Shown here in pieces: positions 1 through 64,000 of a stretch of 64,000 bases of DNA. A model generated the notes under the pieces. That model did no database searches and was not told the DNA's origin. It worked only from the letters and a program-made list of their open reading frames with translations. Both the position numbers and the translations under genes were made by a program. The stretch comes from Sulfuricaulis sp. (lineage in GTDB: Bacteria; Pseudomonadota; Gammaproteobacteria; Acidiferrobacterales; Sulfurifustaceae), in the NCBI GenBank assembly GCA_030650525.1, contig JAUSDQ010000096.1:1-64000 (forward strand). Direction: 5' to 3'. The first letter of the stretch is position 1; each line of letters opens with the position of its first letter.

Positions 1-176
1 CGGGGCACTCGGGACCTTTTTGTTGATGGATGATTGGCCGAAACGAAGGTTCAATGGTAATACATATGACGATTGTTGACCCGATATCCGTTCCGGTTTG
101 CGCCTTCAATCGCCGATTGCCGCCTGTCTCGCGGTGGGCGCAACTTAATGTTCAATCGACATCAACCGACCAGCAA
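1..176. other. Intergenic sequence, no gene supported
   Basis: I find no recognisable protein or RNA gene here. An open frame runs through this stretch, but it has no ribosome binding site and matches nothing until its last part, which belongs to the tctC remnant downstream. AGGTTCAATGG at 47-57 faintly resembles half of the operator seen elsewhere. Confidence 0.5.
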
Positions 177-218
177 TTGACGCGTCGCTGTTATGCATGT
201 ATGCTAATGGTTGAACCA
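177..218 (+). promoter_or_regulatory. Promoter with TGGTNNNACCA operator
   Basis: TTGACG (177-182), a 17-nt spacer and TATGCT (200-205) form a sigma70-like promoter reading toward the tctC remnant and the nitronate monooxygenase gene. The perfect operator TGGTTGAACCA (208-218) follows two bases after the -10 and would cover the transcription start, as expected for repression by a FadR/PdhR-type GntR protein. Confidence 0.55.
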
Positions 219-344
219 CAACATGCAATAGATGTGATGATTGCATTGATTCCTGTTGCCACGGTATTTCGTGTGATTCGGTGCTACTTTGACGGTGCTA
301 ATCCTCTGGCGTTGTGTCTGGATCTTTGTGCGGCGGGGCTGGTT

Positions 345-512
345 GCCAGCGCGTCCGTGCGCATCGTGATCCTGGCCGCGCCAGGCGGGAATTTGAAATT
401 GGGACTTGCTTGCCGGCAAGGTCGCCGTGAAGCTCATCGTCGAGTCGCGTCCCGGTGATAACGCCATCCTCGGAGCTTGATCGTGGAAGATTACAACTTT
501 GAATTGAACTGA
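345..512 (+). pseudogene. Bug/TctC binding protein remnant
   Basis: This is a decayed periplasmic binding protein gene. VRIVILAAPGGNL (357-395) matches VRIVIPTAPGGNL of the intact paralogue at 14216. After a frame change between 396 and 405, LLAGK (406-420) and LIVESRPGDNAIL (to 471) continue the same alignment (LIVESRPG against VIVEARPG). A last piece, EDYNFELN with its stop at 510-512, matches the paralogue C-terminus DNNIKLD. About 270 codons between these pieces are gone. The stop lies one base before the ATG of the nitronate monooxygenase, so the junction with the next gene has been kept while the interior was lost. The identification rests on motif order; each piece alone is short. Confidence 0.7.
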
Positions 513-513
513 G

Positions 514-1491
514 ATGAAACCGATAAAGAACCGCGTGACTAAGCTGCTCGGGATTGAGTTCCCGATCGTCCAGGGCGGTATGCAATGGGTGGGTACCTCC
601 GAGATGGCATCCGCGGTCTCCAACGCCGGCGGCCTTGGCACACTGAGCGCGTTGACACAGGCTACGCCGGAAGACTTGGGGCGTGAGATAAGGCGTTGTC
701 AAACAATGACCAAGCGCCCGTTCGGCGTCAACGTCACCATGCTGCGCACGGTCGCGCCCCCGCCGTACGAGCGCATTTTCGACGTCATCATCGAACAAGG
801 CGTCAAGCTCGTCGAAACCGCGGGCAATGTACCTGTCGAGATCTATGATCGCCTGTTGGCCGCGGGCATAACCATCATTCACAAGTGCACCTCGGTCCGT
901 CATGCGGTGACCGCTGAAAAGCGCGGTGTTCACATCGTGAGTATCGATGGCTTCGAGTGCGCGGGGCACCCTGGCGAGGATGATGTGCCGGGTCTGGTGT
1001 TGATCCCGGCGGCGGTGCGCGCACTGACGATCCCAGTGATCGCGTCGGGTGGAATTGCCGACGGGCGCGGAATGGCCGCTGCGCTGGCGTTGGGCGCCGA
1101 GGGCGTGAACATGGGTACCCGCTTTGTGGCAACGCAGGAAGCACCGGTGCACGAGCGCATCAAGCAGGCCTTGGTGGCCGCCCGCGAGACGGACACCCGT
1201 CTGATGTTCCGAACTTTGAAGAACACCGCACGCGTGCTGTCAAACCCGATTTCCGAGCAAGTTTTGGCGCTTGAGCACCAACCCGGTGGCTGCAGTTTCG
1301 ACGACCTGCGCCCCTTGGTGGCGGGCGCGCGCGGACGCGCTGCCCTGACCAGCGGTGCGCTTGAGGACGGCGTGATCTGGGCGGGTCAGGTGATCGGTTT
1401 GATTGACGATGTACCCACTTGCGAAGCGCTTCTCAAACGCATGGTGACGCAGTGTCGCGAGCGGCTGTCGGCGGCAGCTTCGTTGTGCTGA
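514..1491 (+). CDS. Nitronate monooxygenase family flavoprotein
   Basis: This is an FMN-dependent TIM-barrel protein of the nitronate monooxygenase (2-nitropropane dioxygenase) family, 325 residues. GGMQWVG (21-27) is the N-terminal phosphate/flavin loop. GFECAGHPGEDD (146-157) carries the histidine, His152, used as catalytic base in characterised members. ASGGIADGRG (177-186) and GVNMGTRF (197-204) are the FMN phosphate-binding strands. The ATG follows the tctC remnant stop by one base and has no clear Shine-Dalgarno of its own, so translation was probably coupled to the lost tctC. Many proteins in this family have unknown substrates, and some act as enoyl reductases or on propionate 3-nitronate, so the true reaction here is open. 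A broken copy of the same gene follows the tctC at 14216. Confidence 0.85.
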   Translation: MKPIKNRVTKLLGIEFPIVQGGMQWVGTSEMASAVSNAGGLGTLSALTQATPEDLGREIRRCQTMTKRPFGVNVTMLRTVAPPPYERIFDVIIEQGVKLVETAGNVPVEIYDRLLAAGITIIHKCTSVRHAVTAEKRGVHIVSIDGFECAGHPGEDDVPGLVLIPAAVRALTIPVIASGGIADGRGMAAALALGAEGVNMGTRFVATQEAPVHERIKQALVAARETDTRLMFRTLKNTARVLSNPISEQVLALEHQPGGCSFDDLRPLVAGARGRAALTSGALEDGVIWAGQVIGLIDDVPTCEALLKRMVTQCRERLSAAASLC

Positions 1492-1589
1492 CCACGAGCG
1501 CGTCCAACTGACTCTGCGCGGCATGCCGGCCCCCTCGATCTCGCGTTTGCAGTGATCCATCAACCCGTTGACCAAAAAAAGGAGATTCC

Positions 1590-2573
1590 ATGACCCAAGT
1601 CACTCGCCGCACCGCGGCATTGATGCTCGCCGCCACAGGTTTGGCACTGTCTGTGTCCGCTTCGGCTCAGGACACTTCAGATTACCCAAACAAGCCGATC
1701 CGCATTGTTATTCCGACGCCGGCCGGAGGTGCATTGGACGGAACCGCACGACTGATCGGAGAAAAATTGGGCGCGGCGTGGAAACAGCCGGTGATCGTCG
1801 ACAACCGCGCGGGAGGCAACGGTGCCATTGCTTACGGCGCAGTCGCCAAGTCGCCACCCGATGGACACACCGTGCTGCTGTCGCTCAGCAGTCTGGTGCA
1901 GACGCTCTTGTTGACCAAGACGACATCCTATAGTTTGCAGGAATTAACGCCGGTGTCGCTGGTAGCGATGCTACCTAACGGTTTTGCCGTCGGCAAGGCC
2001 GTGCCCGCGACGACTGTGCAGCAGTTTGTCGAATGGGCCCGAACTCAGCCTTCAGGGGTGGATTACGGGAGCAGTGGGGCCGGCAGTTCGGGGAATATCA
2101 TGGGCGGCACCTTGGCCCATGCGGCGAATATTCAACTTGTACATGTGCCGTTCAAGGGTGAGGTGCCTGCGATCCAGGCAGTGATTGGCGGTCAGATGGC
2201 CTCCATGTTTGGGGCCACCGGCAGTCTGGCCACGCAGGCAAAGGCTGGACATATGAAGCTGCTGGCGGTGGCACTGCCCAACCGCCTGAAGGATTATCCC
2301 GAGGTTCCCACCTTCGCGGAGGCTGGTTATCCCAACGTGAACCTGTCGGGCTGGTCCGTGGCCCTGGTACCGGCTGGCACACCCAAGTCCATTGTCGATA
2401 AGCTGGCGACCGAGATCACCCGGATCGTGAGGCTGCCTGATGTGAGTGCGCGTATCCATGGCTACGGTTTTCAGCCCGAGGGCGGCAGCCCTGAGGCGGC
2501 GCGCAGCTTTGTCAATGCTGAGATGGCGCGTTGGGACGCGGCGATCAAGGCCGCCAACATCAAGCTGGAATGA
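1590..2573 (+). CDS. Bug/TctC family periplasmic binding protein
   Basis: This protein (327 residues) is a solute receptor of the Bug family, which in Burkholderiales bind carboxylates, amides or aromatic acids in the periplasm. AAGGAG lies just before the ATG. Residues 1-27 are a signal peptide with twin arginines (TRRTAALML) and a cut site near SASAQD. PIRIVIPTPAGG (36-47) starts the mature fold, and EVPTFAEAGYP and LVPAGTP are the usual lobe-2 motifs. Family members usually work with TctA/TctB membrane proteins, and none is encoded in this window. The gene lies downstream of the nitronate monooxygenase and is followed directly by a phosphatase gene, so the three probably form one operon. 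Its ligand cannot be read from the sequence. Confidence 0.9.
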   Translation: MTQVTRRTAALMLAATGLALSVSASAQDTSDYPNKPIRIVIPTPAGGALDGTARLIGEKLGAAWKQPVIVDNRAGGNGAIAYGAVAKSPPDGHTVLLSLSSLVQTLLLTKTTSYSLQELTPVSLVAMLPNGFAVGKAVPATTVQQFVEWARTQPSGVDYGSSGAGSSGNIMGGTLAHAANIQLVHVPFKGEVPAIQAVIGGQMASMFGATGSLATQAKAGHMKLLAVALPNRLKDYPEVPTFAEAGYPNVNLSGWSVALVPAGTPKSIVDKLATEITRIVRLPDVSARIHGYGFQPEGGSPEAARSFVNAEMARWDAAIKAANIKLE

Positions 2574-2617
2574 CAATGTTTCGCGAAGTCTCGGCGCAAG
2601 AAATGGGGGGAGAGAGC

Positions 2618-3346
2618 GTGAGCCATATCGCCACCAGCGTTGGTAACTTGCGTGACCTGGGCGGACTTGCAACCATCGACGGTCGGGTGATCGCGCCGGG
2701 ATGTATCTTCCGATCGAGCCATTTTGCCGAGCTCGCATCTCATGATGAACCGAGCATCGCCGCGCTGGGCTTTCGCACGCGGGTGGACTTGCGCGGTGAA
2801 CAGGAGCGCAGTCTGGCGCCCAATCGATGGGGCTCGGTGAACCTGCGTGAAATGCATCTTCCGATTGAGCCCCGAGCGATGGGTTCGTTGCGCGCGCACC
2901 GTGAGGCCGGCACGCTGGACGATGGCGTGGTTTTGACGGTGATGCACGAAGTCTACCGTCGCTTCGTACACCAGCGGGCACCGGTATTTTCGGCGCTGCT
3001 GCGCCTAGTGCAAGTTCCTGACAACTATCCACTGGTGTTTCACTGCACCGCTGGCAAGGACCGCACTGGCTTCGCCGCAGCCCTGTTGTTGTTGGCGCTG
3101 GACGTGCCGCGCAGCACGATCATCGACGATTTCTTGCGCAGCAATGGTCGCTGGAAAATGAATGCGCCGTCGCAGGACTTGACCTTGCTGGCGCAGGTTC
3201 GGGCGGAATATCTAGAGACTTCGTTCGCCGAGATGGCCGCGGGTTGGGGCTCGGTCGACGCCTACCTGGCTCAGGAACTCGGCCTGGACCGTGTCGCGCG
3301 GGATCGACTGGCCAGCCATTTATTGATCCCTGCGCCGCGGGCATAA
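2618..3346 (+). CDS. Tyrosine-protein phosphatase-like protein
   Basis: This 242-residue protein belongs to the bacterial tyrosine/dual-specificity phosphatase group with the Y_phosphatase3 fold. The P-loop HCTAGKDRT (142-150) holds the nucleophile Cys143 and the phosphate-binding arginine, and NLRDLGGL near the N-terminus is typical of the family. I chose the GTG at 2618 because a strong GGGGAG lies five bases upstream and the protein then starts at the conserved block. ATG codons at 2576 and 2603 are in frame but lack a ribosome binding site. The gene sits 44 bases after a tctC gene. Why a phosphatase belongs in an acid-uptake operon is unclear; it may act on a small phosphoester instead of a protein. 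Confidence 0.8.
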   Translation: MSHIATSVGNLRDLGGLATIDGRVIAPGCIFRSSHFAELASHDEPSIAALGFRTRVDLRGEQERSLAPNRWGSVNLREMHLPIEPRAMGSLRAHREAGTLDDGVVLTVMHEVYRRFVHQRAPVFSALLRLVQVPDNYPLVFHCTAGKDRTGFAAALLLLALDVPRSTIIDDFLRSNGRWKMNAPSQDLTLLAQVRAEYLETSFAEMAAGWGSVDAYLAQELGLDRVARDRLASHLLIPAPRA

Positions 3347-3363
3347 GCCATCGGGCTTATGTC
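3340..3363. terminator. Hairpin over two convergent stop codons
   Basis: CATAAGCC (3342-3349), the loop ATCG and GGCTTATG (3354-3361) form a perfect 8-bp stem. The TAA of the phosphatase gene (3344-3346) and the TAA of the opposing ACAD gene (3357-3359 on the minus strand) lie in the two arms. No T-run follows, so it may act as a bidirectional terminator or RNA end-protecting hairpin. Confidence 0.55.
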
Positions 3364-4514
3364 AAGCGCTTTTCCATATCACGGGCGATCAGTTCCTTCA
3401 TGATCTCGTTGGTGCCGGCCAGTATGCGGTGGATGCGTACATTTTGGTAAAGACGTGCGATCGGGTATTCCAGCATGTAGCCAGCCCCACCGTGAAGTTG
3501 AACGCACTCGTCCACCACCTGGCCGCAGGCCTCGGTGACCCACCACTTTGCCATGGCCGCCGTCGTGCCGTCGAGTTGCCCGATCAGTAGCTTGTTGGCG
3601 CATTGGTCCAGAAAAGCGCCCGCCAGCGTTGCCTTGGTCTCGCATTCGGCGAGTTTGAAACGCGTGTTTTGCATCGAGAGCAGGCTTTGGCCGAAAACCT
3701 TGCGTGCGCCGGTGAACGCGAGCGTTTCCTCAATCGCCCGTTCCATGCAGGCCAGTGACATCAGCGATGTGATCAGACGTTCGCGCGCCAGCTCCTTCAT
3801 TAGTTGGCGAAATCCCTGGCCTTCCTCGGGGCCCAACAGGTTTGCGCATGGCACATGCATGTCGTCGAAGTACAACTCGGCCGTGTCCTGAGAATGCAGC
3901 CCCACCTTGGACAAAGGGCTGCCGCGCCGTAAGCCCTTCACCTTGTCGGTTTCCACCACGACGATGGAGATGCCCTTGCCGCCCTTGGTCGGGTCGGTCT
4001 TCAATACCAGGCAGATCAGGTTGGCGGTGGTGCCGTTGGTAATGTAGGTCTTGGCACCGTTGATGACGTAGTGGTCGCCATCGCGCACGGCACTCGTGCG
4101 GATGCTTTGCAGGTCCGAGCCGGTGCCGGGTTCGGTCATTGCCAGACCCCCCACCAACTCGCCACTGGCCATCTTTGGCAGCCATTCTCGTTTTTGCTCT
4201 TCCGTGGCAAAGTTGTCGAGGTAATGCGCCACGATGCCGCTGTGCAGGGCATTGCCCAGGCCAGGGCACATCATCCGACCCTGCTCGGCAAAGATCACGG
4301 CCTCGTGCAGGAAGTTGCCGCCGCCCCCGCCGTACTCCTCGGAGATGCCGGGACACAGCAGACCGGCGGCGGCGGCCTTGTACCAAACCTCGCGGTCCAC
4401 GCACTGCTGGCGGCTCCAGCGTTCTTCATGTGGCAGCAACTCGGTCTCGTAGAAGCGGCGCGCATTGTCGCGCACGGTTTCGAGTTCGGGGTTCATCCAG
4501 GAAGCTTGATGCAT
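3357..4514 (-). CDS. Acyl-CoA dehydrogenase, long-chain type
   Basis: FAD enzyme (385 residues) that oxidises an acyl-CoA to the 2-enoyl-CoA and passes electrons to ETF. AMTEPGTGSD (125-134) and NGAKTYITNG (152-161) are the usual flavin/substrate-loop signatures, and QLHGGAGYM and AGTNEIM close the C-terminal domain. The residue before the GTNEI motif is Ala, not the Glu used by medium-chain enzymes. Instead ELARERL (241-247) places a Glu on the helix used by long-chain and isovaleryl-CoA dehydrogenases. I start at 4514, where GGAG lies seven bases upstream. The enoyl-CoA hydratase-fold gene ends 17 bases upstream, so the two form a minus-strand operon. Confidence 0.88.
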   Translation of the reverse strand: MHQASWMNPELETVRDNARRFYETELLPHEERWSRQQCVDREVWYKAAAAGLLCPGISEEYGGGGGNFLHEAVIFAEQGRMMCPGLGNALHSGIVAHYLDNFATEEQKREWLPKMASGELVGGLAMTEPGTGSDLQSIRTSAVRDGDHYVINGAKTYITNGTTANLICLVLKTDPTKGGKGISIVVVETDKVKGLRRGSPLSKVGLHSQDTAELYFDDMHVPCANLLGPEEGQGFRQLMKELARERLITSLMSLACMERAIEETLAFTGARKVFGQSLLSMQNTRFKLAECETKATLAGAFLDQCANKLLIGQLDGTTAAMAKWWVTEACGQVVDECVQLHGGAGYMLEYPIARLYQNVRIHRILAGTNEIMKELIARDMEKRLT

Positions 4515-4531
4515 CGTCGTTCTCCGCGTGT

Positions 4532-5329
4532 TCACTGATTGGTGTATTGGGGCTGGCGTTTGCCCAGAAAAGCTTGGACGCCTTCCTTGAAGTCGTCGGT
4601 GCTGGCGCACAGAATCTGGTTGCGATCCTCCATCGCGATCACCGCTTCCAGGCTGGCGGCGTCCACTGCGAGGCCCAGCGCGTCCTTGGTCAAGCGCAAA
4701 CCCAGGGGTGAAGTGTTCAGCATGTCTGCCACCAACGCGCGGGCCTCGGTCTGCAACTCGGGCAATGGCGCCACCGTACTCACCAGGCCAAGGGCCAACG
4801 CGCGTGCTGCTCCCAGGAAGCGCCCCGTGAGCAGCAGTTCAGCCGCAACCGAGCTGCCCACCATGCGGGGCAGGAAGTAGCTCACGCCGACATCGCAGCC
4901 GCTAAGGCCGATGCGGATGAAGGCCGCGTTCATGCGTGCGTCCGGGGTCGCTAGGCGGATGTCGCTGGCCAGCGCCAGGGCGAAGCCGCCACCGCTGGCC
5001 GCGCCTTGCACCAGGCAGACAATGGGTTGCGGGCAGCGACGCATGGCCAGCATGACGTTGCGCACGCGCCGCTGCGTCTCCAGGCCCGTCACGACGCCCA
5101 GCGGTCGGGGTTCGGCATTGTGCTTGAGGTCGTAGCCGGCGCAGAAGGCGCGACCCGCTCCCTGCAGCACGACGACCCGGATGTCCGGGCGTTCGGTCAG
5201 GCTGGTAAAGAAGCGCATGAGTGCGTCGATCAGCGCGGGATCGAGCGCATTGAGCTGCGCCGGCCGGTTCAATGTCACCCAGGCGACGGCGCCGTCCACC
5301 TGCACATCCAGGGGGTCAATTTGAGTCAT
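4532..5329 (-). CDS. Enoyl-CoA hydratase/isomerase-fold protein, atypical active site
   Basis: Crotonase-fold protein of normal length (265 residues) with the oxyanion-hole blocks GAGRAFCAGYDL (57-68) and GAASGGGFALALASD (109-123). Both catalytic glutamates of enoyl-CoA hydratase are absent: Ala117 stands in GGGFALA, and Phe137 stands where PEI would be. Asp146 in LSGCDVGVSYFLP aligns with the third acidic residue of dienoyl-CoA isomerases. It is therefore unlikely to hydrate a simple enoyl-CoA, and an isomerase, hydrolase or ring-cleavage role is more likely. It is the first gene of an operon with the ACAD downstream and is divergent from the dehydrogenase at 5396. Confidence 0.85.
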   Translation of the reverse strand: MTQIDPLDVQVDGAVAWVTLNRPAQLNALDPALIDALMRFFTSLTERPDIRVVVLQGAGRAFCAGYDLKHNAEPRPLGVVTGLETQRRVRNVMLAMRRCPQPIVCLVQGAASGGGFALALASDIRLATPDARMNAAFIRIGLSGCDVGVSYFLPRMVGSSVAAELLLTGRFLGAARALALGLVSTVAPLPELQTEARALVADMLNTSPLGLRLTKDALGLAVDAASLEAVIAMEDRNQILCASTDDFKEGVQAFLGKRQPQYTNQ

Positions 5330-5346
5330 CTTGATTTTCTGGAATA

Positions 5347-5358
5347 ATGGTTGAACAT
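5347..5358. promoter_or_regulatory. Degenerate operator between divergent genes
   Basis: ATGGTTGAACAT keeps one full half-site (TGGT) and the TGA centre of the window's recurrent operator; the second half is ACAT instead of ACCA. It lies in the 66-bp gap between the minus-strand hydratase-fold gene and the plus-strand dehydrogenase, where one site could serve both promoters. Confidence 0.45.
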
Positions 5359-5395
5359 TTGATTATTCTATAGGTATTCCTACCAAGGAGGATGT

Positions 5396-6163
5396 ATGAC
5401 ACTTCAGATTTCCCTGACGGGCCGGGTCGCTCTTGTGACCGGTGGCGGGCGCGGCATCGGGCGCGCCATCGCGCTGCAGTTGGCCAGTGCCGGCGCCGAC
5501 GTCGCCGTGAATTACCGGCGTGATGGCGCCGCCGCGCAGGATACGGTTGCGCGGATCGAGGCCATGGGCCGACGCGCGCGCGCCTACCAGGCGGCCGTTG
5601 ACCACCGCGACGAGGCGGAGCGGCTGGCCGAGGCGGTGTTGCAGGACTTTGGTGCCGTCCATATCCTTGTGAACAACGCCGGCATCGGCAGCCGGGGGAA
5701 TTCGGTGGCCGATACCGACCCGACCGAGCTTGAGCGAGTGCTGGGCGTGCATGCGCTGGCGCCTTTTTACCTGTGCCGTAGTCTCGTGCCGGGGATGCGC
5801 ACGCTGGGGCGCGGTGACGTGGTGATGATCTCCAGCATCGCGACCCGGACGGAAAGTGCTGGCAGCGCGCCCTACACCATGGCCAAGGCGGCGATGGAGG
5901 CCTTGGGCAGGACCTTGGCCAAGGAGGAACAGAAGCACGGCATTCGCTGCCACATCGTCAGTCCCGGGCTGACCGATACCGAGATGGGCCGGCGCTTGGC
6001 GCGTGCACGCGGCAGCGAGGACATTCACGAACTTGACAGCAGCGCACCGTTTGGCCGGGTCGGCCAGCCCGAGGACGTGGCTGCGCTGGTGGCTTTCCTG
6101 GTGTCCGACGCCAACCCTTACGTGAGCGGGCAAAACATCGCGGTGGACGGCGGTACCGCCTAG
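5396..6163 (+). CDS. Short-chain dehydrogenase/reductase, FabG-like
   Basis: Classical SDR of 255 residues, probably an NAD(P)-dependent 3-hydroxyacyl-CoA or alcohol dehydrogenase. TGGGRGIGR (15-23) binds the nucleotide, NNAG is at 93-96, and the catalytic set is Ser146/147, Tyr160 and Lys164 (YTMAK). SPGLTDTEM follows as the usual PG motif. A strong AAGGAGG sits just before the ATG. The gene is transcribed divergently from the hydratase/ACAD pair across a shared operator-like site, which suggests joint induction. The substrate is unknown. Confidence 0.88.
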   Translation: MTLQISLTGRVALVTGGGRGIGRAIALQLASAGADVAVNYRRDGAAAQDTVARIEAMGRRARAYQAAVDHRDEAERLAEAVLQDFGAVHILVNNAGIGSRGNSVADTDPTELERVLGVHALAPFYLCRSLVPGMRTLGRGDVVMISSIATRTESAGSAPYTMAKAAMEALGRTLAKEEQKHGIRCHIVSPGLTDTEMGRRLARARGSEDIHELDSSAPFGRVGQPEDVAALVAFLVSDANPYVSGQNIAVDGGTA

Positions 6164-6189
6164 CGGTTGCTCGCGCGCGGCGGCCCCGA

Positions 6190-6219
6190 TGCTTTGCCTG
6201 CGACCAGGACCGCAAAGCA
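6190..6219. terminator. Hairpin between convergent genes
   Basis: TGCTTTGC (6190-6197) and GCAAAGCA (6212-6219) pair perfectly across a 14-nt loop in the gap between the dehydrogenase stop (6163) and the opposing tctC stop (6228). It is a likely bidirectional terminator without a T-run on the plus strand. Confidence 0.5.
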
Positions 6220-6227
6220 GCAGGGAC

Positions 6228-7268
6228 CTAATTTTCCGCGTGGATACCGCGCTCCAGGATCAGGGCCTTCCAGTTATCGACCTCTAGCGAAACCATCCGG
6301 GAGAATTGAGCCGGCGTATTGGACGCGGGCGTGTAGGTGAGGCTGGCGAACTTCTTTTGCATCTCGGGCGTGCCGAGCGCGCGGGAAATTTCCTCGCTCA
6401 GGCGTGTCACGATCGCTTCCGGTGTCTTGGCTGGCGCCAAGATGCCCTGCCAAAAGTCGGCCTTGTAGCCCGGCAAGGCCTTGGCGATGGGAACCCCGCC
6501 CGGAATCAAGGGGGAAGGCTGTTCCGAACCAACGCCTAGCAGCCGAATCTTTCCTGCGTTCATGTGCGCCAGCAAGGCATCGGAGGCGCTGGTGAAAGCG
6601 ATCGGGGTTTCGCCAGCGAGTACCGCGCCAATGGAGGGCGCCTGGCCGCGATAGGGGATGTGCACCAACTTGATGTTCGCCATCTTGGCGAACAGTTCGG
6701 CGGCCAAATGCCCGATTGATCCAACCCCCGCCGACGCATAAGCAACCCCGGCCGCCTGTTGGCGCGCCCACGTGATGAACTGCGTGACATCGGCGGCCGG
6801 AACGGCTGGGTTGGAAATCAGCACGATGGGCGCCAGGCCAATGATGGTCACCGGTGAAAAGTCCCGTATGGGATCGTAGCCGGCATCCTTTTGCAGTAGC
6901 GGAACGATCACGCTCGGGCCATTGTTGCTCACCAGGAAGGTGTAGCCGTCCGGGTTGGCGCGCGCCACTTCCCTGGCGCCGATGGCCCCGGCCGCGCCGG
7001 ATTTGTTTTCAATGATCACCGGCTGTCCCAGAGCCCGCGCCAACGGCTCCTGAAGGCTGCGCATCATGAGGTCGGTTCCGCCGCCTGGCGCATAGGGCAC
7101 GATGAAACGAATGGGGCGCGACGGGTAGCTCTGCGCCAGGGCCGGCGTCATGGCGAGTGCCGAGGCCGCGCCCGCCAATCCCAGCACGGAACGGCGCGTC
7201 AGGCCCGACGTATCGGACGTCGCGGATCGGGGTGCAGGGCATTGCAGTGGGAATGGATGTTTCTTCAT
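6228..7268 (-). CDS. Bug/TctC family periplasmic binding protein
   Basis: 346 residues. The N-terminus is longer than in the other copies here: a charged 25-residue lead precedes LTRRSVLGLAG, which looks like a twin-arginine signal, with a cut near TPALAQ (41-46). The mature part opens with PIRFIVPYAPGGGTD, and the DGYTFL, HIPYRGQAPS and LAPAKTP blocks follow. It lies 108 bases downstream of the acyl-CoA ligase at 7377 on the same strand, so binding protein and activating enzyme for one acid are probably made together. An internal start nearer the twin arginines is possible. Confidence 0.88.
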   Translation of the reverse strand: MKKHPFPLQCPAPRSATSDTSGLTRRSVLGLAGAASALAMTPALAQSYPSRPIRFIVPYAPGGGTDLMMRSLQEPLARALGQPVIIENKSGAAGAIGAREVARANPDGYTFLVSNNGPSVIVPLLQKDAGYDPIRDFSPVTIIGLAPIVLISNPAVPAADVTQFITWARQQAAGVAYASAGVGSIGHLAAELFAKMANIKLVHIPYRGQAPSIGAVLAGETPIAFTSASDALLAHMNAGKIRLLGVGSEQPSPLIPGGVPIAKALPGYKADFWQGILAPAKTPEAIVTRLSEEISRALGTPEMQKKFASLTYTPASNTPAQFSRMVSLEVDNWKALILERGIHAEN

Positions 7269-7376
7269 TTGGGTAGGTCCAGGACTGGGGGTGGAAAGAA
7301 AGAGCGTGCGGGCAGTCCCTCATCCCGCACGCAAGCTTGTCCGTCGGTGGCTCAGGAAAGGCGACACTGTCAAGTC

Positions 7377-9041
7377 CTAGCGCTTGACCAGCACCCCGGC
7401 GGCCTCGCGGTCCCAGGCTTGGCTGATGTCGCGCTCCAATTCCTGCTTGATCCGGAATTTCTCGATCTTCTGGTTCACTGTGGTGGGGAGTTCATCCCGG
7501 AGCTGAATGTAGCGAGGAACCATGAAGTACGACATATTGCGCTGGCAATGCTCAATGATGTCTTTGTGGTCCAGTGTCCGACCCTCATGCTTGACGATCA
7601 CGGCCGCCACCTCCTCGTCATTGGTGGCGGTGGTCACAGCAACAACGGCGACCTGAGCCACGTCGGGGTGGCGCATCAGAATTTGTTCAACTTCAAAGGC
7701 GGAGATGTTTTCCCCGCGTCGCCGAATGCAGTCTTTCTTCCGGTCCACAAACCAGATGTAGCCATCCTCGTCGCGGATGCCCCGGTCGCCGGTGTGGAAC
7801 CATTGATTTCGGTGTGCGACCAGTGTCGCCTCCGCCATTCTGTAGTAGCCCAGGGCGGCCCGCCAGGGCTCATCACAGCGAAGCACGATCTCGCCCGCCT
7901 GGCCGTGGGGCAACTCGAAGTCATGGTCATCCACGATCTTGACTTGACTGCCACGCCGGGGCCTGCCGATGGAGCCCAGCTTTGTTTTCGGATCCAGGCT
8001 GGTGTAGGAGGTAGCCATTCCAAAATCGGAGAGCCCATAGTTGCTCATCACGTCGAGCCCGAAGCGCTCCTCGAAATCACGTGCGTACTTGGGAACCGGT
8101 GCCATGCTAATCAGGCGCAGCTTGTTGTCCCGATCATCGGCTTGAGGGGGTACGCTCCAGAGGAAACTTGTCATCGCCCCCAGCAAATTCGTGATGGTCG
8201 CGCCCGAGTCGCGGATATCGGACCAGAAATGGGTCACCGAGAAGCGGCGCGACAGCACCACCGAGGCGCCGCACACCAGCGCGGACCCCAGGGAAGCCAA
8301 CAGTGCATTGTTGTGGAACAAGGGCAAGCAGACATAAAAAACATCCGACGTCCGGTAAGACTGCGCCTCGGCGGCCCCGGTCCCATATGTCAGCGCGGCC
8401 GCGTGGCTCAGCATGCTGGCCTTGGACGGGCCGGTCGTGCCGGAGGTAAAGGCCAGCATCAGCAGGTCGTGGCATTTGATTTCGGTGTCAGGCGGCTCGG
8501 CTTGCGCGCCTTCCAGCATCGCTTGGAAGTCATGCAGGTCAAGCGATCGCCTTGCCGTCCATGTTCCGACGTCTTCCTGGTGGTCGCCGACAACGACAAT
8601 CCGCGCGAGCAATGGAAGCTCGGCCAGTATCTCGCCCAATCGACCCAGCAGCGAAGCATCGACGATGACCGTTGTGCATTCCGATTGCGACAGGTAGTAC
8701 CGCAACAACTCGCCACGGGCCGCGGTATTGACCGGCACGGATACCGCGCCAATCTTTCCAATGCCAAAGAAGGCGGCGACGTGCTCCGCCGAGTTCTCCA
8801 TGAGCACGCCGACATGACTGCCATGCCTCACCCCGATTTGCCGCAGGGCGTTCGCCACGCGGCCGCACCACAAATCCATTTCGCGGTAGGTGAATGTTCG
8901 GCCCGTCCAAAGTTCATTGAGGAAAACCTTGTCGGCAAATTGCCGGGCCTGCCGTTGCCAGACACGCGGGATTGTCAGCTCGATCAGGGGAAGCGATTCA
9001 GGGTCGAATGCATCCATGAGAGGGGTGCTTTGAGTGGTCAT
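7377..9041 (-). CDS. AMP-forming acyl-CoA ligase, CaiC-like
   Basis: ANL-family ligase (554 residues) that activates a carboxylic acid with ATP and CoA. The P-loop is FTSGTTGPSKASM, the adenylate motif is NYGLSDFG, the hinge region is HTGDRGIRDEDGY followed by DRKKDCIRRRGENIS, and QKIEKFRIK holds the C-terminal catalytic lysine. The RRRGENIS form is common in crotonobetaine/carnitine-CoA ligase-like enzymes. I start at 9041 (MTTQSTPLMD); the open frame reaches 9188, but that would run through the promoter at 9127-9155. The start has no strong Shine-Dalgarno, and an ATG at 9017 is an alternative. It leads an operon with the tctC gene at 6228. Confidence 0.87.
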   Translation of the reverse strand: MTTQSTPLMDAFDPESLPLIELTIPRVWQRQARQFADKVFLNELWTGRTFTYREMDLWCGRVANALRQIGVRHGSHVGVLMENSAEHVAAFFGIGKIGAVSVPVNTAARGELLRYYLSQSECTTVIVDASLLGRLGEILAELPLLARIVVVGDHQEDVGTWTARRSLDLHDFQAMLEGAQAEPPDTEIKCHDLLMLAFTSGTTGPSKASMLSHAAALTYGTGAAEAQSYRTSDVFYVCLPLFHNNALLASLGSALVCGASVVLSRRFSVTHFWSDIRDSGATITNLLGAMTSFLWSVPPQADDRDNKLRLISMAPVPKYARDFEERFGLDVMSNYGLSDFGMATSYTSLDPKTKLGSIGRPRRGSQVKIVDDHDFELPHGQAGEIVLRCDEPWRAALGYYRMAEATLVAHRNQWFHTGDRGIRDEDGYIWFVDRKKDCIRRRGENISAFEVEQILMRHPDVAQVAVVAVTTATNDEEVAAVIVKHEGRTLDHKDIIEHCQRNMSYFMVPRYIQLRDELPTTVNQKIEKFRIKQELERDISQAWDREAAGVLVKR

Positions 9042-9126
9042 CTGAAATGGTCTATTCCATGCGGGGGCGTTTGATGCAATCAACCAATCGAGCTCGGTCA
9101 AGGGTTGCAGGTTTGATCGAACGGCG

Positions 9127-9155
9127 ATTATAGATAGAATGGTCCAGCCAATCAA
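9127..9155 (-). promoter_or_regulatory. Promoter with operator in the spacer
   Basis: On the minus strand TTGATT (9150-9155), a 17-nt spacer and a perfect TATAAT (9127-9132) drive the ligase gene. The operator TGGCTGGACCA (9140-9150; one mismatch to TGGTNNNACCA) fills the spacer, so a bound repressor would exclude RNA polymerase. Confidence 0.65.
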
Positions 9156-9240
9156 TCTATAAATTTTGCAATGCGTGATGGGCGACACGCGAAGCCGGTG
9201 AACGACATCGTGGTTGATCGCCCAGGGTTTTCCCTATTGG

Positions 9241-9285
9241 TTGGAATTTGCATGAGCTGAAATGATAAGAGCAATGGCTGGACCA
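9241..9285 (+). promoter_or_regulatory. Promoter with operator at the start site
   Basis: TTGGAA (9241-9246), 17 bases and GATAAG (9264-9269) form a moderate promoter toward the broken binding-protein gene. TGGCTGGACCA (9275-9285) follows the -10. It is the exact reverse complement of the TGGTCCAGCCA seen at 9140-9150 on the plus strand, so the divergent pair carries two mirror-image operators 135 bp apart. Confidence 0.5.
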
Positions 9286-9478
9286 TTTGTTGGTCCGCTA
9301 TTTATGATGGAGCAGAGGCTTGCGACCGCGCCAGATATCTCGCCGCGGGTTTGTGGCTTGGTTTTCTGCTGCATCAAGCACGAAGGAGGCCCCGCGAATG
9401 GCTGGCGAATGCAGCGCAGCGAAAGCATTGCCCACAAGTCTGATTTCTCCTATTTTTTCAACCAGGGAAAGAGCACGA

Positions 9479-10030
9479 ATGAAGACGAAACTGCATGGCA
9501 TCGCAGCCCTGGCTACCTTGGCCTTGCTGTCGGCCCCGGCCTTGGCCGAGACCATCAACATTGCGCGCATCGACCCGTTTTCCGGCCCGGCCGCCGGCAT
9601 CGTGGAAAATGCGAATCACACCCTCAGGATGGTGGTGGACATCGCCAACCGCGACAAATGGGCCGGCGGCAACCGGCTTGAGGTGATGAATTTCGACAAC
9701 AAAGGCAGCCCCCAGGAAGCGCTGAAGCAACTCAAGAATGCGACTGACCAGGGCATCCGCTATGTGTTGCAGTCGCACAGCTCGGCCGTGGGCTTGGCGC
9801 TGATCGAAGCGGTCAATCGCCACAACGAACGCAATCCAGGCAAGGAAATCATCTATCTCAACCTCACCAACGGCGCGCCGGAGATGACGAATGAGAAGTG
9901 CAGCTTCTGGCAATTCCGCTTTGACGGCCATCAGGACATGAAGACGCAGGCGTTCACGAATTTCAATGCCAGGCAGCCCGGTATCAAGAAGGTTTACCTG
10001 ATCAACCAGCATTACGCGACCGGCCCACAG
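9479..10030 (+). pseudogene. Branched-chain-type ABC binding protein, N-terminal part
   Basis: The reading frame starts with a signal peptide (MKTKLHGIAALATLALL, cut near ALAE) and IDPFSGPAA, then continues about 185 residues as a LivK-type periplasmic binding protein (NFDNKGSPQEALKQLK, LQSHSSAVGLALIEAVN, YLINQHYATG). Near 10030 the similarity stops and the frame runs straight into a dehydrogenase sequence (AREGATVFAIDID). The C-terminal half of the receptor is lost, as are the permease and ATPase genes expected downstream. Promoter and signal peptide are intact, so a chimeric, non-functional protein may still be exported. Confidence 0.75.
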
Positions 10031-10667
10031 ACCAGCGCCGGCTGCGAAGTATTCGCCCGAGAAGGCGCGACCGTTTTCGCGATTGATATCGACCAGATCC
10101 GCCTCAATGAAGTGGTTTCCAGTGTCGAGAAGGCCGGTGGCAAGATTCTTGGCATGTTCGCCAACTTGCTCGATCCGGCCGTTTGTCGCCAAGCGGTGGA
10201 CGATGCGGCGCAACGCATGGTTGGCGTCGATATCCTCTGGAACCATGCCGGCATGCCGGCGCCGCGATCCCCCACATGCGCAAGCGCGGCGGTGGCTCGG
10301 TGGTGTTTACCGCCTCCACGGACGGCCTGGTCGGCGCCTCGGTCAGCCCGGTTTATTCGGCCGCCAAGTTCGCGGTGGTCGGCATGGGCAAGTCGCTGGC
10401 ACTGCGCTACGCCACCGAAAACATCCGCGTGAACGTGGTTTGCCCGGGTCCGATCGAAACGCCCATGTTTCCGCAGTTTTTCGATCCCAATGCCAGCAAG
10501 GAAGCCGCCGCCGAGGCCCAGGCCCGCACTGTTGCCGCCATTCCCATGGCACGCATGGGCCGGGGGCGGTGGAGGTTGCCAATGCCGCACTCTGGCTCGC
10601 GTCGGACGAGGCATCCTTCGTCACGGGGATCACGCTGCCGGTGGACGGTGGCTTCACCGCCCGGTGA
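10031..10667 (+). pseudogene. Short-chain dehydrogenase remnant fused to ABC receptor
   Basis: SDR gene lacking its N-terminal nucleotide-binding glycine motif. AREGATVFAIDID, then VDILWNHAGMP (frame 1 of the remnant), are followed near 10262 by a frame change and loss of about 25 codons before IPHMRKRGGGS. The second frame carries VYSAAKFAVVG (the YxxxK site) and CPGPIETPMFPQF. A one-base loss in the G-run near 10563-10567 moves the ending VEVANAALWLASDE and PVDGG to a third frame, with the stop at 10665-10667. Three disruptions make function impossible. Confidence 0.8.
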
Positions 10668-10825
10668 AACCGGTTCTCGCGATCCCACCTTGGAAAGACC
10701 GGGTGCGAGAAACCAGCGAGCCATCGGGGCGTCCGTCCTTCGTGGACCGTCGCCGCGATGGCTCTGGGTGAGCTTAACTTTGCGCGTAAACTGTGCCCGC
10801 CGCCTTGGCTGCGTGTTGCAGGAGT

Positions 10826-11680
10826 ATGGAAAACAGTATGGTCATTAATACGCGACGCACAATGGAGATCAAGAGTGCAAGCTTCAAGTCTTTCAGCGTT
10901 GTGCCGATTGCGCCGCAGCGGGCGTTTGAAGACATCGCGGCGCAGATTCGAGCCCACATTGTGGGCGGAAAGTTGACGCCCGGCGACAGATTGCCGGTGG
11001 AGAGAGAGCTCGCCGCCATGTTCCAGGTCAGCCGCAGTACCTTGCGCGAGGCTCTTCGCGCCTTGGAGCTGGCCGGAATGATCGAGCTGAAAAAGGGCGC
11101 CACTGGCGGCGCCTTCGTGACCTCCGGTGGATCCGGGGTCATTGTCAACGGATTGCTTGACCTGTATCACTTGGGTGCGATCAGCCCCCAGCACCTCACC
11201 GAAGCCCGCATTGGAATCAGCGCGATTGTCGTGCGGTCTGCTTGTGAGCGAATGACCGAGAATGATCTGAGAGAACTTGAACTCAACGTCGAAATGGCGG
11301 CGAAAGCGCACAAGGCCGATGATTTCGCGGAACGAACTCGTCTGCATCAGAGGTTCCACGTTCTTCTGGCCTTGGCCACCAGGAATCCAATCCTTATCGC
11401 CAACATGGAAGGGATGATGGAGATTGTTCGCCAATTTGTCCTGACGATTGGTCCTATTGACAATACAAATGTGCTTCCGTCCCGACGTCGCTTGCTCAAG
11501 CACCTTCGCAACAGAGAGTCAGAGGCGGCCATAGCGGAGATGGCCAAGTCACTCCAGCGTGTGCATAAACAGTACATGATTCTCTGGCAGGGTCTGGAGC
11601 AGAATGCGGCTCCCGCGCATGCCATGAGCTTTGAGGCAGTTCATAGTCCCCCGCCCGAGCCAGGCGACCGGATTCCCTAA
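10826..11680 (+). CDS. GntR family regulator with FCD domain
   Basis: FadR-subfamily transcription factor, 284 residues from the ATG at 10826. A winged helix occupies about residues 33-99, with recognition helix VSRSTLREALRALE (68-81) close to the PdhR/FadR form. The C-terminal all-helical FCD domain carries LHQRFHVLLALATRN, where the His of FH is a usual metal/ligand residue. Proteins of this type bind TGGTNNNACCA and release it on binding a carboxylate or acyl-CoA, so this is a prime candidate for the operator scattered through the window. The start is uncertain: AGGAG lies only one base before 10826 and 13 before the ATG at 10838. I see no copy of the operator in front of its own gene. Confidence 0.88.
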   Translation: MENSMVINTRRTMEIKSASFKSFSVVPIAPQRAFEDIAAQIRAHIVGGKLTPGDRLPVERELAAMFQVSRSTLREALRALELAGMIELKKGATGGAFVTSGGSGVIVNGLLDLYHLGAISPQHLTEARIGISAIVVRSACERMTENDLRELELNVEMAAKAHKADDFAERTRLHQRFHVLLALATRNPILIANMEGMMEIVRQFVLTIGPIDNTNVLPSRRRLLKHLRNRESEAAIAEMAKSLQRVHKQYMILWQGLEQNAAPAHAMSFEAVHSPPPEPGDRIP

Positions 11681-12083
11681 ATGGGACTAAAAAACTCGAT
11701 TTGAATTGTCATGGCGATTGCGCTTCAAGCTGGGGACGGAATTTTTGATCCAGCGCACGCGCATCGCTGTCCAAGGCATACGACGATGCCAGTTCCTGGC
11801 ACGGTACAAATTCATTTATCAAATCTTGCCAAACATGACCATCTCCTCCACTATTGCCTAAAAAATAGGCGGGACTGATAAAAGCGCGGGCCAATTTTGA
11901 GGCGCATGTCAACACATCAACTTCCGAAATTGTCAGATTCGACAATGTCGCGGCCGCGTCGCGAAAAGGACACTTGTTCCCAAGACACTTCATACAGGAG
12001 ATGCGGTAGGGTGCTCACCCCAGTTAACGATTGGGCAAACGAATTGGGGCAACAACCGAGGAGCAGCGAGATGCCTGTCACTT
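11681..12083. other. Intergenic sequence, no gene supported
   Basis: This 403-bp gap lies between the GntR gene and the convergent lyase-family gene. A 94-codon minus-strand frame (11709-11993) has no ribosome binding site and no recognisable motif, so I do not call it. Base composition is more A/T-rich than the flanking genes. I see no operator and no strong hairpin. Confidence 0.4.
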
Positions 12084-12962
12084 TTAAGACTGCTTCTGGC
12101 CATCGTCGGCCGTCACACCATACTTCCTGGCGCGCGCCGCGAACGCGTCGTAGCCCATCAGCTGCTCGAACTCGGTGACATGCTCGCGCAGATGGGGCAG
12201 GGCGTCTGCGTCGAGCGTGGCATGGAATTGTTCGAGAGCCGTTTTGACAGCAAAGAAACTGGCGTGCAGGCTCAAGCCGTAGTACAGCACCAGCGCTGCG
12301 CCGCTTTGTGCCTCCTCAGCGAAACTGCGGCCGCGCCGGTCGGTGATGACCACGCCTTTGCCGCTGCGCTTATGCGCCGACGGCACGTCGGCCAGCGACA
12401 GCCCGGCGGGCATGACAAGGTCGGCGCCGGCCGCTGCGTAACGCTCGATTCGGTTCAGGGTGTCCTGCACATCGCCGGTGGCCCAGGGCGCGTCGGTGCG
12501 CGCGATGATGAGAAAATTCGGATCCTCGCGCGCCGCCACGGCAGCCTCGATCTTGGCCGTTGCTTGCTCGATTGACGCGAGCACCGGCGCGGCGTCGGTG
12601 TGCTTGCCAAACTCGTGGTCCTCGATGTGGATGCCGCTCACGCCGGCGCGCTCGAAGGACTGCACGGTGCGCCAGATATTGGCCGCATTGTTCCAGCCGT
12701 TCTCGGCATCGGCCAGCACGGGTACGCGCACCGCGTTGACGATCGAGGCTGCGTGCTCCACCATCTCCGTCATGCTGACCGCGCCCACATCGGCCAGTCC
12801 CAGGCGCACGGCTGCCGTGGCATAGCTTCCGACATAGAGCACCGGAAAGCCGGCACGTTCGGCCAGCATCGCGCTCAGGGCGTCATGCACGCCGGGCACG
12901 GCCACGGTCGGCCCCTTGAGCAAACGTGCCAGCGCGAGGCGTCGGTCAGTCCAATCTTTCAT
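12084..12962 (-). CDS. Isocitrate lyase/PEP mutase superfamily protein
   Basis: TIM-barrel protein of 292 residues. ADAENGWNN carries the acidic Mg-binding residues, and IHIEDHEFGKH is the gating-loop region. True (methyl)isocitrate lyases have KKCGH with a catalytic Cys at this loop; here it reads FGKH with no Cys, so the protein is more likely an oxaloacetate decarboxylase, acylpyruvate hydrolase-like or phosphonate-type member. The start at 12962 has AAAGGAAA upstream. It lies 91 bases downstream of the HpcH/HpaI aldolase gene on the same strand, so two C-C bond enzymes acting on 2-oxo acids are probably co-transcribed. Confidence 0.85.
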   Translation of the reverse strand: MKDWTDRRLALARLLKGPTVAVPGVHDALSAMLAERAGFPVLYVGSYATAAVRLGLADVGAVSMTEMVEHAASIVNAVRVPVLADAENGWNNAANIWRTVQSFERAGVSGIHIEDHEFGKHTDAAPVLASIEQATAKIEAAVAAREDPNFLIIARTDAPWATGDVQDTLNRIERYAAAGADLVMPAGLSLADVPSAHKRSGKGVVITDRRGRSFAEEAQSGAALVLYYGLSLHASFFAVKTALEQFHATLDADALPHLREHVTEFEQLMGYDAFAARARKYGVTADDGQKQS

Positions 12963-13053
12963 AGTTTCCTTTTGTTGTGGGTTGCGCGCCCCTACGTGGC
13001 ACGAGGCCAGCTGACTACACCGGTCCTCACTCCGAATGCCGCTGCGCATGGTT

Positions 13054-13845
13054 TCAGGAGGAACGAAATACCGCTGACAGCTCGTCGCAGACTCGCCTGA
13101 AACCCGCGCTCAACAGCGCTCGATCAGAGCCCTCGATGACGACGCGCGCGCCGCGTGCCTTTGCGCCCGTCATGCCTCCCGGCTCCCACACCGACAGAGA
13201 GATTAACTGAACGCCGCGCGCCTGGGCGGCCAGGCGCACCCGCTCACGCAGCGCATCCACTTGCATGTGCGTCACGGCGCCAGGCAGGCCGAGCGCCTGC
13301 GCCAGATCGAAGGGGCCGAACATCAGGCCATCCAGCCCATCAACCGCGACGATCTCGTCAATCGCCTCGACCCCGTCACGGTCTTCTATGAGGCCCCAGA
13401 CCAAGGTGTCGCGGTTGGCTTCGCGCACGAATGCTGCCCAGTCGCGGGTGAGGTGGCCGGTGGCCCGCGTGCTCGGGCAAGCACCGCGCTCGCCGACGGG
13501 CGCAAATTTCACCGCGCGCACCAATGCCTGTGCTTCGGCCGCGCTGCGCAGATGCGGTGCCAGAATGCCTGCGGCGCCGGCATCGAGCACGCGCAGGATG
13601 TGGCTCGGGGTGTGATCCGGAACACGCACCATGCTTGAGAGGCCGACCGCGTCGGCGGCGCGAATCATGTGCACCAACATGCCCAGATCAATTGTGCCGT
13701 GCTCCGTGTCAATCAGCACAAAATCGTAGCCGGCGTGCCCCATCATTTCAACCGCCTCCGGACTGCCTGTCTGTACGACGCCGCCCAAGGCGACGCCTCC
13801 GTCGGCAAGGCGTCGCCGGATTGTGTTTTCGCGTCGTATCACCAT
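13054..13845 (-). CDS. HpcH/HpaI family class II aldolase
   Basis: Metal-dependent aldolase of 263 residues related to 4-hydroxy-2-oxoheptanedioate aldolase, which cleaves 4-hydroxy-2-oxo acids to pyruvate and an aldehyde. DTEHG (about 47-51), GLIED and FGPFDLAQALG are the metal- and substrate-binding blocks. It is the first gene of a two-gene minus-strand unit with the lyase-family gene. Its promoter region is shared with the divergent tctC gene at 14216 and contains operator copies. A role in trimming a hydroxylated 2-oxo acid formed late in the pathway is an inference. Confidence 0.87.
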   Translation of the reverse strand: MVIRRENTIRRRLADGGVALGGVVQTGSPEAVEMMGHAGYDFVLIDTEHGTIDLGMLVHMIRAADAVGLSSMVRVPDHTPSHILRVLDAGAAGILAPHLRSAAEAQALVRAVKFAPVGERGACPSTRATGHLTRDWAAFVREANRDTLVWGLIEDRDGVEAIDEIVAVDGLDGLMFGPFDLAQALGLPGAVTHMQVDALRERVRLAAQARGVQLISLSVWEPGGMTGAKARGARVVIEGSDRALLSAGFRRVCDELSAVFRSS

Positions 13846-14019
13846 GAATTAGGATTCCTTGCAAGTAAAAAAATTGAAAGCTGCCGTCCCATCAAGCGTA
13901 AAAAAAGATGTTTCTTTGCCAGGCTTGCTTCGCTCTGTGTGCCAGGACCGTTGCGCAAACGCCTGTACGGGAAATTTTTTGGTTGATCAAACTTGTCGCT
14001 GCATGTTGAAAAAAATCGT

Positions 14020-14060
14020 TGGTTGAACCGTTGACATATTATGACGCGCCGTACGATACT
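14020..14060 (+). promoter_or_regulatory. Operator abutting a -35 element
   Basis: TGGTTGAACCG (14020-14030, one mismatch) is followed at once by a perfect TTGACA (14031-14036). A weak -10, GATACT (14055-14060), lies 18 bases on. The unit reads toward the tctC gene; the same operator could also affect the divergent aldolase gene 175 bp away. Confidence 0.55.
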
Positions 14061-14193
14061 GTCAAATCCGCCAGGGACTAAGGAAAACGCATTGCGGCGT
14101 CGGTTGTTGCCAATGGGGACGTTCTTTTTGAGGGCTGGCACAGATCGGCGCAACGCCTTGACCTCGCATCCGGTTCCGGCTTACGATTAAAAA

Positions 14194-14204
14194 TGGTTCA
14201 GCCA
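14194..14204 (+). promoter_or_regulatory. Operator next to the ribosome binding site
   Basis: TGGTTCAGCCA (one mismatch) ends at the first base of AAGGAG (14204-14209), the Shine-Dalgarno of the tctC gene starting at 14216. It is the second operator upstream of this gene and could act as a transcription roadblock or pair with the site at 14020 in a loop. Confidence 0.5.
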
Positions 14205-14215
14205 AGGAGACATTC

Positions 14216-15226
14216 ATGACTTCATCCGCATTGATCACTCCCGCAGCCCGCGTCCTGCGCCGACAGCTCTGTGCCGCTGCACTGGGCGTACTGGCGCTCG
14301 GAGCCTGCGCCGTGGCGCAGGCACAAGACGCCTCATTCCCGTCGCGTCCCGTGCGCATCGTGATCCCGACTGCGCCGGGCGGAAACCTTGATTTGCTGGC
14401 ACGCGTCGTTGCCGGGAAACTGACCGAGGCGTGGGGGCAGCAGGTCATCGTTGAGGCGCGACCCGGTGCCAACACCATGATCGCCACCACCGCCGTGGCC
14501 AAGGCCGCGCCCGATGGGTACACGGTGTTGTTCACGATCAGCGGTTTTGTGCAAAACCTGGTGCTCCAGGCGAATCCGCCGTACAAGGCGTCCGACCTGG
14601 CACCGATCTCCTTGGTGGCTTCGTTTCCCATCGCACTGGCAGCCAACGCCGCGCTGCCGGCCAATGACTTGGGCGAATTGGTCAAGCTGGCGCGGCAGAA
14701 ACCCGGAGTCCTGAGTTTTGGCAGCTACGGTACAGGATCGGGAGGGCACCTTATCGGTGAGGGATTGAACAAGGCGGCCGGCATCCAGATCAAACACATC
14801 CCATACAAGGGCGAGGCGAATTCGTTTCCGGATTTGGTGAGCGGGGACATCGGTCTGGCTTTCGGCTCGGTTGGATTCTACGCGCGCCAGCTCGGTGCCG
14901 GAAAAGTCAAGCTGATTGCCGTCGCCAGTCCGCATCGCCTGAAGGCCTTTCCGACAGTTCAGACATTTGCCGAGGCGGGCTATGCGGACATCAATCTCGC
15001 GGGCTGGGGCGGCATGTTCCTGCCAGCGGGTACACCGGCGCCGATCGTCGACAAGTTCGTGCAGGAGATTCGAAAAATAGTGGCGATGCCCGATGTGCTG
15101 GCGAAAATATCCGACATGGGTTACGAACCAGTGGGCAACACCAACACCGAATTTGCGCAAGTCATCGCGTCTGACCTGTTGAAATGGGGCGCGGTGGTGC
15201 GGGACAACAACATCAAACTGGACTGA
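14216..15226 (+). CDS. Bug/TctC family periplasmic binding protein
   Basis: 336 residues with AAGGAG six bases before the ATG. The signal region (1-38) contains VLRRQLCAAALGVLALGAC; LGAC is a possible lipobox, but cleavage at AQAQD is equally plausible. PVRIVIPTAPGGNLD (45-59), VIVEARPG and HIPYKGEANSFPD are family blocks, and the end is DNNIKLD. This is the intact partner of the remnant at 345-512, and it is followed by a broken nitronate monooxygenase start, so the pair tctC-nitronate monooxygenase existed twice in this region. Two operators lie upstream. Confidence 0.9.
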   Translation: MTSSALITPAARVLRRQLCAAALGVLALGACAVAQAQDASFPSRPVRIVIPTAPGGNLDLLARVVAGKLTEAWGQQVIVEARPGANTMIATTAVAKAAPDGYTVLFTISGFVQNLVLQANPPYKASDLAPISLVASFPIALAANAALPANDLGELVKLARQKPGVLSFGSYGTGSGGHLIGEGLNKAAGIQIKHIPYKGEANSFPDLVSGDIGLAFGSVGFYARQLGAGKVKLIAVASPHRLKAFPTVQTFAEAGYADINLAGWGGMFLPAGTPAPIVDKFVQEIRKIVAMPDVLAKISDMGYEPVGNTNTEFAQVIASDLLKWGAVVRDNNIKLD

Positions 15227-15235
15227 CCCGCCCCC

Positions 15236-15250
15236 CCCTGGAAACCAGGG
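15236..15250 (+). terminator. Short GC hairpin after tctC
   Basis: CCCTGG (15236-15241), AAA and CCAGGG (15245-15250) form a tight stem 10 bases after the tctC stop. There is no T-run. It overlaps the start of the nitronate monooxygenase remnant and may now terminate the tctC transcript. Confidence 0.35.
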
Positions 15251-15330
15251 TCACAGAAATCCCCGGGATCGAGGTACCCATCTTTTAGGGTGGCCTGCAA
15301 TGGGTCGCTACGGCTGAGATGGCCTCCGCC
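15241..15330 (+). pseudogene. Nitronate monooxygenase remnant (N-terminal)
   Basis: Translated in the frame of 15241, the sequence reads GIEVPIF, a TAG stop, then GGLQWVATAEMASA. This aligns without gaps to GIEFPIV-Q-GGMQWVGTSEMASA of the intact gene at 514. By eye 19 of 28 positions from RVT to ASA are identical. Nothing recognisable follows 15330, so only the first 40 codons or so remain, broken by one stop. It lies directly after tctC, the same order as tctC remnant plus intact gene at 345-1491. Confidence 0.75.
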
Positions 15331-15406
15331 GGGTCGAATGCGCACGCCGCGCATCACGGCACGCGCCTGACGAGAAGAGTTCCATGCCGTGATGTCAGGG
15401 CTGTCT

Positions 15407-16378
15407 TCAGAGCGTGATGACGACGCGCCCAAATCCGGCCCGGTCACCGACCATGGCCGCCGCTTCGGCGAAGCGTTGCACAGGCAGCACATGGCTCACC
15501 AGGGGCCGTATCCGGCCCTGCTGGTACAGCGTGACGACTTCGCGTTTGATCTCATTTGCGAGGTCGCCATCGCGCTCGCTGGATTGACGGAAGTCCACGC
15601 CGATCAGGGACGCGCCCTTGACAATGGACAGGTTGGTTTTCAGCATGCCGATTTGCCCGCCGGCGAAGCCGACCATCAGGTGGCGGCCGCCCCAGCCCAG
15701 GGTGCGGAAGGCGGCATCGGTGGCGTCGCCGCCCACGGTGTCGAACACCACGTCGACGCCCCCTGGTACCAGTGCCTTGACTGCGTCCTTCCAGTCCCCA
15801 TTGGCGCTGTCAACGGTCTCGTCTGCGCCCGCCGCGCAGGCAGCCGCTCGCTTGGCCGCCGTCGAGGCCATGGCGACGACGCGCGCGCCCAGCAGCTTGC
15901 CGAGCTGTACGGCGGCGTGTCCCACCCCACCGGTGGCACCGAGCACGAGCAGGGTCTCACCCGCGCGCAACCGCCCACGCTCACGAAGTGCGTACAGGGC
16001 GGTGCCATACGAAGCGGTCAGCACGGCTGTCTCCTCAACAGACGCATCGGGTGACAGCACTTGCACCGCATCGACCGCGCAACAGATGAACTGCGCCCAC
16101 GCGCCCTGGCGGGTGCCGCAGACACGATCCCCGACCTTCAGCGTCGACGTGACGTCCGGCCCCAGCGCATCCACCGTGCCGCTGAATTCGCTGCCCGGCA
16201 CAAACGGCAGGGACGGCTTGACCTGGTAGCCGCCACGCGCGACCAACAGGTCCACAAAGGAGATGCCGCAGGCGTGGACGCGCACGCGCACTTGTCCGGC
16301 AAGTGGTTCGGGGATCGGCAGCTCGTTGCACTCGACTGAAGCGCCGGGATCATAGCTGTGTACTCGCATGGCTAACAT
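15407..16378 (-). CDS. Quinone oxidoreductase-like MDR protein
   Basis: Medium-chain dehydrogenase/reductase of 323 residues, zinc-free NADPH:quinone reductase type. PGSEFSGTVDALG and VGDRVCG belong to the GroES-like domain, and LGATGGVGHAAVQLGK is the nucleotide-binding motif. The HDF/SDLL region (SFVDLLVARGGY) matches the quinone reductase and enoyl reductase branch (human homologues NQO-like/ACR). NADPH-dependent reduction of a 2-enoyl-CoA or an enone is plausible. The start at 16378 has AGGAA seven bases upstream. It is a single-gene unit between the tctC remnant pair and the hydratase at 16561, and I see no operator before it. Confidence 0.87.
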   Translation of the reverse strand: MLAMRVHSYDPGASVECNELPIPEPLAGQVRVRVHACGISFVDLLVARGGYQVKPSLPFVPGSEFSGTVDALGPDVTSTLKVGDRVCGTRQGAWAQFICCAVDAVQVLSPDASVEETAVLTASYGTALYALRERGRLRAGETLLVLGATGGVGHAAVQLGKLLGARVVAMASTAAKRAAACAAGADETVDSANGDWKDAVKALVPGGVDVVFDTVGGDATDAAFRTLGWGGRHLMVGFAGGQIGMLKTNLSIVKGASLIGVDFRQSSERDGDLANEIKREVVTLYQQGRIRPLVSHVLPVQRFAEAAAMVGDRAGFGRVVITL

Positions 16379-16560
16379 ATATTGGATTCCTGTCGTGGCG
16401 CAGTGCTATTCGGCTGCGATAAGATGAAAATGTTGACAGGGGATTATCGACGGTCGCGCCGCGGCGCTTTGTCCTTCGCGCTGAATTCAATCGCGGGTTT
16501 TTATTTGATAAATTTTGCGCGCCCGGTTTGGGGCCGCACTCAATGCTGAGGAGATGGTGC

Positions 16561-17358
16561 ATGTCCCAACTGCAAGGAAGCGAGCGCGCCGCGCCGCTGG
16601 TCTTGATCGAGAAGGATCCAGCAGGCTACGCGGTCGTGACGCTGAATCGGCCGCGGGCCCTGAATGCGCTGTCACGCGCGCTGCGTGACGAGCTGGCCAC
16701 CGCCTTCGATCATCTGGCGGCCGATCCTGGCGTGCGGGTGCTGATCCTCACCGGCGCCGGTCGGGCATTTTGTGCCGGGATTGACGTCAAGGAACTGTCC
16801 AACGTGGGCCTGGGTCGCGCGGGTGAAGTAGCTGATCCGGTGTTGGCACTGTCCCGCTTTGCCGGGCCGGTGATCGCCGCCGTCAATGGGGTTGCCGTGA
16901 CCGGCGGTTTTGAGCTGGCCCTGGCCTGCGACATCCTGCTGGCCAGCGAGGAGGCGCGCTTCGCCGACACGCACGGGCGCATAGGCATCCTGCCGGGCTG
17001 GGGGCTGTCGCAGCGCCTGAGCCGCAGGATAGGCGTGCATCGTGCCAAGGAATTGTCACTGACCGGCAAGTACCTGTCGGCCGCGCAGGCCGAGCATTGG
17101 GGTCTGGTGAATCAGGTGCTGGCGGCGGCTGAACTGCTGAGCGCGGCGCGCAGCATGGCGCTGGAGATGCTTTCGCTGTTGCCCCACATGCTGCTCGCCT
17201 ACAAGCAGCTCATTGATGACGGTGCGGAGCTGGCTTTCGGTGCCGCGATGCAGTTGGAGCAGCAGCGCAGCGGTGCGGCCAACCAAGGGCTGTCGCCGGC
17301 GGCCGTTGCGGCGCAGACTGCCGCGCTGTTCGCGCATGGTCACGGCGCCGCGCGCTGA
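16561..17358 (+). CDS. Enoyl-CoA hydratase family protein
   Basis: Crotonase-fold protein, 265 residues from the ATG at 16561, which has GAGGAG seven bases upstream; an earlier in-frame ATG at 16528 has none. GAGRAFCAGIDV forms the CoA loop and TGGFELALACD keeps the first catalytic glutamate. The second is replaced in ARFADTHGRIGILPGWG, where TH stands in place of PE; the same variant is common in actinobacterial and proteobacterial EchA proteins. Hydration is likely but may differ from classical crotonase. The gene stands alone, convergent with the ACAD at 17512. Confidence 0.87.
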   Translation: MSQLQGSERAAPLVLIEKDPAGYAVVTLNRPRALNALSRALRDELATAFDHLAADPGVRVLILTGAGRAFCAGIDVKELSNVGLGRAGEVADPVLALSRFAGPVIAAVNGVAVTGGFELALACDILLASEEARFADTHGRIGILPGWGLSQRLSRRIGVHRAKELSLTGKYLSAAQAEHWGLVNQVLAAAELLSAARSMALEMLSLLPHMLLAYKQLIDDGAELAFGAAMQLEQQRSGAANQGLSPAAVAAQTAALFAHGHGAAR

Positions 17359-17400
17359 ACTGCCGACGCTGAGCGCGTGGCGCACCGGCCGGGTTCGCCC

Positions 17401-17426
17401 GCGCTCCTCGTCCTGCAAGCGCCGCC
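17401..17426 (-). pseudogene. Tail of a lost acyl-CoA ligase gene
   Basis: These 26 bases are identical to 21465-21490, the 3' end of the ligase gene at 21450, and read RRLQDEER on the minus strand. The flanks differ. The fragment lies between the hydratase and the convergent ACAD gene, which suggests that another ligase copy was deleted here, leaving the codons next to its stop. Confidence 0.5.
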
Positions 17427-17511
17427 TCAGCAACGATTGCGTGGCACTTGGCGACTTGCCAATTCGGTTTCGCCCGCTAGAAGTGCCTGGTGCAAAAAGT
17501 CGGCGACGCTT

Positions 17512-18750
17512 TCACGTCAGATAGGCAGCGGCCTTGCCGCGGTTCGCCTTGCTTCGACGAATCTCGTTGCGCGCCACCGACCGCAGGTGCACCTCGTCGG
17601 GGCCGTCCGCCACGCGTAGCGCGCGTCCGACCGTCCACAGGCGCGCCAGCGGCGTGTCTTGTGACAAGCCCATGGCGCCGAATGTTTGCATCGCCCGGTC
17701 CAACACCGTGGTGTGCAGCCGTGCCGCGATGATCTTGATCATGGATATCTCACTCGCCGCGCCCTTCGCGCCCCCGTTGTCGATCATCCATGCGGCCTTG
17801 AGCACCAGCATGCGCGCCTGTTCGATCTCGCAACGTGACAGTGCGATCCACTCCGCGACGTTGGCGTGCTCATACAGATACTTGCCAAAGGTCTTGCGCT
17901 CTTGGGCCCGCTGGCACATGAGTGTCAGCGCCATCTCACAGGCACCGATGGAGCGCATGCAGTGGTGAATGCGACCCGGACCGAGGCGCGCCTGCGACAT
18001 CATGAAGCCACCACCCTCTGGGCCCAGCAGATTGGCGCGCGGCACACGCACGTTGCGGTACAGCACCTCGGCATGGCCGTAGGGCGTTAAATGATTCATC
18101 ACCTTCATGGGGCGGACCATTGTGATGCCAGGTGTGTCGGTCGGCACGATGAGCATGCTCTGGCGCTCGTGAGCGGCGGCATCGGGATTGGTGACGCCCA
18201 TCACGATATGGAGTTTGCAGCGCGGGTCGGCGCCGTTCGTGATGAACCACTTGCGGCCGTTCACGACATAGTCGTCGCCGTCCCGGCGAATCGTGGTCGC
18301 GATGTTGGTCGCGTCCGATGAGGCGACATCTGGCTCGGTCATGGAAAAAGCTGAACGGATATTCCCCTCGAGCAGCGGGTTCAACCACTTGCCACGCTGG
18401 TCGGGCGTGGAAAACAGATGCAGCAGTTCCATGTTGCCGGAATCGGGAGAGCTGCAGTTGAACACTTCCGCAGCCCAGATCACGGCGCCGGTGATCTCCG
18501 CGATTGGCGCATATTCAAAATTGCTTAACCGGGTGCCGGGCTCGTCGTCGCGCAGCGCGGGAAGAAACATGTTCCACAGTCCCTGCGCCTTGGCTTTTGC
18601 CTTCAGGTCTTCCAGCATGCGAGGCGGGTGCATGCCCTCTTCAACATCCGCGATCCACTGCTTGTTGGCCGGCAAGATGTGCTGATCCATGAAGTCCCGA
18701 ACCTGAACCTGAAGCTGTTTGACTTTAGGCGAAAAGTTGAAAAATTCCAT
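17512..18750 (-). CDS. Acyl-CoA dehydrogenase, ACAD11/LvaC-like
   Basis: 412-residue ACAD of the ACAD10/ACAD11 branch, not a short-chain type. FSMTEPDVASSDATNI, NGRKWFITNGADPRCK, ARLGPGRIHHCMR and VADGPDEVH closely follow human ACAD11. In this branch the ACAD acts together with an aminoglycoside-kinase-fold enzyme on 4-hydroxyacyl-CoAs: the kinase phosphorylates the 4-hydroxyl and the ACAD drives its removal (LvaA and LvaC in levulinate catabolism). A gene for such a kinase lies divergently at 19054, and one operator sits between them, which supports a joint role. An ordinary 2,3-dehydrogenation remains possible. Confidence 0.88.
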   Translation of the reverse strand: MEFFNFSPKVKQLQVQVRDFMDQHILPANKQWIADVEEGMHPPRMLEDLKAKAKAQGLWNMFLPALRDDEPGTRLSNFEYAPIAEITGAVIWAAEVFNCSSPDSGNMELLHLFSTPDQRGKWLNPLLEGNIRSAFSMTEPDVASSDATNIATTIRRDGDDYVVNGRKWFITNGADPRCKLHIVMGVTNPDAAAHERQSMLIVPTDTPGITMVRPMKVMNHLTPYGHAEVLYRNVRVPRANLLGPEGGGFMMSQARLGPGRIHHCMRSIGACEMALTLMCQRAQERKTFGKYLYEHANVAEWIALSRCEIEQARMLVLKAAWMIDNGGAKGAASEISMIKIIAARLHTTVLDRAMQTFGAMGLSQDTPLARLWTVGRALRVADGPDEVHLRSVARNEIRRSKANRGKAAAYLT

Positions 18751-18771
18751 ATGAAATCCGATCAGTGTTTA

Positions 18772-18814
18772 AGGTTCAACCAATATTCTATGCGCAGGCT
18801 CCACACGAGGGCAA
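18772..18814 (-). promoter_or_regulatory. Promoter with operator at the start site
   Basis: On the minus strand TTGCCC (18809-18814), 18 bases and TAGAAT (18785-18790) lead to the ACAD gene. The operator, TGGTTGAACCT on that strand (18772-18782), starts two bases after the -10. It lies in the gap shared with the divergent kinase gene. Confidence 0.55.
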
Positions 18815-19053
18815 GGCCGACTGGCTGAGGAGTTGGTGGCATTAGACAGCTGGGAGCCCATGGTCAAAGTCCCAGACGAAAGATGCCGTTATCTCATCGA
18901 GGGAAAGCGGATACGATCTGGGCAAGGCAGTGCTGGCGGCATCGAGACTGATCGCGCCGAAGGAATGTGTTCGCGACCATCTTCGTGATGCCTGGCGATG
19001 GTATTCCCGGGCTTTGTATTCTGTATTCCACGGCTTGATTTGAAGGGCAAATC
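18815..19053. other. Rest of the ACAD/kinase intergenic region
   Basis: This is the kinase-proximal part of a 303-bp divergent gap. I see no gene and no second full operator. The kinase ATG at 19054 is preceded by a weak GAAGGG. The plus-strand promoter could not be placed with confidence. Confidence 0.35.
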
Positions 19054-20109
19054 ATGAACACAACATCTTCCATGCCGGTTGACCTGAACGTCCTGGCGCG
19101 CTGGATGGATCAGCAGGGGCTGGAGAGGGGCACCATCACGCAGGCGCGACTGCTGACCGGTGGCACGCAAAACATCCTGCTGCGCTTTCGCCGCGGCGAG
19201 CGCGACTTCGTGCTGAGGCGTCCCCCATTGCATGTGCGCCCGGAACACAACCGGACCATGCAGCGCGAGGCGCGTGTGCTTACGGCGCTGGCCGTGAGCG
19301 AGGTGCCGCATCCGGCCCTCGTGGCGACTTGCGCCTCGGACGATGTGCTCGGCGCAGCCTTCTATCTGATGGAGCCGGTGGACGGATTCAATCCCGTGGT
19401 CGGTCTGCCCAGCCTGCATGCGGGTAGCGCGACGATACGCCACGAGATGGGCGTGGCGATGGTCGACGCCAGCCTTGCGCTTGCCCGCTTCGACTACGTC
19501 GCCGCGGGCCTGACCGACGTTGGCAAACTGGACGGTTATCTTGAGCGACAGGTGCAGCGTTGGCGCACGCAACTCGAGTCCTATCGCGACTACCAAGGAT
19601 GGCCCGGCGCGGGCGATATTCCCGGCATCGATGCGGTCGGTCAATGGCTCGATCAACACCGGCCCGGTGGCTTTGTCCCTGGCCTGGTCCACGGCGACTT
19701 CCATTTGGCGAATGCGATGTTCCGTTTCGACAGTGGGCGCCTGGCAGCCCTGGTCGATTGGGAGCTGTCGACCATTGGCGACCCGCTGTTTGATTTTGGC
19801 TGGCTACTGGCGACCTGGCACGTGCCTGGCCAGTCTTGCGCCGCCAGCCTGCGCGTCGAGCCCTGGAACGGATTTCCCAGCGTGCAGGAACTGATCGGGC
19901 GCTACCAGGCCGGCACGCAGCGCGACACGTCGGACATCCACTGGTATGCCGTGCTCGCCTGCTACAAGCTGGGGATCGTGCAGGAAGGCAGCTACGCGCG
20001 CGCTTTCGCCGGCAAGGCTTCGCCCGACGTCGGTGCGCGCCAGCATGCCTCCGCGGTCGCTCTGTTCCAACGTGCCCAGGCCTGGATTGAGCACGGATTA
20101 CCCCAATAA
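19054..20109 (+). CDS. Kinase-fold protein, LvaA/ACAD10-type
   Basis: Phosphotransferase of the aminoglycoside/choline kinase fold, 351 residues. LVHGDFHLANAMF carries the catalytic Asp and the Mg-binding Asn, and LVDWELSTIGDPLFDFGW carries the second metal Asp. LTGGTQNILLRFRR and FVLRRPP form the N-lobe with the ATP-binding lysine region. Members next to ACAD genes phosphorylate the 4-hydroxyl of hydroxyacyl-CoAs and are not antibiotic-resistance enzymes. It is divergent from an ACAD11-like gene, and its nearest paralogue at 46138 follows another ACAD of that branch. Pathway placement is by context. Confidence 0.87.
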   Translation: MNTTSSMPVDLNVLARWMDQQGLERGTITQARLLTGGTQNILLRFRRGERDFVLRRPPLHVRPEHNRTMQREARVLTALAVSEVPHPALVATCASDDVLGAAFYLMEPVDGFNPVVGLPSLHAGSATIRHEMGVAMVDASLALARFDYVAAGLTDVGKLDGYLERQVQRWRTQLESYRDYQGWPGAGDIPGIDAVGQWLDQHRPGGFVPGLVHGDFHLANAMFRFDSGRLAALVDWELSTIGDPLFDFGWLLATWHVPGQSCAASLRVEPWNGFPSVQELIGRYQAGTQRDTSDIHWYAVLACYKLGIVQEGSYARAFAGKASPDVGARQHASAVALFQRAQAWIEHGLPQ

Positions 20110-20155
20110 TCATTGCGTCCGCATGCGACCTCGCATCGCACTGGGTGGCGGCGCG

Positions 20156-21256
20156 TTAGGCCGGCGGAACGCCCCAGGCTTCAAGAGCGGTCTGCGTGTC
20201 TGCGCCAATGCGCGAGGGCGCGCGAGTCGCCGGATTCGGCGTCACTGAAAAGCGCGGCGCGGGGCCGGGTTGCCAGCGGCCATCGATTTGAACAAAAGTG
20301 CCGCGCGCGACATTGTGCGGATGCAGTGGCGCCTCGTCCATGTCGAGCACCGGGGCAAAGCACACGTCGCTGCCCTCCATGAGCGCGCACCATTCGTCGC
20401 GACTGCGGGTCAGGATGACGGCAGCCAGCTTCGCGCTCAGTTCCGGCCACTGGCTGCTGTCCATCTGTCCGTCAAATGCCGGGTCGGTCAGACCGACCTT
20501 GGCGCGCAGCAGTGCATAGAACTGCGGCTCCATTGATCCCAGCGCAATCCACTTGCCGTCGGCGCAGCAATAGGTTTTGTAGAACGGCGCGCCACCGTCC
20601 AGCAGGTTTTGACCACGCTCGCCCCAGCGCCCAGCCCCGCGCATGAAGTACATCAAGTTCATCAGCGAGGCCGAACCCTCGACCATCGAGCAATCCACCA
20701 CCTGGCCGCGACCGCTGTTGCGCGCGTTGATTACGCCAGCGAGCAGGCCCATGGCCAAGTAGAGCGCTCCGCCGCCGAAGTCGCCCACCAGATTCAAGGG
20801 CGGGACCGGCTGCTGGACCGTGCCGATGGCATGCAGCGCACCACTGAGTGCAATGTAGTTGATGTCATGACCCGCAGCCTGCGCCAGCGGACCGGTTTGG
20901 CCCCATCCGGTCATGCGGCCGTAGACCAGCCGCGGATTGCGCTGCAAGGCCAGGTCCGGGCCCAGGCCCAGGCGCTCCATCACGCCCGGGCGAAAGCCTT
21001 CGATGATGGCATCGGCTTTTTCGAAGAGCCTCAACGCGGTTTCGATGCCGGCCGCGCTCTTGAGGTCCAGCGTCACCGAGCGTTGGCCGCGCGCCAGCAC
21101 ATTGGCGGTTCGGTCCGTCTCTTCGGGCCGGTCGATGCGCAGTACGTCGGCACCAAGGTCCGCCATCAACATCGCAGTGAAAGGGCCGGGGCCGATGCCA
21201 CCCACAATGACAATCTTCACGCCGGCCAATGGACCGGATTGTTCTGCTTTCTGCAT
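20156..21256 (-). CDS. 2-methylacyl-CoA racemase family protein
   Basis: CaiB/BaiF-fold protein of 366 residues that matches the alpha-methylacyl-CoA racemase (AMACR/MCR) group more than CoA-transferases. [22 protein letters not shown] contains the catalytic His and [10 protein letters not shown] the catalytic Asp of MCR, and [13 protein letters not shown] and [13 protein letters not shown] are group blocks. It would epimerise the 2-methyl centre so that ACADs of one stereospecificity can act. Its closest relatives here are at 25271 and 56171. It is convergent with the kinase gene. No operator is visible before it, so it may be read through from the ligase gene at 21450. Confidence 0.87.
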
Positions 21257-21449
21257 TTGTTCTCCTGATAAAGTAAATTGTGAGGGTTAAGAAACTGTCG
21301 GTATTGCTGGCCGGCGGTCTGCGCAAGTGATCGACGGACGGCACTGCATTGACACCGCCGACCGAGTGGTCCGCGTCTGGGTCCGAAAATTTGGGCGCCG
21401 AGACGGGCGAACCGGCCAGGCCTTGTGCCCAACAGAATGCAACACGACG

Positions 21450-23126
21450 CTACTGGATTTTGCCGCGCTCCTCGTCCTGCAAGCGCCGCCAGTCGATCTT
21501 TCCGGTGCCCGAACGCGGCAAGCGGTCGGTGAACTCGACCTCGCGCGGGCACTTGTAGCTGGCCATCTGCTCGCGTGACCAGGCGATCAGTTCCTCGGCC
21601 ATGAGTTGTGCCCCGGCGCGCAACACGATCACCGCCTTGACCTGCTCGCCGCGACGCGAGTCCACTTTGGCGATCACGCAGGCCTCCTGCACGGCCGGGT
21701 GCCGGTGCAACAGCGTCTCCACTTCCGTGGGCCAGACCTTGTAGCCAGCCGCGTTGATCATGCGCTTGAGGCGATCAACGAGAAAGTAGTAGCCGTCCTC
21801 GTCGCGTATCACCAGGTCGCCGGTGCGCAACCAGCGTTTGCCATCACGCTCGATGAACGAGGTCCGGTTGGCCTCGTCGTTGTGCCAATAGCCGCCGGGG
21901 CTGACCTGATCGCCACTGACCCATAGCTCACCGCTCTCGGCGGTTTTCCCGTCTGGCAAAGACTCAAGTGTCACCGGGTCCACCACCATCACGCTGATAC
22001 CGAAGGTCGGAATGCCCAGGCATTGACGCTTGCCGCGCTGCGGCGGAGTGGCCATCACCATGGAGGCGGTTTCGGTCATGCCATAGCCCTCGATGTAGGA
22101 GATGCCAAGTTCTTCGCTCAGGCGCCGGTTCACGGCCTCGGGCAGCGGCGAGCCGCCGCCGGTAATGAAACGCACGCTCTCCAGCGTGTCCGGTCGCAGA
22201 TCGGGCAGTGCCAACAGGTCCAGCAGCATGGGTGGCGAGACCCCCCAGCGGTTGACGCGATGCTGCGGGATCAGGGTGGCCGCACGATGAACGTCCCAGC
22301 GCGGCAACAGCACCACGGTGGCGCCCAGGTAGATGGATGTGTTGATGATTGCCTGCAGCCCCTGCATGTGGAACATGGGCGAGGCGCCGAGGAACACCGT
22401 CTCGGCCGTGTCGCCGCGCCAGAGCGCGGGCGTGATGGCTGCGGTCATCAAGGACCGGTGCGTGTGCGTGCAGCCCTTGGGGTGGGCCGTGGTGCCCGAG
22501 GTGTAGGCGATCAAACATAGATCGTCAGGGCCGTTTTGCATCGACGCCGGCGTGCGGTCGGCTGCCAGCGCCTCAGACCAAGCCAAGACCTTGGGGTGGT
22601 TCAGGGCCTGGTGCGGTGTGGCAAACCATTCTGGCGCATCCGGGTCCAACTGGTCGGCGCCATCGCTGTAAGCAAACACGATAACGTGATCCAGTGCTCC
22701 GTCCAGTAGAGGTTCCAGTCGTGGCCACAACTCTTGTGCGGCAATGGCCACACGCGCGCCGCTGTCGGCCGCAACGTGGGCGAACTCCTCGGCCAGATTC
22801 ATGGGGTTCACCGGTACCACCACGGCGTCGGCGCGCAGAATTGCATGGTAGGCCGTGGCGAACTGGGGTGAACTCTGCGCACCCAGCAGCACGCGGTCGC
22901 CGCGTTTGACGCCGCAACGCTGCTGCAGCCAACCGGCCAGGCGCTCGCTGTCTTGCAGCAGGCGCGCATAGTCAGTCGCGTGGCCGTAGACCACATAGGC
23001 CGGTTTGTGCGGGTAACGTCGCGCGGCTATTTCCAGATTGCCGTTCAGCGTGGTCTGCGGCACGTGCAGGGTGGCGGGCAGGCCTTTGGGCCAGAACGGC
23101 GACGGCATTTGAATAGGTTTTCTCAC
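21450..23126 (-). CDS. AMP-forming acyl-CoA ligase
   Basis: ANL ligase, 558 residues, of the long-chain/branched acid FadD-like group. YTSGTTAHPKG is the P-loop (with A for G in the sixth position), GYGMTETAS the adenylate motif, LRTGDLV with RDEDGYYF the hinge region, and RSGTGKIDWRRLQ the catalytic lysine loop. The partial gene at the right window edge is its clear paralogue. Two operators and a promoter lie upstream. The racemase gene follows 193 bases downstream on the same strand, so activation and epimerisation may be linked. Confidence 0.9.
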   Translation of the reverse strand: MRKPIQMPSPFWPKGLPATLHVPQTTLNGNLEIAARRYPHKPAYVVYGHATDYARLLQDSERLAGWLQQRCGVKRGDRVLLGAQSSPQFATAYHAILRADAVVVPVNPMNLAEEFAHVAADSGARVAIAAQELWPRLEPLLDGALDHVIVFAYSDGADQLDPDAPEWFATPHQALNHPKVLAWSEALAADRTPASMQNGPDDLCLIAYTSGTTAHPKGCTHTHRSLMTAAITPALWRGDTAETVFLGASPMFHMQGLQAIINTSIYLGATVVLLPRWDVHRAATLIPQHRVNRWGVSPPMLLDLLALPDLRPDTLESVRFITGGGSPLPEAVNRRLSEELGISYIEGYGMTETASMVMATPPQRGKRQCLGIPTFGISVMVVDPVTLESLPDGKTAESGELWVSGDQVSPGGYWHNDEANRTSFIERDGKRWLRTGDLVIRDEDGYYFLVDRLKRMINAAGYKVWPTEVETLLHRHPAVQEACVIAKVDSRRGEQVKAVIVLRAGAQLMAEELIAWSREQMASYKCPREVEFTDRLPRSGTGKIDWRRLQDEERGKIQ

Positions 23127-23198
23127 GATGAGCTCCAGGGAATGGCGCCGCGTAGCGCGGCGTTATTGGAATGCCGATGCCAGTACATTTTTACAAAT

Positions 23199-23209
23199 TG
23201 GTTCTACCA
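23199..23209. promoter_or_regulatory. TGGTNNNACCA operator
   Basis: TGGTTCTACCA is a perfect 4-3-4 palindrome located 73 bp before the ligase start, in the probable 5' leader. It has the same TCT centre as the site at 25182. Confidence 0.55.
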
Positions 23210-23271
23210 ACAGCTGCGAGTGCTGTTCAGATCTCTGACAACGACAAACACTTCGCAGTAGTATTCAATAC

Positions 23272-23301
23272 ATTATGGTTGAACCAATACAATGTTAGCA
23301 A
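23272..23301 (-). promoter_or_regulatory. Promoter with operator in the spacer
   Basis: On the minus strand TTGCTA (23296-23301), 18 bases and CATAAT (23272-23277) form a promoter for the ligase gene. The perfect operator TGGTTGAACCA (23276-23286) covers the spacer and the edge of the -10. Confidence 0.55.
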
Positions 23302-23511
23302 TATGGCCGATGAACGTCAACTATCCGAGTTGCTATTGACAGCGCAACGTCGTAATGTTCCCCTTTCACGTTGAGGGGCAATCATGGCCGAGGTGGTACA
23401 GATGATATCTAGCCGCTTCGATGGAAAGCGTTGAGCGCAGTTTGGTGAACCGATCGGGATTTAGGCGTGCAGCGTCGACGCGGCGAACTCCAGTTGGATT
23501 TGTTGACGTTC
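23302..23511. other. Intergenic sequence, no gene supported
   Basis: The rest of a 385-bp gap between the ligase promoter and the stop of the next minus-strand hydratase gene. I recognise no coding motif, hairpin or operator. Confidence 0.4.
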
Positions 23512-24273
23512 TCAGCGGCCTTTCCAGACCGGCGTTCTCTTTTCGAGGAAGGCGCGAACGCCTTCCTTCACGTCAGCGCTGCCGCTAATTTGGGCTAGCG
23601 CTGCGGCGGTGGCTTCCCAGCCTAGGTTGTCTGCTGCAGCCAGCAGTCCGTTCATGGCACCCAGGCAGGCCTGCACCGACAGGGGCGCGTTTTCGCCGAT
23701 GCGCCGTGCCAATACCAGCGCCTGCGCCAGTGCTTCGCCCGGTGGCGTGAGCGTGTTGACCAGCCCAAGCGCGTGGGCGCGCTCCGCGTTCATGGCTTGG
23801 CCACCCAGCACCAGTTCGCGCGCGATATTGGGCGGCAAGGCCTGCAGCGCACGGAACAAGGCGCCGCAGGTCGGCAGCACGCCTCGCACCACTTCGGGCA
23901 GGCCGAAGCGGGCGTCGCTGGCGGCGACCACCATGTCGCAGGCCAGTACGATTTCCATGCCGCCGCCCAGGGCCGCGCCTTCCACCGCTGCGATCAGGGG
24001 CTTGCGGCGGCGGCGGCGGATGATGCCGTACGCGCCTCCACGCTCGGTGACATAGTCGCCGCCCGAGCTCAGGTCGCTGCCCGCGCAAAACACCTGGGTC
24101 CCGCCGGTGAGCACGCCGACGACGAGATCAGGATCGTCTTCGAGGGTGTTGAAGGCGCTGTCCAGCGCATCGGCCAGCGCACGGTCCACCGCGTTGCGCT
24201 TGTGCTCGCGCTGCATCGTGATTACCAGCACGCCTCCATGGCGCTGCGTTCCCACCAGTTCGGTTTGTGTCAT
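23512..24273 (-). CDS. Enoyl-CoA hydratase
   Basis: Crotonase-fold enzyme, 253 residues, and the only stand-alone copy in the window with both catalytic glutamates: GGGMEIVLACD and FGLPEVVRGVLP. It should add water to a 2-enoyl-CoA to give the 3-hydroxyacyl-CoA. TGGTQVFCAGSDL is the oxyanion-hole block. A run of five or six arginines (GIIRRRRRKP) at about residue 85 is unusual but lies in a surface loop that varies in the family. It is 53 bases downstream of the nitroreductase gene on the same strand. Confidence 0.9.
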   Translation of the reverse strand: MTQTELVGTQRHGGVLVITMQREHKRNAVDRALADALDSAFNTLEDDPDLVVGVLTGGTQVFCAGSDLSSGGDYVTERGGAYGIIRRRRRKPLIAAVEGAALGGGMEIVLACDMVVAASDARFGLPEVVRGVLPTCGALFRALQALPPNIARELVLGGQAMNAERAHALGLVNTLTPPGEALAQALVLARRIGENAPLSVQACLGAMNGLLAAADNLGWEATAAALAQISGSADVKEGVRAFLEKRTPVWKGR

Positions 24274-24326
24274 GCGGCTTCTCCGATCAATTTCAATTCA
24301 TGCTCAGGCGGGCAGCGAATTCGATG

Positions 24327-25022
24327 TCACGCCTCGACCCATTGGGCCGCCTGGTCCACGCTAGCGCGCTTGGTGCGGAACTGATTCGCCGGATGCGCGG
24401 AATCCTCGTAGCCGAAGGAGATGCCGCACACAACCTGGCGGTCCTCCGGAATGTTGAACCACTGGTGCAGAAACCGGGAGCGTCGCGCGATGGCGGCCTG
24501 TGCAATACTGGCCACGCCCAGGCTGCGCGCGGCCAGCATGAAGTTGCTCACGTAAGCCCCGCAATCCACCGCGCCATAGGTTCCCAGCAGGGCCTCGGTA
24601 GTGATCAGCGCCATGTGTGGGGCACCGAAGAAGTTGAAATTCTCGCGGGCCTGACGACCCGCTGATTCGCGGTCTCCGTGCGCAATGCCGACACTTTCGT
24701 AGAGCTGGAAGCCGCATTCGCGCCGGCGCTGCTGATAGACGCCGCGGTATTCCGCTGGCTCGTGGATGTCCATGGTGGTCTGCGCCACGACCTCCGGCGC
24801 TTTCCAGGCCGTGCGCAGCCGCTCGGTCGCCGCGGCGCTGGTCACGATCACTTGCCAGGGTTGTGAGTTGCACCATGAGGCGGTGCGTTGCGCCAGGCGC
24901 AGAATTTCGTTGATGGTGTCGCGGCTCACCGGGTCGGGGCGGTAGCTACGGCAACTGTAGCGTGTGTTGAGGATGGTTTCGAACGCGGTTGCGAGCGCGG
25001 GGGCGGGGGCGGTTTGAGTCAT
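24327..25022 (-). CDS. Nitroreductase family flavoprotein
   Basis: FMN-dependent oxidoreductase of 231 residues. SCRSYRPDPV at the N-terminus and WCNSQPWQVIV are the FMN-binding blocks, and AVDCGAYVSNFMLAARSLG and VVCGISFGYED complete the fold. The family reduces nitroarenes, quinones or enones with NAD(P)H. A nitro or enone reduction next to CoA-pathway genes, and near a nitronate monooxygenase family gene, is suggestive but not proof of a nitro substrate. I start at 25022 (MTQTAPAPA); there is no clear Shine-Dalgarno. It is the first gene of an operon with the hydratase at 23512 and is divergent from the racemase at 25271. Confidence 0.87.
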   Translation of the reverse strand: MTQTAPAPALATAFETILNTRYSCRSYRPDPVSRDTINEILRLAQRTASWCNSQPWQVIVTSAAATERLRTAWKAPEVVAQTTMDIHEPAEYRGVYQQRRRECGFQLYESVGIAHGDRESAGRQARENFNFFGAPHMALITTEALLGTYGAVDCGAYVSNFMLAARSLGVASIAQAAIARRSRFLHQWFNIPEDRQVVCGISFGYEDSAHPANQFRTKRASVDQAAQWVEA

Positions 25023-25143
25023 GGTAGGGTCAAAAAAGTTCGAATGAAAATCCCGAGGGTAACGAAGCTGGACAGTTCCCGCCGCGGGACGCGTGCACTG
25101 AGTGGGTGCGCGCAACTTGGCGTTGTTCAGGATCCATGCCTGA

Positions 25144-25192
25144 TTGACACGTTTCCGGGCAGCTTATATAGTCTATCATATTGGTTCTACCA
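25144..25192 (+). promoter_or_regulatory. Strong promoter with operator at the start site
   Basis: A perfect TTGACA (25144-25149), a 17-nt spacer and TATAGT (25167-25172) form one of the best promoters in the window. The perfect operator TGGTTCTACCA (25182-25192) would cover about +3 to +13. It drives the racemase gene and lies in the gap shared with the divergent nitroreductase operon. Confidence 0.7.
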
Positions 25193-25270
25193 TAGGAAGA
25201 AGGCCTTGGTGAACAATGGCTGTCAATCCGAGTAAATGAGATGCGAATCTCGATCCAAAGAGGATAAAAA

Positions 25271-26413
25271 ATGGGACCCTTAAAAGGAATCAAGGTTGTG
25301 GAGATGGCGGGTCTGGCGCCTGGCCCGTTCGCGGCCATGATGCTGGCCGACATGGGGGCCGACGTGTTGCGCGTGGAGCGCCCCGTGGCGGGAGCTTCGG
25401 CCACGGATCCGCGTTTGTACCTGGTCAACCGCAGTCGGCGTTCGATTGCGCTGGATCTGAAGTCCCCGGCCGGGGTTGATGCACTGCGTCGTCTGCTCTC
25501 GGGTGCCGATGCCTTCATTGAAGGCTTCCGTCCTGGCGTGATGGAGCGCCTGGGTCTGGGGCCCGAGCCCGTCATGGCCGCCAATCCGAAACTCGTCTAC
25601 GGGCGCATGACCGGCTGGGGCCAGAACGGGCCGCTGGCGCAGGCCGCCGGGCATGACCTCAACTACATTGCCCTGACCGGTGCGCTGCATTCCATCGGGC
25701 GCAAGGGAGAGGCGCCGGCCATCCCGCTGAATTTGATTGGCGACTTCGGTGGCGGTGGCATGTACCTGGCCTTCGGCATCGTTTGTGCCCTGCTGGAGGC
25801 GCGTCAGTCGGGGCGGGGCCAGGTCGTGGATGCGGCCATGGTCGATGGCGCAGCCTCGCTCATGACCTACATGTTCCAGGGCCGCGCGGCCGGCACCTGG
25901 AGCGACGAACGCGGCAGCAACGTGCTGGACGGCGCGGCGCCCTGGTATCACGTCTATCAGACCGCCGACGGGCAGTACATCAGCATTGCCTCGGGTGAAT
26001 CGCAGTTCTATGCAGAGTTGCTGCGCCTGACGGGGCTGGCCGGCGAGAGCTTGCCAGGCCAACATGATCGTGCCGGCTGGCCGCTGCTGCGCGAGCGCCT
26101 GGCTCAAGTCTTTGGCAGCAAGACGCGCGCCCAATGGTGCGAGATCATGGAAGGAAGCGACGTGTGCTTCGCACCGGTGCTGACGATGCCAGAGGCCGTG
26201 GCGCACCCCCACAACCGTGATCGCGGCACCTTCGTGGAAATCGATGGGGTGGTGCAGCCGGCGCCGGCGCCGCGCTTTAGCCGCACGGTACCGGATCTGC
26301 CCCGCGCGCCCATACCAGCGGGCGAGGATGACGATGCGGCGCTGGCGAGCTGGGGTTTCAATGGGCAGGACGTGGCGGCGCTGCGCGCGGCCGGTGCGTT
26401 CGGCCGCGTCTAA
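25271..26413 (+). CDS. 2-methylacyl-CoA racemase family protein
   Basis: AMACR/MCR-type protein, 380 residues, with AGAGGA before the ATG. AAGHDLNYIA and LNLIGDFGGG supply the His/Asp pair. GRGQVVDAAMVDGAASL, VLDGAAPWYHVY and [11 protein letters not shown] follow the racemase group closely, as does PAPAPRFSRT near the end. It is a single-gene unit with its own regulated promoter, divergent from the nitroreductase and hydratase genes. As with the other two copies, CoA transfer cannot be excluded, but the His/Asp pair argues for racemisation. Confidence 0.88.
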   Translation: MGPLKGIKVVEMAGLAPGPFAAMMLADMGADVLRVERPVAGASATDPRLYLVNRSRRSIALDLKSPAGVDALRRLLSGADAFIEGFRPGVMERLGLGPEPVMAANPKLVYGRMTGWGQNGPLAQAAGHDLNYIALTGALHSIGRKGEAPAIPLNLIGDFGGGGMYLAFGIVCALLEARQSGRGQVVDAAMVDGAASLMTYMFQGRAAGTWSDERGSNVLDGAAPWYHVYQTADGQYISIASGESQFYAELLRLTGLAGESLPGQHDRAGWPLLRERLAQVFGSKTRAQWCEIMEGSDVCFAPVLTMPEAVAHPHNRDRGTFVEIDGVVQPAPAPRFSRTVPDLPRAPIPAGEDDDAALASWGFNGQDVAALRAAGAFGRV

Positions 26414-26437
26414 GCGCGCGTAAGGTCTGGGGGCGTC

Positions 26438-27295
26438 CTACGGTGCTCCCAGCACTTTCCAAGCGGCGCTGACGTTCATCAAGGGCTTGCCCGCGCTGTG
26501 GAAGCGGCCATCGACAAACACCACCGAGGGCGTGGCGAGTTGGACGTGGGTCTCGAAGTCAACCAAGGCACCGTGCCGGGCCTCGCCCAGGCGGCGCGCC
26601 TGCACCCCCAGCGTGACACACATGCGGCGGTCAGACGCGCGCACTGCCGCCCGGCCGGTGAACAGGTCGGCCATAAACAGCAGCATGCCATCATGCACCG
26701 AGCCCAGACCATGCTGATCAAGCAGGTGGTCATCGACCGTAAAGCGGATCACATGCGCGCCCTCGTCCAGGCCGCGCTCGAACAGCGGACCGACGTGCAA
26801 TCCAAACGGATCCTTGGTTTGCACGCGCGTCCAGCCATCCGCCGCGTCCGGCTCCCAACGCTCCGAGGCGACCGACTCGACGACATCAACGGCCGCGGCG
26901 GGGGCCTCAATTTTGTAAATGGCGCTGGCGTTGGTCAGCAGCGTCTCGTTGGCGAAAAGGCGACAGCTCAAGAACAAGACCGAGCGGGTGGCCCGGGTCA
27001 CGCTGACTTCCGCGATGACCTGGGCGCCGGTTTCAACCGAGCCCACGAACTCGCTGTTGAGCGACAGCAGCGGCGCCGTGGACCCGGGTGCGGCGCGGGC
27101 CGCCAATTCCGCCGCGACCTGCCCCATGGAGATGGAGAGCAGCGTCAGCACCATGCCGCCGTGGAAGCGTCCGGCAAAGTTCACGTGATGGGTGTCCAGT
27201 TGCAGCCGGAAGCGGTAACCCTCCTCGCCAGCGACGCGGAACACGGGTCCGGTGTGGTGTGCAAACCCGTTGGTTGCTAGCAGCACCGCCCTCAT
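26438..27295 (-). CDS. Tandem hotdog acyl-CoA thioesterase-like protein
   Basis: Two hotdog domains in one chain of 285 residues. The first has VNFAGRFHGGMVLTLL (about 39-54) and the second QHGLGSVHDGMLLFMADL (about 193-210); both resemble the PaaI-type HGG/HDG helix start. It should hydrolyse an acyl-CoA, either to release CoA from dead-end intermediates or to give a free acid product. Its ATG overlaps the stop of the CoA-transferase gene by four bases (ATGA), a sign of translational coupling. It is the last gene of the five-gene minus-strand operon that starts with the ligase at 31583. Confidence 0.8.
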   Translation of the reverse strand: MRAVLLATNGFAHHTGPVFRVAGEEGYRFRLQLDTHHVNFAGRFHGGMVLTLLSISMGQVAAELAARAAPGSTAPLLSLNSEFVGSVETGAQVIAEVSVTRATRSVLFLSCRLFANETLLTNASAIYKIEAPAAAVDVVESVASERWEPDAADGWTRVQTKDPFGLHVGPLFERGLDEGAHVIRFTVDDHLLDQHGLGSVHDGMLLFMADLFTGRAAVRASDRRMCVTLGVQARRLGEARHGALVDFETHVQLATPSVVFVDGRFHSAGKPLMNVSAAWKVLGAP

Positions 27296-28572
27296 GTTTG
27301 AACCGCCTGTGCCGCGCCCCGCGCGGGCTCGCCCAGCGCCCCGCTCAGCGCCAACTCGGCCAATGCCGCGTCGTCTAGCTTGAGCAGCGAGTGCAGCACT
27401 TCCCTGGTGTGCTGGCCCAGCGTCGGCGCCGCCACCGGATCGACCACCGGCGTGAGGCTAAGGCGATAGGGCGGCGCCACATTGGGCACGGTGCCCGCGG
27501 TGGGGTGCGGGATTTCACTAAGCAGGCCGCGTTCGCGCATGTCCGCGCCGGAGAAGGCTTCGGCAATCGTCGCCACTGCCCCGACGGGTACGCCAGCGGC
27601 GCGCATTTTATCGATCCAATGATCGCGTGTGTTTGTCGCCAGGATGGCGCGCACGATGTCGTTGAAACCATCAAAGTTGGCCAAGCGCGCCGCGAGGTTG
27701 GCGTACTCCGGACCGTCGGCCAAATCGGCTCGGCCAAAAACATCCAGCGCGAGTCGGCGATAGGTGCGCTCGTTGGCGCAGCATAGGTAGATCGGTCCGG
27801 TGGCGGTCGGATAGACCCCCACCGGGGTGTTGGCGCGACCCATGTTGCCCACCCGTGGCGGCTCGATGCCGGTGGCCAGGTAGCCGATGGCCCGGTAGCT
27901 GACCAACTGCGCCGCCTGGTCGAACATCGCGATTTCGATGTACTGCCCCTGGCCCAGACGCTCGCGCGCGGCCAAGGCCGCCAGAATGGCGTTGCTGGCC
28001 ATCATCCCGGTGGTGATGTCCATGATGGGCGCGCCGGCCACCACACCGTCGCTGTCCGGATGGCCGTTGATCGCCATGAAACCGCTTTCCGCCTGAGCAA
28101 TCGGATCGAACCCCATGCGCTGCGCCATGGCGCCGTCACGTCCCGCGGCGGAGATCGAGCAGTAGATCAGGCGCGGATTGCGCGCCGAAAGCTCGGCGTA
28201 GCCCAGACCCAGGCGGTCCATCACTCCGGTCGAAAAATTCTCGACCAGCACGTCGGCCTGATCGATCAGGGCCAGCGCGATATCGCGTCCCGCCGGCAGG
28301 CTTACATCCAGTGCCAGGCCGCGTTTGTTGCGGTTGGTCCACAGGTAGGCGGCGCCTTCGCCGCCCAAGGCCGGGGGCCGGTGCAAGCGGATGTTGTCGC
28401 CTACCACCGGGTTTTCAATTTTCAACACGTCGGCGCCGAAGTCACCCAGGATCAGCGTGCAGTAAGGCCCGGCAACGAAGTGGCTGAAGTCGATCACGCG
28501 CAGGCCGGCCAGTGCCGTGGCGGCACCGGCCGGGCGCGCCTGGTGAGGGGGAAGAACAGGGCGTTCGGCCAT
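27292..28572 (-). CDS. CaiB/BaiF family III CoA-transferase
   Basis: 426 residues. RVIDFSHFVAGPYC is the CoA-binding N-terminus and GAPIMDITTGMMA holds the catalytic Asp that carries the CoA thioester. It lacks the His of the racemase group, so transfer of CoA from one acid to another is the likely role (formyl-, carnitine- or mesaconyl-CoA transferase type). I start at MAERPVLPP (28572), where a GGGGG run lies nine bases upstream; longer in-frame starts pass through a CA repeat. It is the fourth gene of the ligase-kinase-small protein operon and is coupled to the thioesterase downstream. Confidence 0.86.
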   Translation of the reverse strand: MAERPVLPPHQARPAGAATALAGLRVIDFSHFVAGPYCTLILGDFGADVLKIENPVVGDNIRLHRPPALGGEGAAYLWTNRNKRGLALDVSLPAGRDIALALIDQADVLVENFSTGVMDRLGLGYAELSARNPRLIYCSISAAGRDGAMAQRMGFDPIAQAESGFMAINGHPDSDGVVAGAPIMDITTGMMASNAILAALAARERLGQGQYIEIAMFDQAAQLVSYRAIGYLATGIEPPRVGNMGRANTPVGVYPTATGPIYLCCANERTYRRLALDVFGRADLADGPEYANLAARLANFDGFNDIVRAILATNTRDHWIDKMRAAGVPVGAVATIAEAFSGADMRERGLLSEIPHPTAGTVPNVAPPYRLSLTPVVDPVAAPTLGQHTREVLHSLLKLDDAALAELALSGALGEPARGAAQAVQT

Positions 28573-28586
28573 CGTGTCAGTCCCCC

Positions 28587-28607
28587 GGCCTGCATGCGCG
28601 GCAGGCC
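28587..28607 (-). promoter_or_regulatory. Leader hairpin before CoA-transferase
   Basis: GGCCTGC (28587-28593) and GCAGGCC (28601-28607) pair across a 7-nt loop, just upstream of the G-rich ribosome binding site. A 13-base GT/CA repeat (28613-28625) precedes it. Together they fill the short gap between two operon genes and could tune translation or RNA processing. Confidence 0.35.
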
Positions 28608-28634
28608 CCATGGTGTGTGTGTGTGCATTGCATC

Positions 28635-29021
28635 TCAGTGTCCTGTCGGAGTGGTGGATTTTGGATCGGAGACGATCCATTTTGGATTATTGATGGCCAG
28701 CGTGTCGCGCAGCGTTAGGCGCAGGTGCTCAAGCAGGCCGCCCGAGTTCAGCGGCAGACTGCCTGCGGCGATCGCCGTGGCCAGTTCGGCGTTCAGTACG
28801 GTCAGCTCGCCCTCGTGTCCCAGCAACTGGACCAGACGTTGTCGCTCCTTACTCTCAAGTGCGCTGCGCTGCTGCAGTTCGCGCAGCACCGTGCGCAGCA
28901 CGTTGATGCTCACGCGGGTCTGGAAGCGGTGATACCCCTCCAGCGTCGGCAGCAGTTCCTGCTCGAAATAGTCGGTGGTGGCTTGCAGCAACGTGGCGGC
29001 GTCGGGAACGAAAGTAGTCAT
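28635..29021 (-). CDS. Small helical protein, DUF6285/LvaB-like
   Basis: 128 residues, predicted mostly helical. LLQATTDYFEQELLPTLEGYHRFQTRV followed by a long Arg/Glu-rich helix resembles the DUF6285 family, which is found next to kinase-fold and ACAD genes. Its ATG lies two bases before the end of the kinase gene stop codon, so the two are translationally coupled. By size and position it corresponds to LvaB, the small partner of the kinase LvaA in levulinate catabolism. The family assignment is from memory of the pattern and should be tested by profile search. Confidence 0.7.
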   Translation of the reverse strand: MTTFVPDAATLLQATTDYFEQELLPTLEGYHRFQTRVSINVLRTVLRELQQRSALESKERQRLVQLLGHEGELTVLNAELATAIAAGSLPLNSGGLLEHLRLTLRDTLAINNPKWIVSDPKSTTPTGH

Positions 29022-29022
29022 C

Positions 29023-30030
29023 TCAGTGGCCTCCTGCGGTAGTTTCGAGCAGCGCGAAAAAGTCCCACAGCGGCTCTTCGAGGCGACGGCCGATGGCGCA
29101 CATTTCGACGCCGGCCGCTCGGCCATCGGACTTGGTGGCCAGGCCGCGACGCACGCAACTGATGGCCCATTTGAGATTGGAAAAAGCCTCCCAGAAACGC
29201 ACCCGTTCGGGATCCACGGACGCGCCGCCGCCGGCTTCGTAGGCCGCATACAGGTCTTCGCGCCGGCCAAAGCCGCCCACCGGCAAGGCGCCGCTAAAGC
29301 CCCAGGTGCGCATGCACAACACGCCCAAATCCTGCATCGGGTCGCCGATGCGTGCGATCTCCCAGTCCAGCACGCAACGCACGCCCTCGGGGCCCACGAT
29401 CAGGTTGCCGGTGCGAAAGTCGGCATGTACCAAGGCCGGTTTCCAGGTGCCGGGCAAATGATCCTGCACCCAGCGCAGCGCGTAGGCCAGCGCGGGGTGC
29501 TGGAGTTGGTACGGCGTCAACAATCCGCCGTAGATGGCCAGTTCGTCGGCCGGTGACAGCGTGGCCAGAAACGGCAGCTCCGCGGTCGGCAGGCGGTGGA
29601 TCGCGGCCAGGATCGCGCCGCATTGGCTTGCCATGTTCGCACGCGCCGCGGCGAAGGCATCGTCTTGCACAATGCGCCGACCCAGGGTCTCGCCCTCGAC
29701 GCGTTCGGTGACATAGCCGCCGCCCAGGCCGTCCTCGGGCTGCAAAATGACGCGCACCACGGGGGCGGGCACGCCACCGGCGCGCGCGGCCATCATGAGC
29801 AGCGCGTCCTGCTCGGCGCTGAGCTTGGGCGCGCGGTTGGCCGTTGCCACCGCCGCCGGAGTCTGCTGCAGGATCAGTGGCTGCGTTTGTCCCTCGCCGA
29901 CGAGGTCAAAAGCCCAGGTCTGTTTGGTGGCGCCACCCGTCAGGCGCTTGAGGTTTTGCACCGTGCCGCGCAGTTGGCCGTGGCGGTTCAGGGCGGCGCT
30001 GAGCGCGACGGCGACGTCGTCGGTTTTCAT
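29023..30030 (-). CDS. Kinase-fold protein, LvaA/ACAD10-type
   Basis: 335 residues with the aminoglycoside-kinase fold. LVHADFRTGNLIVG stands at the catalytic loop, where the usual HGD is HAD, with the Asp and Asn kept, and CVLDWEIARIGDPMQDLG is the second metal motif. RLTGGATKQTWAFDLV is the N-lobe glycine-rich turn. It diverges from the two other kinase genes (19054, 46138), which are closer to each other. It follows the ligase by 23 bases and overlaps the small-protein gene, giving the order ligase-kinase-small protein seen in lva-type clusters. Confidence 0.86.
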   Translation of the reverse strand: MKTDDVAVALSAALNRHGQLRGTVQNLKRLTGGATKQTWAFDLVGEGQTQPLILQQTPAAVATANRAPKLSAEQDALLMMAARAGGVPAPVVRVILQPEDGLGGGYVTERVEGETLGRRIVQDDAFAAARANMASQCGAILAAIHRLPTAELPFLATLSPADELAIYGGLLTPYQLQHPALAYALRWVQDHLPGTWKPALVHADFRTGNLIVGPEGVRCVLDWEIARIGDPMQDLGVLCMRTWGFSGALPVGGFGRREDLYAAYEAGGGASVDPERVRFWEAFSNLKWAISCVRRGLATKSDGRAAGVEMCAIGRRLEEPLWDFFALLETTAGGH

Positions 30031-30053
30031 TGGTTGGTTCTTCCCTTGCTTTC

Positions 30054-31583
30054 CTAGATGCTGCGTCCGGCGGCCTGCCAGAAGGGGTCGCGCAGGCGGC
30101 GCTTGAAGATCTTGCCGCTGTCTTCGCGCGGCAGGCTGGCGTGGAAGTCCACCCGGCGTGGTAGTTTGTACTTGGCCAGGTGCTCGCCGAGGTAGTCCTT
30201 GATCTGCTGGGCCGTGAGCGTGACGCCTGGCATGGTCTCCACCGCGGCGGCCAGTGACTCGCCCAGATCATCATCCGGGATGCCGAACACCGCGCAGTCA
30301 TGCACGCCGGGGCATTGCAGCAGCACCATCTCAATTTCCGCCGGGTAGATGTTCACGCCCGCGGAGATCACCATGTCGGAGCGCCGGTCGCACAGGTAGA
30401 GATGGCCGTCCTTCAGGTAGCCGACGTCGCCCACGCTGATCAATCCGTCCCGTTCCACGCCGCTGCGCTTGCTCTCGTTGTTTAGGTAGGTGAAGTCGGC
30501 GTAGGCCGGCACCCGCATGTAGATCTCGCCGATTTCACCCAGCGGGAGCTGCTTGCCGTCCTCGCCATAGAACGCGATGCGCGTGCCCGGCGTGGGCACG
30601 CCGACGCTGCCGGGGTAGGCCCGTGCATCTTCGGGGGTGGCCAGCGTGGCGGTGCCGACTTCCGTTCCGCCATAGGTCTCGTAGACCACCGGCCCCCACC
30701 AGGCCATCAGCGCCTTCTTTACGTCGACGGAGCAGGGCGCACCGGTGTGTGTGACCCACTGCAAGGAACTGACGTCATAGCGTGCGCGCACCTCGGCCGG
30801 CAGCTTGAGCAGGCGCACGAACATGGTCGGCACCATCACGGCATGGGTGATGCGGTGCTTGTCTATCATGGCCAGCGTTTCTTCCGGGTCGAACTTGGAC
30901 TGCAGCACCAGCACCTCGGCATTGGGCAGCGCCTGGCGGCCATAGGCATTGGGCGAGGCGTGGTACAACGGCCCGGCCACCAGCGCACGCACGCCGGGTT
31001 TCAGGCCGTAGACGCGCTGCAGCATCTCCATGTAGGCGGCCGACTGTTCCGGCGTGGCGGCTTCCCGCTTGACCCCCTTGGGGTGCCCGGTCGTGCCGGA
31101 GGTGTAGATCATGGTGGCGCGACTGCGCTTGGGCGCATCGCTCCAGGGCTCGAAGCCGGCGCACCAGTCGGGCCACACCGTGTCGCCAGCGGCCGGTTGG
31201 GCCTGTTCGGTGGTGAGGTGGTAGTGGCGTTGGATCTGGGGCGGAGTCGGCACCACCAACACCTTCAACCCGGCGGGAATCTGGTCACGCAAGGGTGCCA
31301 GCAGGTCGGCGTGGGCGACCAGCACCTTCGGGCGCGCGTCGTCCAGGACGTAGCGCACTTCCTCGGCCTTGCCATGCCAGTTGATGGGTACACAATAGGC
31401 CCCAACCATCGCCGCCGCTTGTTGCGCCTCGAAGAAGGCAAAGTCGTTGCGCAGCAGCAGCGCGACGATGTCGCCTTCCTGCACGCCCAGCTTGTCGAAA
31501 CCGCGCGCCGCACGGCGGGCTTGTAGCAAGACGGTCTCACGTTCGATGGCGTGCTCATCAAGGTATATTAAAGCGGAAGTCAT
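30054..31583 (-). CDS. AMP-forming acyl-CoA ligase
   Basis: 509 residues. YTSGTTGHPKG is the P-loop, YETYGGTEVG the adenylate site, CDRRSDMVISAGVNIYPAEIE the hinge and DSGKIFKRRLRDPFW the lysine loop. The SGK-FKR-LRD-W ending and the absence of a long N-terminal lead group it with the ligase at 42403, not with those at 21450 or 62875. I chose 31583 (MTSALIYLDE); the frame extends to 31688, but the operator and promoter region lies there. It is the first gene of the five-gene operon. Confidence 0.89.
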   Translation of the reverse strand: MTSALIYLDEHAIERETVLLQARRAARGFDKLGVQEGDIVALLLRNDFAFFEAQQAAAMVGAYCVPINWHGKAEEVRYVLDDARPKVLVAHADLLAPLRDQIPAGLKVLVVPTPPQIQRHYHLTTEQAQPAAGDTVWPDWCAGFEPWSDAPKRSRATMIYTSGTTGHPKGVKREAATPEQSAAYMEMLQRVYGLKPGVRALVAGPLYHASPNAYGRQALPNAEVLVLQSKFDPEETLAMIDKHRITHAVMVPTMFVRLLKLPAEVRARYDVSSLQWVTHTGAPCSVDVKKALMAWWGPVVYETYGGTEVGTATLATPEDARAYPGSVGVPTPGTRIAFYGEDGKQLPLGEIGEIYMRVPAYADFTYLNNESKRSGVERDGLISVGDVGYLKDGHLYLCDRRSDMVISAGVNIYPAEIEMVLLQCPGVHDCAVFGIPDDDLGESLAAAVETMPGVTLTAQQIKDYLGEHLAKYKLPRRVDFHASLPREDSGKIFKRRLRDPFWQAAGRSI

Positions 31584-31644
31584 AAGCTTGATTCTCTGGT
31601 GGAGCGATGTTTTCGCGCAGGAAAACATCAAATATTTAACGCAA

Positions 31645-31655
31645 TGGTTAGACCA
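31645..31655. promoter_or_regulatory. TGGTNNNACCA operator
   Basis: TGGTTAGACCA is a perfect 4-3-4 palindrome in an A/T-rich stretch 62 bp before the ligase start. The -35 and -10 of the operon promoter are not clear by eye; TTGGTC overlapping the operator with TATTTG 16 bases on is one weak possibility. Confidence 0.55.
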
Positions 31656-31766
31656 ATAGATAATAAACGCAGATGGGGCGGTCCGCAAGCGAGGGTATCT
31701 CGGCAGGCCGATCGGGGGAAGCCGTCCCTGCCGAGGACCCCCGCAACGGGCCGTGTCGCGCGCGGC

Positions 31767-32636
31767 TCACGGCCGGTAGCCCGGATCCTGCCACCATGGA
31801 TAGGCCGCGGGCATGTCCGTGCTCACGCGGCAGCTAAATTGTGGCGCGCGTTTCTCGAGGAACGATGCCACGCCCTCGCGTGCGTCGGCCGAGGCGCCGC
31901 GGTCGGCGATCGCCTCGCTTTCGATGCGATTGGCCTGCATGGGGTGGTCGGCGCCGAGCATGCGCCACATCATCTGACGCGTCAGCGCCACCGAAACCGG
32001 CGCGGCGTGGTCCACGATTTCGTGCGCCAAGGCCTGCGCGCGCTCCAGCAATTGTTCGGGTGCACAGACCTCGCGCAGCAGGCCGCCGGCGGCGGCCTCG
32101 GCGGCCGGCAGCAGGCGGCCGGACAGGCTCCATTCGAGCGCACGGGAAATGCCGACCACGCGCGGCAAAAACCAGCTGGCGCAGGCGTCGGGAACGATCC
32201 CGCGACGCGCGAAAACGAAGCCGATACGCGCCTCGGTGCTGGCGATGCGAATGTCCATCGGTAGCAGCATTGATGCGCCTATGCCCACCGCCGCGCCATT
32301 GACGGCCGCGATCAGTGGCTTCTTGCTGGCGAACAGGCGCAGCGCCAGCATGCCACCCCCATCGCGCCCGGGGTCTTCCTCGGCTGGCTGGTGCGCGGGG
32401 TCGAAAGACTCGGCGCCGCCTGACAGATCGAAGCCGGCGCAAAACGCGCGGCCGTTGCCCGTGAAAACGACGGCGCGTACCGCGTCGTCGGCATCCGCCA
32501 GATCCAGCGCATGGCATAACTCACGCCGCATGGTTTTCGTCATCGCGTTCATTGCCTGGGGCCGGTTCAGGGTCAGGGTCAGCACCGGCCCGCTGCGTTG
32601 CCAGAGCAAGGTTTCGAAGTTGGGCGACGCTGTCAT
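31767..32636 (-). CDS. Enoyl-CoA hydratase/isomerase family protein
   Basis: 289 residues. GNGRAFCAGFDL is the oxyanion-hole block. VGIGASMLLPMDIR has no Glu at the first catalytic position, while FARRGIVPDACASWFLPRVVG carries Asp where related proteins have Glu (RGIVPEA-SSWFLPR). This variant is common in clusters with two-subunit ACADs and may hydrate or isomerise bulky enoyl-CoAs. A C-terminal tail of about 30 residues (STDMPAAYPWW) is an extension. Its start overlaps the stop of the ACAD beta gene by four bases, so the three genes are one operon. Confidence 0.86.
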   Translation of the reverse strand: MTASPNFETLLWQRSGPVLTLTLNRPQAMNAMTKTMRRELCHALDLADADDAVRAVVFTGNGRAFCAGFDLSGGAESFDPAHQPAEEDPGRDGGGMLALRLFASKKPLIAAVNGAAVGIGASMLLPMDIRIASTEARIGFVFARRGIVPDACASWFLPRVVGISRALEWSLSGRLLPAAEAAAGGLLREVCAPEQLLERAQALAHEIVDHAAPVSVALTRQMMWRMLGADHPMQANRIESEAIADRGASADAREGVASFLEKRAPQFSCRVSTDMPAAYPWWQDPGYRP

Positions 32637-33766
32637 AGCAGCTCCGCCAGGCGGGCGCCGTGCGCGTCGCAGTCACCGAACATCTGGTCCAGCACATGGA
32701 TGCGGCGCAAGTAATGCCCCACCGCGTATTCCTCCGTCACGCCGATGCCGCCGTGGAGCTGGATGGCCGCTTGGCACAGTGTGCGAGCGTGGCGACCGAT
32801 CACCAGCTTGGCGCGATGCAGGTCGGCGCCCGAGTCCTCGGCATCGGGCCGGTCCGCCGCCATGGCAGCGGCGATCGCCATGCTGCGGCTGACCTCCAGG
32901 CTGACCAGCATTTCGGCGGCGCGGTGGCGCAACGCCTGGTTCTCGCCAATGAATCGGCCAAACTGCTGGCGTGTGTTCAGGTAGTTCACGGCCAGTGCAT
33001 AGGCCGCCTCCATGGCACCCACCATGTCGGCGCAAACAGCGGCGATACCCACGGCCAGCGTGCCTTCGATCGCTGCCCGTGCCTTGGCGGAATCGCCTGG
33101 GTCGCCCAGCGGCAAGGCCGCCACATTCTGCAAGCGCAATTCACCCGCCGGCGTGTCGTCGTACAAGCGGTGGCTGCGCAATTGCAGACCGCTTGCCCGC
33201 GCGTCGACGAGAAACAGGGCGCGCCCCTCGCGGTCGCCCGGCGCCCCGGACACCCGCGCGCTGACCACATGGTGCTGGGCCGCGGCGGCATGCAGCACGT
33301 TGAGCTTGGCGCCGTCAAGCACCCAGCCGCTCTCCTGCGCCGTGGCCTTGGTTTCCAGCCAGTACGGCGCGTGGCGGGCCCCGGCTTCGTCGTGCGCCCA
33401 GGCCAGCAGTGTTTCGCCCACCGCCAGCGACGGCAAAATGCGCTGCTGGGTTGCGTCATCCGCAGCCAGCCTGAGCGCCGTGGCGCCGAGCACGCTGGAG
33501 GCGAGGAACGGCTCCAGCAAGAGGGCGCGACCGAATTCCTGCATCACGGGCATCAGGTCGACGGCGCCGCCGCCAAAGCCGCCATGCGCCGGGGCGATCG
33601 GTAGCGCGGTGATGCCCAATGCGACCAGTTGCCGCCACACGGCGGGGCTGTGGCCCTCGGCGCTGGCCGCGATGGCGCGTCGCTGCTCGAAGCCGTAGTG
33701 GTCCGCCAGCAAGCGAGCCACGCTGTCGCGCAGCGCGCGTTGCTCTTCATTCAGTTCGAAGTTCAT
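32633..33766 (-). CDS. Two-subunit acyl-CoA dehydrogenase, FadE27-like subunit
   Basis: 377 residues. The ACAD fold is recognisable (MNFELNEEQRALRDSVARLL, QFGRFIGENQALRH, QLHGGIGVTEEYAVGHYLRR), but a catalytic base is missing at both usual places, as in FadE27-type subunits. In mycobacterial steroid side-chain degradation such a subunit forms an alpha2beta2 enzyme with a FadE26-type partner and shares FAD sites. The partner gene at 33779 lies 12 bases upstream. A near copy of the whole pair is at 58515-60822, with identical protein lengths. Confidence 0.88.
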   Translation of the reverse strand: MNFELNEEQRALRDSVARLLADHYGFEQRRAIAASAEGHSPAVWRQLVALGITALPIAPAHGGFGGGAVDLMPVMQEFGRALLLEPFLASSVLGATALRLAADDATQQRILPSLAVGETLLAWAHDEAGARHAPYWLETKATAQESGWVLDGAKLNVLHAAAAQHHVVSARVSGAPGDREGRALFLVDARASGLQLRSHRLYDDTPAGELRLQNVAALPLGDPGDSAKARAAIEGTLAVGIAAVCADMVGAMEAAYALAVNYLNTRQQFGRFIGENQALRHRAAEMLVSLEVSRSMAIAAAMAADRPDAEDSGADLHRAKLVIGRHARTLCQAAIQLHGGIGVTEEYAVGHYLRRIHVLDQMFGDCDAHGARLAELL

Positions 33767-33778
33767 GTTCTCTCCTTG

Positions 33779-34939
33779 TTAGCCAACGATGGCCTTGGCC
33801 AGGATGTCTTTTTGCACCTCGGTGGTTCCACCGTAGATGCTGGCGGCGCGTGAGTGGAAATAGCGCGCCGTCAGCGGGCCGTGGGTCCGGTCGTCGCCGG
33901 ATCGCAATTCCAGCCCTTGCGGCCCCGCCAGGCGCGCCAGCAGCGCGGCGATGTCCTGCTGCAGTTCCGTGCCCTTGATCTTGAGTACCGACGCGAAGGC
34001 CGGTAGCGCCTGCTGCGCGCTGTCGGTGAGAAGGAAGCGCCAGTTCGTCAGCTCCAGCGCGCGCAGTTCCGCGTCGAGCACGGCCAGCTCGCCGCGCAGC
34101 TTGGGATCTTCGATGAGGGGCTTGCCCCCCTGCGTGTAGCGCGTTGCCAGCTCGCGTGCGTAGCCCAGGCGTTCACGGCACAGGCCGACATTGGCGATGC
34201 CGGTGCGTTCGTTGCCCAGCAGAAACTTGGCGCAGGACCAACCTTTGTTCTCCTCGCCCACGAGGTTCTCAACCGGTACCCGCACGTCGTCGAAGAACAC
34301 CTCATTGAGGATGTGGTCATGATCAATGGAGCGGATCGGGCGGATGGTGATGCCTGGTGTCTTCAAGTCGATCAGCAGGAAAGAAATGCCTTCCTGCTTG
34401 CGTGCCTCGGTGCTGGTGCGCACCAGGGCGAAGACCCAATCTGACTGGTGTGCGTTGGATGTCCAGATTTTCTGACCGTTGACGACGTAGTGGTTGCCCT
34501 CGCGCTTGGCCGCGGTGCGCAGCGCAGCCAGGTCCGAGCCAGCGCCTGGCTCGGAGAAACCCTGGCAGAACCAGAGGTCCAGGTTGACCAGCTTGGGCAG
34601 GAAGTAGTCGCGCTGCGCCGGGGTTCCGAATTTCATCAGCACCGGGCCGAGCAGGACGACGTTCATCAACTGCGGCAAGGGCGCGGATGCCCGGTACATC
34701 TCGTCGAGCAAGATGAGTCGCTCCATCTGTCCGAGCTCCGCGCCCCCGAACTCCCGTGGCCAGCTCGGCGCCGCCCAGCCCCGCTCGTTCAGAATGCGCT
34801 GCCAGGTAACGATGTCCTGCTTGGTTGGAGGATAGCCCAGTCGCAGCCGTTCCTGGATGCTGGCCGGCAGCCTGGTCTGGATGAAAGCGCGCACCTCGTC
34901 GCGGAAGGCGTGCTGTTCAGGGCTTAGTTCGAAGTCCAT
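33779..34939 (-). CDS. Two-subunit acyl-CoA dehydrogenase, FadE26-like subunit
   Basis: 386 residues and first gene of the operon. GFSEPGAGSDLAALRT and NGQKIWTSNAH are the flavin loop signatures. The C-terminal motif is YGGTTEVQKDILAK with Gly where medium-chain enzymes have Glu. LLGNERTGIAN places a Glu on the helix used as base by FadE26-type subunits. Substrates of such heteromers are usually bulky acyl-CoAs, for example steroid or isoprenoid side chains. AAAGGAAA stands before the ATG. An operator lies 57 bp upstream in the gap shared with the SDR at 35084. Confidence 0.9.
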   Translation of the reverse strand: MDFELSPEQHAFRDEVRAFIQTRLPASIQERLRLGYPPTKQDIVTWQRILNERGWAAPSWPREFGGAELGQMERLILLDEMYRASAPLPQLMNVVLLGPVLMKFGTPAQRDYFLPKLVNLDLWFCQGFSEPGAGSDLAALRTAAKREGNHYVVNGQKIWTSNAHQSDWVFALVRTSTEARKQEGISFLLIDLKTPGITIRPIRSIDHDHILNEVFFDDVRVPVENLVGEENKGWSCAKFLLGNERTGIANVGLCRERLGYARELATRYTQGGKPLIEDPKLRGELAVLDAELRALELTNWRFLLTDSAQQALPAFASVLKIKGTELQQDIAALLARLAGPQGLELRSGDDRTHGPLTARYFHSRAASIYGGTTEVQKDILAKAIVG

Positions 34940-34995
34940 CTGATTTCCTTTTGCTGGGTAATTGGATGCGTGACCACTCAGTGTAATCTAGGTAA

Positions 34996-35006
34996 AGGTT
35001 GAACCA
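34996..35006. promoter_or_regulatory. Operator between divergent genes
   Basis: AGGTTGAACCA differs from the consensus by its first base. It lies 57 bp before the ACAD start. The equivalent site of the duplicate ACAD pair (60878) is 56 bp before its start, so position is conserved though the flanking sequence is not. Confidence 0.55.
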
Positions 35007-35083
35007 ATTTAGTGTATGCTAAAGGCTAGAGCACGCTGGACCCGCGTGATCGTTTAGCACCGTCAACAAGGACCCGCCCGAAC

Positions 35084-36055
35084 ATGAGAACCCCACAGCG
35101 TCCGCTTCCCTCGGGTTTCGGCCATGCCTCCACCGCTGACGAGGTCCTGACCGGACGCAATCTTCTTGGTCGCGTCGCCATCGTGACCGGCGGTGGCGCC
35201 GGTCTGGGCCGCGAGGCGGTACGCGCCCTGTCCCGTGCCGGCGCCACGGTCATTGCCGCCGTGCGAAACCCCGCGCTGGCGCTCGCCGCCCTGGAAGGCC
35301 TGCCGCGCGTGACCGTGGAAGCGCTCGATCTGGAGCACGCCGAATCCATCGATGCCTTCGCCCGGCGCATCATCGCCTCGGGGCAGGCGGTTCACCTGTT
35401 GCTCAATAACGCGGGCGTGATGGCCGCGCCGCTGAGGCGCACCGCGAAGGGTCACGAGGTGCAGTTCGCGGTCAACCACCTCGGGCACTTTCGCCTCACG
35501 GCCGGCCTGTGGCCCGCATTGAAGCAGGCGGGCGGCGCGCGCGTGGTCAGCATGTCCTCGGGGGCGCATCGCGCCAGCCCGGTGGATTTCGACGATCCGC
35601 ATTTCGAGCGCCGGCCCTATGACAAGTGGAAAGCCTACGGCCAGTCCAAGACTGCCAACGCGCTGTTCGCGCTTGGGCTGGACATGCGCGCGGCGGCGCA
35701 TGGCGTGCGTGCGTTCTCCTCTCATCCAGGCAGCATCTTCACCGATCTGAGTCGCCATCTGTCCGAGGCCGAACTCAATGCCATGCGCAAACCCGACGCC
35801 AACGGGCAGCCCACGACGGCGGTGTACAAAACGGTGGCGCAAGGTGCTGCTACCGGCGTCTGGTGCTTAACCAGTGCGCAGCTTGACGGCATGGGCGGTG
35901 TGTACTGCGAGGACTGCGACATTGCCCAGGGCGTCGATGCCGACAAGAAGCTGCCGGGCGGGGTGCGCCCCTGGGCGAGCGATCCGACGGCGGCGGACCG
36001 CTTGTGGAGACTCAGTGAACAATTGACCGGCGTGAACTTCGCCCTATCGAGCTAG
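35084..36055 (+). CDS. Short-chain dehydrogenase, retinol dehydrogenase-like
   Basis: Longer SDR of 323 residues. TGGGAGLG (35-42) binds the nucleotide, LLNNAGVMA and FAVNHLGHF are typical of the WWOX/retinol dehydrogenase branch, and SMSSGAH with YGQSKTANALF gives Ser, Tyr and Lys. Members oxidise or reduce hydrophobic alcohols and ketones, which fits a lipid or terpenoid type substrate. It is transcribed divergently from the two-subunit ACAD operon across a shared operator. The roughly 25-residue lead before the Rossmann motif is part of the branch. Confidence 0.87.
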   Translation: MRTPQRPLPSGFGHASTADEVLTGRNLLGRVAIVTGGGAGLGREAVRALSRAGATVIAAVRNPALALAALEGLPRVTVEALDLEHAESIDAFARRIIASGQAVHLLLNNAGVMAAPLRRTAKGHEVQFAVNHLGHFRLTAGLWPALKQAGGARVVSMSSGAHRASPVDFDDPHFERRPYDKWKAYGQSKTANALFALGLDMRAAAHGVRAFSSHPGSIFTDLSRHLSEAELNAMRKPDANGQPTTAVYKTVAQGAATGVWCLTSAQLDGMGGVYCEDCDIAQGVDADKKLPGGVRPWASDPTAADRLWRLSEQLTGVNFALSS

Positions 36056-36281
36056 GCGAATCAAGGTCTTGGTGGGCACGGGTGCGGTCGGCCAGGCCGA
36101 TCAATCAAGCCGACAGATTCAGGTGGATCAACACATTGGGTCACGGCGCATCTGCCTTGATGCGGGCACATTACAACTCGTTGACGACGTTCAATCCGAG
36201 CAAGTTGATTGCCCGATTGATTTCCAGGGTTGAGCCCTTTTTTCTGACCAGGTCTGGCGATCTCTTTTGACCCACTTGTTA
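36056..36281. other. Intergenic sequence, no gene supported
   Basis: First part of a 338-bp gap between two plus-strand dehydrogenase genes. A 62-codon frame at 36082-36270 has no ribosome binding site or motif. I see nothing else here. Confidence 0.4.
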
Positions 36282-36322
36282 TGGTTAAGCCTATTGACTT
36301 ATTTGCTGAGCCATGGGATAAA
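36282..36322 (+). promoter_or_regulatory. Promoter with degenerate operator upstream
   Basis: TGGTTAAGCCT (36282-36292, two mismatches) precedes TTGACT (36294-36299), and GATAAA (36317-36322) lies 17 bases on. The operator-like site touches the -35, as at 14020. The unit reads toward the SDR at 36394. Confidence 0.4.
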
Positions 36323-36393
36323 TAACGCATGAGCATGCGTGACCTGTCCGGATCTTTTCGGCTTGATTCACCAACCACTGAGGATAAAGCAAG

Positions 36394-37161
36394 ATGGAGT
36401 ATTCACGGTCAATTGCGGGCGAAGTTGCGCTCGTCACGGGCGCGGCCAGCGGGATGGGGCGCGCGACGGCCCTCTTGTTTGGCAGCGAAGGCGCGCATGT
36501 CGCCGTCACCGACCGGGATGAAGCCGGCGCCCGGGCGGTGGCGGACGAGATCATCGCCGCCGGCGGCAGCGCGCGGGCCTGGGGTTTCGACGTCGCCGAC
36601 GCGGCACAGATCGAGTCGGTGGTTAAAGCGGTGGCCGAGTGCTTCGGCGGCCTGGACATCGTGGTCAACAATGCTGGCGTCGGGGGCTTCCGTGCCATCG
36701 ACGACCCCGACTATGACACCACTTGGCAGCGGCTGCATGCGGTGCTGGTGACTTCGCATCAGCGAATTATTCGGGCCGCGCTGCCGCATCTGCGGCGCTC
36801 CAAGGCGCCGCGCGTTGTGAATATCGCCTCCACAGAGGCGCTGGGCGCGACCTCGTTGAACAGCATCTATGCGGCCGCCAAGGCCGGCGTCACCGGGCTG
36901 ACGCGCGCGCTCGCGGTCGAGCTGGGTCGTGACGGCATCACGGTCAATTGCATCTGCCCGGGCCCGATCTCAACCGCCATGACGAGCCGCATTTCAGATC
37001 AGGACCGCGAGGTCTACGCCAAACGCCGCACCGCCCTGCGCCGCTATGGCGAACCGGAAGAGGTGGCCCACATGACGCTCAGCCTGTGTCTGCCCGCCGC
37101 GTCCTTTATCACCGGTGTCACGATTCCGGTCGATGGCGGCCTGATGGCGCGCAATGCCTGA
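36394..37161 (+). CDS. Short-chain dehydrogenase/reductase
   Basis: Classical SDR of 255 residues. TGAASGMG (15-22), NNAG (92-95), Ser146, Tyr159 and Lys163 (YAAAK) are all present, and CPGPIST and PVDGGLM close the fold. It probably acts as a hydroxyacyl-CoA or alcohol dehydrogenase. Asp40 at the end of the second strand (VAVTDRD) favours NAD over NADP. It has its own promoter with a weak operator and is followed after 130 bases by the SMP-30 gene. Confidence 0.87.
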   Translation: MEYSRSIAGEVALVTGAASGMGRATALLFGSEGAHVAVTDRDEAGARAVADEIIAAGGSARAWGFDVADAAQIESVVKAVAECFGGLDIVVNNAGVGGFRAIDDPDYDTTWQRLHAVLVTSHQRIIRAALPHLRRSKAPRVVNIASTEALGATSLNSIYAAAKAGVTGLTRALAVELGRDGITVNCICPGPISTAMTSRISDQDREVYAKRRTALRRYGEPEEVAHMTLSLCLPAASFITGVTIPVDGGLMARNA

Positions 37162-37291
37162 GCTGATGCACGCCGGGCAGGCGGTGGTCGCGGGGATTGA
37201 AGGGTCAATGCTGCTCTCTGCGCGCGGTCGAAGGGTGCATAGGTTTCATTGATCGCGTCGCGTGCAGGCGCTGCAACCAGGAGAAAAAGTG

Positions 37292-38245
37292 ATGGCGGAA
37301 ATGATGGATATCGTGTGTGAGGGTTTGCGCTTTCCCGAGGGGCCGGTGGCGCTGGCGGATGGGTCGGTGTTGCTGGTGGAGGTGGCGGCCGGGCTGGTGT
37401 CGCGTGTGTTCCCGGACGGGCGCAAAGTCGTGGTGGCGCGACCGGGGGGCGGGCCCAACGGGCTGGCCATAGGTCCCGACGGCGCGGCCTATCTGTGCAA
37501 CAACGGCGGCATGATGTGGCACACCACGCCCGAGGGCGGCCTGATGCCGGGCATGCAGCCAGCCGATTATTCGGGCGGGCGTATCGAGCGCATCGATCTG
37601 CGGACCGGCCAAGTGCGGGTGCTCTACACCCAAGGGCCGAACGGCCCCTTGCGCGGACCGAACGACATCGTGTTTGATGCGGCTGGCGGCTTCTGGTTCA
37701 CCGACATGGGCAAGCAACGTCCGAACGAGATGGACCCGGGCGCCGTTTACTACGCGAAGATCGACGGCAGCGAGATCCGTGAGCTCATTTCCCCCATGAT
37801 TACGCCAAACGGCATTGGTCTGTCGCCGGCGGGTGACAAGCTCTATGTGGCGGAATCGGGTCCGGCACGGGTCTGGGCCTTCGATCTCGAGGGTCCGGGC
37901 CAGGTCGTGCCGGGAAGTGTCGCCGGGCGGCACGGCGGCACACGGTTGGCGCGTCTGACCGACGGCCAGATGCTGGATTCGCTGGCGGTTGACGCCGCCG
38001 GCAATGTTTGTGTGGCCACGCTGCACCACGGCGGCATCACCGTGGTCGCGCCGGACGGACGTTCGGTCGAGCACATTGCGATGCCCGACAGCCTGACCAC
38101 CAATATTTGCTTTGGCGGCGCCGACATGAAGACCGCCTACATCACGCTGTCGCTCACGGGCCGGCTGGCCAGGGTGGCGTGGGCGCAACCCGGCCTCAAG
38201 CTTCATTGGAGCGACAAGGCCGTACCGTCCAACGTGAGTGCTTGA
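37292..38245 (+). CDS. SMP-30/gluconolactonase-like hydrolase
   Basis: Six-bladed propeller of 317 residues. FPEGPV supplies the metal Glu, RGPNDIVFD the Asn/Asp pair and MLDSLAVDAAGN the second Asp expected for the calcium/zinc site of SMP-30 lactonases; GFWFTDMG is a blade motif. It should open a lactone. I chose the ATG at 37292, which has AGGAG eight bases upstream. It is the first gene of a plus-strand run with an Old Yellow Enzyme-like gene, a broken receptor gene, a metallo-beta-lactamase-fold gene and an iron alcohol dehydrogenase. Lactone opening to a hydroxy acid fits the 4-hydroxyacyl-CoA enzymes nearby. Confidence 0.85.
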   Translation: MAEMMDIVCEGLRFPEGPVALADGSVLLVEVAAGLVSRVFPDGRKVVVARPGGGPNGLAIGPDGAAYLCNNGGMMWHTTPEGGLMPGMQPADYSGGRIERIDLRTGQVRVLYTQGPNGPLRGPNDIVFDAAGGFWFTDMGKQRPNEMDPGAVYYAKIDGSEIRELISPMITPNGIGLSPAGDKLYVAESGPARVWAFDLEGPGQVVPGSVAGRHGGTRLARLTDGQMLDSLAVDAAGNVCVATLHHGGITVVAPDGRSVEHIAMPDSLTTNICFGGADMKTAYITLSLTGRLARVAWAQPGLKLHWSDKAVPSNVSA

Positions 38246-38256
38246 GGAGCCCAACC

Positions 38257-39489
38257 GTGATCGAATCCGCGCTCACACTGCCCTGCGGCGCGGTGCTGCC
38301 CAACCGCCTGGCCAAAGCGGCCCTGACCGAAGGTCTGGCCGACGCCCACAACCGTGCCACCGAGCGCCACTGCCGCTTGTACCGGCGCTGGGCGCAGGGT
38401 GGGGCCGGGCTGCTCATCACTGGCAATGTGCAAGTGGACCGCCGCTACCTGGAGCGGCCGGGCAATGTTGTGATCGATGGCAACGGTGGCCTGGACGCCT
38501 TGCGCGCCTATGCCGCCGCCGGCTTGGGGCCCGGCCTGAACCACCTCTGGATGCAGATCAATCACCCGGGGCGCCAGGCCCCGGCATTTGTCAGCCCGGT
38601 GGCGCTGGCGCCCTCGGCCGTCGCGCTCAACCGTCCCGGCTTTGCGCGCCCACAGCCCATGACAGAAGCGGACATTCAGGATGTGATTGCGCGTTTTACA
38701 CGCGTGGCGCGCATCGCCCGCGACACCGGTTTCACCGGCGTGCAAGTGCATGCCGCGCATGGCTACCTGATCTCGCAGTTCCTCAATCCACTGGCCAACC
38801 GGCGCGAGGATGCCTGGGGCGGCGCGCTGGAAAACCGGGCCCGGCTGTTGCGCGCCATCGTGCAATCGGTGCGCACCGCCGTGGGCGCCGACTTCCCGGT
38901 GTCGGTGAAGCTCAATTCATCGGACTTTCAGCAAGGCGGCTTTTCGCCCGAGGAGTGCCTGCAGGTCGTGCGCTGGCTGCGCCAGGATGGGGTCGATCTG
39001 CTTGAACTTTCTGGCGGCACCTACGAGCAGGCGAGCATGCTTGGGGTGACCCAAGGCGACAGCACACTGCGCCGCGAGGCCTACTTCCTGGAGCAAGCCG
39101 CGTTGCTGCGTCCGGCCTTCCCTGGACCGCTGATGGTCACCGGCGGCTTTCGCTCGCGCGCCGCTATGACGGCGGCCCTCGAAGGCGCCGCCATGGACGT
39201 GGTGGGACTGGGCCGGCCGTTGATCAACGCGCCCGAGTCGGCCGCTGCGTTGCTGAGCGGTGAAATCAGGGAGTTGCCCTCCCACGAGCGCAAGTTCATT
39301 CAGGAAGATGCCGGCCCGCAAAGCCGCGGTGGCAAGCCGCTGAGTGCCTTAATGCAGAGCTGGTACGTGATGCAGTTGCTGCAAATGGGGGATGGCTTGG
39401 AGCCCGACCTCGCCATGGACCTGCAGGACGCTCATGGCCGTTACGTCGCAAACGAGATGGCCACCGCCGCAGCGCTTGTTCGTGACTGA
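38257..39489 (+). CDS. NADH:flavin oxidoreductase, Old Yellow Enzyme family
   Basis: FMN TIM-barrel protein of 410 residues. It starts with GTG at 38257, which has GAGGAG seven bases upstream and lies 11 bases after the preceding stop. VHAAHGYLISQFLNP is the substrate-binding HAAHGY motif, NHPGRQ and RREDAWGG are family blocks, and GLGRPLINAP is the phosphate site. The length suits the single-domain branch without the iron-sulphur and second FAD domains of dienoyl-CoA reductase. Reduction of an activated C=C bond is expected. Confidence 0.88.
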   Translation: MIESALTLPCGAVLPNRLAKAALTEGLADAHNRATERHCRLYRRWAQGGAGLLITGNVQVDRRYLERPGNVVIDGNGGLDALRAYAAAGLGPGLNHLWMQINHPGRQAPAFVSPVALAPSAVALNRPGFARPQPMTEADIQDVIARFTRVARIARDTGFTGVQVHAAHGYLISQFLNPLANRREDAWGGALENRARLLRAIVQSVRTAVGADFPVSVKLNSSDFQQGGFSPEECLQVVRWLRQDGVDLLELSGGTYEQASMLGVTQGDSTLRREAYFLEQAALLRPAFPGPLMVTGGFRSRAAMTAALEGAAMDVVGLGRPLINAPESAAALLSGEIRELPSHERKFIQEDAGPQSRGGKPLSALMQSWYVMQLLQMGDGLEPDLAMDLQDAHGRYVANEMATAAALVRD

Positions 39490-39540
39490 CTTCGCCCGCC
39501 TGACTCACACCCTGAATCGCATTATCTTCAAGGATGCACC

Positions 39541-40040
39541 GTGAAAATTCGTTCCATCATTCCGGCGCTGCTGGTACAACGAACGCAACCCGGGCGCGAA
39601 TTGGTGTTCATCAACTACGCTATGGAGAACCCAGTTTGACCAATGAGAAGTTTCACCCCAATGTCGCGGGCTTTCCCGGCGTGCAATACACCGAATACAT
39701 GAAGAAGAACCACGACGAGGACTTCCATGCGGTGAGCATCATGAATACCGTGAGCCTGTTGCGCGGCGGGATCGTGGCGGCCAAGTCCACCGACTCGGTC
39801 GAGGTGGCGTTGGCGATGGAGGGCATGAAGTTTGCGAGCCTCGCTGGTGAAGTGGAGATGCGCGAGAGCGATCACCAAATCCAGCAGCCGCTCTTTGTGT
39901 CGACCTGGACCAAGGTCAACGGTAAGGACGTGAAGTACGCCCAGGAGAAGCCAATCTATGGCTGGAAGACCAACCAGAAAATCGATACCTATGTAGCGTC
40001 GCAGCCTACCTCCTGCGACATGAAGCGCCCTGCGCGCTGA
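39541..40040 (+). pseudogene. Branched-chain-type ABC binding protein remnant
   Basis: The gene keeps both ends but not the middle. VKIRSIIPALL from a GTG at 39541 is the start of a signal peptide. NERNPGRELVFINYAMENP (from about 39578) follows in another frame, matching NERNPGKEIIYLN of the receptor part at 9479. Then LTNEK jumps directly to FHPNVAGFPGVQYTEYMKK and continues intact to the end (HAVSIMNTVSLL, YGWKTNQKIDTYVASQPTSC). At least two internal deletions and a frame change near 39625 are needed. No permease or ATPase gene accompanies it. The following gene has its own ribosome binding site. Confidence 0.8.
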
Positions 40041-40066
40041 ACCACTTTATCAACAGGAGAGATGGC

Positions 40067-40975
40067 ATGGCGAATCTGATGTGGCAAGTCGGCGATATCA
40101 CCATCACCAAGGTGGTGGAGATGGAAATGGCCCATCCGAACGGCGGTGAAAAATCGGGATTGCCCGATGCCTGGCCGGAGGCGATCAAGCAAATTCCCTG
40201 GCTCATCCCCGACTTTGCGACCGAGGAAGGTCATTTGCGCATGGGCGTGCATGCGCTGCTCGTGCAGACGCCCGACACGCGGGTCATCGTGGACACCTGC
40301 GTGGGCAATGACAAGACGCGTGCCTTCGCGCGCTGGAACAAGCTCACTTCCAATTTTCTCGAACGTCTGGAGGACGCGGGCTGGCCGCGCGGCAGCGTGG
40401 ACGGCGTGCTCTGCACGCATCTTCACGTCGACCATGTCGGCTGGAACACCATGCTCGAAAACGGGCGCTGGGTGGCGACCTTTCCGAATGCGAAATATTA
40501 CATGGCGCGCCGCGAACTGGCGCATTGGTCGGACGAGATCGAGCGAACGACGGCCCGAGCGGCGGATTCGCAGTTCCGCAAGGACATGATGGATTTGCAG
40601 GCGACCTACCTGGATTCCGTCAAGCCCATCGTCGATGCCGGCCTGGCGACGCTGGTCGAAACCGATGCACAGATCGCGCCCGGAATCAGGCTCATCCCGA
40701 CTCCGGGCCATACGCCGGGCCATGTGAGTGTCGTCATCGAATCGAAGGGCGAACGCGCCATCATCACCGGCGACATGATGCACCACCCGTGTCAGATCGC
40801 GCGGCCGCAATGGTCGTCGGCCTTCGATACAGACCGCAATGCCTCTTGCGAGACCAGGAAGGCTTTTTTTGCGGAATTCGCCGATACCCAGACGCTCATC
40901 ATTGGAACGCATTTTGGTGGACCCACCGCGGGTTGGCTGGTGCGCGCCGGCGGCGAGTACCGGCTCCATGTCTGA
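40067..40975 (+). CDS. Metallo-beta-lactamase-fold hydrolase
   Basis: 302 residues. THLHVDHVGWN (117-127) is the zinc-binding HxHxDH motif, TPGHTPGHVS and TGDMMHHP supply further ligands, and GTHF the last His. The extended N-terminal region (EMAHPNGGEKSGLPDAW) is typical of lactonase or arylsulfatase-like members that hydrolyse lactones or esters. AGGAGAG is placed before the ATG. It lies between the broken receptor gene and the iron alcohol dehydrogenase. Together with the SMP-30 gene this gives two possible lactone or ester hydrolases in one operon. Confidence 0.86.
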   Translation: MANLMWQVGDITITKVVEMEMAHPNGGEKSGLPDAWPEAIKQIPWLIPDFATEEGHLRMGVHALLVQTPDTRVIVDTCVGNDKTRAFARWNKLTSNFLERLEDAGWPRGSVDGVLCTHLHVDHVGWNTMLENGRWVATFPNAKYYMARRELAHWSDEIERTTARAADSQFRKDMMDLQATYLDSVKPIVDAGLATLVETDAQIAPGIRLIPTPGHTPGHVSVVIESKGERAIITGDMMHHPCQIARPQWSSAFDTDRNASCETRKAFFAEFADTQTLIIGTHFGGPTAGWLVRAGGEYRLHV

Positions 40976-41002
40976 GTAAAGCTGTACCAAGAGAGTGAAC
41001 CG

Positions 41003-42196
41003 ATGACTATCAAAGCAAGCGAAATTTTGGGCAGTGCCGTGGAACGCGTCACGCTGGGCCACCCTGCCACGGACGCGGTCGCGCGGGAAGCCGAGCGCCA
41101 CAATGCCCAGCGCGTCTTCTTGCTGGTCAGCCAACACCTGAACACCCAGACCGACGAAATCGAGAAAATTCGGCGCGCCCTGGGGCCTCGCCACGCGGCC
41201 ACCCATCACGGCATTCGCGCGCATGTTCCCAAGACCGATCTGCTGACGGCCGTGCATGCAGCCCAGGAGGCGAGGGCGGATCTGGTCGTCGCCGTGGGCG
41301 GCGGCTCGATCGCCGACGCGGGAAAGATTCTCGCGTTGTGCCTGATGTACGACGTGCGCTCGATGGAGGATTTGAATGCCCTGCGCATTCGGCGTGACGC
41401 GCCCGCTGCCGTGCGACCCTTGCCCGACGGTGCGCCGAACATTCGCGTCGTCTGCGTTCCAACCACGCTCTCGGCTGGCGAGTTCAATCCCACCTCGGGT
41501 GTCACCGACGAAGCGCTGGGACAGAAACAAGGTTTCACGCACGCGCGCATGACGCCCGCGTGCGTCATTCTCGACCCGGCCATTACCGTGCACACGCCGC
41601 CGTGGCTTTGGTTGTCCACCGGCGTGCGGGCGGTGGACCATGCGGTCGAAACGCTCGCCTCGCTCCAGTCAAACGATTTTGCCGACGGTCTGGCGGCCGG
41701 TGGCTTGCGTCTTCTTGGCGCGGCCCTGCCCTTGGTCAAGGCGCAGCCGCACGACCTGGAAGCCAGGCTCAAATGCCAGGTGGGGGCCTGGATGTCGATC
41801 CTGCCCCTGATCAGCGGCGTACCCATGGGCGCCAGCCACGCGATTGGTCATGCCCTGGGTGGCTACTGCCAGGTGCCGCATGGCCATACCTCCTGTGTCA
41901 TGGCTCCGTATGTCCAGCTCTGGAATGCGCAAGCTGTCCCGCAGCGGCAGGAGCGCATCAGCGAATGCCTGGGCGCGGCTGGCGAGCCGGCCCATCAAGT
42001 GCTGGACCGCCTCATTCGTTCGTTGGGCATGCCGCGCACCTTGTCGGAAGTGGGGGTGCCCGAGGAAAAATTCGCCCAGATCGCCGACTATGCGCTGCGC
42101 GATATTTGGGGTCGGACCAACCCGCGGCCGATCAAGCGCTTGGAGGACATGCTGGAGATTCTTCACTTGGCCCAGGGTTCGCCTATTGCAGGATAA
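41003..42196 (+). CDS. Iron-containing alcohol dehydrogenase, maleylacetate reductase-like
   Basis: 397 residues of the group III dehydrogenase family. GGGSIADAGK (about 96-105) binds NAD(P), PTTLSAGEF is the conserved threonine-rich turn, and AVDHAVETLA, GASHAIGHALGG and VPHGHT carry the metal His and Asp residues. The length and the ATLSAGEF block fit the maleylacetate reductase/4-hydroxybutyrate dehydrogenase side of the family. It could oxidise a terminal or 4-hydroxyl group, or reduce an enone. It is the last gene of the run that starts at 37292, and a strong hairpin follows. Confidence 0.87.
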   Translation: MTIKASEILGSAVERVTLGHPATDAVAREAERHNAQRVFLLVSQHLNTQTDEIEKIRRALGPRHAATHHGIRAHVPKTDLLTAVHAAQEARADLVVAVGGGSIADAGKILALCLMYDVRSMEDLNALRIRRDAPAAVRPLPDGAPNIRVVCVPTTLSAGEFNPTSGVTDEALGQKQGFTHARMTPACVILDPAITVHTPPWLWLSTGVRAVDHAVETLASLQSNDFADGLAAGGLRLLGAALPLVKAQPHDLEARLKCQVGAWMSILPLISGVPMGASHAIGHALGGYCQVPHGHTSCVMAPYVQLWNAQAVPQRQERISECLGAAGEPAHQVLDRLIRSLGMPRTLSEVGVPEEKFAQIADYALRDIWGRTNPRPIKRLEDMLEILHLAQGSPIAG

Positions 42197-42204
42197 GGCT
42201 GCGC

Positions 42205-42255
42205 TTTGCGGGCACCGGGACTTGCCGCGCTGCCCGCAAATGAGCGGCTTGCTCA
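42205..42255 (+). terminator. Tandem hairpins after iron alcohol dehydrogenase
   Basis: TTTGCGGGCA (42205-42214) and TGCCCGCAAA (42231-42240) form a perfect 10-bp stem with a 16-nt loop, starting nine bases after the stop. TGAGC (42241-42245) and GCTCA (42251-42255) make a second small stem at once. No T-run is present. Confidence 0.6.
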
Positions 42256-42402
42256 GCGGGTATGGGTTAACACAAAATCCGCGATGCTCTGGATGGCGGC
42301 TTCAGTTTCCAGCGCATCCTGCACCCACCAGTGCCATGGATAGTCAAGTCATCGTAAATTCCAAATTCTTTCCTTCCCTTGCAACTTACATATCAAACTG
42401 CC

Positions 42403-43947
42403 ATGTCCCACCCTTCGATCCACGCCCGTCATCACCCCGACAAACCGGCCTTCATCATGGCCGGGTCAGGCGATTTGCTGACTTACGCACAACTGGAGTC
42501 GCGTTCCAACCAGGGCGCGCAATTGCTGCGCGCCAGCGGCCTTCGACCGGGCGACCACATCGCGGTACTGATGGAAAACCAGGTTCGTTTCTATGAGGTG
42601 TACTGGGCCGCCATGCGCTCGGGCCTGTACTTCACCATGATCAGCACCCACCTGACCGTTGGCGAGGCGGCCTACATCGTCAACGACTGCGGCGCGCGCG
42701 TGGTCGTGTCGTCCGCGGCGCAGCGTGCGGTGGCGCGGGAACTGCCGGCACTGTGTGCCGGGGTGGCGCACTTTTTCACGGTCGATGACGAGATCGACGG
42801 CTACACGTCCTGGAGCCAGGCCGCCGGCAGCCAGCCGACCACGCCGATCATCGATGAGGTCGGTGGCCATCACATGATGTATTCGTCGGGCACGACGGGG
42901 CAGCCCAAGGGTATCCTGGTGCCGTTTGCCAATAACCCGATCGAGGCCATCGTTCCCATCATGGAGGTGTTCATCCGCAGCCTGGGCTACGACGCCGACA
43001 CCATTTACCTGTCGCCCGCGCCGCTGTACCACTCCGCGCCGCTGGGTTTCAGCACCGCCGTGATGCGTGCGGGCGGCACCGTGATCGTGATGGAAAAGTT
43101 TGATCCGGAGCAGTTCCTGGCCCTGATCGAGCGTTACCGGGCGACGCACACGCAACTGGTGCCGACGATGTTCGTGCGCATGCTCAAGCTCCCGCCGGCG
43201 GTGCGCGCGCGCCACGATCTTTCGTCGCTGAAATGCGCCCTGCACGCCGCCGCGCCCTGCCCGGTTTCCGTCAAGGAGCAAATGATTGAATGGTGGGGTC
43301 CCTGCATTGTGGAACAGTACAGCGGCTCCGAGGGCAACGGCTGCACCTTGATCGGATCGGACGAATGGCTCACGCACAAGGGCTCGGTCGGTCGCGCACT
43401 CGTGGGGGACATTCGCATCGTGGACGAGGAAGGCCAGCTGTTGCCCGCCGGCGAGCCGGGTGGTGTCTACTTCGCCAATACCCGCCGCTTCGTCTATCAC
43501 AACGATCCTGTCAAGACCAGCCAGGTGTTCAACGAGCAAGGCTGGTCCACTCTGGGCGATGTGGGCTATCTGGATGCCGAGGGCTATTTGTACCTGACCG
43601 ACCGCAAGGCCTACATGATCATTTCGGGCGGAGTCAACATATACCCGCAAGAGGCGGAGAACGTGCTCACCATGCACCCCAAGGTGATGGATGTCGCCGT
43701 CTTCGGCGTGCCCAACGAGGAGTTTGGCGAAGAGGTCAAGGCGGTTGTGCAACTGGTGGACATGGCCTTGGCGAGCAAGGAGCTTGAGGCCGAATTGATC
43801 GCCTACTGCCGCCAGCATCTCGCGGCCGTCAAGTGTCCACGCAGCATCGACTTCGAGGCCCAATTGCCGCGCACGGAGTCGGGCAAGCTCTTCAAGCGCG
43901 TTCTGCGTGACCGCTATTGGGCCGGACGCACGAGCCGTGTCATCTGA
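42403..43947 (+). CDS. AMP-forming acyl-CoA ligase
   Basis: 514 residues. YSSGTTGQPKG is the P-loop, EQYSGSEGNGC takes the adenylate-site place, DRKAYMIISGGVNIYPQEAE is the hinge block and ESGKLFKRVLRDRYW the lysine loop. The glutamate in the second block is within SGSEG, as in the FadD13-like ligase at 30054. I start at the ATG at 42403; a TTG 24 bases upstream is also in frame, and neither has a clear Shine-Dalgarno. It forms its own unit without an operator. Confidence 0.88.
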   Translation: MSHPSIHARHHPDKPAFIMAGSGDLLTYAQLESRSNQGAQLLRASGLRPGDHIAVLMENQVRFYEVYWAAMRSGLYFTMISTHLTVGEAAYIVNDCGARVVVSSAAQRAVARELPALCAGVAHFFTVDDEIDGYTSWSQAAGSQPTTPIIDEVGGHHMMYSSGTTGQPKGILVPFANNPIEAIVPIMEVFIRSLGYDADTIYLSPAPLYHSAPLGFSTAVMRAGGTVIVMEKFDPEQFLALIERYRATHTQLVPTMFVRMLKLPPAVRARHDLSSLKCALHAAAPCPVSVKEQMIEWWGPCIVEQYSGSEGNGCTLIGSDEWLTHKGSVGRALVGDIRIVDEEGQLLPAGEPGGVYFANTRRFVYHNDPVKTSQVFNEQGWSTLGDVGYLDAEGYLYLTDRKAYMIISGGVNIYPQEAENVLTMHPKVMDVAVFGVPNEEFGEEVKAVVQLVDMALASKELEAELIAYCRQHLAAVKCPRSIDFEAQLPRTESGKLFKRVLRDRYWAGRTSRVI

Positions 43948-43996
43948 CGCCTTGCACCAACCATTTGGCAATCACTAAATAGCCATTAAATATCTA

Positions 43997-44025
43997 TTGA
44001 CTCGGTGGAGTCTGTTTTCTACAAT
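43997..44025 (+). promoter_or_regulatory. Sigma70-like promoter without operator
   Basis: TTGACT (43997-44002), a 17-nt spacer and TACAAT (44020-44025) lie 29 bp before the SDR-ACAD-kinase-TetR operon. The spacer holds GACT and AGTC in inverted order (around 43999-44013), a possible TetR site. The window's TGGTNNNACCA operator is absent. Confidence 0.6.
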
Positions 44026-44054
44026 AAGTCATTTGTATTAATTGGAATAATTGC

Positions 44055-44792
44055 ATGAACGACATCCTGAGATACGACGGCAAGAATGTGTTGGTCGTTG
44101 GCGGCACCAGCGGCATTGGCAACGGCATAGCGCAATCGTTTCTTGCCGCCGGCGCGACGGTGCATGTCTGGGGCACCCGGCCGAGCGCCGCGGACTACCG
44201 CGCCGACGAAGGCAGTCGGCTTGAAGGCCTGAACTTCTCTCGGGTTGATGTATCTGACGCCGCGGCGATCCATGCTTTTCGTCCGCCCTTTGACCGGCTT
44301 GATGTGCTCGTTCTGGCGCAAGGCGCGGTTGAATATCGACGCGCGGAATTCGAGGACAAGGGTTTTCGTCATGTGGTGGACGTGAATCTGAACAGCCTGA
44401 TGAGCTGTGCCAGCCTGTTTCACCCCATGCTCAAGGCTGCTCAGGGTTCAATGATCATCGTCAGTTCCATTGGTGCCTATAAGGCGGCCATCGGCACGCC
44501 GGCCTATGCGGCATCGAAAGCTGGGGCCATGTCGCTGACGCGCTCCCTGGGCGCGGCCTGGATCGGCGACGGCATCCGCGTCAACGGCATCGCCCCCGGC
44601 CTGGTGGCGACCAAGATGACCAAGGTCACGACCGATCATCCGCAGCGGCTGCAAGGAACCCTGGCACGCATTCCGGCGGGGCGCATCGGCACACCGCAAG
44701 ACATGGCCAATGTCGCGCTGTTCCTGGCCTCCCCGCTGGCGACGTACGTCGTCGGTCACACCATTCCCGTCGATGGCGGGCTTAGCGCTTGA
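44055..44792 (+). CDS. Short-chain dehydrogenase/reductase
   Basis: 245 residues. GGTSGIG (16-22) binds the nucleotide; the NNAG motif is replaced by LAQG (87-90). Ser137/138, Tyr151 and Lys155 (YAASK) complete the site, so the enzyme should be active. PGLVATKM and PVDGGLS are normal. It is the first gene of an operon with an ACAD11-like gene, a kinase gene and a TetR gene, which places it as the likely hydroxyacyl-CoA dehydrogenase of an lva-like module (compare LvaD). Confidence 0.86.
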   Translation: MNDILRYDGKNVLVVGGTSGIGNGIAQSFLAAGATVHVWGTRPSAADYRADEGSRLEGLNFSRVDVSDAAAIHAFRPPFDRLDVLVLAQGAVEYRRAEFEDKGFRHVVDVNLNSLMSCASLFHPMLKAAQGSMIIVSSIGAYKAAIGTPAYAASKAGAMSLTRSLGAAWIGDGIRVNGIAPGLVATKMTKVTTDHPQRLQGTLARIPAGRIGTPQDMANVALFLASPLATYVVGHTIPVDGGLSA

Positions 44793-44822
44793 ACGCGCAT
44801 CACAACTTAAGGAGAAGCAAGC

Positions 44823-46121
44823 ATGAGCTGGGGATTTGATACCGACCCTGAGTTCCAGAAGGAACTCGACTGGATTGACGAATTTGTGCGCAACGAGATC
44901 GAGCCGCTCGATATGCTGCTCGACAGCCCGTACGACGTGACGCTGCCGGAGCGCAACCGGCTGGTCAAGCCGCTCCAAAAGATCGTGCGCGAGCGCAAGC
45001 TGTGGGCCTGCCACCTGGGCCCGGAACTGGGCGGCCAGGGCTACGGCCAGCTCAAACTGGCGCTGATGAACGAAATCCTCGGCCGTTCGGTATTCGCGCC
45101 GACCATCTTCGGCTGCCAGGCGCCTGATTCGGGCAACGCCGAGATCCTGGCGCACTACGGCACGCCGGAACAGAAGAAGAAGTATCTGGAGCCGCTGCTG
45201 GACAACGAAATCGTGTCCACTTTTGCCATGACCGAGCCCCAGGGTGGCGCGGACCCCCTGATTTTGACCACGCGCGCCGAGCGCGACGGCGACCACTGGG
45301 TGATCAATGGCGAGAAGTGGTTTGCCTCGACCGCGAATTTCGCGTCCTTCTTCATCACCATGGTGGTCACCGATCCCAATGTTTCGGCCTACAAGGGCAT
45401 GTCCATGTTCATCGTGCCGGCCGGTACCCCCGGGCTCGAGATGGTGCGCGATGTGCATCTGGCCGGACGCAAGTACAACAACCGCGGCCACGGCCACGGC
45501 TACATGCGCTACACCAACGTGCGTGTACCGGCGGATCACCTGCTGGGCGGCGAGGGCAATGCCTTTGTCGTGGCGCAGACCCGGCTTGGTGGCGGGCGCA
45601 TCCACCACGCGATGCGCACCATTGGCGAGGCGCGCAAGGCCTTTGCGATGATGTGCGAACGCGCGGTCTCGCGCCAACTCAAGCGCGGCCGCCTGGCCGA
45701 CAAGCAACTGGTCCAGGCCATGATCGCCGACTCGTGGATTGAGCTCGAACAGTTCCGTCTGCTGGTGCTGCGCACTGCATGGCTGATCGACAAGCACAAC
45801 GACTACAAGCTGGTGCGCAAGGACATCTCCGCCGTCAAGGCTGCCATGCCCAAGGTGTTGCACGACATCGTGGCGCGCGCGATCCAGATCCATGGCTCGC
45901 TCGGCCTCACCAACGAGATGCCGCTGGTCGAACAACTGGTGTCGTCCTTCGTCATCGGGCTGGCCGACGGTCCGACCGAGGTGCACAAGATCACACTGGC
46001 CAAGGAGTTGTTGAAAATGGTCACACCGTCCACCGAGCTGTTCCCGGCCTACCATCTGCCGGCGCGGCGTGCCCGTGCGCTGGCGAAGTACGGCCCCGTG
46101 GACAAGACCGCCGGACTCTGA
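44823..46121 (+). CDS. Acyl-CoA dehydrogenase, ACAD11/LvaC-like
   Basis: 432 residues with AAGGAGAA before the ATG. FAMTEPQGGADPL, TRLGGGRIHHAMRTIG and LADGPTEVHK place it in the ACAD10/ACAD11 branch together with the gene at 17512. INGEKWFASTANFASF is the flavin-loop region. The kinase gene follows after 16 bases, the best linkage in the window for a kinase-ACAD pair that removes a 4-hydroxyl through a phospho intermediate. The N-terminal 30 residues are acidic (WGFDTDPEFQKELDWIDEFV), as in this branch. Confidence 0.88.
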   Translation: MSWGFDTDPEFQKELDWIDEFVRNEIEPLDMLLDSPYDVTLPERNRLVKPLQKIVRERKLWACHLGPELGGQGYGQLKLALMNEILGRSVFAPTIFGCQAPDSGNAEILAHYGTPEQKKKYLEPLLDNEIVSTFAMTEPQGGADPLILTTRAERDGDHWVINGEKWFASTANFASFFITMVVTDPNVSAYKGMSMFIVPAGTPGLEMVRDVHLAGRKYNNRGHGHGYMRYTNVRVPADHLLGGEGNAFVVAQTRLGGGRIHHAMRTIGEARKAFAMMCERAVSRQLKRGRLADKQLVQAMIADSWIELEQFRLLVLRTAWLIDKHNDYKLVRKDISAVKAAMPKVLHDIVARAIQIHGSLGLTNEMPLVEQLVSSFVIGLADGPTEVHKITLAKELLKMVTPSTELFPAYHLPARRARALAKYGPVDKTAGL

Positions 46122-46137
46122 CACACCGGCCGCACGT

Positions 46138-47199
46138 ATGGATCCCTTGCAGGCCACGGACTGGCACGATTTGGTCGACTTTCAACGTTTAACGCGCTGG
46201 ATGGACGAGCGCGGACTCGGGCGGGGCCAGATCGAGGGGGCGACGCTGCTGGCCGGTGGCACGCAGAACCTTTTGCTCAAACTGCGTCGTGGTGAGCTCG
46301 AATTCGTGCTGCGGCGTCCGCCCCGGCACTTGCGTGCGAACAGCAACGAAACTATGGCGCGTGAGGCCAAAGTACTGGCGGCCCTGGCCGGCAGCGACGT
46401 GCCCCATCCCGACTTGATCGCGGCATGCACCGACACCGAGGTGCTGGGTGCTGCGTTCTACCTGATGAAGCCGGTCGATGGTTTCAATGTGACCAGTAGC
46501 GGGCTGCCGGCCCTGCACGCCGCCGATCGGGCGGTGCGCCGGCGCATGGGCTTCGCGATGGTGGATGCCATTACAGCGCTTGGCGCCATCGATCCGGCGG
46601 CAGTCGGTCTGAGCGACTTTGGCCGCCCGGACGGCTTTCTTGAACGGCAGGTGCCACGCTGGCGCAAGCAGCTCGAGAGCTATGCTGCCTGCGCCGGTTG
46701 GCCGGGCGCGGGTGCCATACCGGAGGTGCAGCAGGTGGCGGATTGGCTCGAAACCCATCGCCCGCTTTACTTCACGCCCGGTATCCTGCACGGTGACTTT
46801 CACCTCGCCAATGTGATGTTCCGCCATGACTCGGGGGAGTTGGCCGCGGTGGTCGATTGGGAGCTCGCCACCTTGGGCGACCCGTTGCTCGATCTCGGCT
46901 GGATGCTTGCCACCTGGCCGCGGCCCGACGGCAGCCACCACGCCAACCTGGGTATCCACCCCTGGGATGGCTTCCCGGTCGCCGAGGAACTGATCGAGCG
47001 CTATGCCCAGCGTACTACGCGAGACATGACCGCCATCCGCTGGTATGCGGTACTGGCCTGCTACAAGCTGGGCATTATTCTTGAGGGCAGTTTTGCGCGC
47101 GCTTGCGCCGGCCAGGCGCCAGTCGAGATCGGACAGCGATTGCACCGGTCGACGCTCGGCCTGTTTCGTCGCGCGGCGGACTGGATTGAGCACAGCTGA
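46138..47199 (+). CDS. Kinase-fold protein, LvaA/ACAD10-type
   Basis: 353 residues and the closest paralogue of the protein at 19054: both share WMDxxGL-RG, LLAGGTQN or LLTGGTQN, FVLRRPP, LGAAFYLM-PVDGFN and WDGFPV or WNGFPS blocks. ILHGDFHLANVMF and VVDWELATLGDPLLDLGW are the catalytic and metal motifs. I start at 46138; the open frame extends upstream but overlaps the ACAD gene. It follows the ACAD closely and precedes the TetR gene in the same operon. Confidence 0.87.
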   Translation: MDPLQATDWHDLVDFQRLTRWMDERGLGRGQIEGATLLAGGTQNLLLKLRRGELEFVLRRPPRHLRANSNETMAREAKVLAALAGSDVPHPDLIAACTDTEVLGAAFYLMKPVDGFNVTSSGLPALHAADRAVRRRMGFAMVDAITALGAIDPAAVGLSDFGRPDGFLERQVPRWRKQLESYAACAGWPGAGAIPEVQQVADWLETHRPLYFTPGILHGDFHLANVMFRHDSGELAAVVDWELATLGDPLLDLGWMLATWPRPDGSHHANLGIHPWDGFPVAEELIERYAQRTTRDMTAIRWYAVLACYKLGIILEGSFARACAGQAPVEIGQRLHRSTLGLFRRAADWIEHS

Positions 47200-47281
47200 T
47201 GGGCCGCTCAAGGCGGGCGACGCAGCGCCTAAGGTAAAATTTGCCCCCTCCTTTGCGAAGCCCAACTCAGTTGTACTGTCC

Positions 47282-48013
47282 ATGTCTGCACCCATTCCAA
47301 CGACTCGCAAAGCGTCCGCCGTTGCACCGCTTGACTCACGCGAACGCCTGAAGCTTGTCGCATGCCGGCTGTTTGCCGAGCGCGGAATTGATGGCGTCAC
47401 GGTGCGCGACATCGTCGCGGCCGGCGGGCAACGCAACGCAGCTGCAATTTATTACCACTTTGGCCCGAAAGAGGCGCTGGTACGTGAACTTGTCGTCGAT
47501 GGGGCGCGGCGCATCGACAATCGACGCAATGCCGCTCTGGATGAACTGGAACGCCAGTCAACGCCGCCCACCCTGCGCCAGATTATTGATTCGCTGATTC
47601 GAACCGCGTTCCCATCACCGGGCGAAATCGACGATCAGACCTATTTGCGCTTCATCGCGCTGCTCAATACCAACCACCGTGATCTGTTTCTCGACGCGAT
47701 CGGCAAGCGGTGGAACCGGGGCTACAAGCGCGCCCTTGCTCACATTCGTCGGCTGCTTCCCGACGTGGCGCCGGAGATCCTCACGCAGCGGCTGATATTC
47801 ATGGGTTTGCATCTGGGTGCCACCCTGGCGGCGCGCGAAGGCGCGCTAGACAACCCCAAGCGCAAGAAATCATCGTGGAGCGGTGAGCTGGTCATCGAAA
47901 ACCTGGCCGACACCATCGAGGTGATGCTTCGCGCCGAACCGACCGCCTCGACGTTGGCCGCCTACCAGGCCTTGCAACCGACTGCGCGTCGGGTGCGCAA
48001 AGTGAAGCCCTGA
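47282..48013 (+). CDS. TetR family regulator
   Basis: 243 residues from the ATG at 47282. The helix-turn-helix (about 39-58) reads VTVRDIVAAGGQRNAAAIYYHFGPKE with the usual YYHF end of the recognition helix. The C-terminal ligand domain resembles the CecR/YbiH group (HRDLFLDAIGKRW, LLPDVAPEILTQRL). It is the last gene of the SDR-ACAD-kinase operon and so a candidate repressor of that operon, answering to an acyl-CoA or acid. That block lacks the GntR-type operator, which agrees with a separate control. Confidence 0.87.
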   Translation: MSAPIPTTRKASAVAPLDSRERLKLVACRLFAERGIDGVTVRDIVAAGGQRNAAAIYYHFGPKEALVRELVVDGARRIDNRRNAALDELERQSTPPTLRQIIDSLIRTAFPSPGEIDDQTYLRFIALLNTNHRDLFLDAIGKRWNRGYKRALAHIRRLLPDVAPEILTQRLIFMGLHLGATLAAREGALDNPKRKKSSWSGELVIENLADTIEVMLRAEPTASTLAAYQALQPTARRVRKVKP

Positions 48014-48033
48014 GTTCGCGCGGGAACGAACTC
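48012..48033 (+). terminator. Hairpin after TetR gene
   Basis: GAGTTCG (48012-48018) and CGAACTC (48027-48033) pair across an 8-nt loop; the stem begins inside the stop codon. There is no T-run. It probably ends the SDR-ACAD-kinase-TetR transcript. Confidence 0.45.
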
Positions 48034-48238
48034 GGAACCCTTGTGTAGCTGGCAGCGCGTCGTGGTCACGCACCAGCACGGCCTGCTCCCTGAGATGTCA
48101 GGCGTTTTTCAGTTCAATCAACGCAACCGGTCAAGGTCATTGTCACCAAGCTCCCACGCCCATCGTGCCACGGAGGCGTCGGTAGCGCGCAGACGACCGG
48201 TCCTGACGATGGGCAATATGCAAGGCATGGTTTTGGCC

Positions 48239-48268
48239 TTGACAAATTGATGGTTGAACCAATAAAAT
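48239..48268 (+). promoter_or_regulatory. Promoter with operator in the spacer
   Basis: TTGACA (48239-48244), 18 bases and TAAAAT (48263-48268) flank the perfect operator TGGTTGAACCA (48251-48261). It drives the dienoyl-CoA reductase-like, thiolase and fusion-protein genes. This is the clearest repression geometry in the window. Confidence 0.75.
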
Positions 48269-48390
48269 TGTTCCCAGTTGCTTCATGCGCGTCAAAACCG
48301 AGGAAATCCCTCGGTTCGCGGATGATGCTAATCCCAGGCCGTGATTCCTTGCGTTCTTACGGCGGTGAATTGACCATCAGAGAGCCAGCC

Positions 48391-49209
48391 ATGACCCTTC
48401 AGCAAAATTTATTCGCGCCACAAGCATTCGCTGGCAAGGTGGTGTTGGTGGCGGGTGCGTCGGGCGGCATCAATCTGGGCATTGCGCAGCACTTCGCGCG
48501 TGCTGGTGCCAAGGTAACGATTTTGAGCCGCAACCCCGATCGCATCGCGGCCGCGGCACGGAGCATCGCTGATGCGGGCCATGCGGTGCTGGGACGCAGC
48601 GCCGATGTGCGCGATTTCGACGCGATCGATGCCGTGTTCAAGGAAACGGTCGAGACTTTTGGTCCGGTCGACATTGTCGTTTCGGGTGCCGCTGGCAATT
48701 TCCACGCGGCGGCAGCGAATCTGTCGCCCAATGGCTTCAAGACGGTGATCGACATTGATCTGATCGGCACCTTCAATGTGTTGCGCGCCAGCTTTGCGCA
48801 TTTGAACAAGCCCGGCGCTTCGCTGATCTCGATCACAGCGCCGGGCGGGACGCATCCCAGCCTGTTTCAGGTGCATGCGAATGCAGCCAAGGCCGGAATC
48901 AACATGTTGACCAAGTGCCTGGCGATGGAATGGGGGCCGGCCGGGGTGCGCGTGAACGCCATTTCACCGGGGCCGATTGCCGGCACCGAGGGCATGGCCC
49001 GCCTTGCTGCGTCGCCTGAGCGCGAGCAGTGGCTCAAGTCTCGGCTGGCGCTGCGCGACTACGGCACCGTGCGCGATGTCGCCGATACGGCGCTCTTTCT
49101 GGCCAGCGACAACGCCAAATACATCACCGGTGCCATCATCGACTGCGACGGTGGCAGCGGCTTGGGCGACGCCTCGGGCGACGCTTTGCAGCAGCCGCCG
49201 CCGCGCTGA
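48391..49209 (+). CDS. SDR-type 2,4-dienoyl-CoA reductase-like protein
   Basis: 272 residues from the ATG at 48391; an upstream extension would start at the promoter. GASGGINLG (22-30) is the nucleotide motif. VHANAAKAGINMLTKCLAMEWG and NAISPGPIAGTEGM match peroxisomal 2,4-dienoyl-CoA reductase (DECR2), where the catalytic Tyr of classical SDRs is also missing and Lys acts. It would remove a double bond from unsaturated or dehydroxylated intermediates using NADPH. It leads an operon with a thiolase and a hydratase/dehydrogenase fusion, which together form a core beta-oxidation set. Confidence 0.86.
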   Translation: MTLQQNLFAPQAFAGKVVLVAGASGGINLGIAQHFARAGAKVTILSRNPDRIAAAARSIADAGHAVLGRSADVRDFDAIDAVFKETVETFGPVDIVVSGAAGNFHAAAANLSPNGFKTVIDIDLIGTFNVLRASFAHLNKPGASLISITAPGGTHPSLFQVHANAAKAGINMLTKCLAMEWGPAGVRVNAISPGPIAGTEGMARLAASPEREQWLKSRLALRDYGTVRDVADTALFLASDNAKYITGAIIDCDGGSGLGDASGDALQQPPPR

Positions 49210-49255
49210 CCGGCGCACAGTCAAACCACTTTATGAACTCAAAGGAATCCATGCC

Positions 49256-50464
<1,209 letters not shown>

Positions 50465-50472
50465 GGCCATCC

Positions 50473-52611
50473 ATGATTAACTACGAAAAAGACGCCTCTG
50501 GCGTCGTCACCCTGACCATCGACATGCCCGGTCAATCGGCCAATGTCATGAACGCCCAGTTTCGCGACGCCTACGCCCAAGCCGTGCAGCGGCTCGAAGC
50601 CGAGCGCGAAAGCATCGCCGGCGTGATCATCACCTCGGGCAAGAAAACCTTCTTTGCCGGGGGCGACCTCAACAGTCTTCTGGCCGTGGGGCCGGATGAG
50701 AAAGCGGCCCTGTTCGAGCGCGCCAGCGCGATGAAAGCGGTGATGCGCCGCCTCGAACTGCTGGGCCGCCCGGTGGTGGCGGCCATCAACGGCACCGCCT
50801 TGGGCGGCGGCTTTGAGATCTGCCTGGCCTGCCACGCGCGTTTTGTGCTCAATGATTCGAAGATCGCGCTGGGATTGCCCGAGGTTGGCTTGGGGCTGCT
50901 GCCCGGGGGCGGCGGCATTGTGCGCCTGGTGCGCATGCTCGGGCTGGAGGCCGCCATGCCGCTGCTGGTGGATGGCACGCAGTTTGCACCGGCGCGTGCG
51001 CTCGAACTCAAGCTGGTTGACGGTCTGGCCGCCGATCAGGCCGGATTGATGCAACAAGCGCGCGACTGGATCGCGGCCAATTCGGAACCGGTGCAGTCCT
51101 GGGATCGCAAGGGCTGGCGCCTGCCCGGTGCCACGGCCCAGGCACCCGCCTCGATGACCTTCCTGCGCACCGCGCCGGTGCTGCTCATGAAGAAGACGCG
51201 CGGCTGCTACCCCGCGCCACTGGCCATCATGTCGGCGGCGGTCGAAGGCGCGGTGGTTGACTTCGATGCCGCCTCGCGCATCGAGAGCCGCCACTTTGTC
51301 GGACTGGCCACCGGGCCCGTGGCCAAAAACCTGATCAGCACCTTCTTCTTCCAAATGAATGAGATCAAGTCCGACAAGGGGCGACCGCAAGGCGTGGCGA
51401 GCGCGCAGTTCAAGCGGGTCGGCATTCTGGGCGCGGGCATGATGGGTGCCGGCATTGCACAGGTCAGCGCCACGCGTGGCATCGTGTCGGTATTGAAGGA
51501 TGTCACCCTGGAGCAGGCGCAAAAAGGCAAGGCCCATGTTCAGCAGCAGCTCGACAAGCGCGTCGCCAAGGGCAGTCTGAATGCCGCCAAGCGCGACGCC
51601 ATCCTGGCCGCCATCGTCCCCGCCGCCGATGCTGCCGACCTGGCGGGATGCGAACTGATCATTGAGGCGGTGTTTGAAAACCGCGAACTCAAGGCCAAGG
51701 TCACGCGCGAGGCCGAGCCGCAACTCGCGCCTGGTGGCATCTTCGCCTCCAACACCTCGACCCTGCCCATCAGCGGCCTGGCCGACGCCTCGGCGCGGCC
51801 CGAGAACTTCATCGGCCTGCACTTCTTTTCGCCGGTGGACCGCATGCCGCTGGTGGAAGTCATCAAGGGTAAGAAGACCTCGCCCCAGACCCTGGCGCAT
51901 GCGCTTGACTATGTCAAGCAAATCGGCAAGACGCCAATCGTGGTCAACGACGCGCGCGGCTTTCTCACCAGCCGTGTGTTTGGCACCTTCACCAAGGAGG
52001 GCGCTGCCATGCTGGGCGAGGGCGTGCCAGCGGCATTGATCGAGAACGCCGCGCTCAGCGTGGGCATGCCGGTGGGACCGCTGGCGGTGATGGACGAAAC
52101 CTCGATGGCGCTGACCATGTCGGTCAGGCGCCAGACCGCGAGCGATCTGGCCGCCGAGGGCAAACCCTTGCCCGAGCATCCGGGTTGGGCCGTGATCGAA
52201 CGCATGGTCGAGGGCTTCAAACGCCCGGGACGCGCCGGGGGCGGTGGCTTCTACGATTACCCCACGGGCGCGCCCAAGCAACTCTGGAGCGCTCTGGCGG
52301 GCGAGTTCGGCAAGCCCGGCGTGGACCTGCCCTGGCAGGACTTGCAGGACCGCATCCTGTATGCTCAGTCGCTGGAGGCGGTGCGCGCGATGCAGGAAGG
52401 CGTCATCGAGACGACACGCGACGCTAACATCGGCTCCATCCTGGGCATTGGATTTCCGCGCTGGACCGGTGGCGTGCTGCAGTACATCAACATGGTCGGC
52501 ACGCGCCGTTTCGCCGAACGGGCCGCGCAACTGGCCGCGCGCTATGGAGAGCGCTTCGCGCCGCCGCAGCTCCTGCTCGACAAGGCCGAGCGCAACGAAC
52601 GATTTGTCTGA
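50473..52611 (+). CDS. Enoyl-CoA hydratase/3-hydroxyacyl-CoA dehydrogenase fusion, FadJ/FadB-like
   Basis: 712 residues. Residues 1-190 or so are a crotonase domain with both glutamates (LGGGFEICLACH and GLPEVGLGLLPGGGG). Around 316-330 VGILGAGMMGAGIAQ starts the NAD-binding domain, and GLHFFSPVDRMPLVEVI with VVNDARGFLTSRV gives the catalytic His and the C-terminal domain. It catalyses hydration and 3-hydroxyl oxidation, and pairs with the thiolase just upstream. The spacing between genes is eight bases, so the thiolase and fusion protein are almost certainly co-translated as a complex. Confidence 0.93.
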   Translation: MINYEKDASGVVTLTIDMPGQSANVMNAQFRDAYAQAVQRLEAERESIAGVIITSGKKTFFAGGDLNSLLAVGPDEKAALFERASAMKAVMRRLELLGRPVVAAINGTALGGGFEICLACHARFVLNDSKIALGLPEVGLGLLPGGGGIVRLVRMLGLEAAMPLLVDGTQFAPARALELKLVDGLAADQAGLMQQARDWIAANSEPVQSWDRKGWRLPGATAQAPASMTFLRTAPVLLMKKTRGCYPAPLAIMSAAVEGAVVDFDAASRIESRHFVGLATGPVAKNLISTFFFQMNEIKSDKGRPQGVASAQFKRVGILGAGMMGAGIAQVSATRGIVSVLKDVTLEQAQKGKAHVQQQLDKRVAKGSLNAAKRDAILAAIVPAADAADLAGCELIIEAVFENRELKAKVTREAEPQLAPGGIFASNTSTLPISGLADASARPENFIGLHFFSPVDRMPLVEVIKGKKTSPQTLAHALDYVKQIGKTPIVVNDARGFLTSRVFGTFTKEGAAMLGEGVPAALIENAALSVGMPVGPLAVMDETSMALTMSVRRQTASDLAAEGKPLPEHPGWAVIERMVEGFKRPGRAGGGGFYDYPTGAPKQLWSALAGEFGKPGVDLPWQDLQDRILYAQSLEAVRAMQEGVIETTRDANIGSILGIGFPRWTGGVLQYINMVGTRRFAERAAQLAARYGERFAPPQLLLDKAERNERFV

Positions 52612-52712
52612 GCGAGACGATACGGCAAAGCCTCGTATGCTGATCACTTCCTCATGAGAGGCTGTCATCGAGAAACTGAAATCGAATTACTATTTAACCA
52701 GGAGACAAAACC

Positions 52713-53684
52713 ATGAACTTCACCCGTCGTCAAACCCTTGCACTGATCGCAGCTCTGCCAATGGCAGTTGCCGCTCAGGGTACAGGGAGCTATCCCACCA
52801 AGCCAATTCGAATCATTATCCCGGTGCCAGCCGGTGGCCAAACCGACATCCTGGCACGCTTGCTGGGCCAGAAAATCGGTGATGCCCTCGGGCAACCCGT
52901 GATCGTTGAAAGCAAGGCGGGTGCATCCACCATGATCGCAACCGAGGCCGTGGCCAAAGCTCCGGGGGATGGATATACCTTGTTGATGACGCTGACTCAG
53001 TTTGTGCAGAACCCGTTGCTGATGCCCAAGGTGCCTTACGATGTGTTCAAGGACTTTGTGCCCGTCACCCGCGTCGCCGAATCGACGGCCATCTTCTGCG
53101 TGGGGTCCGATCTGCCCGTGAAAAACCTGGCGGAGTTCGTGGCCTTGGCCAAAAAGCCGGGCAGTCTTCTAACTTACGGCAGCAACGGCCACGCTTCGAC
53201 GTCCCACATGTATGCCGACATGCTCTCCCGTCAGGCTGGCATGACGCTGACGCATGTGCCTTACAAGGGTGAAGCGCAAATGATCCCCGATATTGTCAGC
53301 GGGCGCTTGAACGCGGGATTTTTGTCAGGCATGGCCGCCAATCAGCAGGCCAAGGAGGGCAAGGTGCGAATACTGGCGACCACCGGACGTAAACGCCTGA
53401 CTTCTCTGCCGAACGCTCCGACCTTTGACGAGCAGGGCTTCAAGGGCCTGGACGCCGACGGATGGGTCGGTATTTTCGCTCCCTCCGCCACGCCCACGGC
53501 CATCGTCGATCGCTTGTCCGCCGAGTTCGCCAAAGCCATTGCCCAGCCCGACGTGCGCGAGCGCATCATATCTTTTGGCCTGGAACCCGTGGGCGGAACC
53601 TCGGCCGAATTCACCACCGTGGTGCGTCGCTCACATGAGGAGTGGAGCCGCATCGTCAAGACGCTGGATATGAAATTGCTGTGA
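52713..53684 (+). CDS. Bug/TctC family periplasmic binding protein
   Basis: 323 residues with AGGAG eight bases before the ATG. The signal region MNFTRRQTLALIAALPMAVAAQG is twin-arginine-like and short. PIRIIIPVPAGGQTDILA, HVPYKGEAQMIPD and IFAPSATPT are family blocks. It follows the beta-oxidation operon by 101 bases and has no operator of its own, so it may be read through from that operon. A strong hairpin follows. Confidence 0.9.
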   Translation: MNFTRRQTLALIAALPMAVAAQGTGSYPTKPIRIIIPVPAGGQTDILARLLGQKIGDALGQPVIVESKAGASTMIATEAVAKAPGDGYTLLMTLTQFVQNPLLMPKVPYDVFKDFVPVTRVAESTAIFCVGSDLPVKNLAEFVALAKKPGSLLTYGSNGHASTSHMYADMLSRQAGMTLTHVPYKGEAQMIPDIVSGRLNAGFLSGMAANQQAKEGKVRILATTGRKRLTSLPNAPTFDEQGFKGLDADGWVGIFAPSATPTAIVDRLSAEFAKAIAQPDVRERIISFGLEPVGGTSAEFTTVVRRSHEEWSRIVKTLDMKLL

Positions 53685-53692
53685 GCGCTTGT

Positions 53693-53712
53693 CATGGGCA
53701 TGGCTGCCCATG
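53693..53712 (+). terminator. Hairpin after tctC
   Basis: CATGGGCA (53693-53700), the loop TGGC and TGCCCATG (53705-53712) form a perfect 8-bp stem nine bases after the stop. It lies between convergent genes and may serve the tctC transcript. Confidence 0.55.
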
Positions 53713-53822
53713 GGGCATTTCGCTGCGCCAGTCGGTACATCCATGCGCAACAGGCGTCGCAGATCGCTGCGGCGCCTGTTAATACAAGCCATGCGCAACG
53801 GTTTCCTGTCCAAACAAGGCCA

Positions 53823-55016
53823 TCAACTTGCGGACTTCGTGGCGCCACCGGTAGCCATGCCGATGGACGCTGCGTCCATGTGCAGCAGACCGCCCAGGAC
53901 CTCTTCCGTGTGCTGACCCAGTTCCGGGGTATCGGGCCTTGCCTCCACGCGGGCCGCTGACAGTTTGAAAGGCAGATTGGGAACCCGGTGCTCAAGTGAA
54001 CCCAGGCGAACCCGGGCCAGACTGCCGCGATGGGCAGTCTGCGGGTCATCCAAGGCTTCGGCCACTGACTTGTAGCCCGTGGCCGGCAGGCCGGCATCTG
54101 AAAAAACCTGCTCGCACACAGCAGTGCCACGTTGCGATGTCCAGTGCTCGATGCGAGACATGACCTCATGCCAATGCGCCTGGCGCTCTGTGTCGGTCCC
54201 CAGGACGGGGTCGGTACGCCATCCGGTCAAACCGATGGCATCAAAGAGCATTTCAAAATTCTTTGGCGACACCGCCGCCACCATCATGTAGCCATCCAGG
54301 GTGCGAAGCGGGGGATACACCGGACGCCGCTTCGCGATTGGAAACTGGGCTTCCTGGACTTCGTAGGGCATGAGGTTCAACATGCACTCCATGAGGGTCG
54401 CATCCACATGCTGCCCGCGTCCCGTGGTATGACGCTGGTTGAGCGCGGCCAGGATGCCGGAAAAGGCGTAAGTGCCACCCAGCACGTCGGCCAGAAACAG
54501 CGCGTTATTGGGTGGGCGGTGATCGGCTCCCGGCGGAACGTCCTGATATCCAGCAAAAGCCAGGTCATAGCCCGACGCCGCCGACACAATCTGGGCGTAG
54601 GCAGCGCGAGTAGCGCTGGGACCGGTCTGACCGAAGCCGGAGATCGAACAATAGACCAGTTTGGGATTGGCTTCGCACAAGGTTGCGAAATCCAGTCCCA
54701 GACGCTGCATCACACCCGGGCGGAAGTTCTCCACCAATACATCGGACCGCAATGCCAGTTGTCGTGCGGCCTCTAGGCCGATCGGACTCTTGAGGTCCAG
54801 AACCACGCTGCGTTTGCCGCAGTTCAGGTGACCAAAATAGGCGCTGTGTCCCTCGCGCAGAGGTTCCCGCGTGCGCATGTAATCGCCCTCGGCGGTTTCG
54901 ATCTTGATGACATCGGCACCCAGATCGGCGAGGTAGCGGGTGCAGTAAGGACCCGCCATCATGAACGTAAAGTCAAGCACGCGTATGCCCTGCAGCGGAT
55001 TCAATTCGGTTGTCAT
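53823..55016 (-). CDS. CaiB/BaiF family III CoA-transferase
   Basis: 397 residues from MTTELNPLQG at 55016. RVLDFTFMMAGPYC is the N-terminal CoA site and NNALFLADVLGGTYAF carries the catalytic Asp. Racemase-type AAGHD is absent (TRAAYAQIVSAASGYD stands there), so it is a true transferase candidate. YPPLRTLDGYMMVA and LGQHTEEVLGGLL are common in this class. It follows a MaoC-like hydratase gene by 80 bases on the minus strand, and the two likely form an operon. Confidence 0.86.
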   Translation of the reverse strand: MTTELNPLQGIRVLDFTFMMAGPYCTRYLADLGADVIKIETAEGDYMRTREPLREGHSAYFGHLNCGKRSVVLDLKSPIGLEAARQLALRSDVLVENFRPGVMQRLGLDFATLCEANPKLVYCSISGFGQTGPSATRAAYAQIVSAASGYDLAFAGYQDVPPGADHRPPNNALFLADVLGGTYAFSGILAALNQRHTTGRGQHVDATLMECMLNLMPYEVQEAQFPIAKRRPVYPPLRTLDGYMMVAAVSPKNFEMLFDAIGLTGWRTDPVLGTDTERQAHWHEVMSRIEHWTSQRGTAVCEQVFSDAGLPATGYKSVAEALDDPQTAHRGSLARVRLGSLEHRVPNLPFKLSAARVEARPDTPELGQHTEEVLGGLLHMDAASIGMATGGATKSAS

Positions 55017-55096
55017 GGAAAAAGTTACCTGGATGAAAGGAAATGGAAAATGCCAAGCCAATGGCAGGCTAGCCGGCGGCGGGCCTGACAAGGGAT

Positions 55097-55570
55097 TTAA
55101 TTCTTGCTGTCTTCGCTCTCGAAGATCAAGGACAACATGTCGGCACTCATGGCCGGACGTTCCGAGCCTTCAAGTTCCATCACGTAGCGCCGTGTCAGCA
55201 TGATTCCGCCTTTATCGGCGACCGCGCTTAGCACCGTCATGTGCAGGCGTACGCGCGAATCGGCATGCACCGGCGCTGGGTAGCGGACCTTCTCAAAGCC
55301 ATAGTTGAGGGCCCGCCCGTGATGGGTGACACGCACGATCTGCGATGCCATCCCCGGGATGAGGGACAGCGTGAGCAAGCCGTGTGCAAGCGTCTTGCCA
55401 CCAGGCAACTCACGCTTGGCCCGCTCCACGTCAACGTGGTACCAGTTCTTGTCTCCGGTGAGCTGGGAGAAGTCGTCGATCATTTTCTGATCGATGAGAA
55501 GCCAGTCGCTCGGCGGTAGGGTGAGACCGATATGGTCGCGCAGCTCAATGAGAGATCGGACAGTCAGCAT
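55097..55570 (-). CDS. MaoC-like (R)-specific enoyl-CoA hydratase
   Basis: Single hotdog domain of 157 residues. DFSQLTGDKNWYHVDVERA (about 33-51) is the hydratase-2 motif with the catalytic Asp and His, and GGKTLAHGLLTLSL the following helix. It would hydrate a 2-enoyl-CoA to the (R)-3-hydroxyacyl-CoA, the opposite stereochemistry to the crotonase-type enzymes. That may serve a substrate such as a bulky or branched enoyl-CoA, or mesaconyl-type acids with the transferase downstream. It is the first gene of the pair; the upstream gap has no full operator. Confidence 0.85.
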   Translation of the reverse strand: MLTVRSLIELRDHIGLTLPPSDWLLIDQKMIDDFSQLTGDKNWYHVDVERAKRELPGGKTLAHGLLTLSLIPGMASQIVRVTHHGRALNYGFEKVRYPAPVHADSRVRLHMTVLSAVADKGGIMLTRRYVMELEGSERPAMSADMLSLIFESEDSKN

Positions 55571-55994
55571 GATTGAAGGCTTTCCTGATAAGCGTGGTTG
55601 AGATTGAATTCACGACAATAATACACTTGACTTATTGCCCTGCCTTGATATCGCTCGAGTTGATCAAACCCTCCGGCTGTCCACACCCATTCAAAAAGCC
55701 CGCCGCGGTCAGGGCCTGAGCTGGGGTGCATGTGACCATCGCCTTGAGCAACGCCGGCGACCCTGACCAGGCTTGACAGAGCCGCCTTCAGCACCCTCGC
55801 CAGCGGCGCGGACGTTTCTCAAAAAAGCACATGGTCCTTCCTTGGCTCCATCCGTTGCTGACAAAAGCGCACTCAATGCAGCGGACCGCTGGCGGTCCTC
55901 GGATGACGGCGCCGAGTCGGATTGCCGAGCCAGTTCAAGACTCCATTTTGGTATCGGGCGTGGCAGCTGCGATCTCCTGAAATAAATCATTGAA
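55571..55994. other. Intergenic sequence, no gene supported
   Basis: The largest stretch without a gene. Several short frames of up to 97 codons cross it, but none has a ribosome binding site, a signal or a known motif. TGGTTGAGATT at 55604-55614 is a weak half operator before the MaoC gene. It could be a remnant too decayed to recognise. Confidence 0.4.
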
Positions 55995-56005
55995 CGGCCC
56001 AACCA
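55995..56005. promoter_or_regulatory. Degenerate operator before racemase gene
   Basis: CGGCCCAACCA (TGGTTGGGCCG on the other strand) has two mismatches to TGGTNNNACCA. It lies 166 bp before the racemase gene, and no convincing -10 is linked to it. Weak on its own; included because of its place. Confidence 0.3.
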
Positions 56006-56170
56006 TTGTAAGATTGAAGAGTCACGAGAGCGGCTTTGTGGGTAAACACGGAGTTGGCCCCCTCTGGCTTGCGAGAAAATTCAAAACATATCGTCACCGA
56101 AGAGGCGGGGTACGTGAATGGCACGTGCATCGACGCTTGTGGTGGCGCAATCACGTTTTAAGGAACAGAT

Positions 56171-57316
56171 ATGGGTTCGCTGGAAGGAATTCGGGTCGTG
56201 GAAATGGCGGGCCTCGGCCCCGCGCCGTTGTGCGGCATGTTGCTCGCCGACATGGGCGCGGAGGTCATCCGGGTCGATCGCTTGGGTGAGGCTGACCTGG
56301 GCATCAAACGCAATCCAAAATACGATGTGCCTAGCCGAGGCAAGCGATCGGTGGCGATCGACCTCAAGCAGGCGCCAGGCCTCAAGGCGGTGCAACGGCT
56401 GATCAAGCAGGCGGACGTCGTGCTTGAAGGGTTCAGGCCCGGGGTGATGGAGCGCCTGGGCTTGGGGCCAGACGACTGCCTGGCGGCGAACCCAGGCTTG
56501 ATCTTCGGCCGCATTACCGGCTGGGGGCAAAATGGTCCGCTGGCACAGGCCGCGGGTCATGATTTGAATTACATTGCGTTGACTGGTGCCCTGGAGGCCA
56601 TGGGGGAGGCGAACGGTCCGCCGATTGCCCCGTTGAATCTGGTGGGCGACTTCGGTGGTGGCTCGATGTTCCTGGCCTTGGGAATCACCAGTGCGCTGGT
56701 GGAGCGATCCAGGTCCGGTCGAGGACAGGTGGTGGATGCCGCCATCATCGATGGCGTCAGCAACTTGATGGCCGGCATACACGGTCAGCATGCAGGTGGT
56801 TACTGGCAAGCGCATCGTGGCGAGCATATCCTTGGCGGGGCTGCTCCGTGGAACACGGTCTACCAAACCTCCGACGACAAATACATCACCCTGTGCGCGA
56901 TCGAGGTGCGGTTTTACGCGACCTTGCTTGCAAAACTGGGTCTTGACCCTGCCAGCCTGCCTGACCGGATGGACCGACAACATTGGCCAGCCTTGCGCAA
57001 GCTCTTCCAGGGGATATTTAGCACCCGTACACGCCAGGAATGGTGTGCCTTGCTGGAGGGCACTGACGCGTGTTTTGCGCCCGTGTTGTCTTTGGTGGAA
57101 ATGGCGACACATCCGCACATCGCGGAGCGCCAGGTTCTTCAAACCGTGGATGGTGTTTTGCAGCCAGCGCCCGCGCCTCGTATGAGCCGCACGCCGTCGC
57201 GGATCAGGAGCGGCGCGATCCTCAAAGCCGGAGAGCACTCGGATGCCGTGCTGTCCGATTGGGGTTTCAGTCCCGAAGAGGTGGCTGGCCTGCGCAGCGC
57301 GGGCGCAGTGGCTTGA
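56171..57316 (+). CDS. 2-methylacyl-CoA racemase family protein
   Basis: 381 residues. AAGHDLNYIA and [10 protein letters not shown] give the racemase His/Asp pair; GRGQVVDAAIIDG, ILGGAAPWNTVY and TDACFAPVLSLVEM follow. The N-terminus MGSLEGIRVVEMAGLGPAP is nearly that of the 25271 protein, its closest relative here. It is a single gene, convergent with tctC at 57383. Confidence 0.88.
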   Translation: MGSLEGIRVVEMAGLGPAPLCGMLLADMGAEVIRVDRLGEADLGIKRNPKYDVPSRGKRSVAIDLKQAPGLKAVQRLIKQADVVLEGFRPGVMERLGLGPDDCLAANPGLIFGRITGWGQNGPLAQAAGHDLNYIALTGALEAMGEANGPPIAPLNLVGDFGGGSMFLALGITSALVERSRSGRGQVVDAAIIDGVSNLMAGIHGQHAGGYWQAHRGEHILGGAAPWNTVYQTSDDKYITLCAIEVRFYATLLAKLGLDPASLPDRMDRQHWPALRKLFQGIFSTRTRQEWCALLEGTDACFAPVLSLVEMATHPHIAERQVLQTVDGVLQPAPAPRMSRTPSRIRSGAILKAGEHSDAVLSDWGFSPEEVAGLRSAGAVA

Positions 57317-57340
57317 ACATCCCCTTGGAGCGCATTGATT

Positions 57341-57370
57341 GCGCCCGGCCTGAACTGGCCAGGCGGGCGC
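57341..57370. terminator. GC-rich hairpin between convergent genes
   Basis: GCGCCCG (57341-57347) and CGGGCGC (57364-57370) pair, with an inner GCC/GGC extension and a small bulge. It fills the 66-bp gap between the racemase stop and the opposing tctC stop. Confidence 0.5.
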
Positions 57371-57382
57371 CAAAGCGGTAAG

Positions 57383-58351
57383 TCAAAGCTTGATGCGCCC
57401 GGAATCCACCAGCTTCTTGATGTCAATCATTTGCTCGTTCATGAACGCGGCAAGCTTTTCCGGTCCCCAGGCCACCGACTCAAAGCCGAGTTCGAGCATC
57501 TTCGCCGAGACATCAGGCAGCATGATGATGCGGTTGAGCTCCGCGGAGAGCTTGTTTGCCACCGCCTTGGGTGTGCCCGCGGGTGCGAATATCGCACCCC
57601 AGCCGGGCATGTTGACGCCTGGAAACCCAGCTTCTGAAAACGTGGGGACATCCGGGTAGCGCGTTGAGCGCGTCGTGCTGGCAACCGCCAGGGGCTTGAT
57701 CTTGCCCGGGTAACGCGAGACTCCGCCCAGCGAAACGATGACGGCGTCGAGCTGGTCGCCCAACATGTCCTGCAACGCCGGCGCTTCACCCTTGTAGGGT
57801 ATGTGCAGAATATCGGTGCCGGCAGCGGCGTTGAGCTGCTCCCCGGCGAAGTGCGCCCCCGAGCCTTGTCCGTAGGTGGCGTAACTCAGCTTGCCAGGTT
57901 GCTTCTTGGCGCGGGCCACATACTCCTGCACGGTGTTGATGCCGAGCGACGAACGCACGCCGAGAGCCAGCGGCGTCAGTACCAGCATGCACACTGGCAC
58001 CAGATCCGTCAGCTTGTAGCCGGGATTGGGTTGCAACACCAGATTGGTGAGCACGGCGCCGTGCATCGTCAGCAAGGTGTAGCCGTCAGGCTGCGCCCGC
58101 GCGACGTAGGTACTGGCAATCGCGCCGCTGGCGCCCGGCTTGGACTCGACGATGCTGGGCTGGCCCCATGCTTCGGTCAGTTTGACGCCGATCATTCGCA
58201 TCATGATGTCGTGTCCGCCCCCGGCGGGCGTGGAGATCACAAAGCGAATGGGCGAAGCGGGGTAGGCTGGCTGAGCGAAGATGCTAGGCGCGGCGGCCGC
58301 CGCCAGCAGCCCCAGGGTGGATTGCAGCGCTTCACGACGGGTAGGGGTCAC
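57383..58351 (-). CDS. Bug/TctC family periplasmic binding protein
   Basis: 322 residues starting with GTG at 58351, which has TTAGGAGA upstream. MTPTRREALQSTLGLLAAAAAPSIFAQ is a twin-arginine-like signal with a cut after FAQ. PIRFVISTPAGGGHDIMMR, HIPYKGEAPALQD and IFAPAGTPK are family blocks. It has its own promoter with the most symmetrical operator of the window. No membrane partner is nearby. Confidence 0.9.
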   Translation of the reverse strand: MTPTRREALQSTLGLLAAAAAPSIFAQPAYPASPIRFVISTPAGGGHDIMMRMIGVKLTEAWGQPSIVESKPGASGAIASTYVARAQPDGYTLLTMHGAVLTNLVLQPNPGYKLTDLVPVCMLVLTPLALGVRSSLGINTVQEYVARAKKQPGKLSYATYGQGSGAHFAGEQLNAAAGTDILHIPYKGEAPALQDMLGDQLDAVIVSLGGVSRYPGKIKPLAVASTTRSTRYPDVPTFSEAGFPGVNMPGWGAIFAPAGTPKAVANKLSAELNRIIMLPDVSAKMLELGFESVAWGPEKLAAFMNEQMIDIKKLVDSGRIKL

Positions 58352-58370
58352 AAGAATCTCCTAAATTTTA

Positions 58371-58414
58371 AATAATGGTTCGACCATTATTGCTCAGACG
58401 CCTGATAAGGTCAA
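58371..58414 (-). promoter_or_regulatory. Promoter with a perfect 21-bp palindrome
   Basis: AATAATGGT (58371-58379), TCG and ACCATTATT (58383-58391) form a perfect inverted repeat around the TGGTNNNACCA core. On the minus strand TTGACC (58409-58414), 17 bases and AATAAT (58386-58391) form the tctC promoter, and one palindrome arm overlaps the -10. Confidence 0.7.
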
Positions 58415-58514
58415 TGGCTAGGCCCGGGACGGGACCCATGAAACAATTTCGAGATTGGTGCTTGGCACCTCTATGTCATTCAGTGCTCTGCCTGCTTGCG
58501 ACGCTCTCATATTC

Positions 58515-59648
58515 TTACAGCAGGGCTGCCAGCCGCGCGGAGTGGGCGTCACTGTCGCCAAACAGCTGATCCAGCACGTGGATGCGGCGCAGGTAATGAC
58601 CGACGGCACATTCCTCCGTGATGCCGATTCCGCCATGAAGCTGAATGGCCAGCTGGCACAGCGAACGGGCATGGCGGCCGATCACCAGCTTGGCCCGATG
58701 AAGGTCGGCGCGCGAGTGTTCGTTCTCGGGTTGATCCGCCGCCACGGCCGCGGCGATCGCCATGCTCTTGGCCATTTCCAGACTCACCAGCATCTCCGAG
58801 GCGCGGTGGCGCAGGGCCTGGTTCTCGCCAATCAGGCGACCAAACTGCTTGCGGGTGTTCAGGTAGTCCACTGCCAATTTGAAGGCGGCTGCCATCGCGC
58901 CGACCATGTCCGCGCAGACGGCGGCAATGCCGGCGGCCAGGGTGCCTTCGATCGCTGCCCGCGCCGTGGCGGTATCGGTGGGGTCGCCCAGGGGCAAGGC
59001 CACCACATTCTGCAGGCGCAATTCGCTGGCGGGTGTGTCGTCGATCAGTCGGTAGTTCCGGAGTTGCAGGCCCGGCGCCCCCGCATCGACGAGAAAAACG
59101 GCTTGCCCATCGGACGCATCCGGCGCACCCGCCACGCGAGCGCTAACGATAAGTTGCTTGGCCGACATGGCGTGCAGCACATTGATCTTCGTTCCAGTGA
59201 GCAGCCATTGCCCGCCTTGCTGGGTTGCTGTGGTTTCCAGCCAGCGCGGTGCGTGGCGACTCCCGGCTTCGTCATGGGCCCAGGCCAGCAGCGTTTCGCC
59301 GGTGGCCACGGCCGGCAGCAGCCGCTGCCGCGTGGCCTCGTCGGCAGCCAGGCGCAGGGCCGTGGCACCAAGCACGCTCGAGGCGAGAAACGGCTCCAGA
59401 AGCAGGACGCGGCCGAATTCCTGCATCACCGGGAGCAGGTCGGTCGCGCCGCCACCAAATCCGCCGTAAGCCTCGGGCACCGGCAAGGCGGTGACGCCCA
59501 GTTCGGCCAATTTCTTCCATGTCGCATCACCATGGCCTGCATCGCTGGCTGCCATGGCGCGCCGCTGCTCGAAGCTGTAATGATCAGCCAGCACGCGGGC
59601 CACGCTGTCTTGCAGCGCGCGCTGCTCGTCATTGAGTTCAAAATTCAT
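58515..59648 (-). CDS. Two-subunit acyl-CoA dehydrogenase, FadE27-like subunit (copy 2)
   Basis: 377 residues, the same length as the 32633 protein and very close to it throughout (MNFELNDEQRALQDSVARVL, LLEPFLASSVLGATALRL, HYLRRIHVLDQLFGD). It also lacks the catalytic base and should need the FadE26-like partner encoded 13 bases upstream. I start at 59648; a much longer open frame continues upstream, but only as the shadow of the partner gene. Unlike copy 1, no hydratase gene follows. Confidence 0.88.
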   Translation of the reverse strand: MNFELNDEQRALQDSVARVLADHYSFEQRRAMAASDAGHGDATWKKLAELGVTALPVPEAYGGFGGGATDLLPVMQEFGRVLLLEPFLASSVLGATALRLAADEATRQRLLPAVATGETLLAWAHDEAGSRHAPRWLETTATQQGGQWLLTGTKINVLHAMSAKQLIVSARVAGAPDASDGQAVFLVDAGAPGLQLRNYRLIDDTPASELRLQNVVALPLGDPTDTATARAAIEGTLAAGIAAVCADMVGAMAAAFKLAVDYLNTRKQFGRLIGENQALRHRASEMLVSLEMAKSMAIAAAVAADQPENEHSRADLHRAKLVIGRHARSLCQLAIQLHGGIGITEECAVGHYLRRIHVLDQLFGDSDAHSARLAALL

Positions 59649-59661
59649 GTGCTTCTCCTTG

Positions 59662-60822
59662 TCACCCAACGATGGACTTGGCCAAGATGTCCTTTTGAAT
59701 CTCGCTGGTACCGCCATAGATGCTCGCGGCTCGCGAGTAGAAGTAACGCGGTGCCAGCGGTCCGTGGCTGGTGTCAGTCTCGGGCCGGCGTTCCAGGCCG
59801 GTTGGCCCGGCCAGGCGCGCCAGCAGGGCGGCAATGTCTTGCTGCAGTTCGGCACCCTTGAGCTTCAACACCGATGCGAAGGCCGGCAAAGCATGCTGCT
59901 CACTCGGCGTTAGCAAGAAGCGGAAATTGGTCAGTTCGAGCGCACGGATTTCGGCGTCAAGCGACGCAAATTCGCTGCGCAGCTTGGGATCGTCGATCAG
60001 GCGCTGGTTGCCCTGGGTGAAGCGTGTGGCCAATTCACGTGCGTAGTCCAGCCGCTCGCGGCACAGGCCCACGTTGGCAATGCCGGTACGTTCGTTGCCG
60101 AGCAGGAACTTGGCGCAATTCCAGCCCTTGTTTTCCTCGCCGACCAGGTTTTCCGCCGGCACCCGCACATTGTCGAAGAAGACTTCGTTCAAATGGTGGG
60201 CGCCGTCGATCGAGTAAATCGGCCGCACTGTGATGCCCGGTGTCTTCAAGTCAATCAGAAGGAAAGAGATGCCTTCCTGTTTGCGCGCCTCCGAGTTGGT
60301 GCGCACCAGAGCGAACACCCAGTCGGCCAAGTGTGCGGTGGTGGTCCAGATTTTCTGGCCGTTGACAATGTAGTGCTCACCTTCACGGCGCGCCGCGGTG
60401 CGCAGCGAAGCCAGGTCCGAGCCCGAACCCGGTTCGGAGAAGCCCTGGCAGAACCAGAGATCCAGATTGGCCAGCTTGGGCAGAAAGTAGTCACACTGAG
60501 CCTGGGTGCCGAACTTCATCAGAACCGGGCCGAGCATGGTCACATTGAATACCTGCGGCAGGGGGGCTGGTGCACGGTAGAGCTCGTCGAGCAGGATCAA
60601 CCGCTCCATCTGACCCAATTCCGCGCCACCGTACTGGCGCGGCCAATGGGGCGCTGCCCAGCCGCGCTCGTTGAGGATGCGCTGCCAGGTGACGGTATCT
60701 TGCTTGCGCGGTGGATGGCCAAGGCGCAGCCGCTCACGGATGTCGGCGGGCAATCGGGACTGGACAAAAGCACGTACCTCGTCGCGAAAGGCGCGCTGTT
60801 CGGGTGTCAGATCTAGGTTCAT
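59662..60822 (-). CDS. Two-subunit acyl-CoA dehydrogenase, FadE26-like subunit (copy 2)
   Basis: 386 residues, as in copy 1 at 33779. About 94 of the first 117 residues are identical by hand count. GFSEPGSGSDLASLRT, NGQKIWTTTAH, LLGNERTGIAN and YGGTSEIQKDILAK are kept, so the catalytic Glu of the NERT helix is present. Differences such as HLADWVFALVRTNSEARK lie near the substrate loop and may reflect another chain or ring size. It leads the operon; the operator is 56 bp upstream. Confidence 0.9.
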   Translation of the reverse strand: MNLDLTPEQRAFRDEVRAFVQSRLPADIRERLRLGHPPRKQDTVTWQRILNERGWAAPHWPRQYGGAELGQMERLILLDELYRAPAPLPQVFNVTMLGPVLMKFGTQAQCDYFLPKLANLDLWFCQGFSEPGSGSDLASLRTAARREGEHYIVNGQKIWTTTAHLADWVFALVRTNSEARKQEGISFLLIDLKTPGITVRPIYSIDGAHHLNEVFFDNVRVPAENLVGEENKGWNCAKFLLGNERTGIANVGLCRERLDYARELATRFTQGNQRLIDDPKLRSEFASLDAEIRALELTNFRFLLTPSEQHALPAFASVLKLKGAELQQDIAALLARLAGPTGLERRPETDTSHGPLAPRYFYSRAASIYGGTSEIQKDILAKSIVG

Positions 60823-60877
60823 CGGGGCTCCGGGATGGCATATTCGCTCGAATATCAGTTCAAGTATAAATTAAAAA

Positions 60878-60888
60878 AGGTTCAACCA
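60878..60888. promoter_or_regulatory. Operator before ACAD pair copy 2
   Basis: AGGTTCAACCA (TGGTTGAACCT on the minus strand) has one mismatch. On the minus strand TTTACC upstream and TTTAAT 16 bases downstream are weak promoter elements that would place it in the spacer. The flanking DNA is A/T-rich. Confidence 0.5.
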
Positions 60889-60917
60889 ATAGGTAAATGA
60901 GGCGAAGTGTGTTAAAT

Positions 60918-60943
60918 TTGATTGACTGATCGGTCACAATCAA
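60918..60943. promoter_or_regulatory. Inverted repeat before GntR gene
   Basis: TTGATTG (60918-60924) and CAATCAA (60937-60943) are inverted around a central TGATCG. It does not match the window's operator. It lies in the gap between the ACAD pair and the GntR gene and could be a site for another regulator or for autoregulation. Confidence 0.35.
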
Positions 60944-61063
60944 CGCAATACGCATGGGCGGGACGATCACCCGGAAGAACCGGGCGCATGGCGAGCAACG
61001 TGATCGCTGGGCGGCTGTATTAGTCTCCACCATGCTTGTGCTGTAAAGATAAGGGGTTGCTAA

Positions 61064-61879
61064 ATGGCTGTTCGTAAAGTGCTGGAAACATCGTCGGTGA
61101 TCAAGGGGGCGAAGTCGGTTACCGCCGTGGCATCGGGCCCCATATTCCATCCGGTGCGCACGCGGCGAGCGTTTGAGGTGGTTTGCGATCAGATCCGCGT
61201 CAAGCTGTCAAGCGGCGACTTGCGACCAGGCGATCAATTGCCGGGCGAGCTGGAACTGGCTGAACAATTTGATATCAGCCGCAGTGGTGTACGCGAGGCG
61301 CTGCGCAGCCTGGAGTCGGCGGGCGTCGTCGAGGCGCGAACCGGGGTCCATGGTGGCTTCTTCATCACCGAGAGCGGCACCTCGGATGGCATTAAGCAGG
61401 CCGTGAGCGATATGGTCTCCTTGGGACAGGTTTCCACGGCCAGCGTGACCGAAGCTCGCATTGAATTGACTTGCGTTGCCATCCGGCTTGCCTGTGCACG
61501 CGCCACCGACGCTGAATTGGATGCCATCGAGGCTGATGTCGACCACCATACCGAACTCTTTCGTCAAGGTCGAGGCTCACGCAACACCCGGTCATTGGGG
61601 GAGTTCTATCGACTGATCGCGCGCGCCACGCACAACGAAGTGATTGTGATCCTGGTGGACGCGCTGTCGGAGATATTGCGCATGTTGTTGGCGCGCATTG
61701 ATCCGAAACCGCGTGAAGACATGAATCGAGCCAGGAAAAAGGTGCTTCGGTTCATGCGGGCTCGGGACGCGCAGCGCGCTTGTGCCGCGATGACGACACA
61801 CTTGAAAAATATACATGAGTACCTCGAGAGCGAGAGCGAGAGCAAGAAGCTTGAAAAGAGCAGTGATTCTGTAGCGTAG
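61064..61879 (+). CDS. GntR family regulator with FCD domain
   Basis: 271 residues; AAGGGG lies seven bases before the ATG. The winged helix covers about residues 36-102 with recognition helix ISRSGVREALRSLE (71-84). In the FCD domain the usual FH metal motif reads FYRLIARATHN, so Tyr replaces the His that the 10826 regulator keeps. The ligand mode of the two therefore probably differs. The C-terminus ends in an acidic-serine tail encoded by three GAGAGC hexamers (61826-61843). Either or both regulators may bind the scattered operator; this one sits next to the ACAD pair copy 2 and the SDR at 61950. Confidence 0.88.
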   Translation: MAVRKVLETSSVIKGAKSVTAVASGPIFHPVRTRRAFEVVCDQIRVKLSSGDLRPGDQLPGELELAEQFDISRSGVREALRSLESAGVVEARTGVHGGFFITESGTSDGIKQAVSDMVSLGQVSTASVTEARIELTCVAIRLACARATDAELDAIEADVDHHTELFRQGRGSRNTRSLGEFYRLIARATHNEVIVILVDALSEILRMLLARIDPKPREDMNRARKKVLRFMRARDAQRACAAMTTHLKNIHEYLESESESKKLEKSSDSVA

Positions 61880-61949
61880 TGCGAGGAGTGACCATGGTTT
61901 GCGCCATGCAGCGTCCTTGGCTCGGTTTCCTTAACCAATCGGAGAATAG

Positions 61950-62750
61950 ATGGACCTCAAACTGACGGGAAAAGTCGCCGTTGTCACGGGCGGAAGCCGG
62001 GGAATTGGCAAGGCCATCGCGCATGCGCTGGCGCACGAGGGTGTCAACGTAGCGCTCATTGCACGCGACGGCGTGGCAGGCCAACAAGCTGCACATGAAA
62101 TTGCCGCCGCGACCGGGCGAGAGATTCGTGCCTATCAAGCAGACACCAGCCTGAATGACACGATTGAGGCCGCGGTCGGGCAGATCGCGCGCGATTTTGG
62201 CGGCATTGATATCCTGGTGAATTGTGCCGCGCAAGCGGGCGGCCAGCGTCCGCCGCCGGCTTTCCCCGATATCACGGAGGAGGACTTTCATGCCGACATG
62301 AACGTGAAAGTCATGGGCTACCTGCGTTGCGCGCAAGCGGTCTTCCCGCACCTGAAACAGCGCGGATGGGGCCGTATCATTAATATCAGCGGACTCGCCG
62401 CCCGCCAGACGGGCGCCATCATCGGCAGTATTCGTAATGTCGGCGTGGCGGCATTGACCAAGAACCTCGCGGATCAGCTGGGTCGATACGGCATTAACGT
62501 AACCTGCGTACACCCGGGGTTGACGCGTACCGAAAAAACGCGGGAGGTCGTTGAGCGACAGGCCAATATCGCGGGCATCACGTCGGATGAAATGGAGAAA
62601 CGTCTGGCCTCACGCAATATTGTTGGCCGCGTGATTGACGCCAGTGAAGTGGCCGATCTGGTGGTTTTTCTCGCTTCGCCGAGATCGATCGCGGTCAACG
62701 GCGATGCGATTGCCGCCGGCGGGGGCACACCCGGACCGATTCATTACTGA
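61950..62750 (+). CDS. Short-chain dehydrogenase-fold protein lacking the Tyr-Lys pair
   Basis: 266 residues. TGGSRGIG (13-20) and the overall fold are normal, but NNAG is NCAA (91-94), and at the active site Tyr and Lys are replaced by Gly159 and Asn163 (GSIRNVGVAALTK). Ser147 remains. Such members are known in proteobacterial and actinobacterial genomes and usually lack an assigned reaction. It may be a non-redox SDR (lyase or binding protein) or use other residues. It lies 70 bases after the GntR gene on the same strand. Confidence 0.84.
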   Translation: MDLKLTGKVAVVTGGSRGIGKAIAHALAHEGVNVALIARDGVAGQQAAHEIAAATGREIRAYQADTSLNDTIEAAVGQIARDFGGIDILVNCAAQAGGQRPPPAFPDITEEDFHADMNVKVMGYLRCAQAVFPHLKQRGWGRIINISGLAARQTGAIIGSIRNVGVAALTKNLADQLGRYGINVTCVHPGLTRTEKTREVVERQANIAGITSDEMEKRLASRNIVGRVIDASEVADLVVFLASPRSIAVNGDAIAAGGGTPGPIHY

Positions 62751-62779
62751 ACGTCGGTTGCGGGCGCGCTCCACAAGGA

Positions 62780-62835
62780 GCAAGCGTGTTCAGGCGATCA
62801 CGCTTGCGTAGGATGCCGTGCTTTGCCCGGCATCC
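62780..62835. terminator. Two adjacent hairpins between convergent genes
   Basis: GCAAGCGTG (62780-62788) pairs with CACGCTTGC (62799-62807). GGATGCCG (62811-62818) pairs with CGGCATCC (62828-62835). The stems are 9 and 8 bp and are three bases apart. They lie between the SDR stop and the opposing ligase stop and likely end both transcripts. Confidence 0.6.
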
Positions 62836-62874
62836 GCTGTCGGCGCTGTCCTCGCGCACATCTTTGCAACGCGT

Positions 62875-64000
62875 TCAAGCTCTTGCTCTCTCCTCGTCCT
62901 GCAGTTGGCGCCACATTACCTTGCCGGTACCAGATTTCGGCAAACTGTCCACGAATTCGACTATATGCGGGTACTTGTAGGCGGCCATGCGCGACTTGCA
63001 CCACTCGACGATGTCTTGAGCAGCAAGTTTGTCCCGACTTGCGGCTTTGAGTACCACCACGGCCTTCACGGTTTCACCGCGGTAGGGATCGTGGCTCCCG
63101 ATCACGCAAACGTCTTGAATATCCGGATGCGCGTACATCATTGACTCCACCTCGTTCGGTGAGACCTTGAACCCCGAAGCGTTGATCATGCGCTTCAACC
63201 GATCGACAAAAAAGAAATAACCGTCTTCGTCGTAGCGCCCCAGATCCCCGGTGCGGAAATAGTTTTCCCCACCGATATTGATGAATGCCTCGGCCGTCGC
63301 CGCAGGATTATTCCAGTAACCCTTGAATACCTGAGGGCCGCGCGAGACGATCTCGCCGACCTCACCTACGCCGAGGGGGGCCAGGGTATCGGGATCGATC
63401 ACCAGCGATTCGGTATTGCAGACAGGTATGCCCAGGCACTGGCGCTTGGGCCTATCCGCTGGATTGGAGTGGGTGCTCGACGCGGTTTCCGTAAGACCAT
63501 AGCCTTCGGCATATTCGACTCCGGTCAGATCGAAAAGTCTCTTGGCTACCGCCTCCGGCATGGGCACGCCGCCGCCGACGACGATACGCAGGCTCTCCAG
63601 GCTGTCGGACTTGAAATGAGGGCTGGCGAAAAGATCAATCACCATGGTGGGGATGTTCGTCCACCCCGTGACTTGGTGACGTGCGATCAGTTTCAAGGCC
63701 GCCTCCCGGTCCCAGCGCGTCATGATCACCATTTCGCCACCCAAGTAAATGGCGCTGTGCATCACAGCGACCATGCCTGTGATGTGAAAGAAAGGCACCA
63801 CTGCAAGCATCACATCTTGCGCCGACCAGCGGCGCCAGACACTGGTTTGCGCGACATTGGCCATCAACGTGGCATGGGTATGCATGCAGCCTTTCGGCTT
63901 GCCGGTGGTGCCCGAGGTATAGGGCATGGCGCACACATCGACACTGCTGGCTGTTTGCGCGCCTGGAGCACATTGCGCGGCAAGCGCGTTCCGCCAGTGC
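62875..64000 (-). CDS. AMP-forming acyl-CoA ligase (start beyond the window)
   Basis: The C-terminal 375 or so residues of a ligase whose frame stays open to the right edge, so its start lies outside. YTSGTTGKPKG is the P-loop, GYGLTETAS the adenylate motif, FRTGDLG with YDEDGYFF the hinge region, and KSGTGKVMWRQLQDEE the lysine loop. It is a clear paralogue of the ligase at 21450: the same block order, and even the sequence before the P-loop aligns (RNALAA against SEALAA). It probably activates a related acid. Confidence 0.9.
   Translation of the reverse strand, partial: HWRNALAAQCAPGAQTASSVDVCAMPYTSGTTGKPKGCMHTHATLMANVAQTSVWRRWSAQDVMLAVVPFFHITGMVAVMHSAIYLGGEMVIMTRWDREAALKLIARHQVTGWTNIPTMVIDLFASPHFKSDSLESLRIVVGGGVPMPEAVAKRLFDLTGVEYAEGYGLTETASSTHSNPADRPKRQCLGIPVCNTESLVIDPDTLAPLGVGEVGEIVSRGPQVFKGYWNNPAATAEAFINIGGENYFRTGDLGRYDEDGYFFFVDRLKRMINASGFKVSPNEVESMMYAHPDIQDVCVIGSHDPYRGETVKAVVVLKAASRDKLAAQDIVEWCKSRMAAYKYPHIVEFVDSLPKSGTGKVMWRQLQDEERARA

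Follow-up and report, generated by a model that had tools for sequence, protein, structure and literature searches.

A DUF6285 (LvaB-family) protein as the probable second subunit of an APH-fold kinase in an acyl-CoA operon of Sulfuricaulis sp.

The operon and its kinase-DUF6285 gene pair

The window (the whole stretch of 64,000 nucleotides that was analysed) belongs to a genome bin of Sulfuricaulis sp., which comprises 3.76 Mb in 354 contigs with a contamination of 5.8%. An LvaA-like kinase gene of the APH fold and a small gene of the DUF6285 (LvaB) family lie on the minus strand, within an acyl-CoA operon. From the upstream end, this operon contains genes for two acyl-CoA dehydrogenases (ACADs), an enoyl-CoA hydratase family protein (31767..32636; PF00378, 181.1 bits; NCBIfam PRK08260, 417.1 against a cut-off of 320), and an acyl-CoA synthetase (30054..31583, searched as 30054-31577; PF00501; NCBIfam PRK12406, 767.5 bits against a cut-off of 701), followed by those for the kinase (29023..30030; 335 aa; PF01636, 109.3 bits) and the DUF6285 protein (28635..29021; 128 aa). 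A gene for a family III CoA-transferase (27292..28572, searched as 27292-28569; PF02515, 399.2 bits) lies downstream of DUF6285 on the same strand. The first dehydrogenase (33779..34939), which is 27% identical to an lva-operon dehydrogenase, has YGGTTEVQ where the catalytic motif is expected, and the second (32633..33766; Pfam and motif) lacks the usual motif near the C terminus; the two may represent alpha- and beta-type partners, respectively.

The kinase gene ends with a TGA codon at 29025-29023, and the ATG of the small open reading frame (ORF) occupies 29021-29019. The two genes are therefore separated by a single base (29022), rather than overlapping at the stop codon as the first-pass annotation had stated; an overlap of 4 nt at this junction was found in two lva operons elsewhere, according to their annotated coordinates. 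An AGGAGG sequence is located 8 nt ahead of the ATG on the minus strand. A longer version starting at a TTG codon (211 aa) represents just an open frame extending back into the kinase gene. In the genome-wide search, the DUF6285 profile matched positions 28677-28949, and because this match falls wholly within the 128-aa frame, the ORF is more than a chance one.

The assignment to DUF6285, previously proposed by pattern, was borne out by the profile search, in which the ORF matched PF19802 with 98.9 bits (cut-off, 28.1) and its residues 25-115 were aligned with profile positions 1-91, that is, with the whole profile. Five residues (Pro6, Leu11, Arg47, Gly87, and Pro113 in the window numbering) are conserved in 91, 92, 96, 91, and 98% of 196-200 aligned sequences, respectively, and all are retained in the window protein, which has Ala in the column of Arg85 (82% Arg). 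No NCBIfam family was named for the protein at E 0.01; FosC, the best match at E 10 (E 0.12), was taken as a chance hit. Neither DUF6285 nor PF19802 is mentioned in the literature that was searched. The AlphaFold2 model (mean pLDDT, 90.2) is all-helical, with helices at residues 8-26, 29-67, 73-86, 94-111, and 113-117. Searches of PDB sequences yielded best E values of 0.25 (profile) and 0.36 (single sequence), and Foldseek returned no match at E <= 0.001. A known fold was not assigned either, as the best VIA-align Z score (6.4) lies within the range of helical models without kinship.

The kinase contains the HxDxxxxN motif and the metal-binding Asp (H202, D204, N209, and D222), the latter within a D222-W-E sequence. 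Its residue 55 is Gln, in a column of paired kinases (VLR/VLK strand) in which Arg or Lys accounts for 193 of 199 residues. The window kinase shares this Gln with L054, L144, and L055, the three sequences most closely related to it, and two further exceptions are found in L244 and L279. Position 55 is presumably the strand residue that holds ATP in the APH fold, and the use of ATP by the window kinase could be weakened or altered.

The window kinase shares 61-67% identity with the kinases of closely related loci in Variovorax and Cupriavidus metallidurans. Variovorax locus L054 retains the order of the window operon (ACAD-ACAD-hydratase-synthetase-kinase-DUF6285), as does C. metallidurans locus L055, in which the hydratase was not detected. 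At the place of the CoA-transferase gene downstream of DUF6285, the former contains an ACAD gene and the latter a CoA-transferase gene on the opposite strand. A Sulfitobacter locus (L139) contains two dehydrogenases, a ligase, the kinase, and DUF6285. DUF6285 was found in none of the eight genomes of the same genus and none of the 11 genomes of the same family that were searched, and the gene in this bin may represent a recent gain or reside on a foreign contig. The tetranucleotide profile of the 20-40 kb region of the window shows correlations of 0.83-0.97 with those of eight further parts of the bin, of which two belong to the same contig, but also one of 0.96 with that of Variovorax locus L144, and is compatible with either origin.

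Linkage of DUF6285 to APH kinases and its relationship to LvaB

In searches based on DUF6285, 110 of the 111 genes outside this genome adjoin an APH kinase gene or form a fusion with one, and the sole exception (L286) begins at a contig edge. In the phylum and relatives searches, the family was found in 26 of 299 and 2 of 60 genomes, respectively (this genome being counted in both), and all 26 other DUF6285 genes are linked to an APH kinase gene (22 adjacent and 4 fused). In the search of the class of G035, which we take to be Alphaproteobacteria, 87 of 385 genomes contain the family; the 85 newly fetched genes include 70 adjacent and 14 fused ones in addition to L286, where 4 of the 84 linked genes (L215 and L238-L240), which had been filed as lone genes by the domain limits of the script, were read by hand from their coordinates. 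When the best 80 loci of a scan of named genomes with a Stutzerimonas LvaA as query were inspected, 79 were found to have DUF6285 adjoining the kinase (78 with the first DUF6285 profile and 79 with the iterated one), and the stretch of the remaining locus (L134) ends inside the kinase; this is not an independent count, because the loci were chosen by kinase similarity. Among 12 plasmid loci, which had been selected for their resemblance to the window proteins, 11 are paired. The unpaired locus is that of Nonomuraea (L058), in which the nearest kinase gene found is 5.6 kb away from the DUF6285 gene (7974-8324) on the other strand, the only such case seen. The linkage is also selective in the reverse direction: this bin contains 23 APH matches and one DUF6285 gene, and seven other genomes contain one DUF6285 gene each and 69 APH matches in all. 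L050 and L051, which duplicate L048 and L049, were not counted separately.

The two domains are fused in one frame, with the kinase first, in 19 of 199 sequences. On a FastTree tree of the 199 kinases, at least six changes between the fused and separate states are required, in which gains and losses are indistinguishable and to which a long-branch warning applies. These natural fusions are the strongest sequence evidence that the kinase and DUF6285 act as one unit. Together with the nearly exclusive linkage, they support the proposal of the first-pass annotation that the small protein would be a partner subunit of this kinase.

In the model of one natural fusion (L138; pTM, 0.70), the kinase and the helical domain are connected by a disordered linker, and the small subunit was not placed on the kinase. 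Mean-field direct coupling analysis (DCA) of 199 concatenated pairs (effective number, 140; L124 was excluded due to its fragmented kinase) ranked the best inter-protein pair eighth among all pairs, and the top inter-protein pairs are scattered across the whole kinase, defining no interface. The evolutionary distances of the two proteins are correlated (r = 0.84), which is no evidence for binding because the genes are linked.

The previously noted resemblance of the small protein to LvaB turned out to be membership in the same family. The RefSeq protein named '4-hydroxypentanoyl-CoA kinase subunit LvaB' (WP_015270461.1; lva operon, NZ_MF344569.1) and the proteins at the lvaB position in Pseudomonas putida strain 31753 (L060) and on a Stutzerimonas stutzeri plasmid, three substitutes for LvaB of strain KT2440 itself, matched DUF6285 with 85.3, 72.1, and 77.0 bits, respectively, and DUF6285 is found at the lvaB place in Pseudomonas lva operons. 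The gene order of the P. putida locus (lvaR, kinase, DUF6285, ACAD, short-chain dehydrogenase/reductase (SDR), acyl-CoA synthetase, DUF485, and symporter) agrees with the KT2440 order, lvaR-ABCDEFG, as far as the latter is given in PMC6692424. The window protein shares 33% identity (114 columns) with the named LvaB, and the window kinase shares 31% identity (308 columns) with the kinase beside it. According to the account of Rand 2017 given in PMC6692424, LvaB was pulled down with LvaA, an lvaB mutant did not grow on levulinate, and 4-hydroxyvaleryl-CoA is converted to its 4-phospho form by LvaA and LvaB.

Histidine phosphatase genes are present after or near DUF6285 in L053, L056, L057, L143, and 28 of the 78 loci of L059-L138; these counts are lower bounds, as the annotated one of L143 fell under the threshold. 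In 10 loci with a divergent arrangement of the Pseudomonas citronellolis LA18T type (L097, L100-L103, L107, L113, L115, L117, and L119), DUF6285 is located between the kinase and histidine phosphatase genes. For strain LA18T, no lvaB was reported in PMC6692424, the text of which has no entry for 07f0391 or 07f0392, located between the kinase and phosphatase genes; lvaB may thus have been overlooked in this strain.

The two other kinases of the window

The window contains two further APH kinase genes (19054..20109 and 46069..47199; Pfam), both on the plus strand. As had been noted from the sequence, neither has a DUF6285 neighbour, and the bin as a whole yielded a single DUF6285 match. The former is divergent from the gene for an LvaC-type ACAD with a DGPDEVH motif (17512-18750, minus strand), and the latter is preceded by genes for an SDR (44055-44792) and an LvaC-type ACAD with a DGPTEVH motif (44823-46121, plus strand). 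The dehydrogenases nearest to LvaC, those from loci of Stutzerimonas, Azoarcus, Massilia, and Thermus, carry a DGPxEVH motif as well. A predicted catalytic aspartate common to LvaC and ACAD10/11 has been described (PMC12440821), and in our reading it corresponds to the Asp of this motif. With two LvaC-type ACADs, each beside an unpaired APH kinase, the window appears to be an island for hydroxylated acids.

A kinase tree was constructed from 148 sequences, from which 10 were removed by hand (long branches, L008, L009, L024, L151, L162, and L165; truncated, L120, L124, L134, and L201) and the remaining 138 were thinned at >=75% identity to 82; of this genome's 22 unpaired APH matches, 11 passed the threshold for inclusion, and L058 was scored as unpaired despite the DUF6285 gene 5.6 kb away. 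Paired and unpaired kinases are split nearly cleanly on this tree, with three label changes, of which one is forced by well-supported branches (five changes, all forced, in the full set of 148). The kinases at 19054 (L011) and 46069 (L006) fall within an unpaired clade of 18 sequences (SH-aLRT, 99), and the kinase of the pair lies outside this clade, nearest to the paired sequences L054 and L055. Because the unpaired clade sits among paired sequences with midpoint rooting, gain and loss of the partner are indistinguishable.

It had also been suggested that these two kinases may be LvaB-independent. This suggestion gains support from the kinase tree, the adjacent DGPxEVH ACADs, and a report that Burkholderia pseudomallei orthologues of LvaA and LvaC replace the domains of ACAD10, in which, as far as the available part goes, no LvaB is named among the proteins used (PMC11342911). 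LvaB does not occur in the main text of two papers on ACAD10/11 (PMC11342911 and PMC12440821). LvaB independence of the 19054 and 46069 kinases is a reasonable prediction. The two kinases resemble ACAD10/ACAD11 and the bacterial kinases with an adjacent LvaC-type ACAD (as described in the available parts of PMC11342911 and PMC12440821), a group that shares with the window pair an APH-fold kinase in acyl-CoA catabolism but is devoid of DUF6285, and which the paired kinase does not resemble in this respect. Why LvaA needs LvaB while ACAD10/11 seem to need nothing could be addressed by a direct comparison within one genome, as one paired and two unpaired kinases are encoded in 64 kb.

Proposed role of the pair and alternative explanations

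We consider it likely that the small ORF encodes a DUF6285/LvaB-family protein that is an obligate second subunit of the adjoining APH-fold kinase, and that the pair acts on a substrate of the operon's own pathway, either a hydroxylated acyl-CoA or a hydroxy acid. Judging from gene linkage and fusion, the small protein is very probably a subunit of the neighbouring kinase, and the two window proteins would accordingly bind each other. The kinase and DUF6285 would be co-produced, given the start codon 1 nt past the stop codon and a strong ribosome-binding site of its own; the ligase of the operon would form a CoA ester, the pair would phosphorylate its hydroxyl group with ATP, and the chain would enter beta-oxidation after departure of the phosphate. 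The substrate is presumably a hydroxyacyl-CoA. Points that weigh against this reading are the scatter of the coevolving pairs over the kinase, Gln55, the operon's lack of an LvaC-type dehydrogenase, and the distant DUF6285 gene of Nonomuraea.

The pair itself can be regarded as a variant of LvaAB, a known system. Like the window pair, LvaAB, the 4-hydroxypentanoyl-CoA kinase of P. putida, is encoded by an APH kinase gene with a small DUF6285 gene directly behind it, in an acyl-CoA operon that includes a CoA ligase (available parts of PMC6692424, PMC9399607, PMC9628823, PMC11342911, and PMC12440821). The identity between the two systems is, however, about one-third, and, of the LvaC-type ACAD, LvaD-type SDR, LvaE-type ligase, LvaF (DUF485), and LvaG symporter of the lva operon, the window operon shares only the ligase in kind. 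Unlike LvaAB, the window pair resides beside two other ACADs, an enoyl-CoA hydratase, and CoA-transferases, and its kinase has Gln55. A true levulinate-type LvaAB, which would phosphorylate a 4-hydroxyacyl-CoA and pass the product to an LvaC-type dehydrogenase elsewhere in the same island, is consistent with the identity of both families to those of LvaA and LvaB, and the two LvaC-type ACADs in the same 64-kb window (17512-18750 and 44823-46121) make a remote partner conceivable. We nevertheless regard it as rather unlikely, since sequence identity to the tested LvaA and LvaB is just 31-33%, each of these ACADs already has its own adjacent unpaired kinase, and no D-type (DGPxEVH) ACAD was found within 8.5 kb in the two Variovorax loci; matches to DUF485, the symporter, and LvaR were likewise not found within 8.5 kb in the window, where an SDR is present on the other strand only.

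Alternatively, DUF6285 might be a dedicated chaperone that helps the kinase to fold or stay soluble without being part of the active enzyme. Its small size, its all-helical model, and its translation directly behind the kinase would fit this role. However, its covalent fusion to the kinase has recurred, which is more easily reconciled with a permanent complex than with a short-lived chaperone contact, and LvaB was reportedly pulled down with LvaA (as recounted in PMC6692424), making such a role improbable. It is less probable still that the two genes share only operon ancestry, acting in the same pathway without binding. Adjacency and the distance correlation of 0.84, which is expected from linkage alone, are compatible with that explanation, but the fusion or fission changes number at least six, and the kinase-DUF6285 unit is constant while its neighbours vary (LvaC-type ACAD, other ACADs, DUF3089, or RecG). 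In the three loci examined in this regard (L178, L181, and L188), the pair adjoins RecG-like helicase, DUF502, or DUF3089 genes, and no beta-oxidation operon was recognised.

Beyond the obligate-subunit reading, what would be new is that DUF6285 marks a group of two-subunit kinases and that one branch of this group is devoid of LvaC. When ACAD types were assigned by a short C-terminal motif in the 26 loci from the searches of the phylum and of the relatives, a D-type dehydrogenase was found within 8.5 kb in 12 and not in 14, as judged from the stretches at hand, some of which extend less than 8.5 kb on one side; the window pair is therefore part of a large second group. Tentatively, and with less than even confidence, a distinct group of APH kinases may be defined by DUF6285 as its second subunit and occur well beyond the levulinate pathway; the window pair would represent a branch of it without an LvaC-type dehydrogenase. 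In this branch, the phosphate would be removed in a different, undescribed step, for which the enoyl-CoA hydratase and the unusual dehydrogenase pair of the operon are possible candidates, and, in a kinase without the usual strand arginine, the role of this arginine may have been taken over by residues of the small subunit. Such a role would assign a function to a domain of unknown function, and it suggests a rule for annotation, namely that an APH gene with a DUF6285 neighbour probably encodes a two-subunit kinase of acyl-CoA pathways.

The solved structures ranked best for the L138 fusion model are 3dxp and, in second place, the 25-hydroxy steroid kinase of Sterolibacterium denitrificans (PDB 9fsg and 9ft5), which a sequence search with the window kinase did not recover at E 0.01. 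As described in the available part of PMC8449060, this enzyme phosphorylates a hydroxyl group before its removal in a catabolic pathway and, unlike the two-gene window pair, its activity was obtained from one gene in Escherichia coli, with a 40-kDa band. Given this structural neighbour and the unusual ACAD pair, steroid side chains may be considered as a lead to the substrate of the operon.
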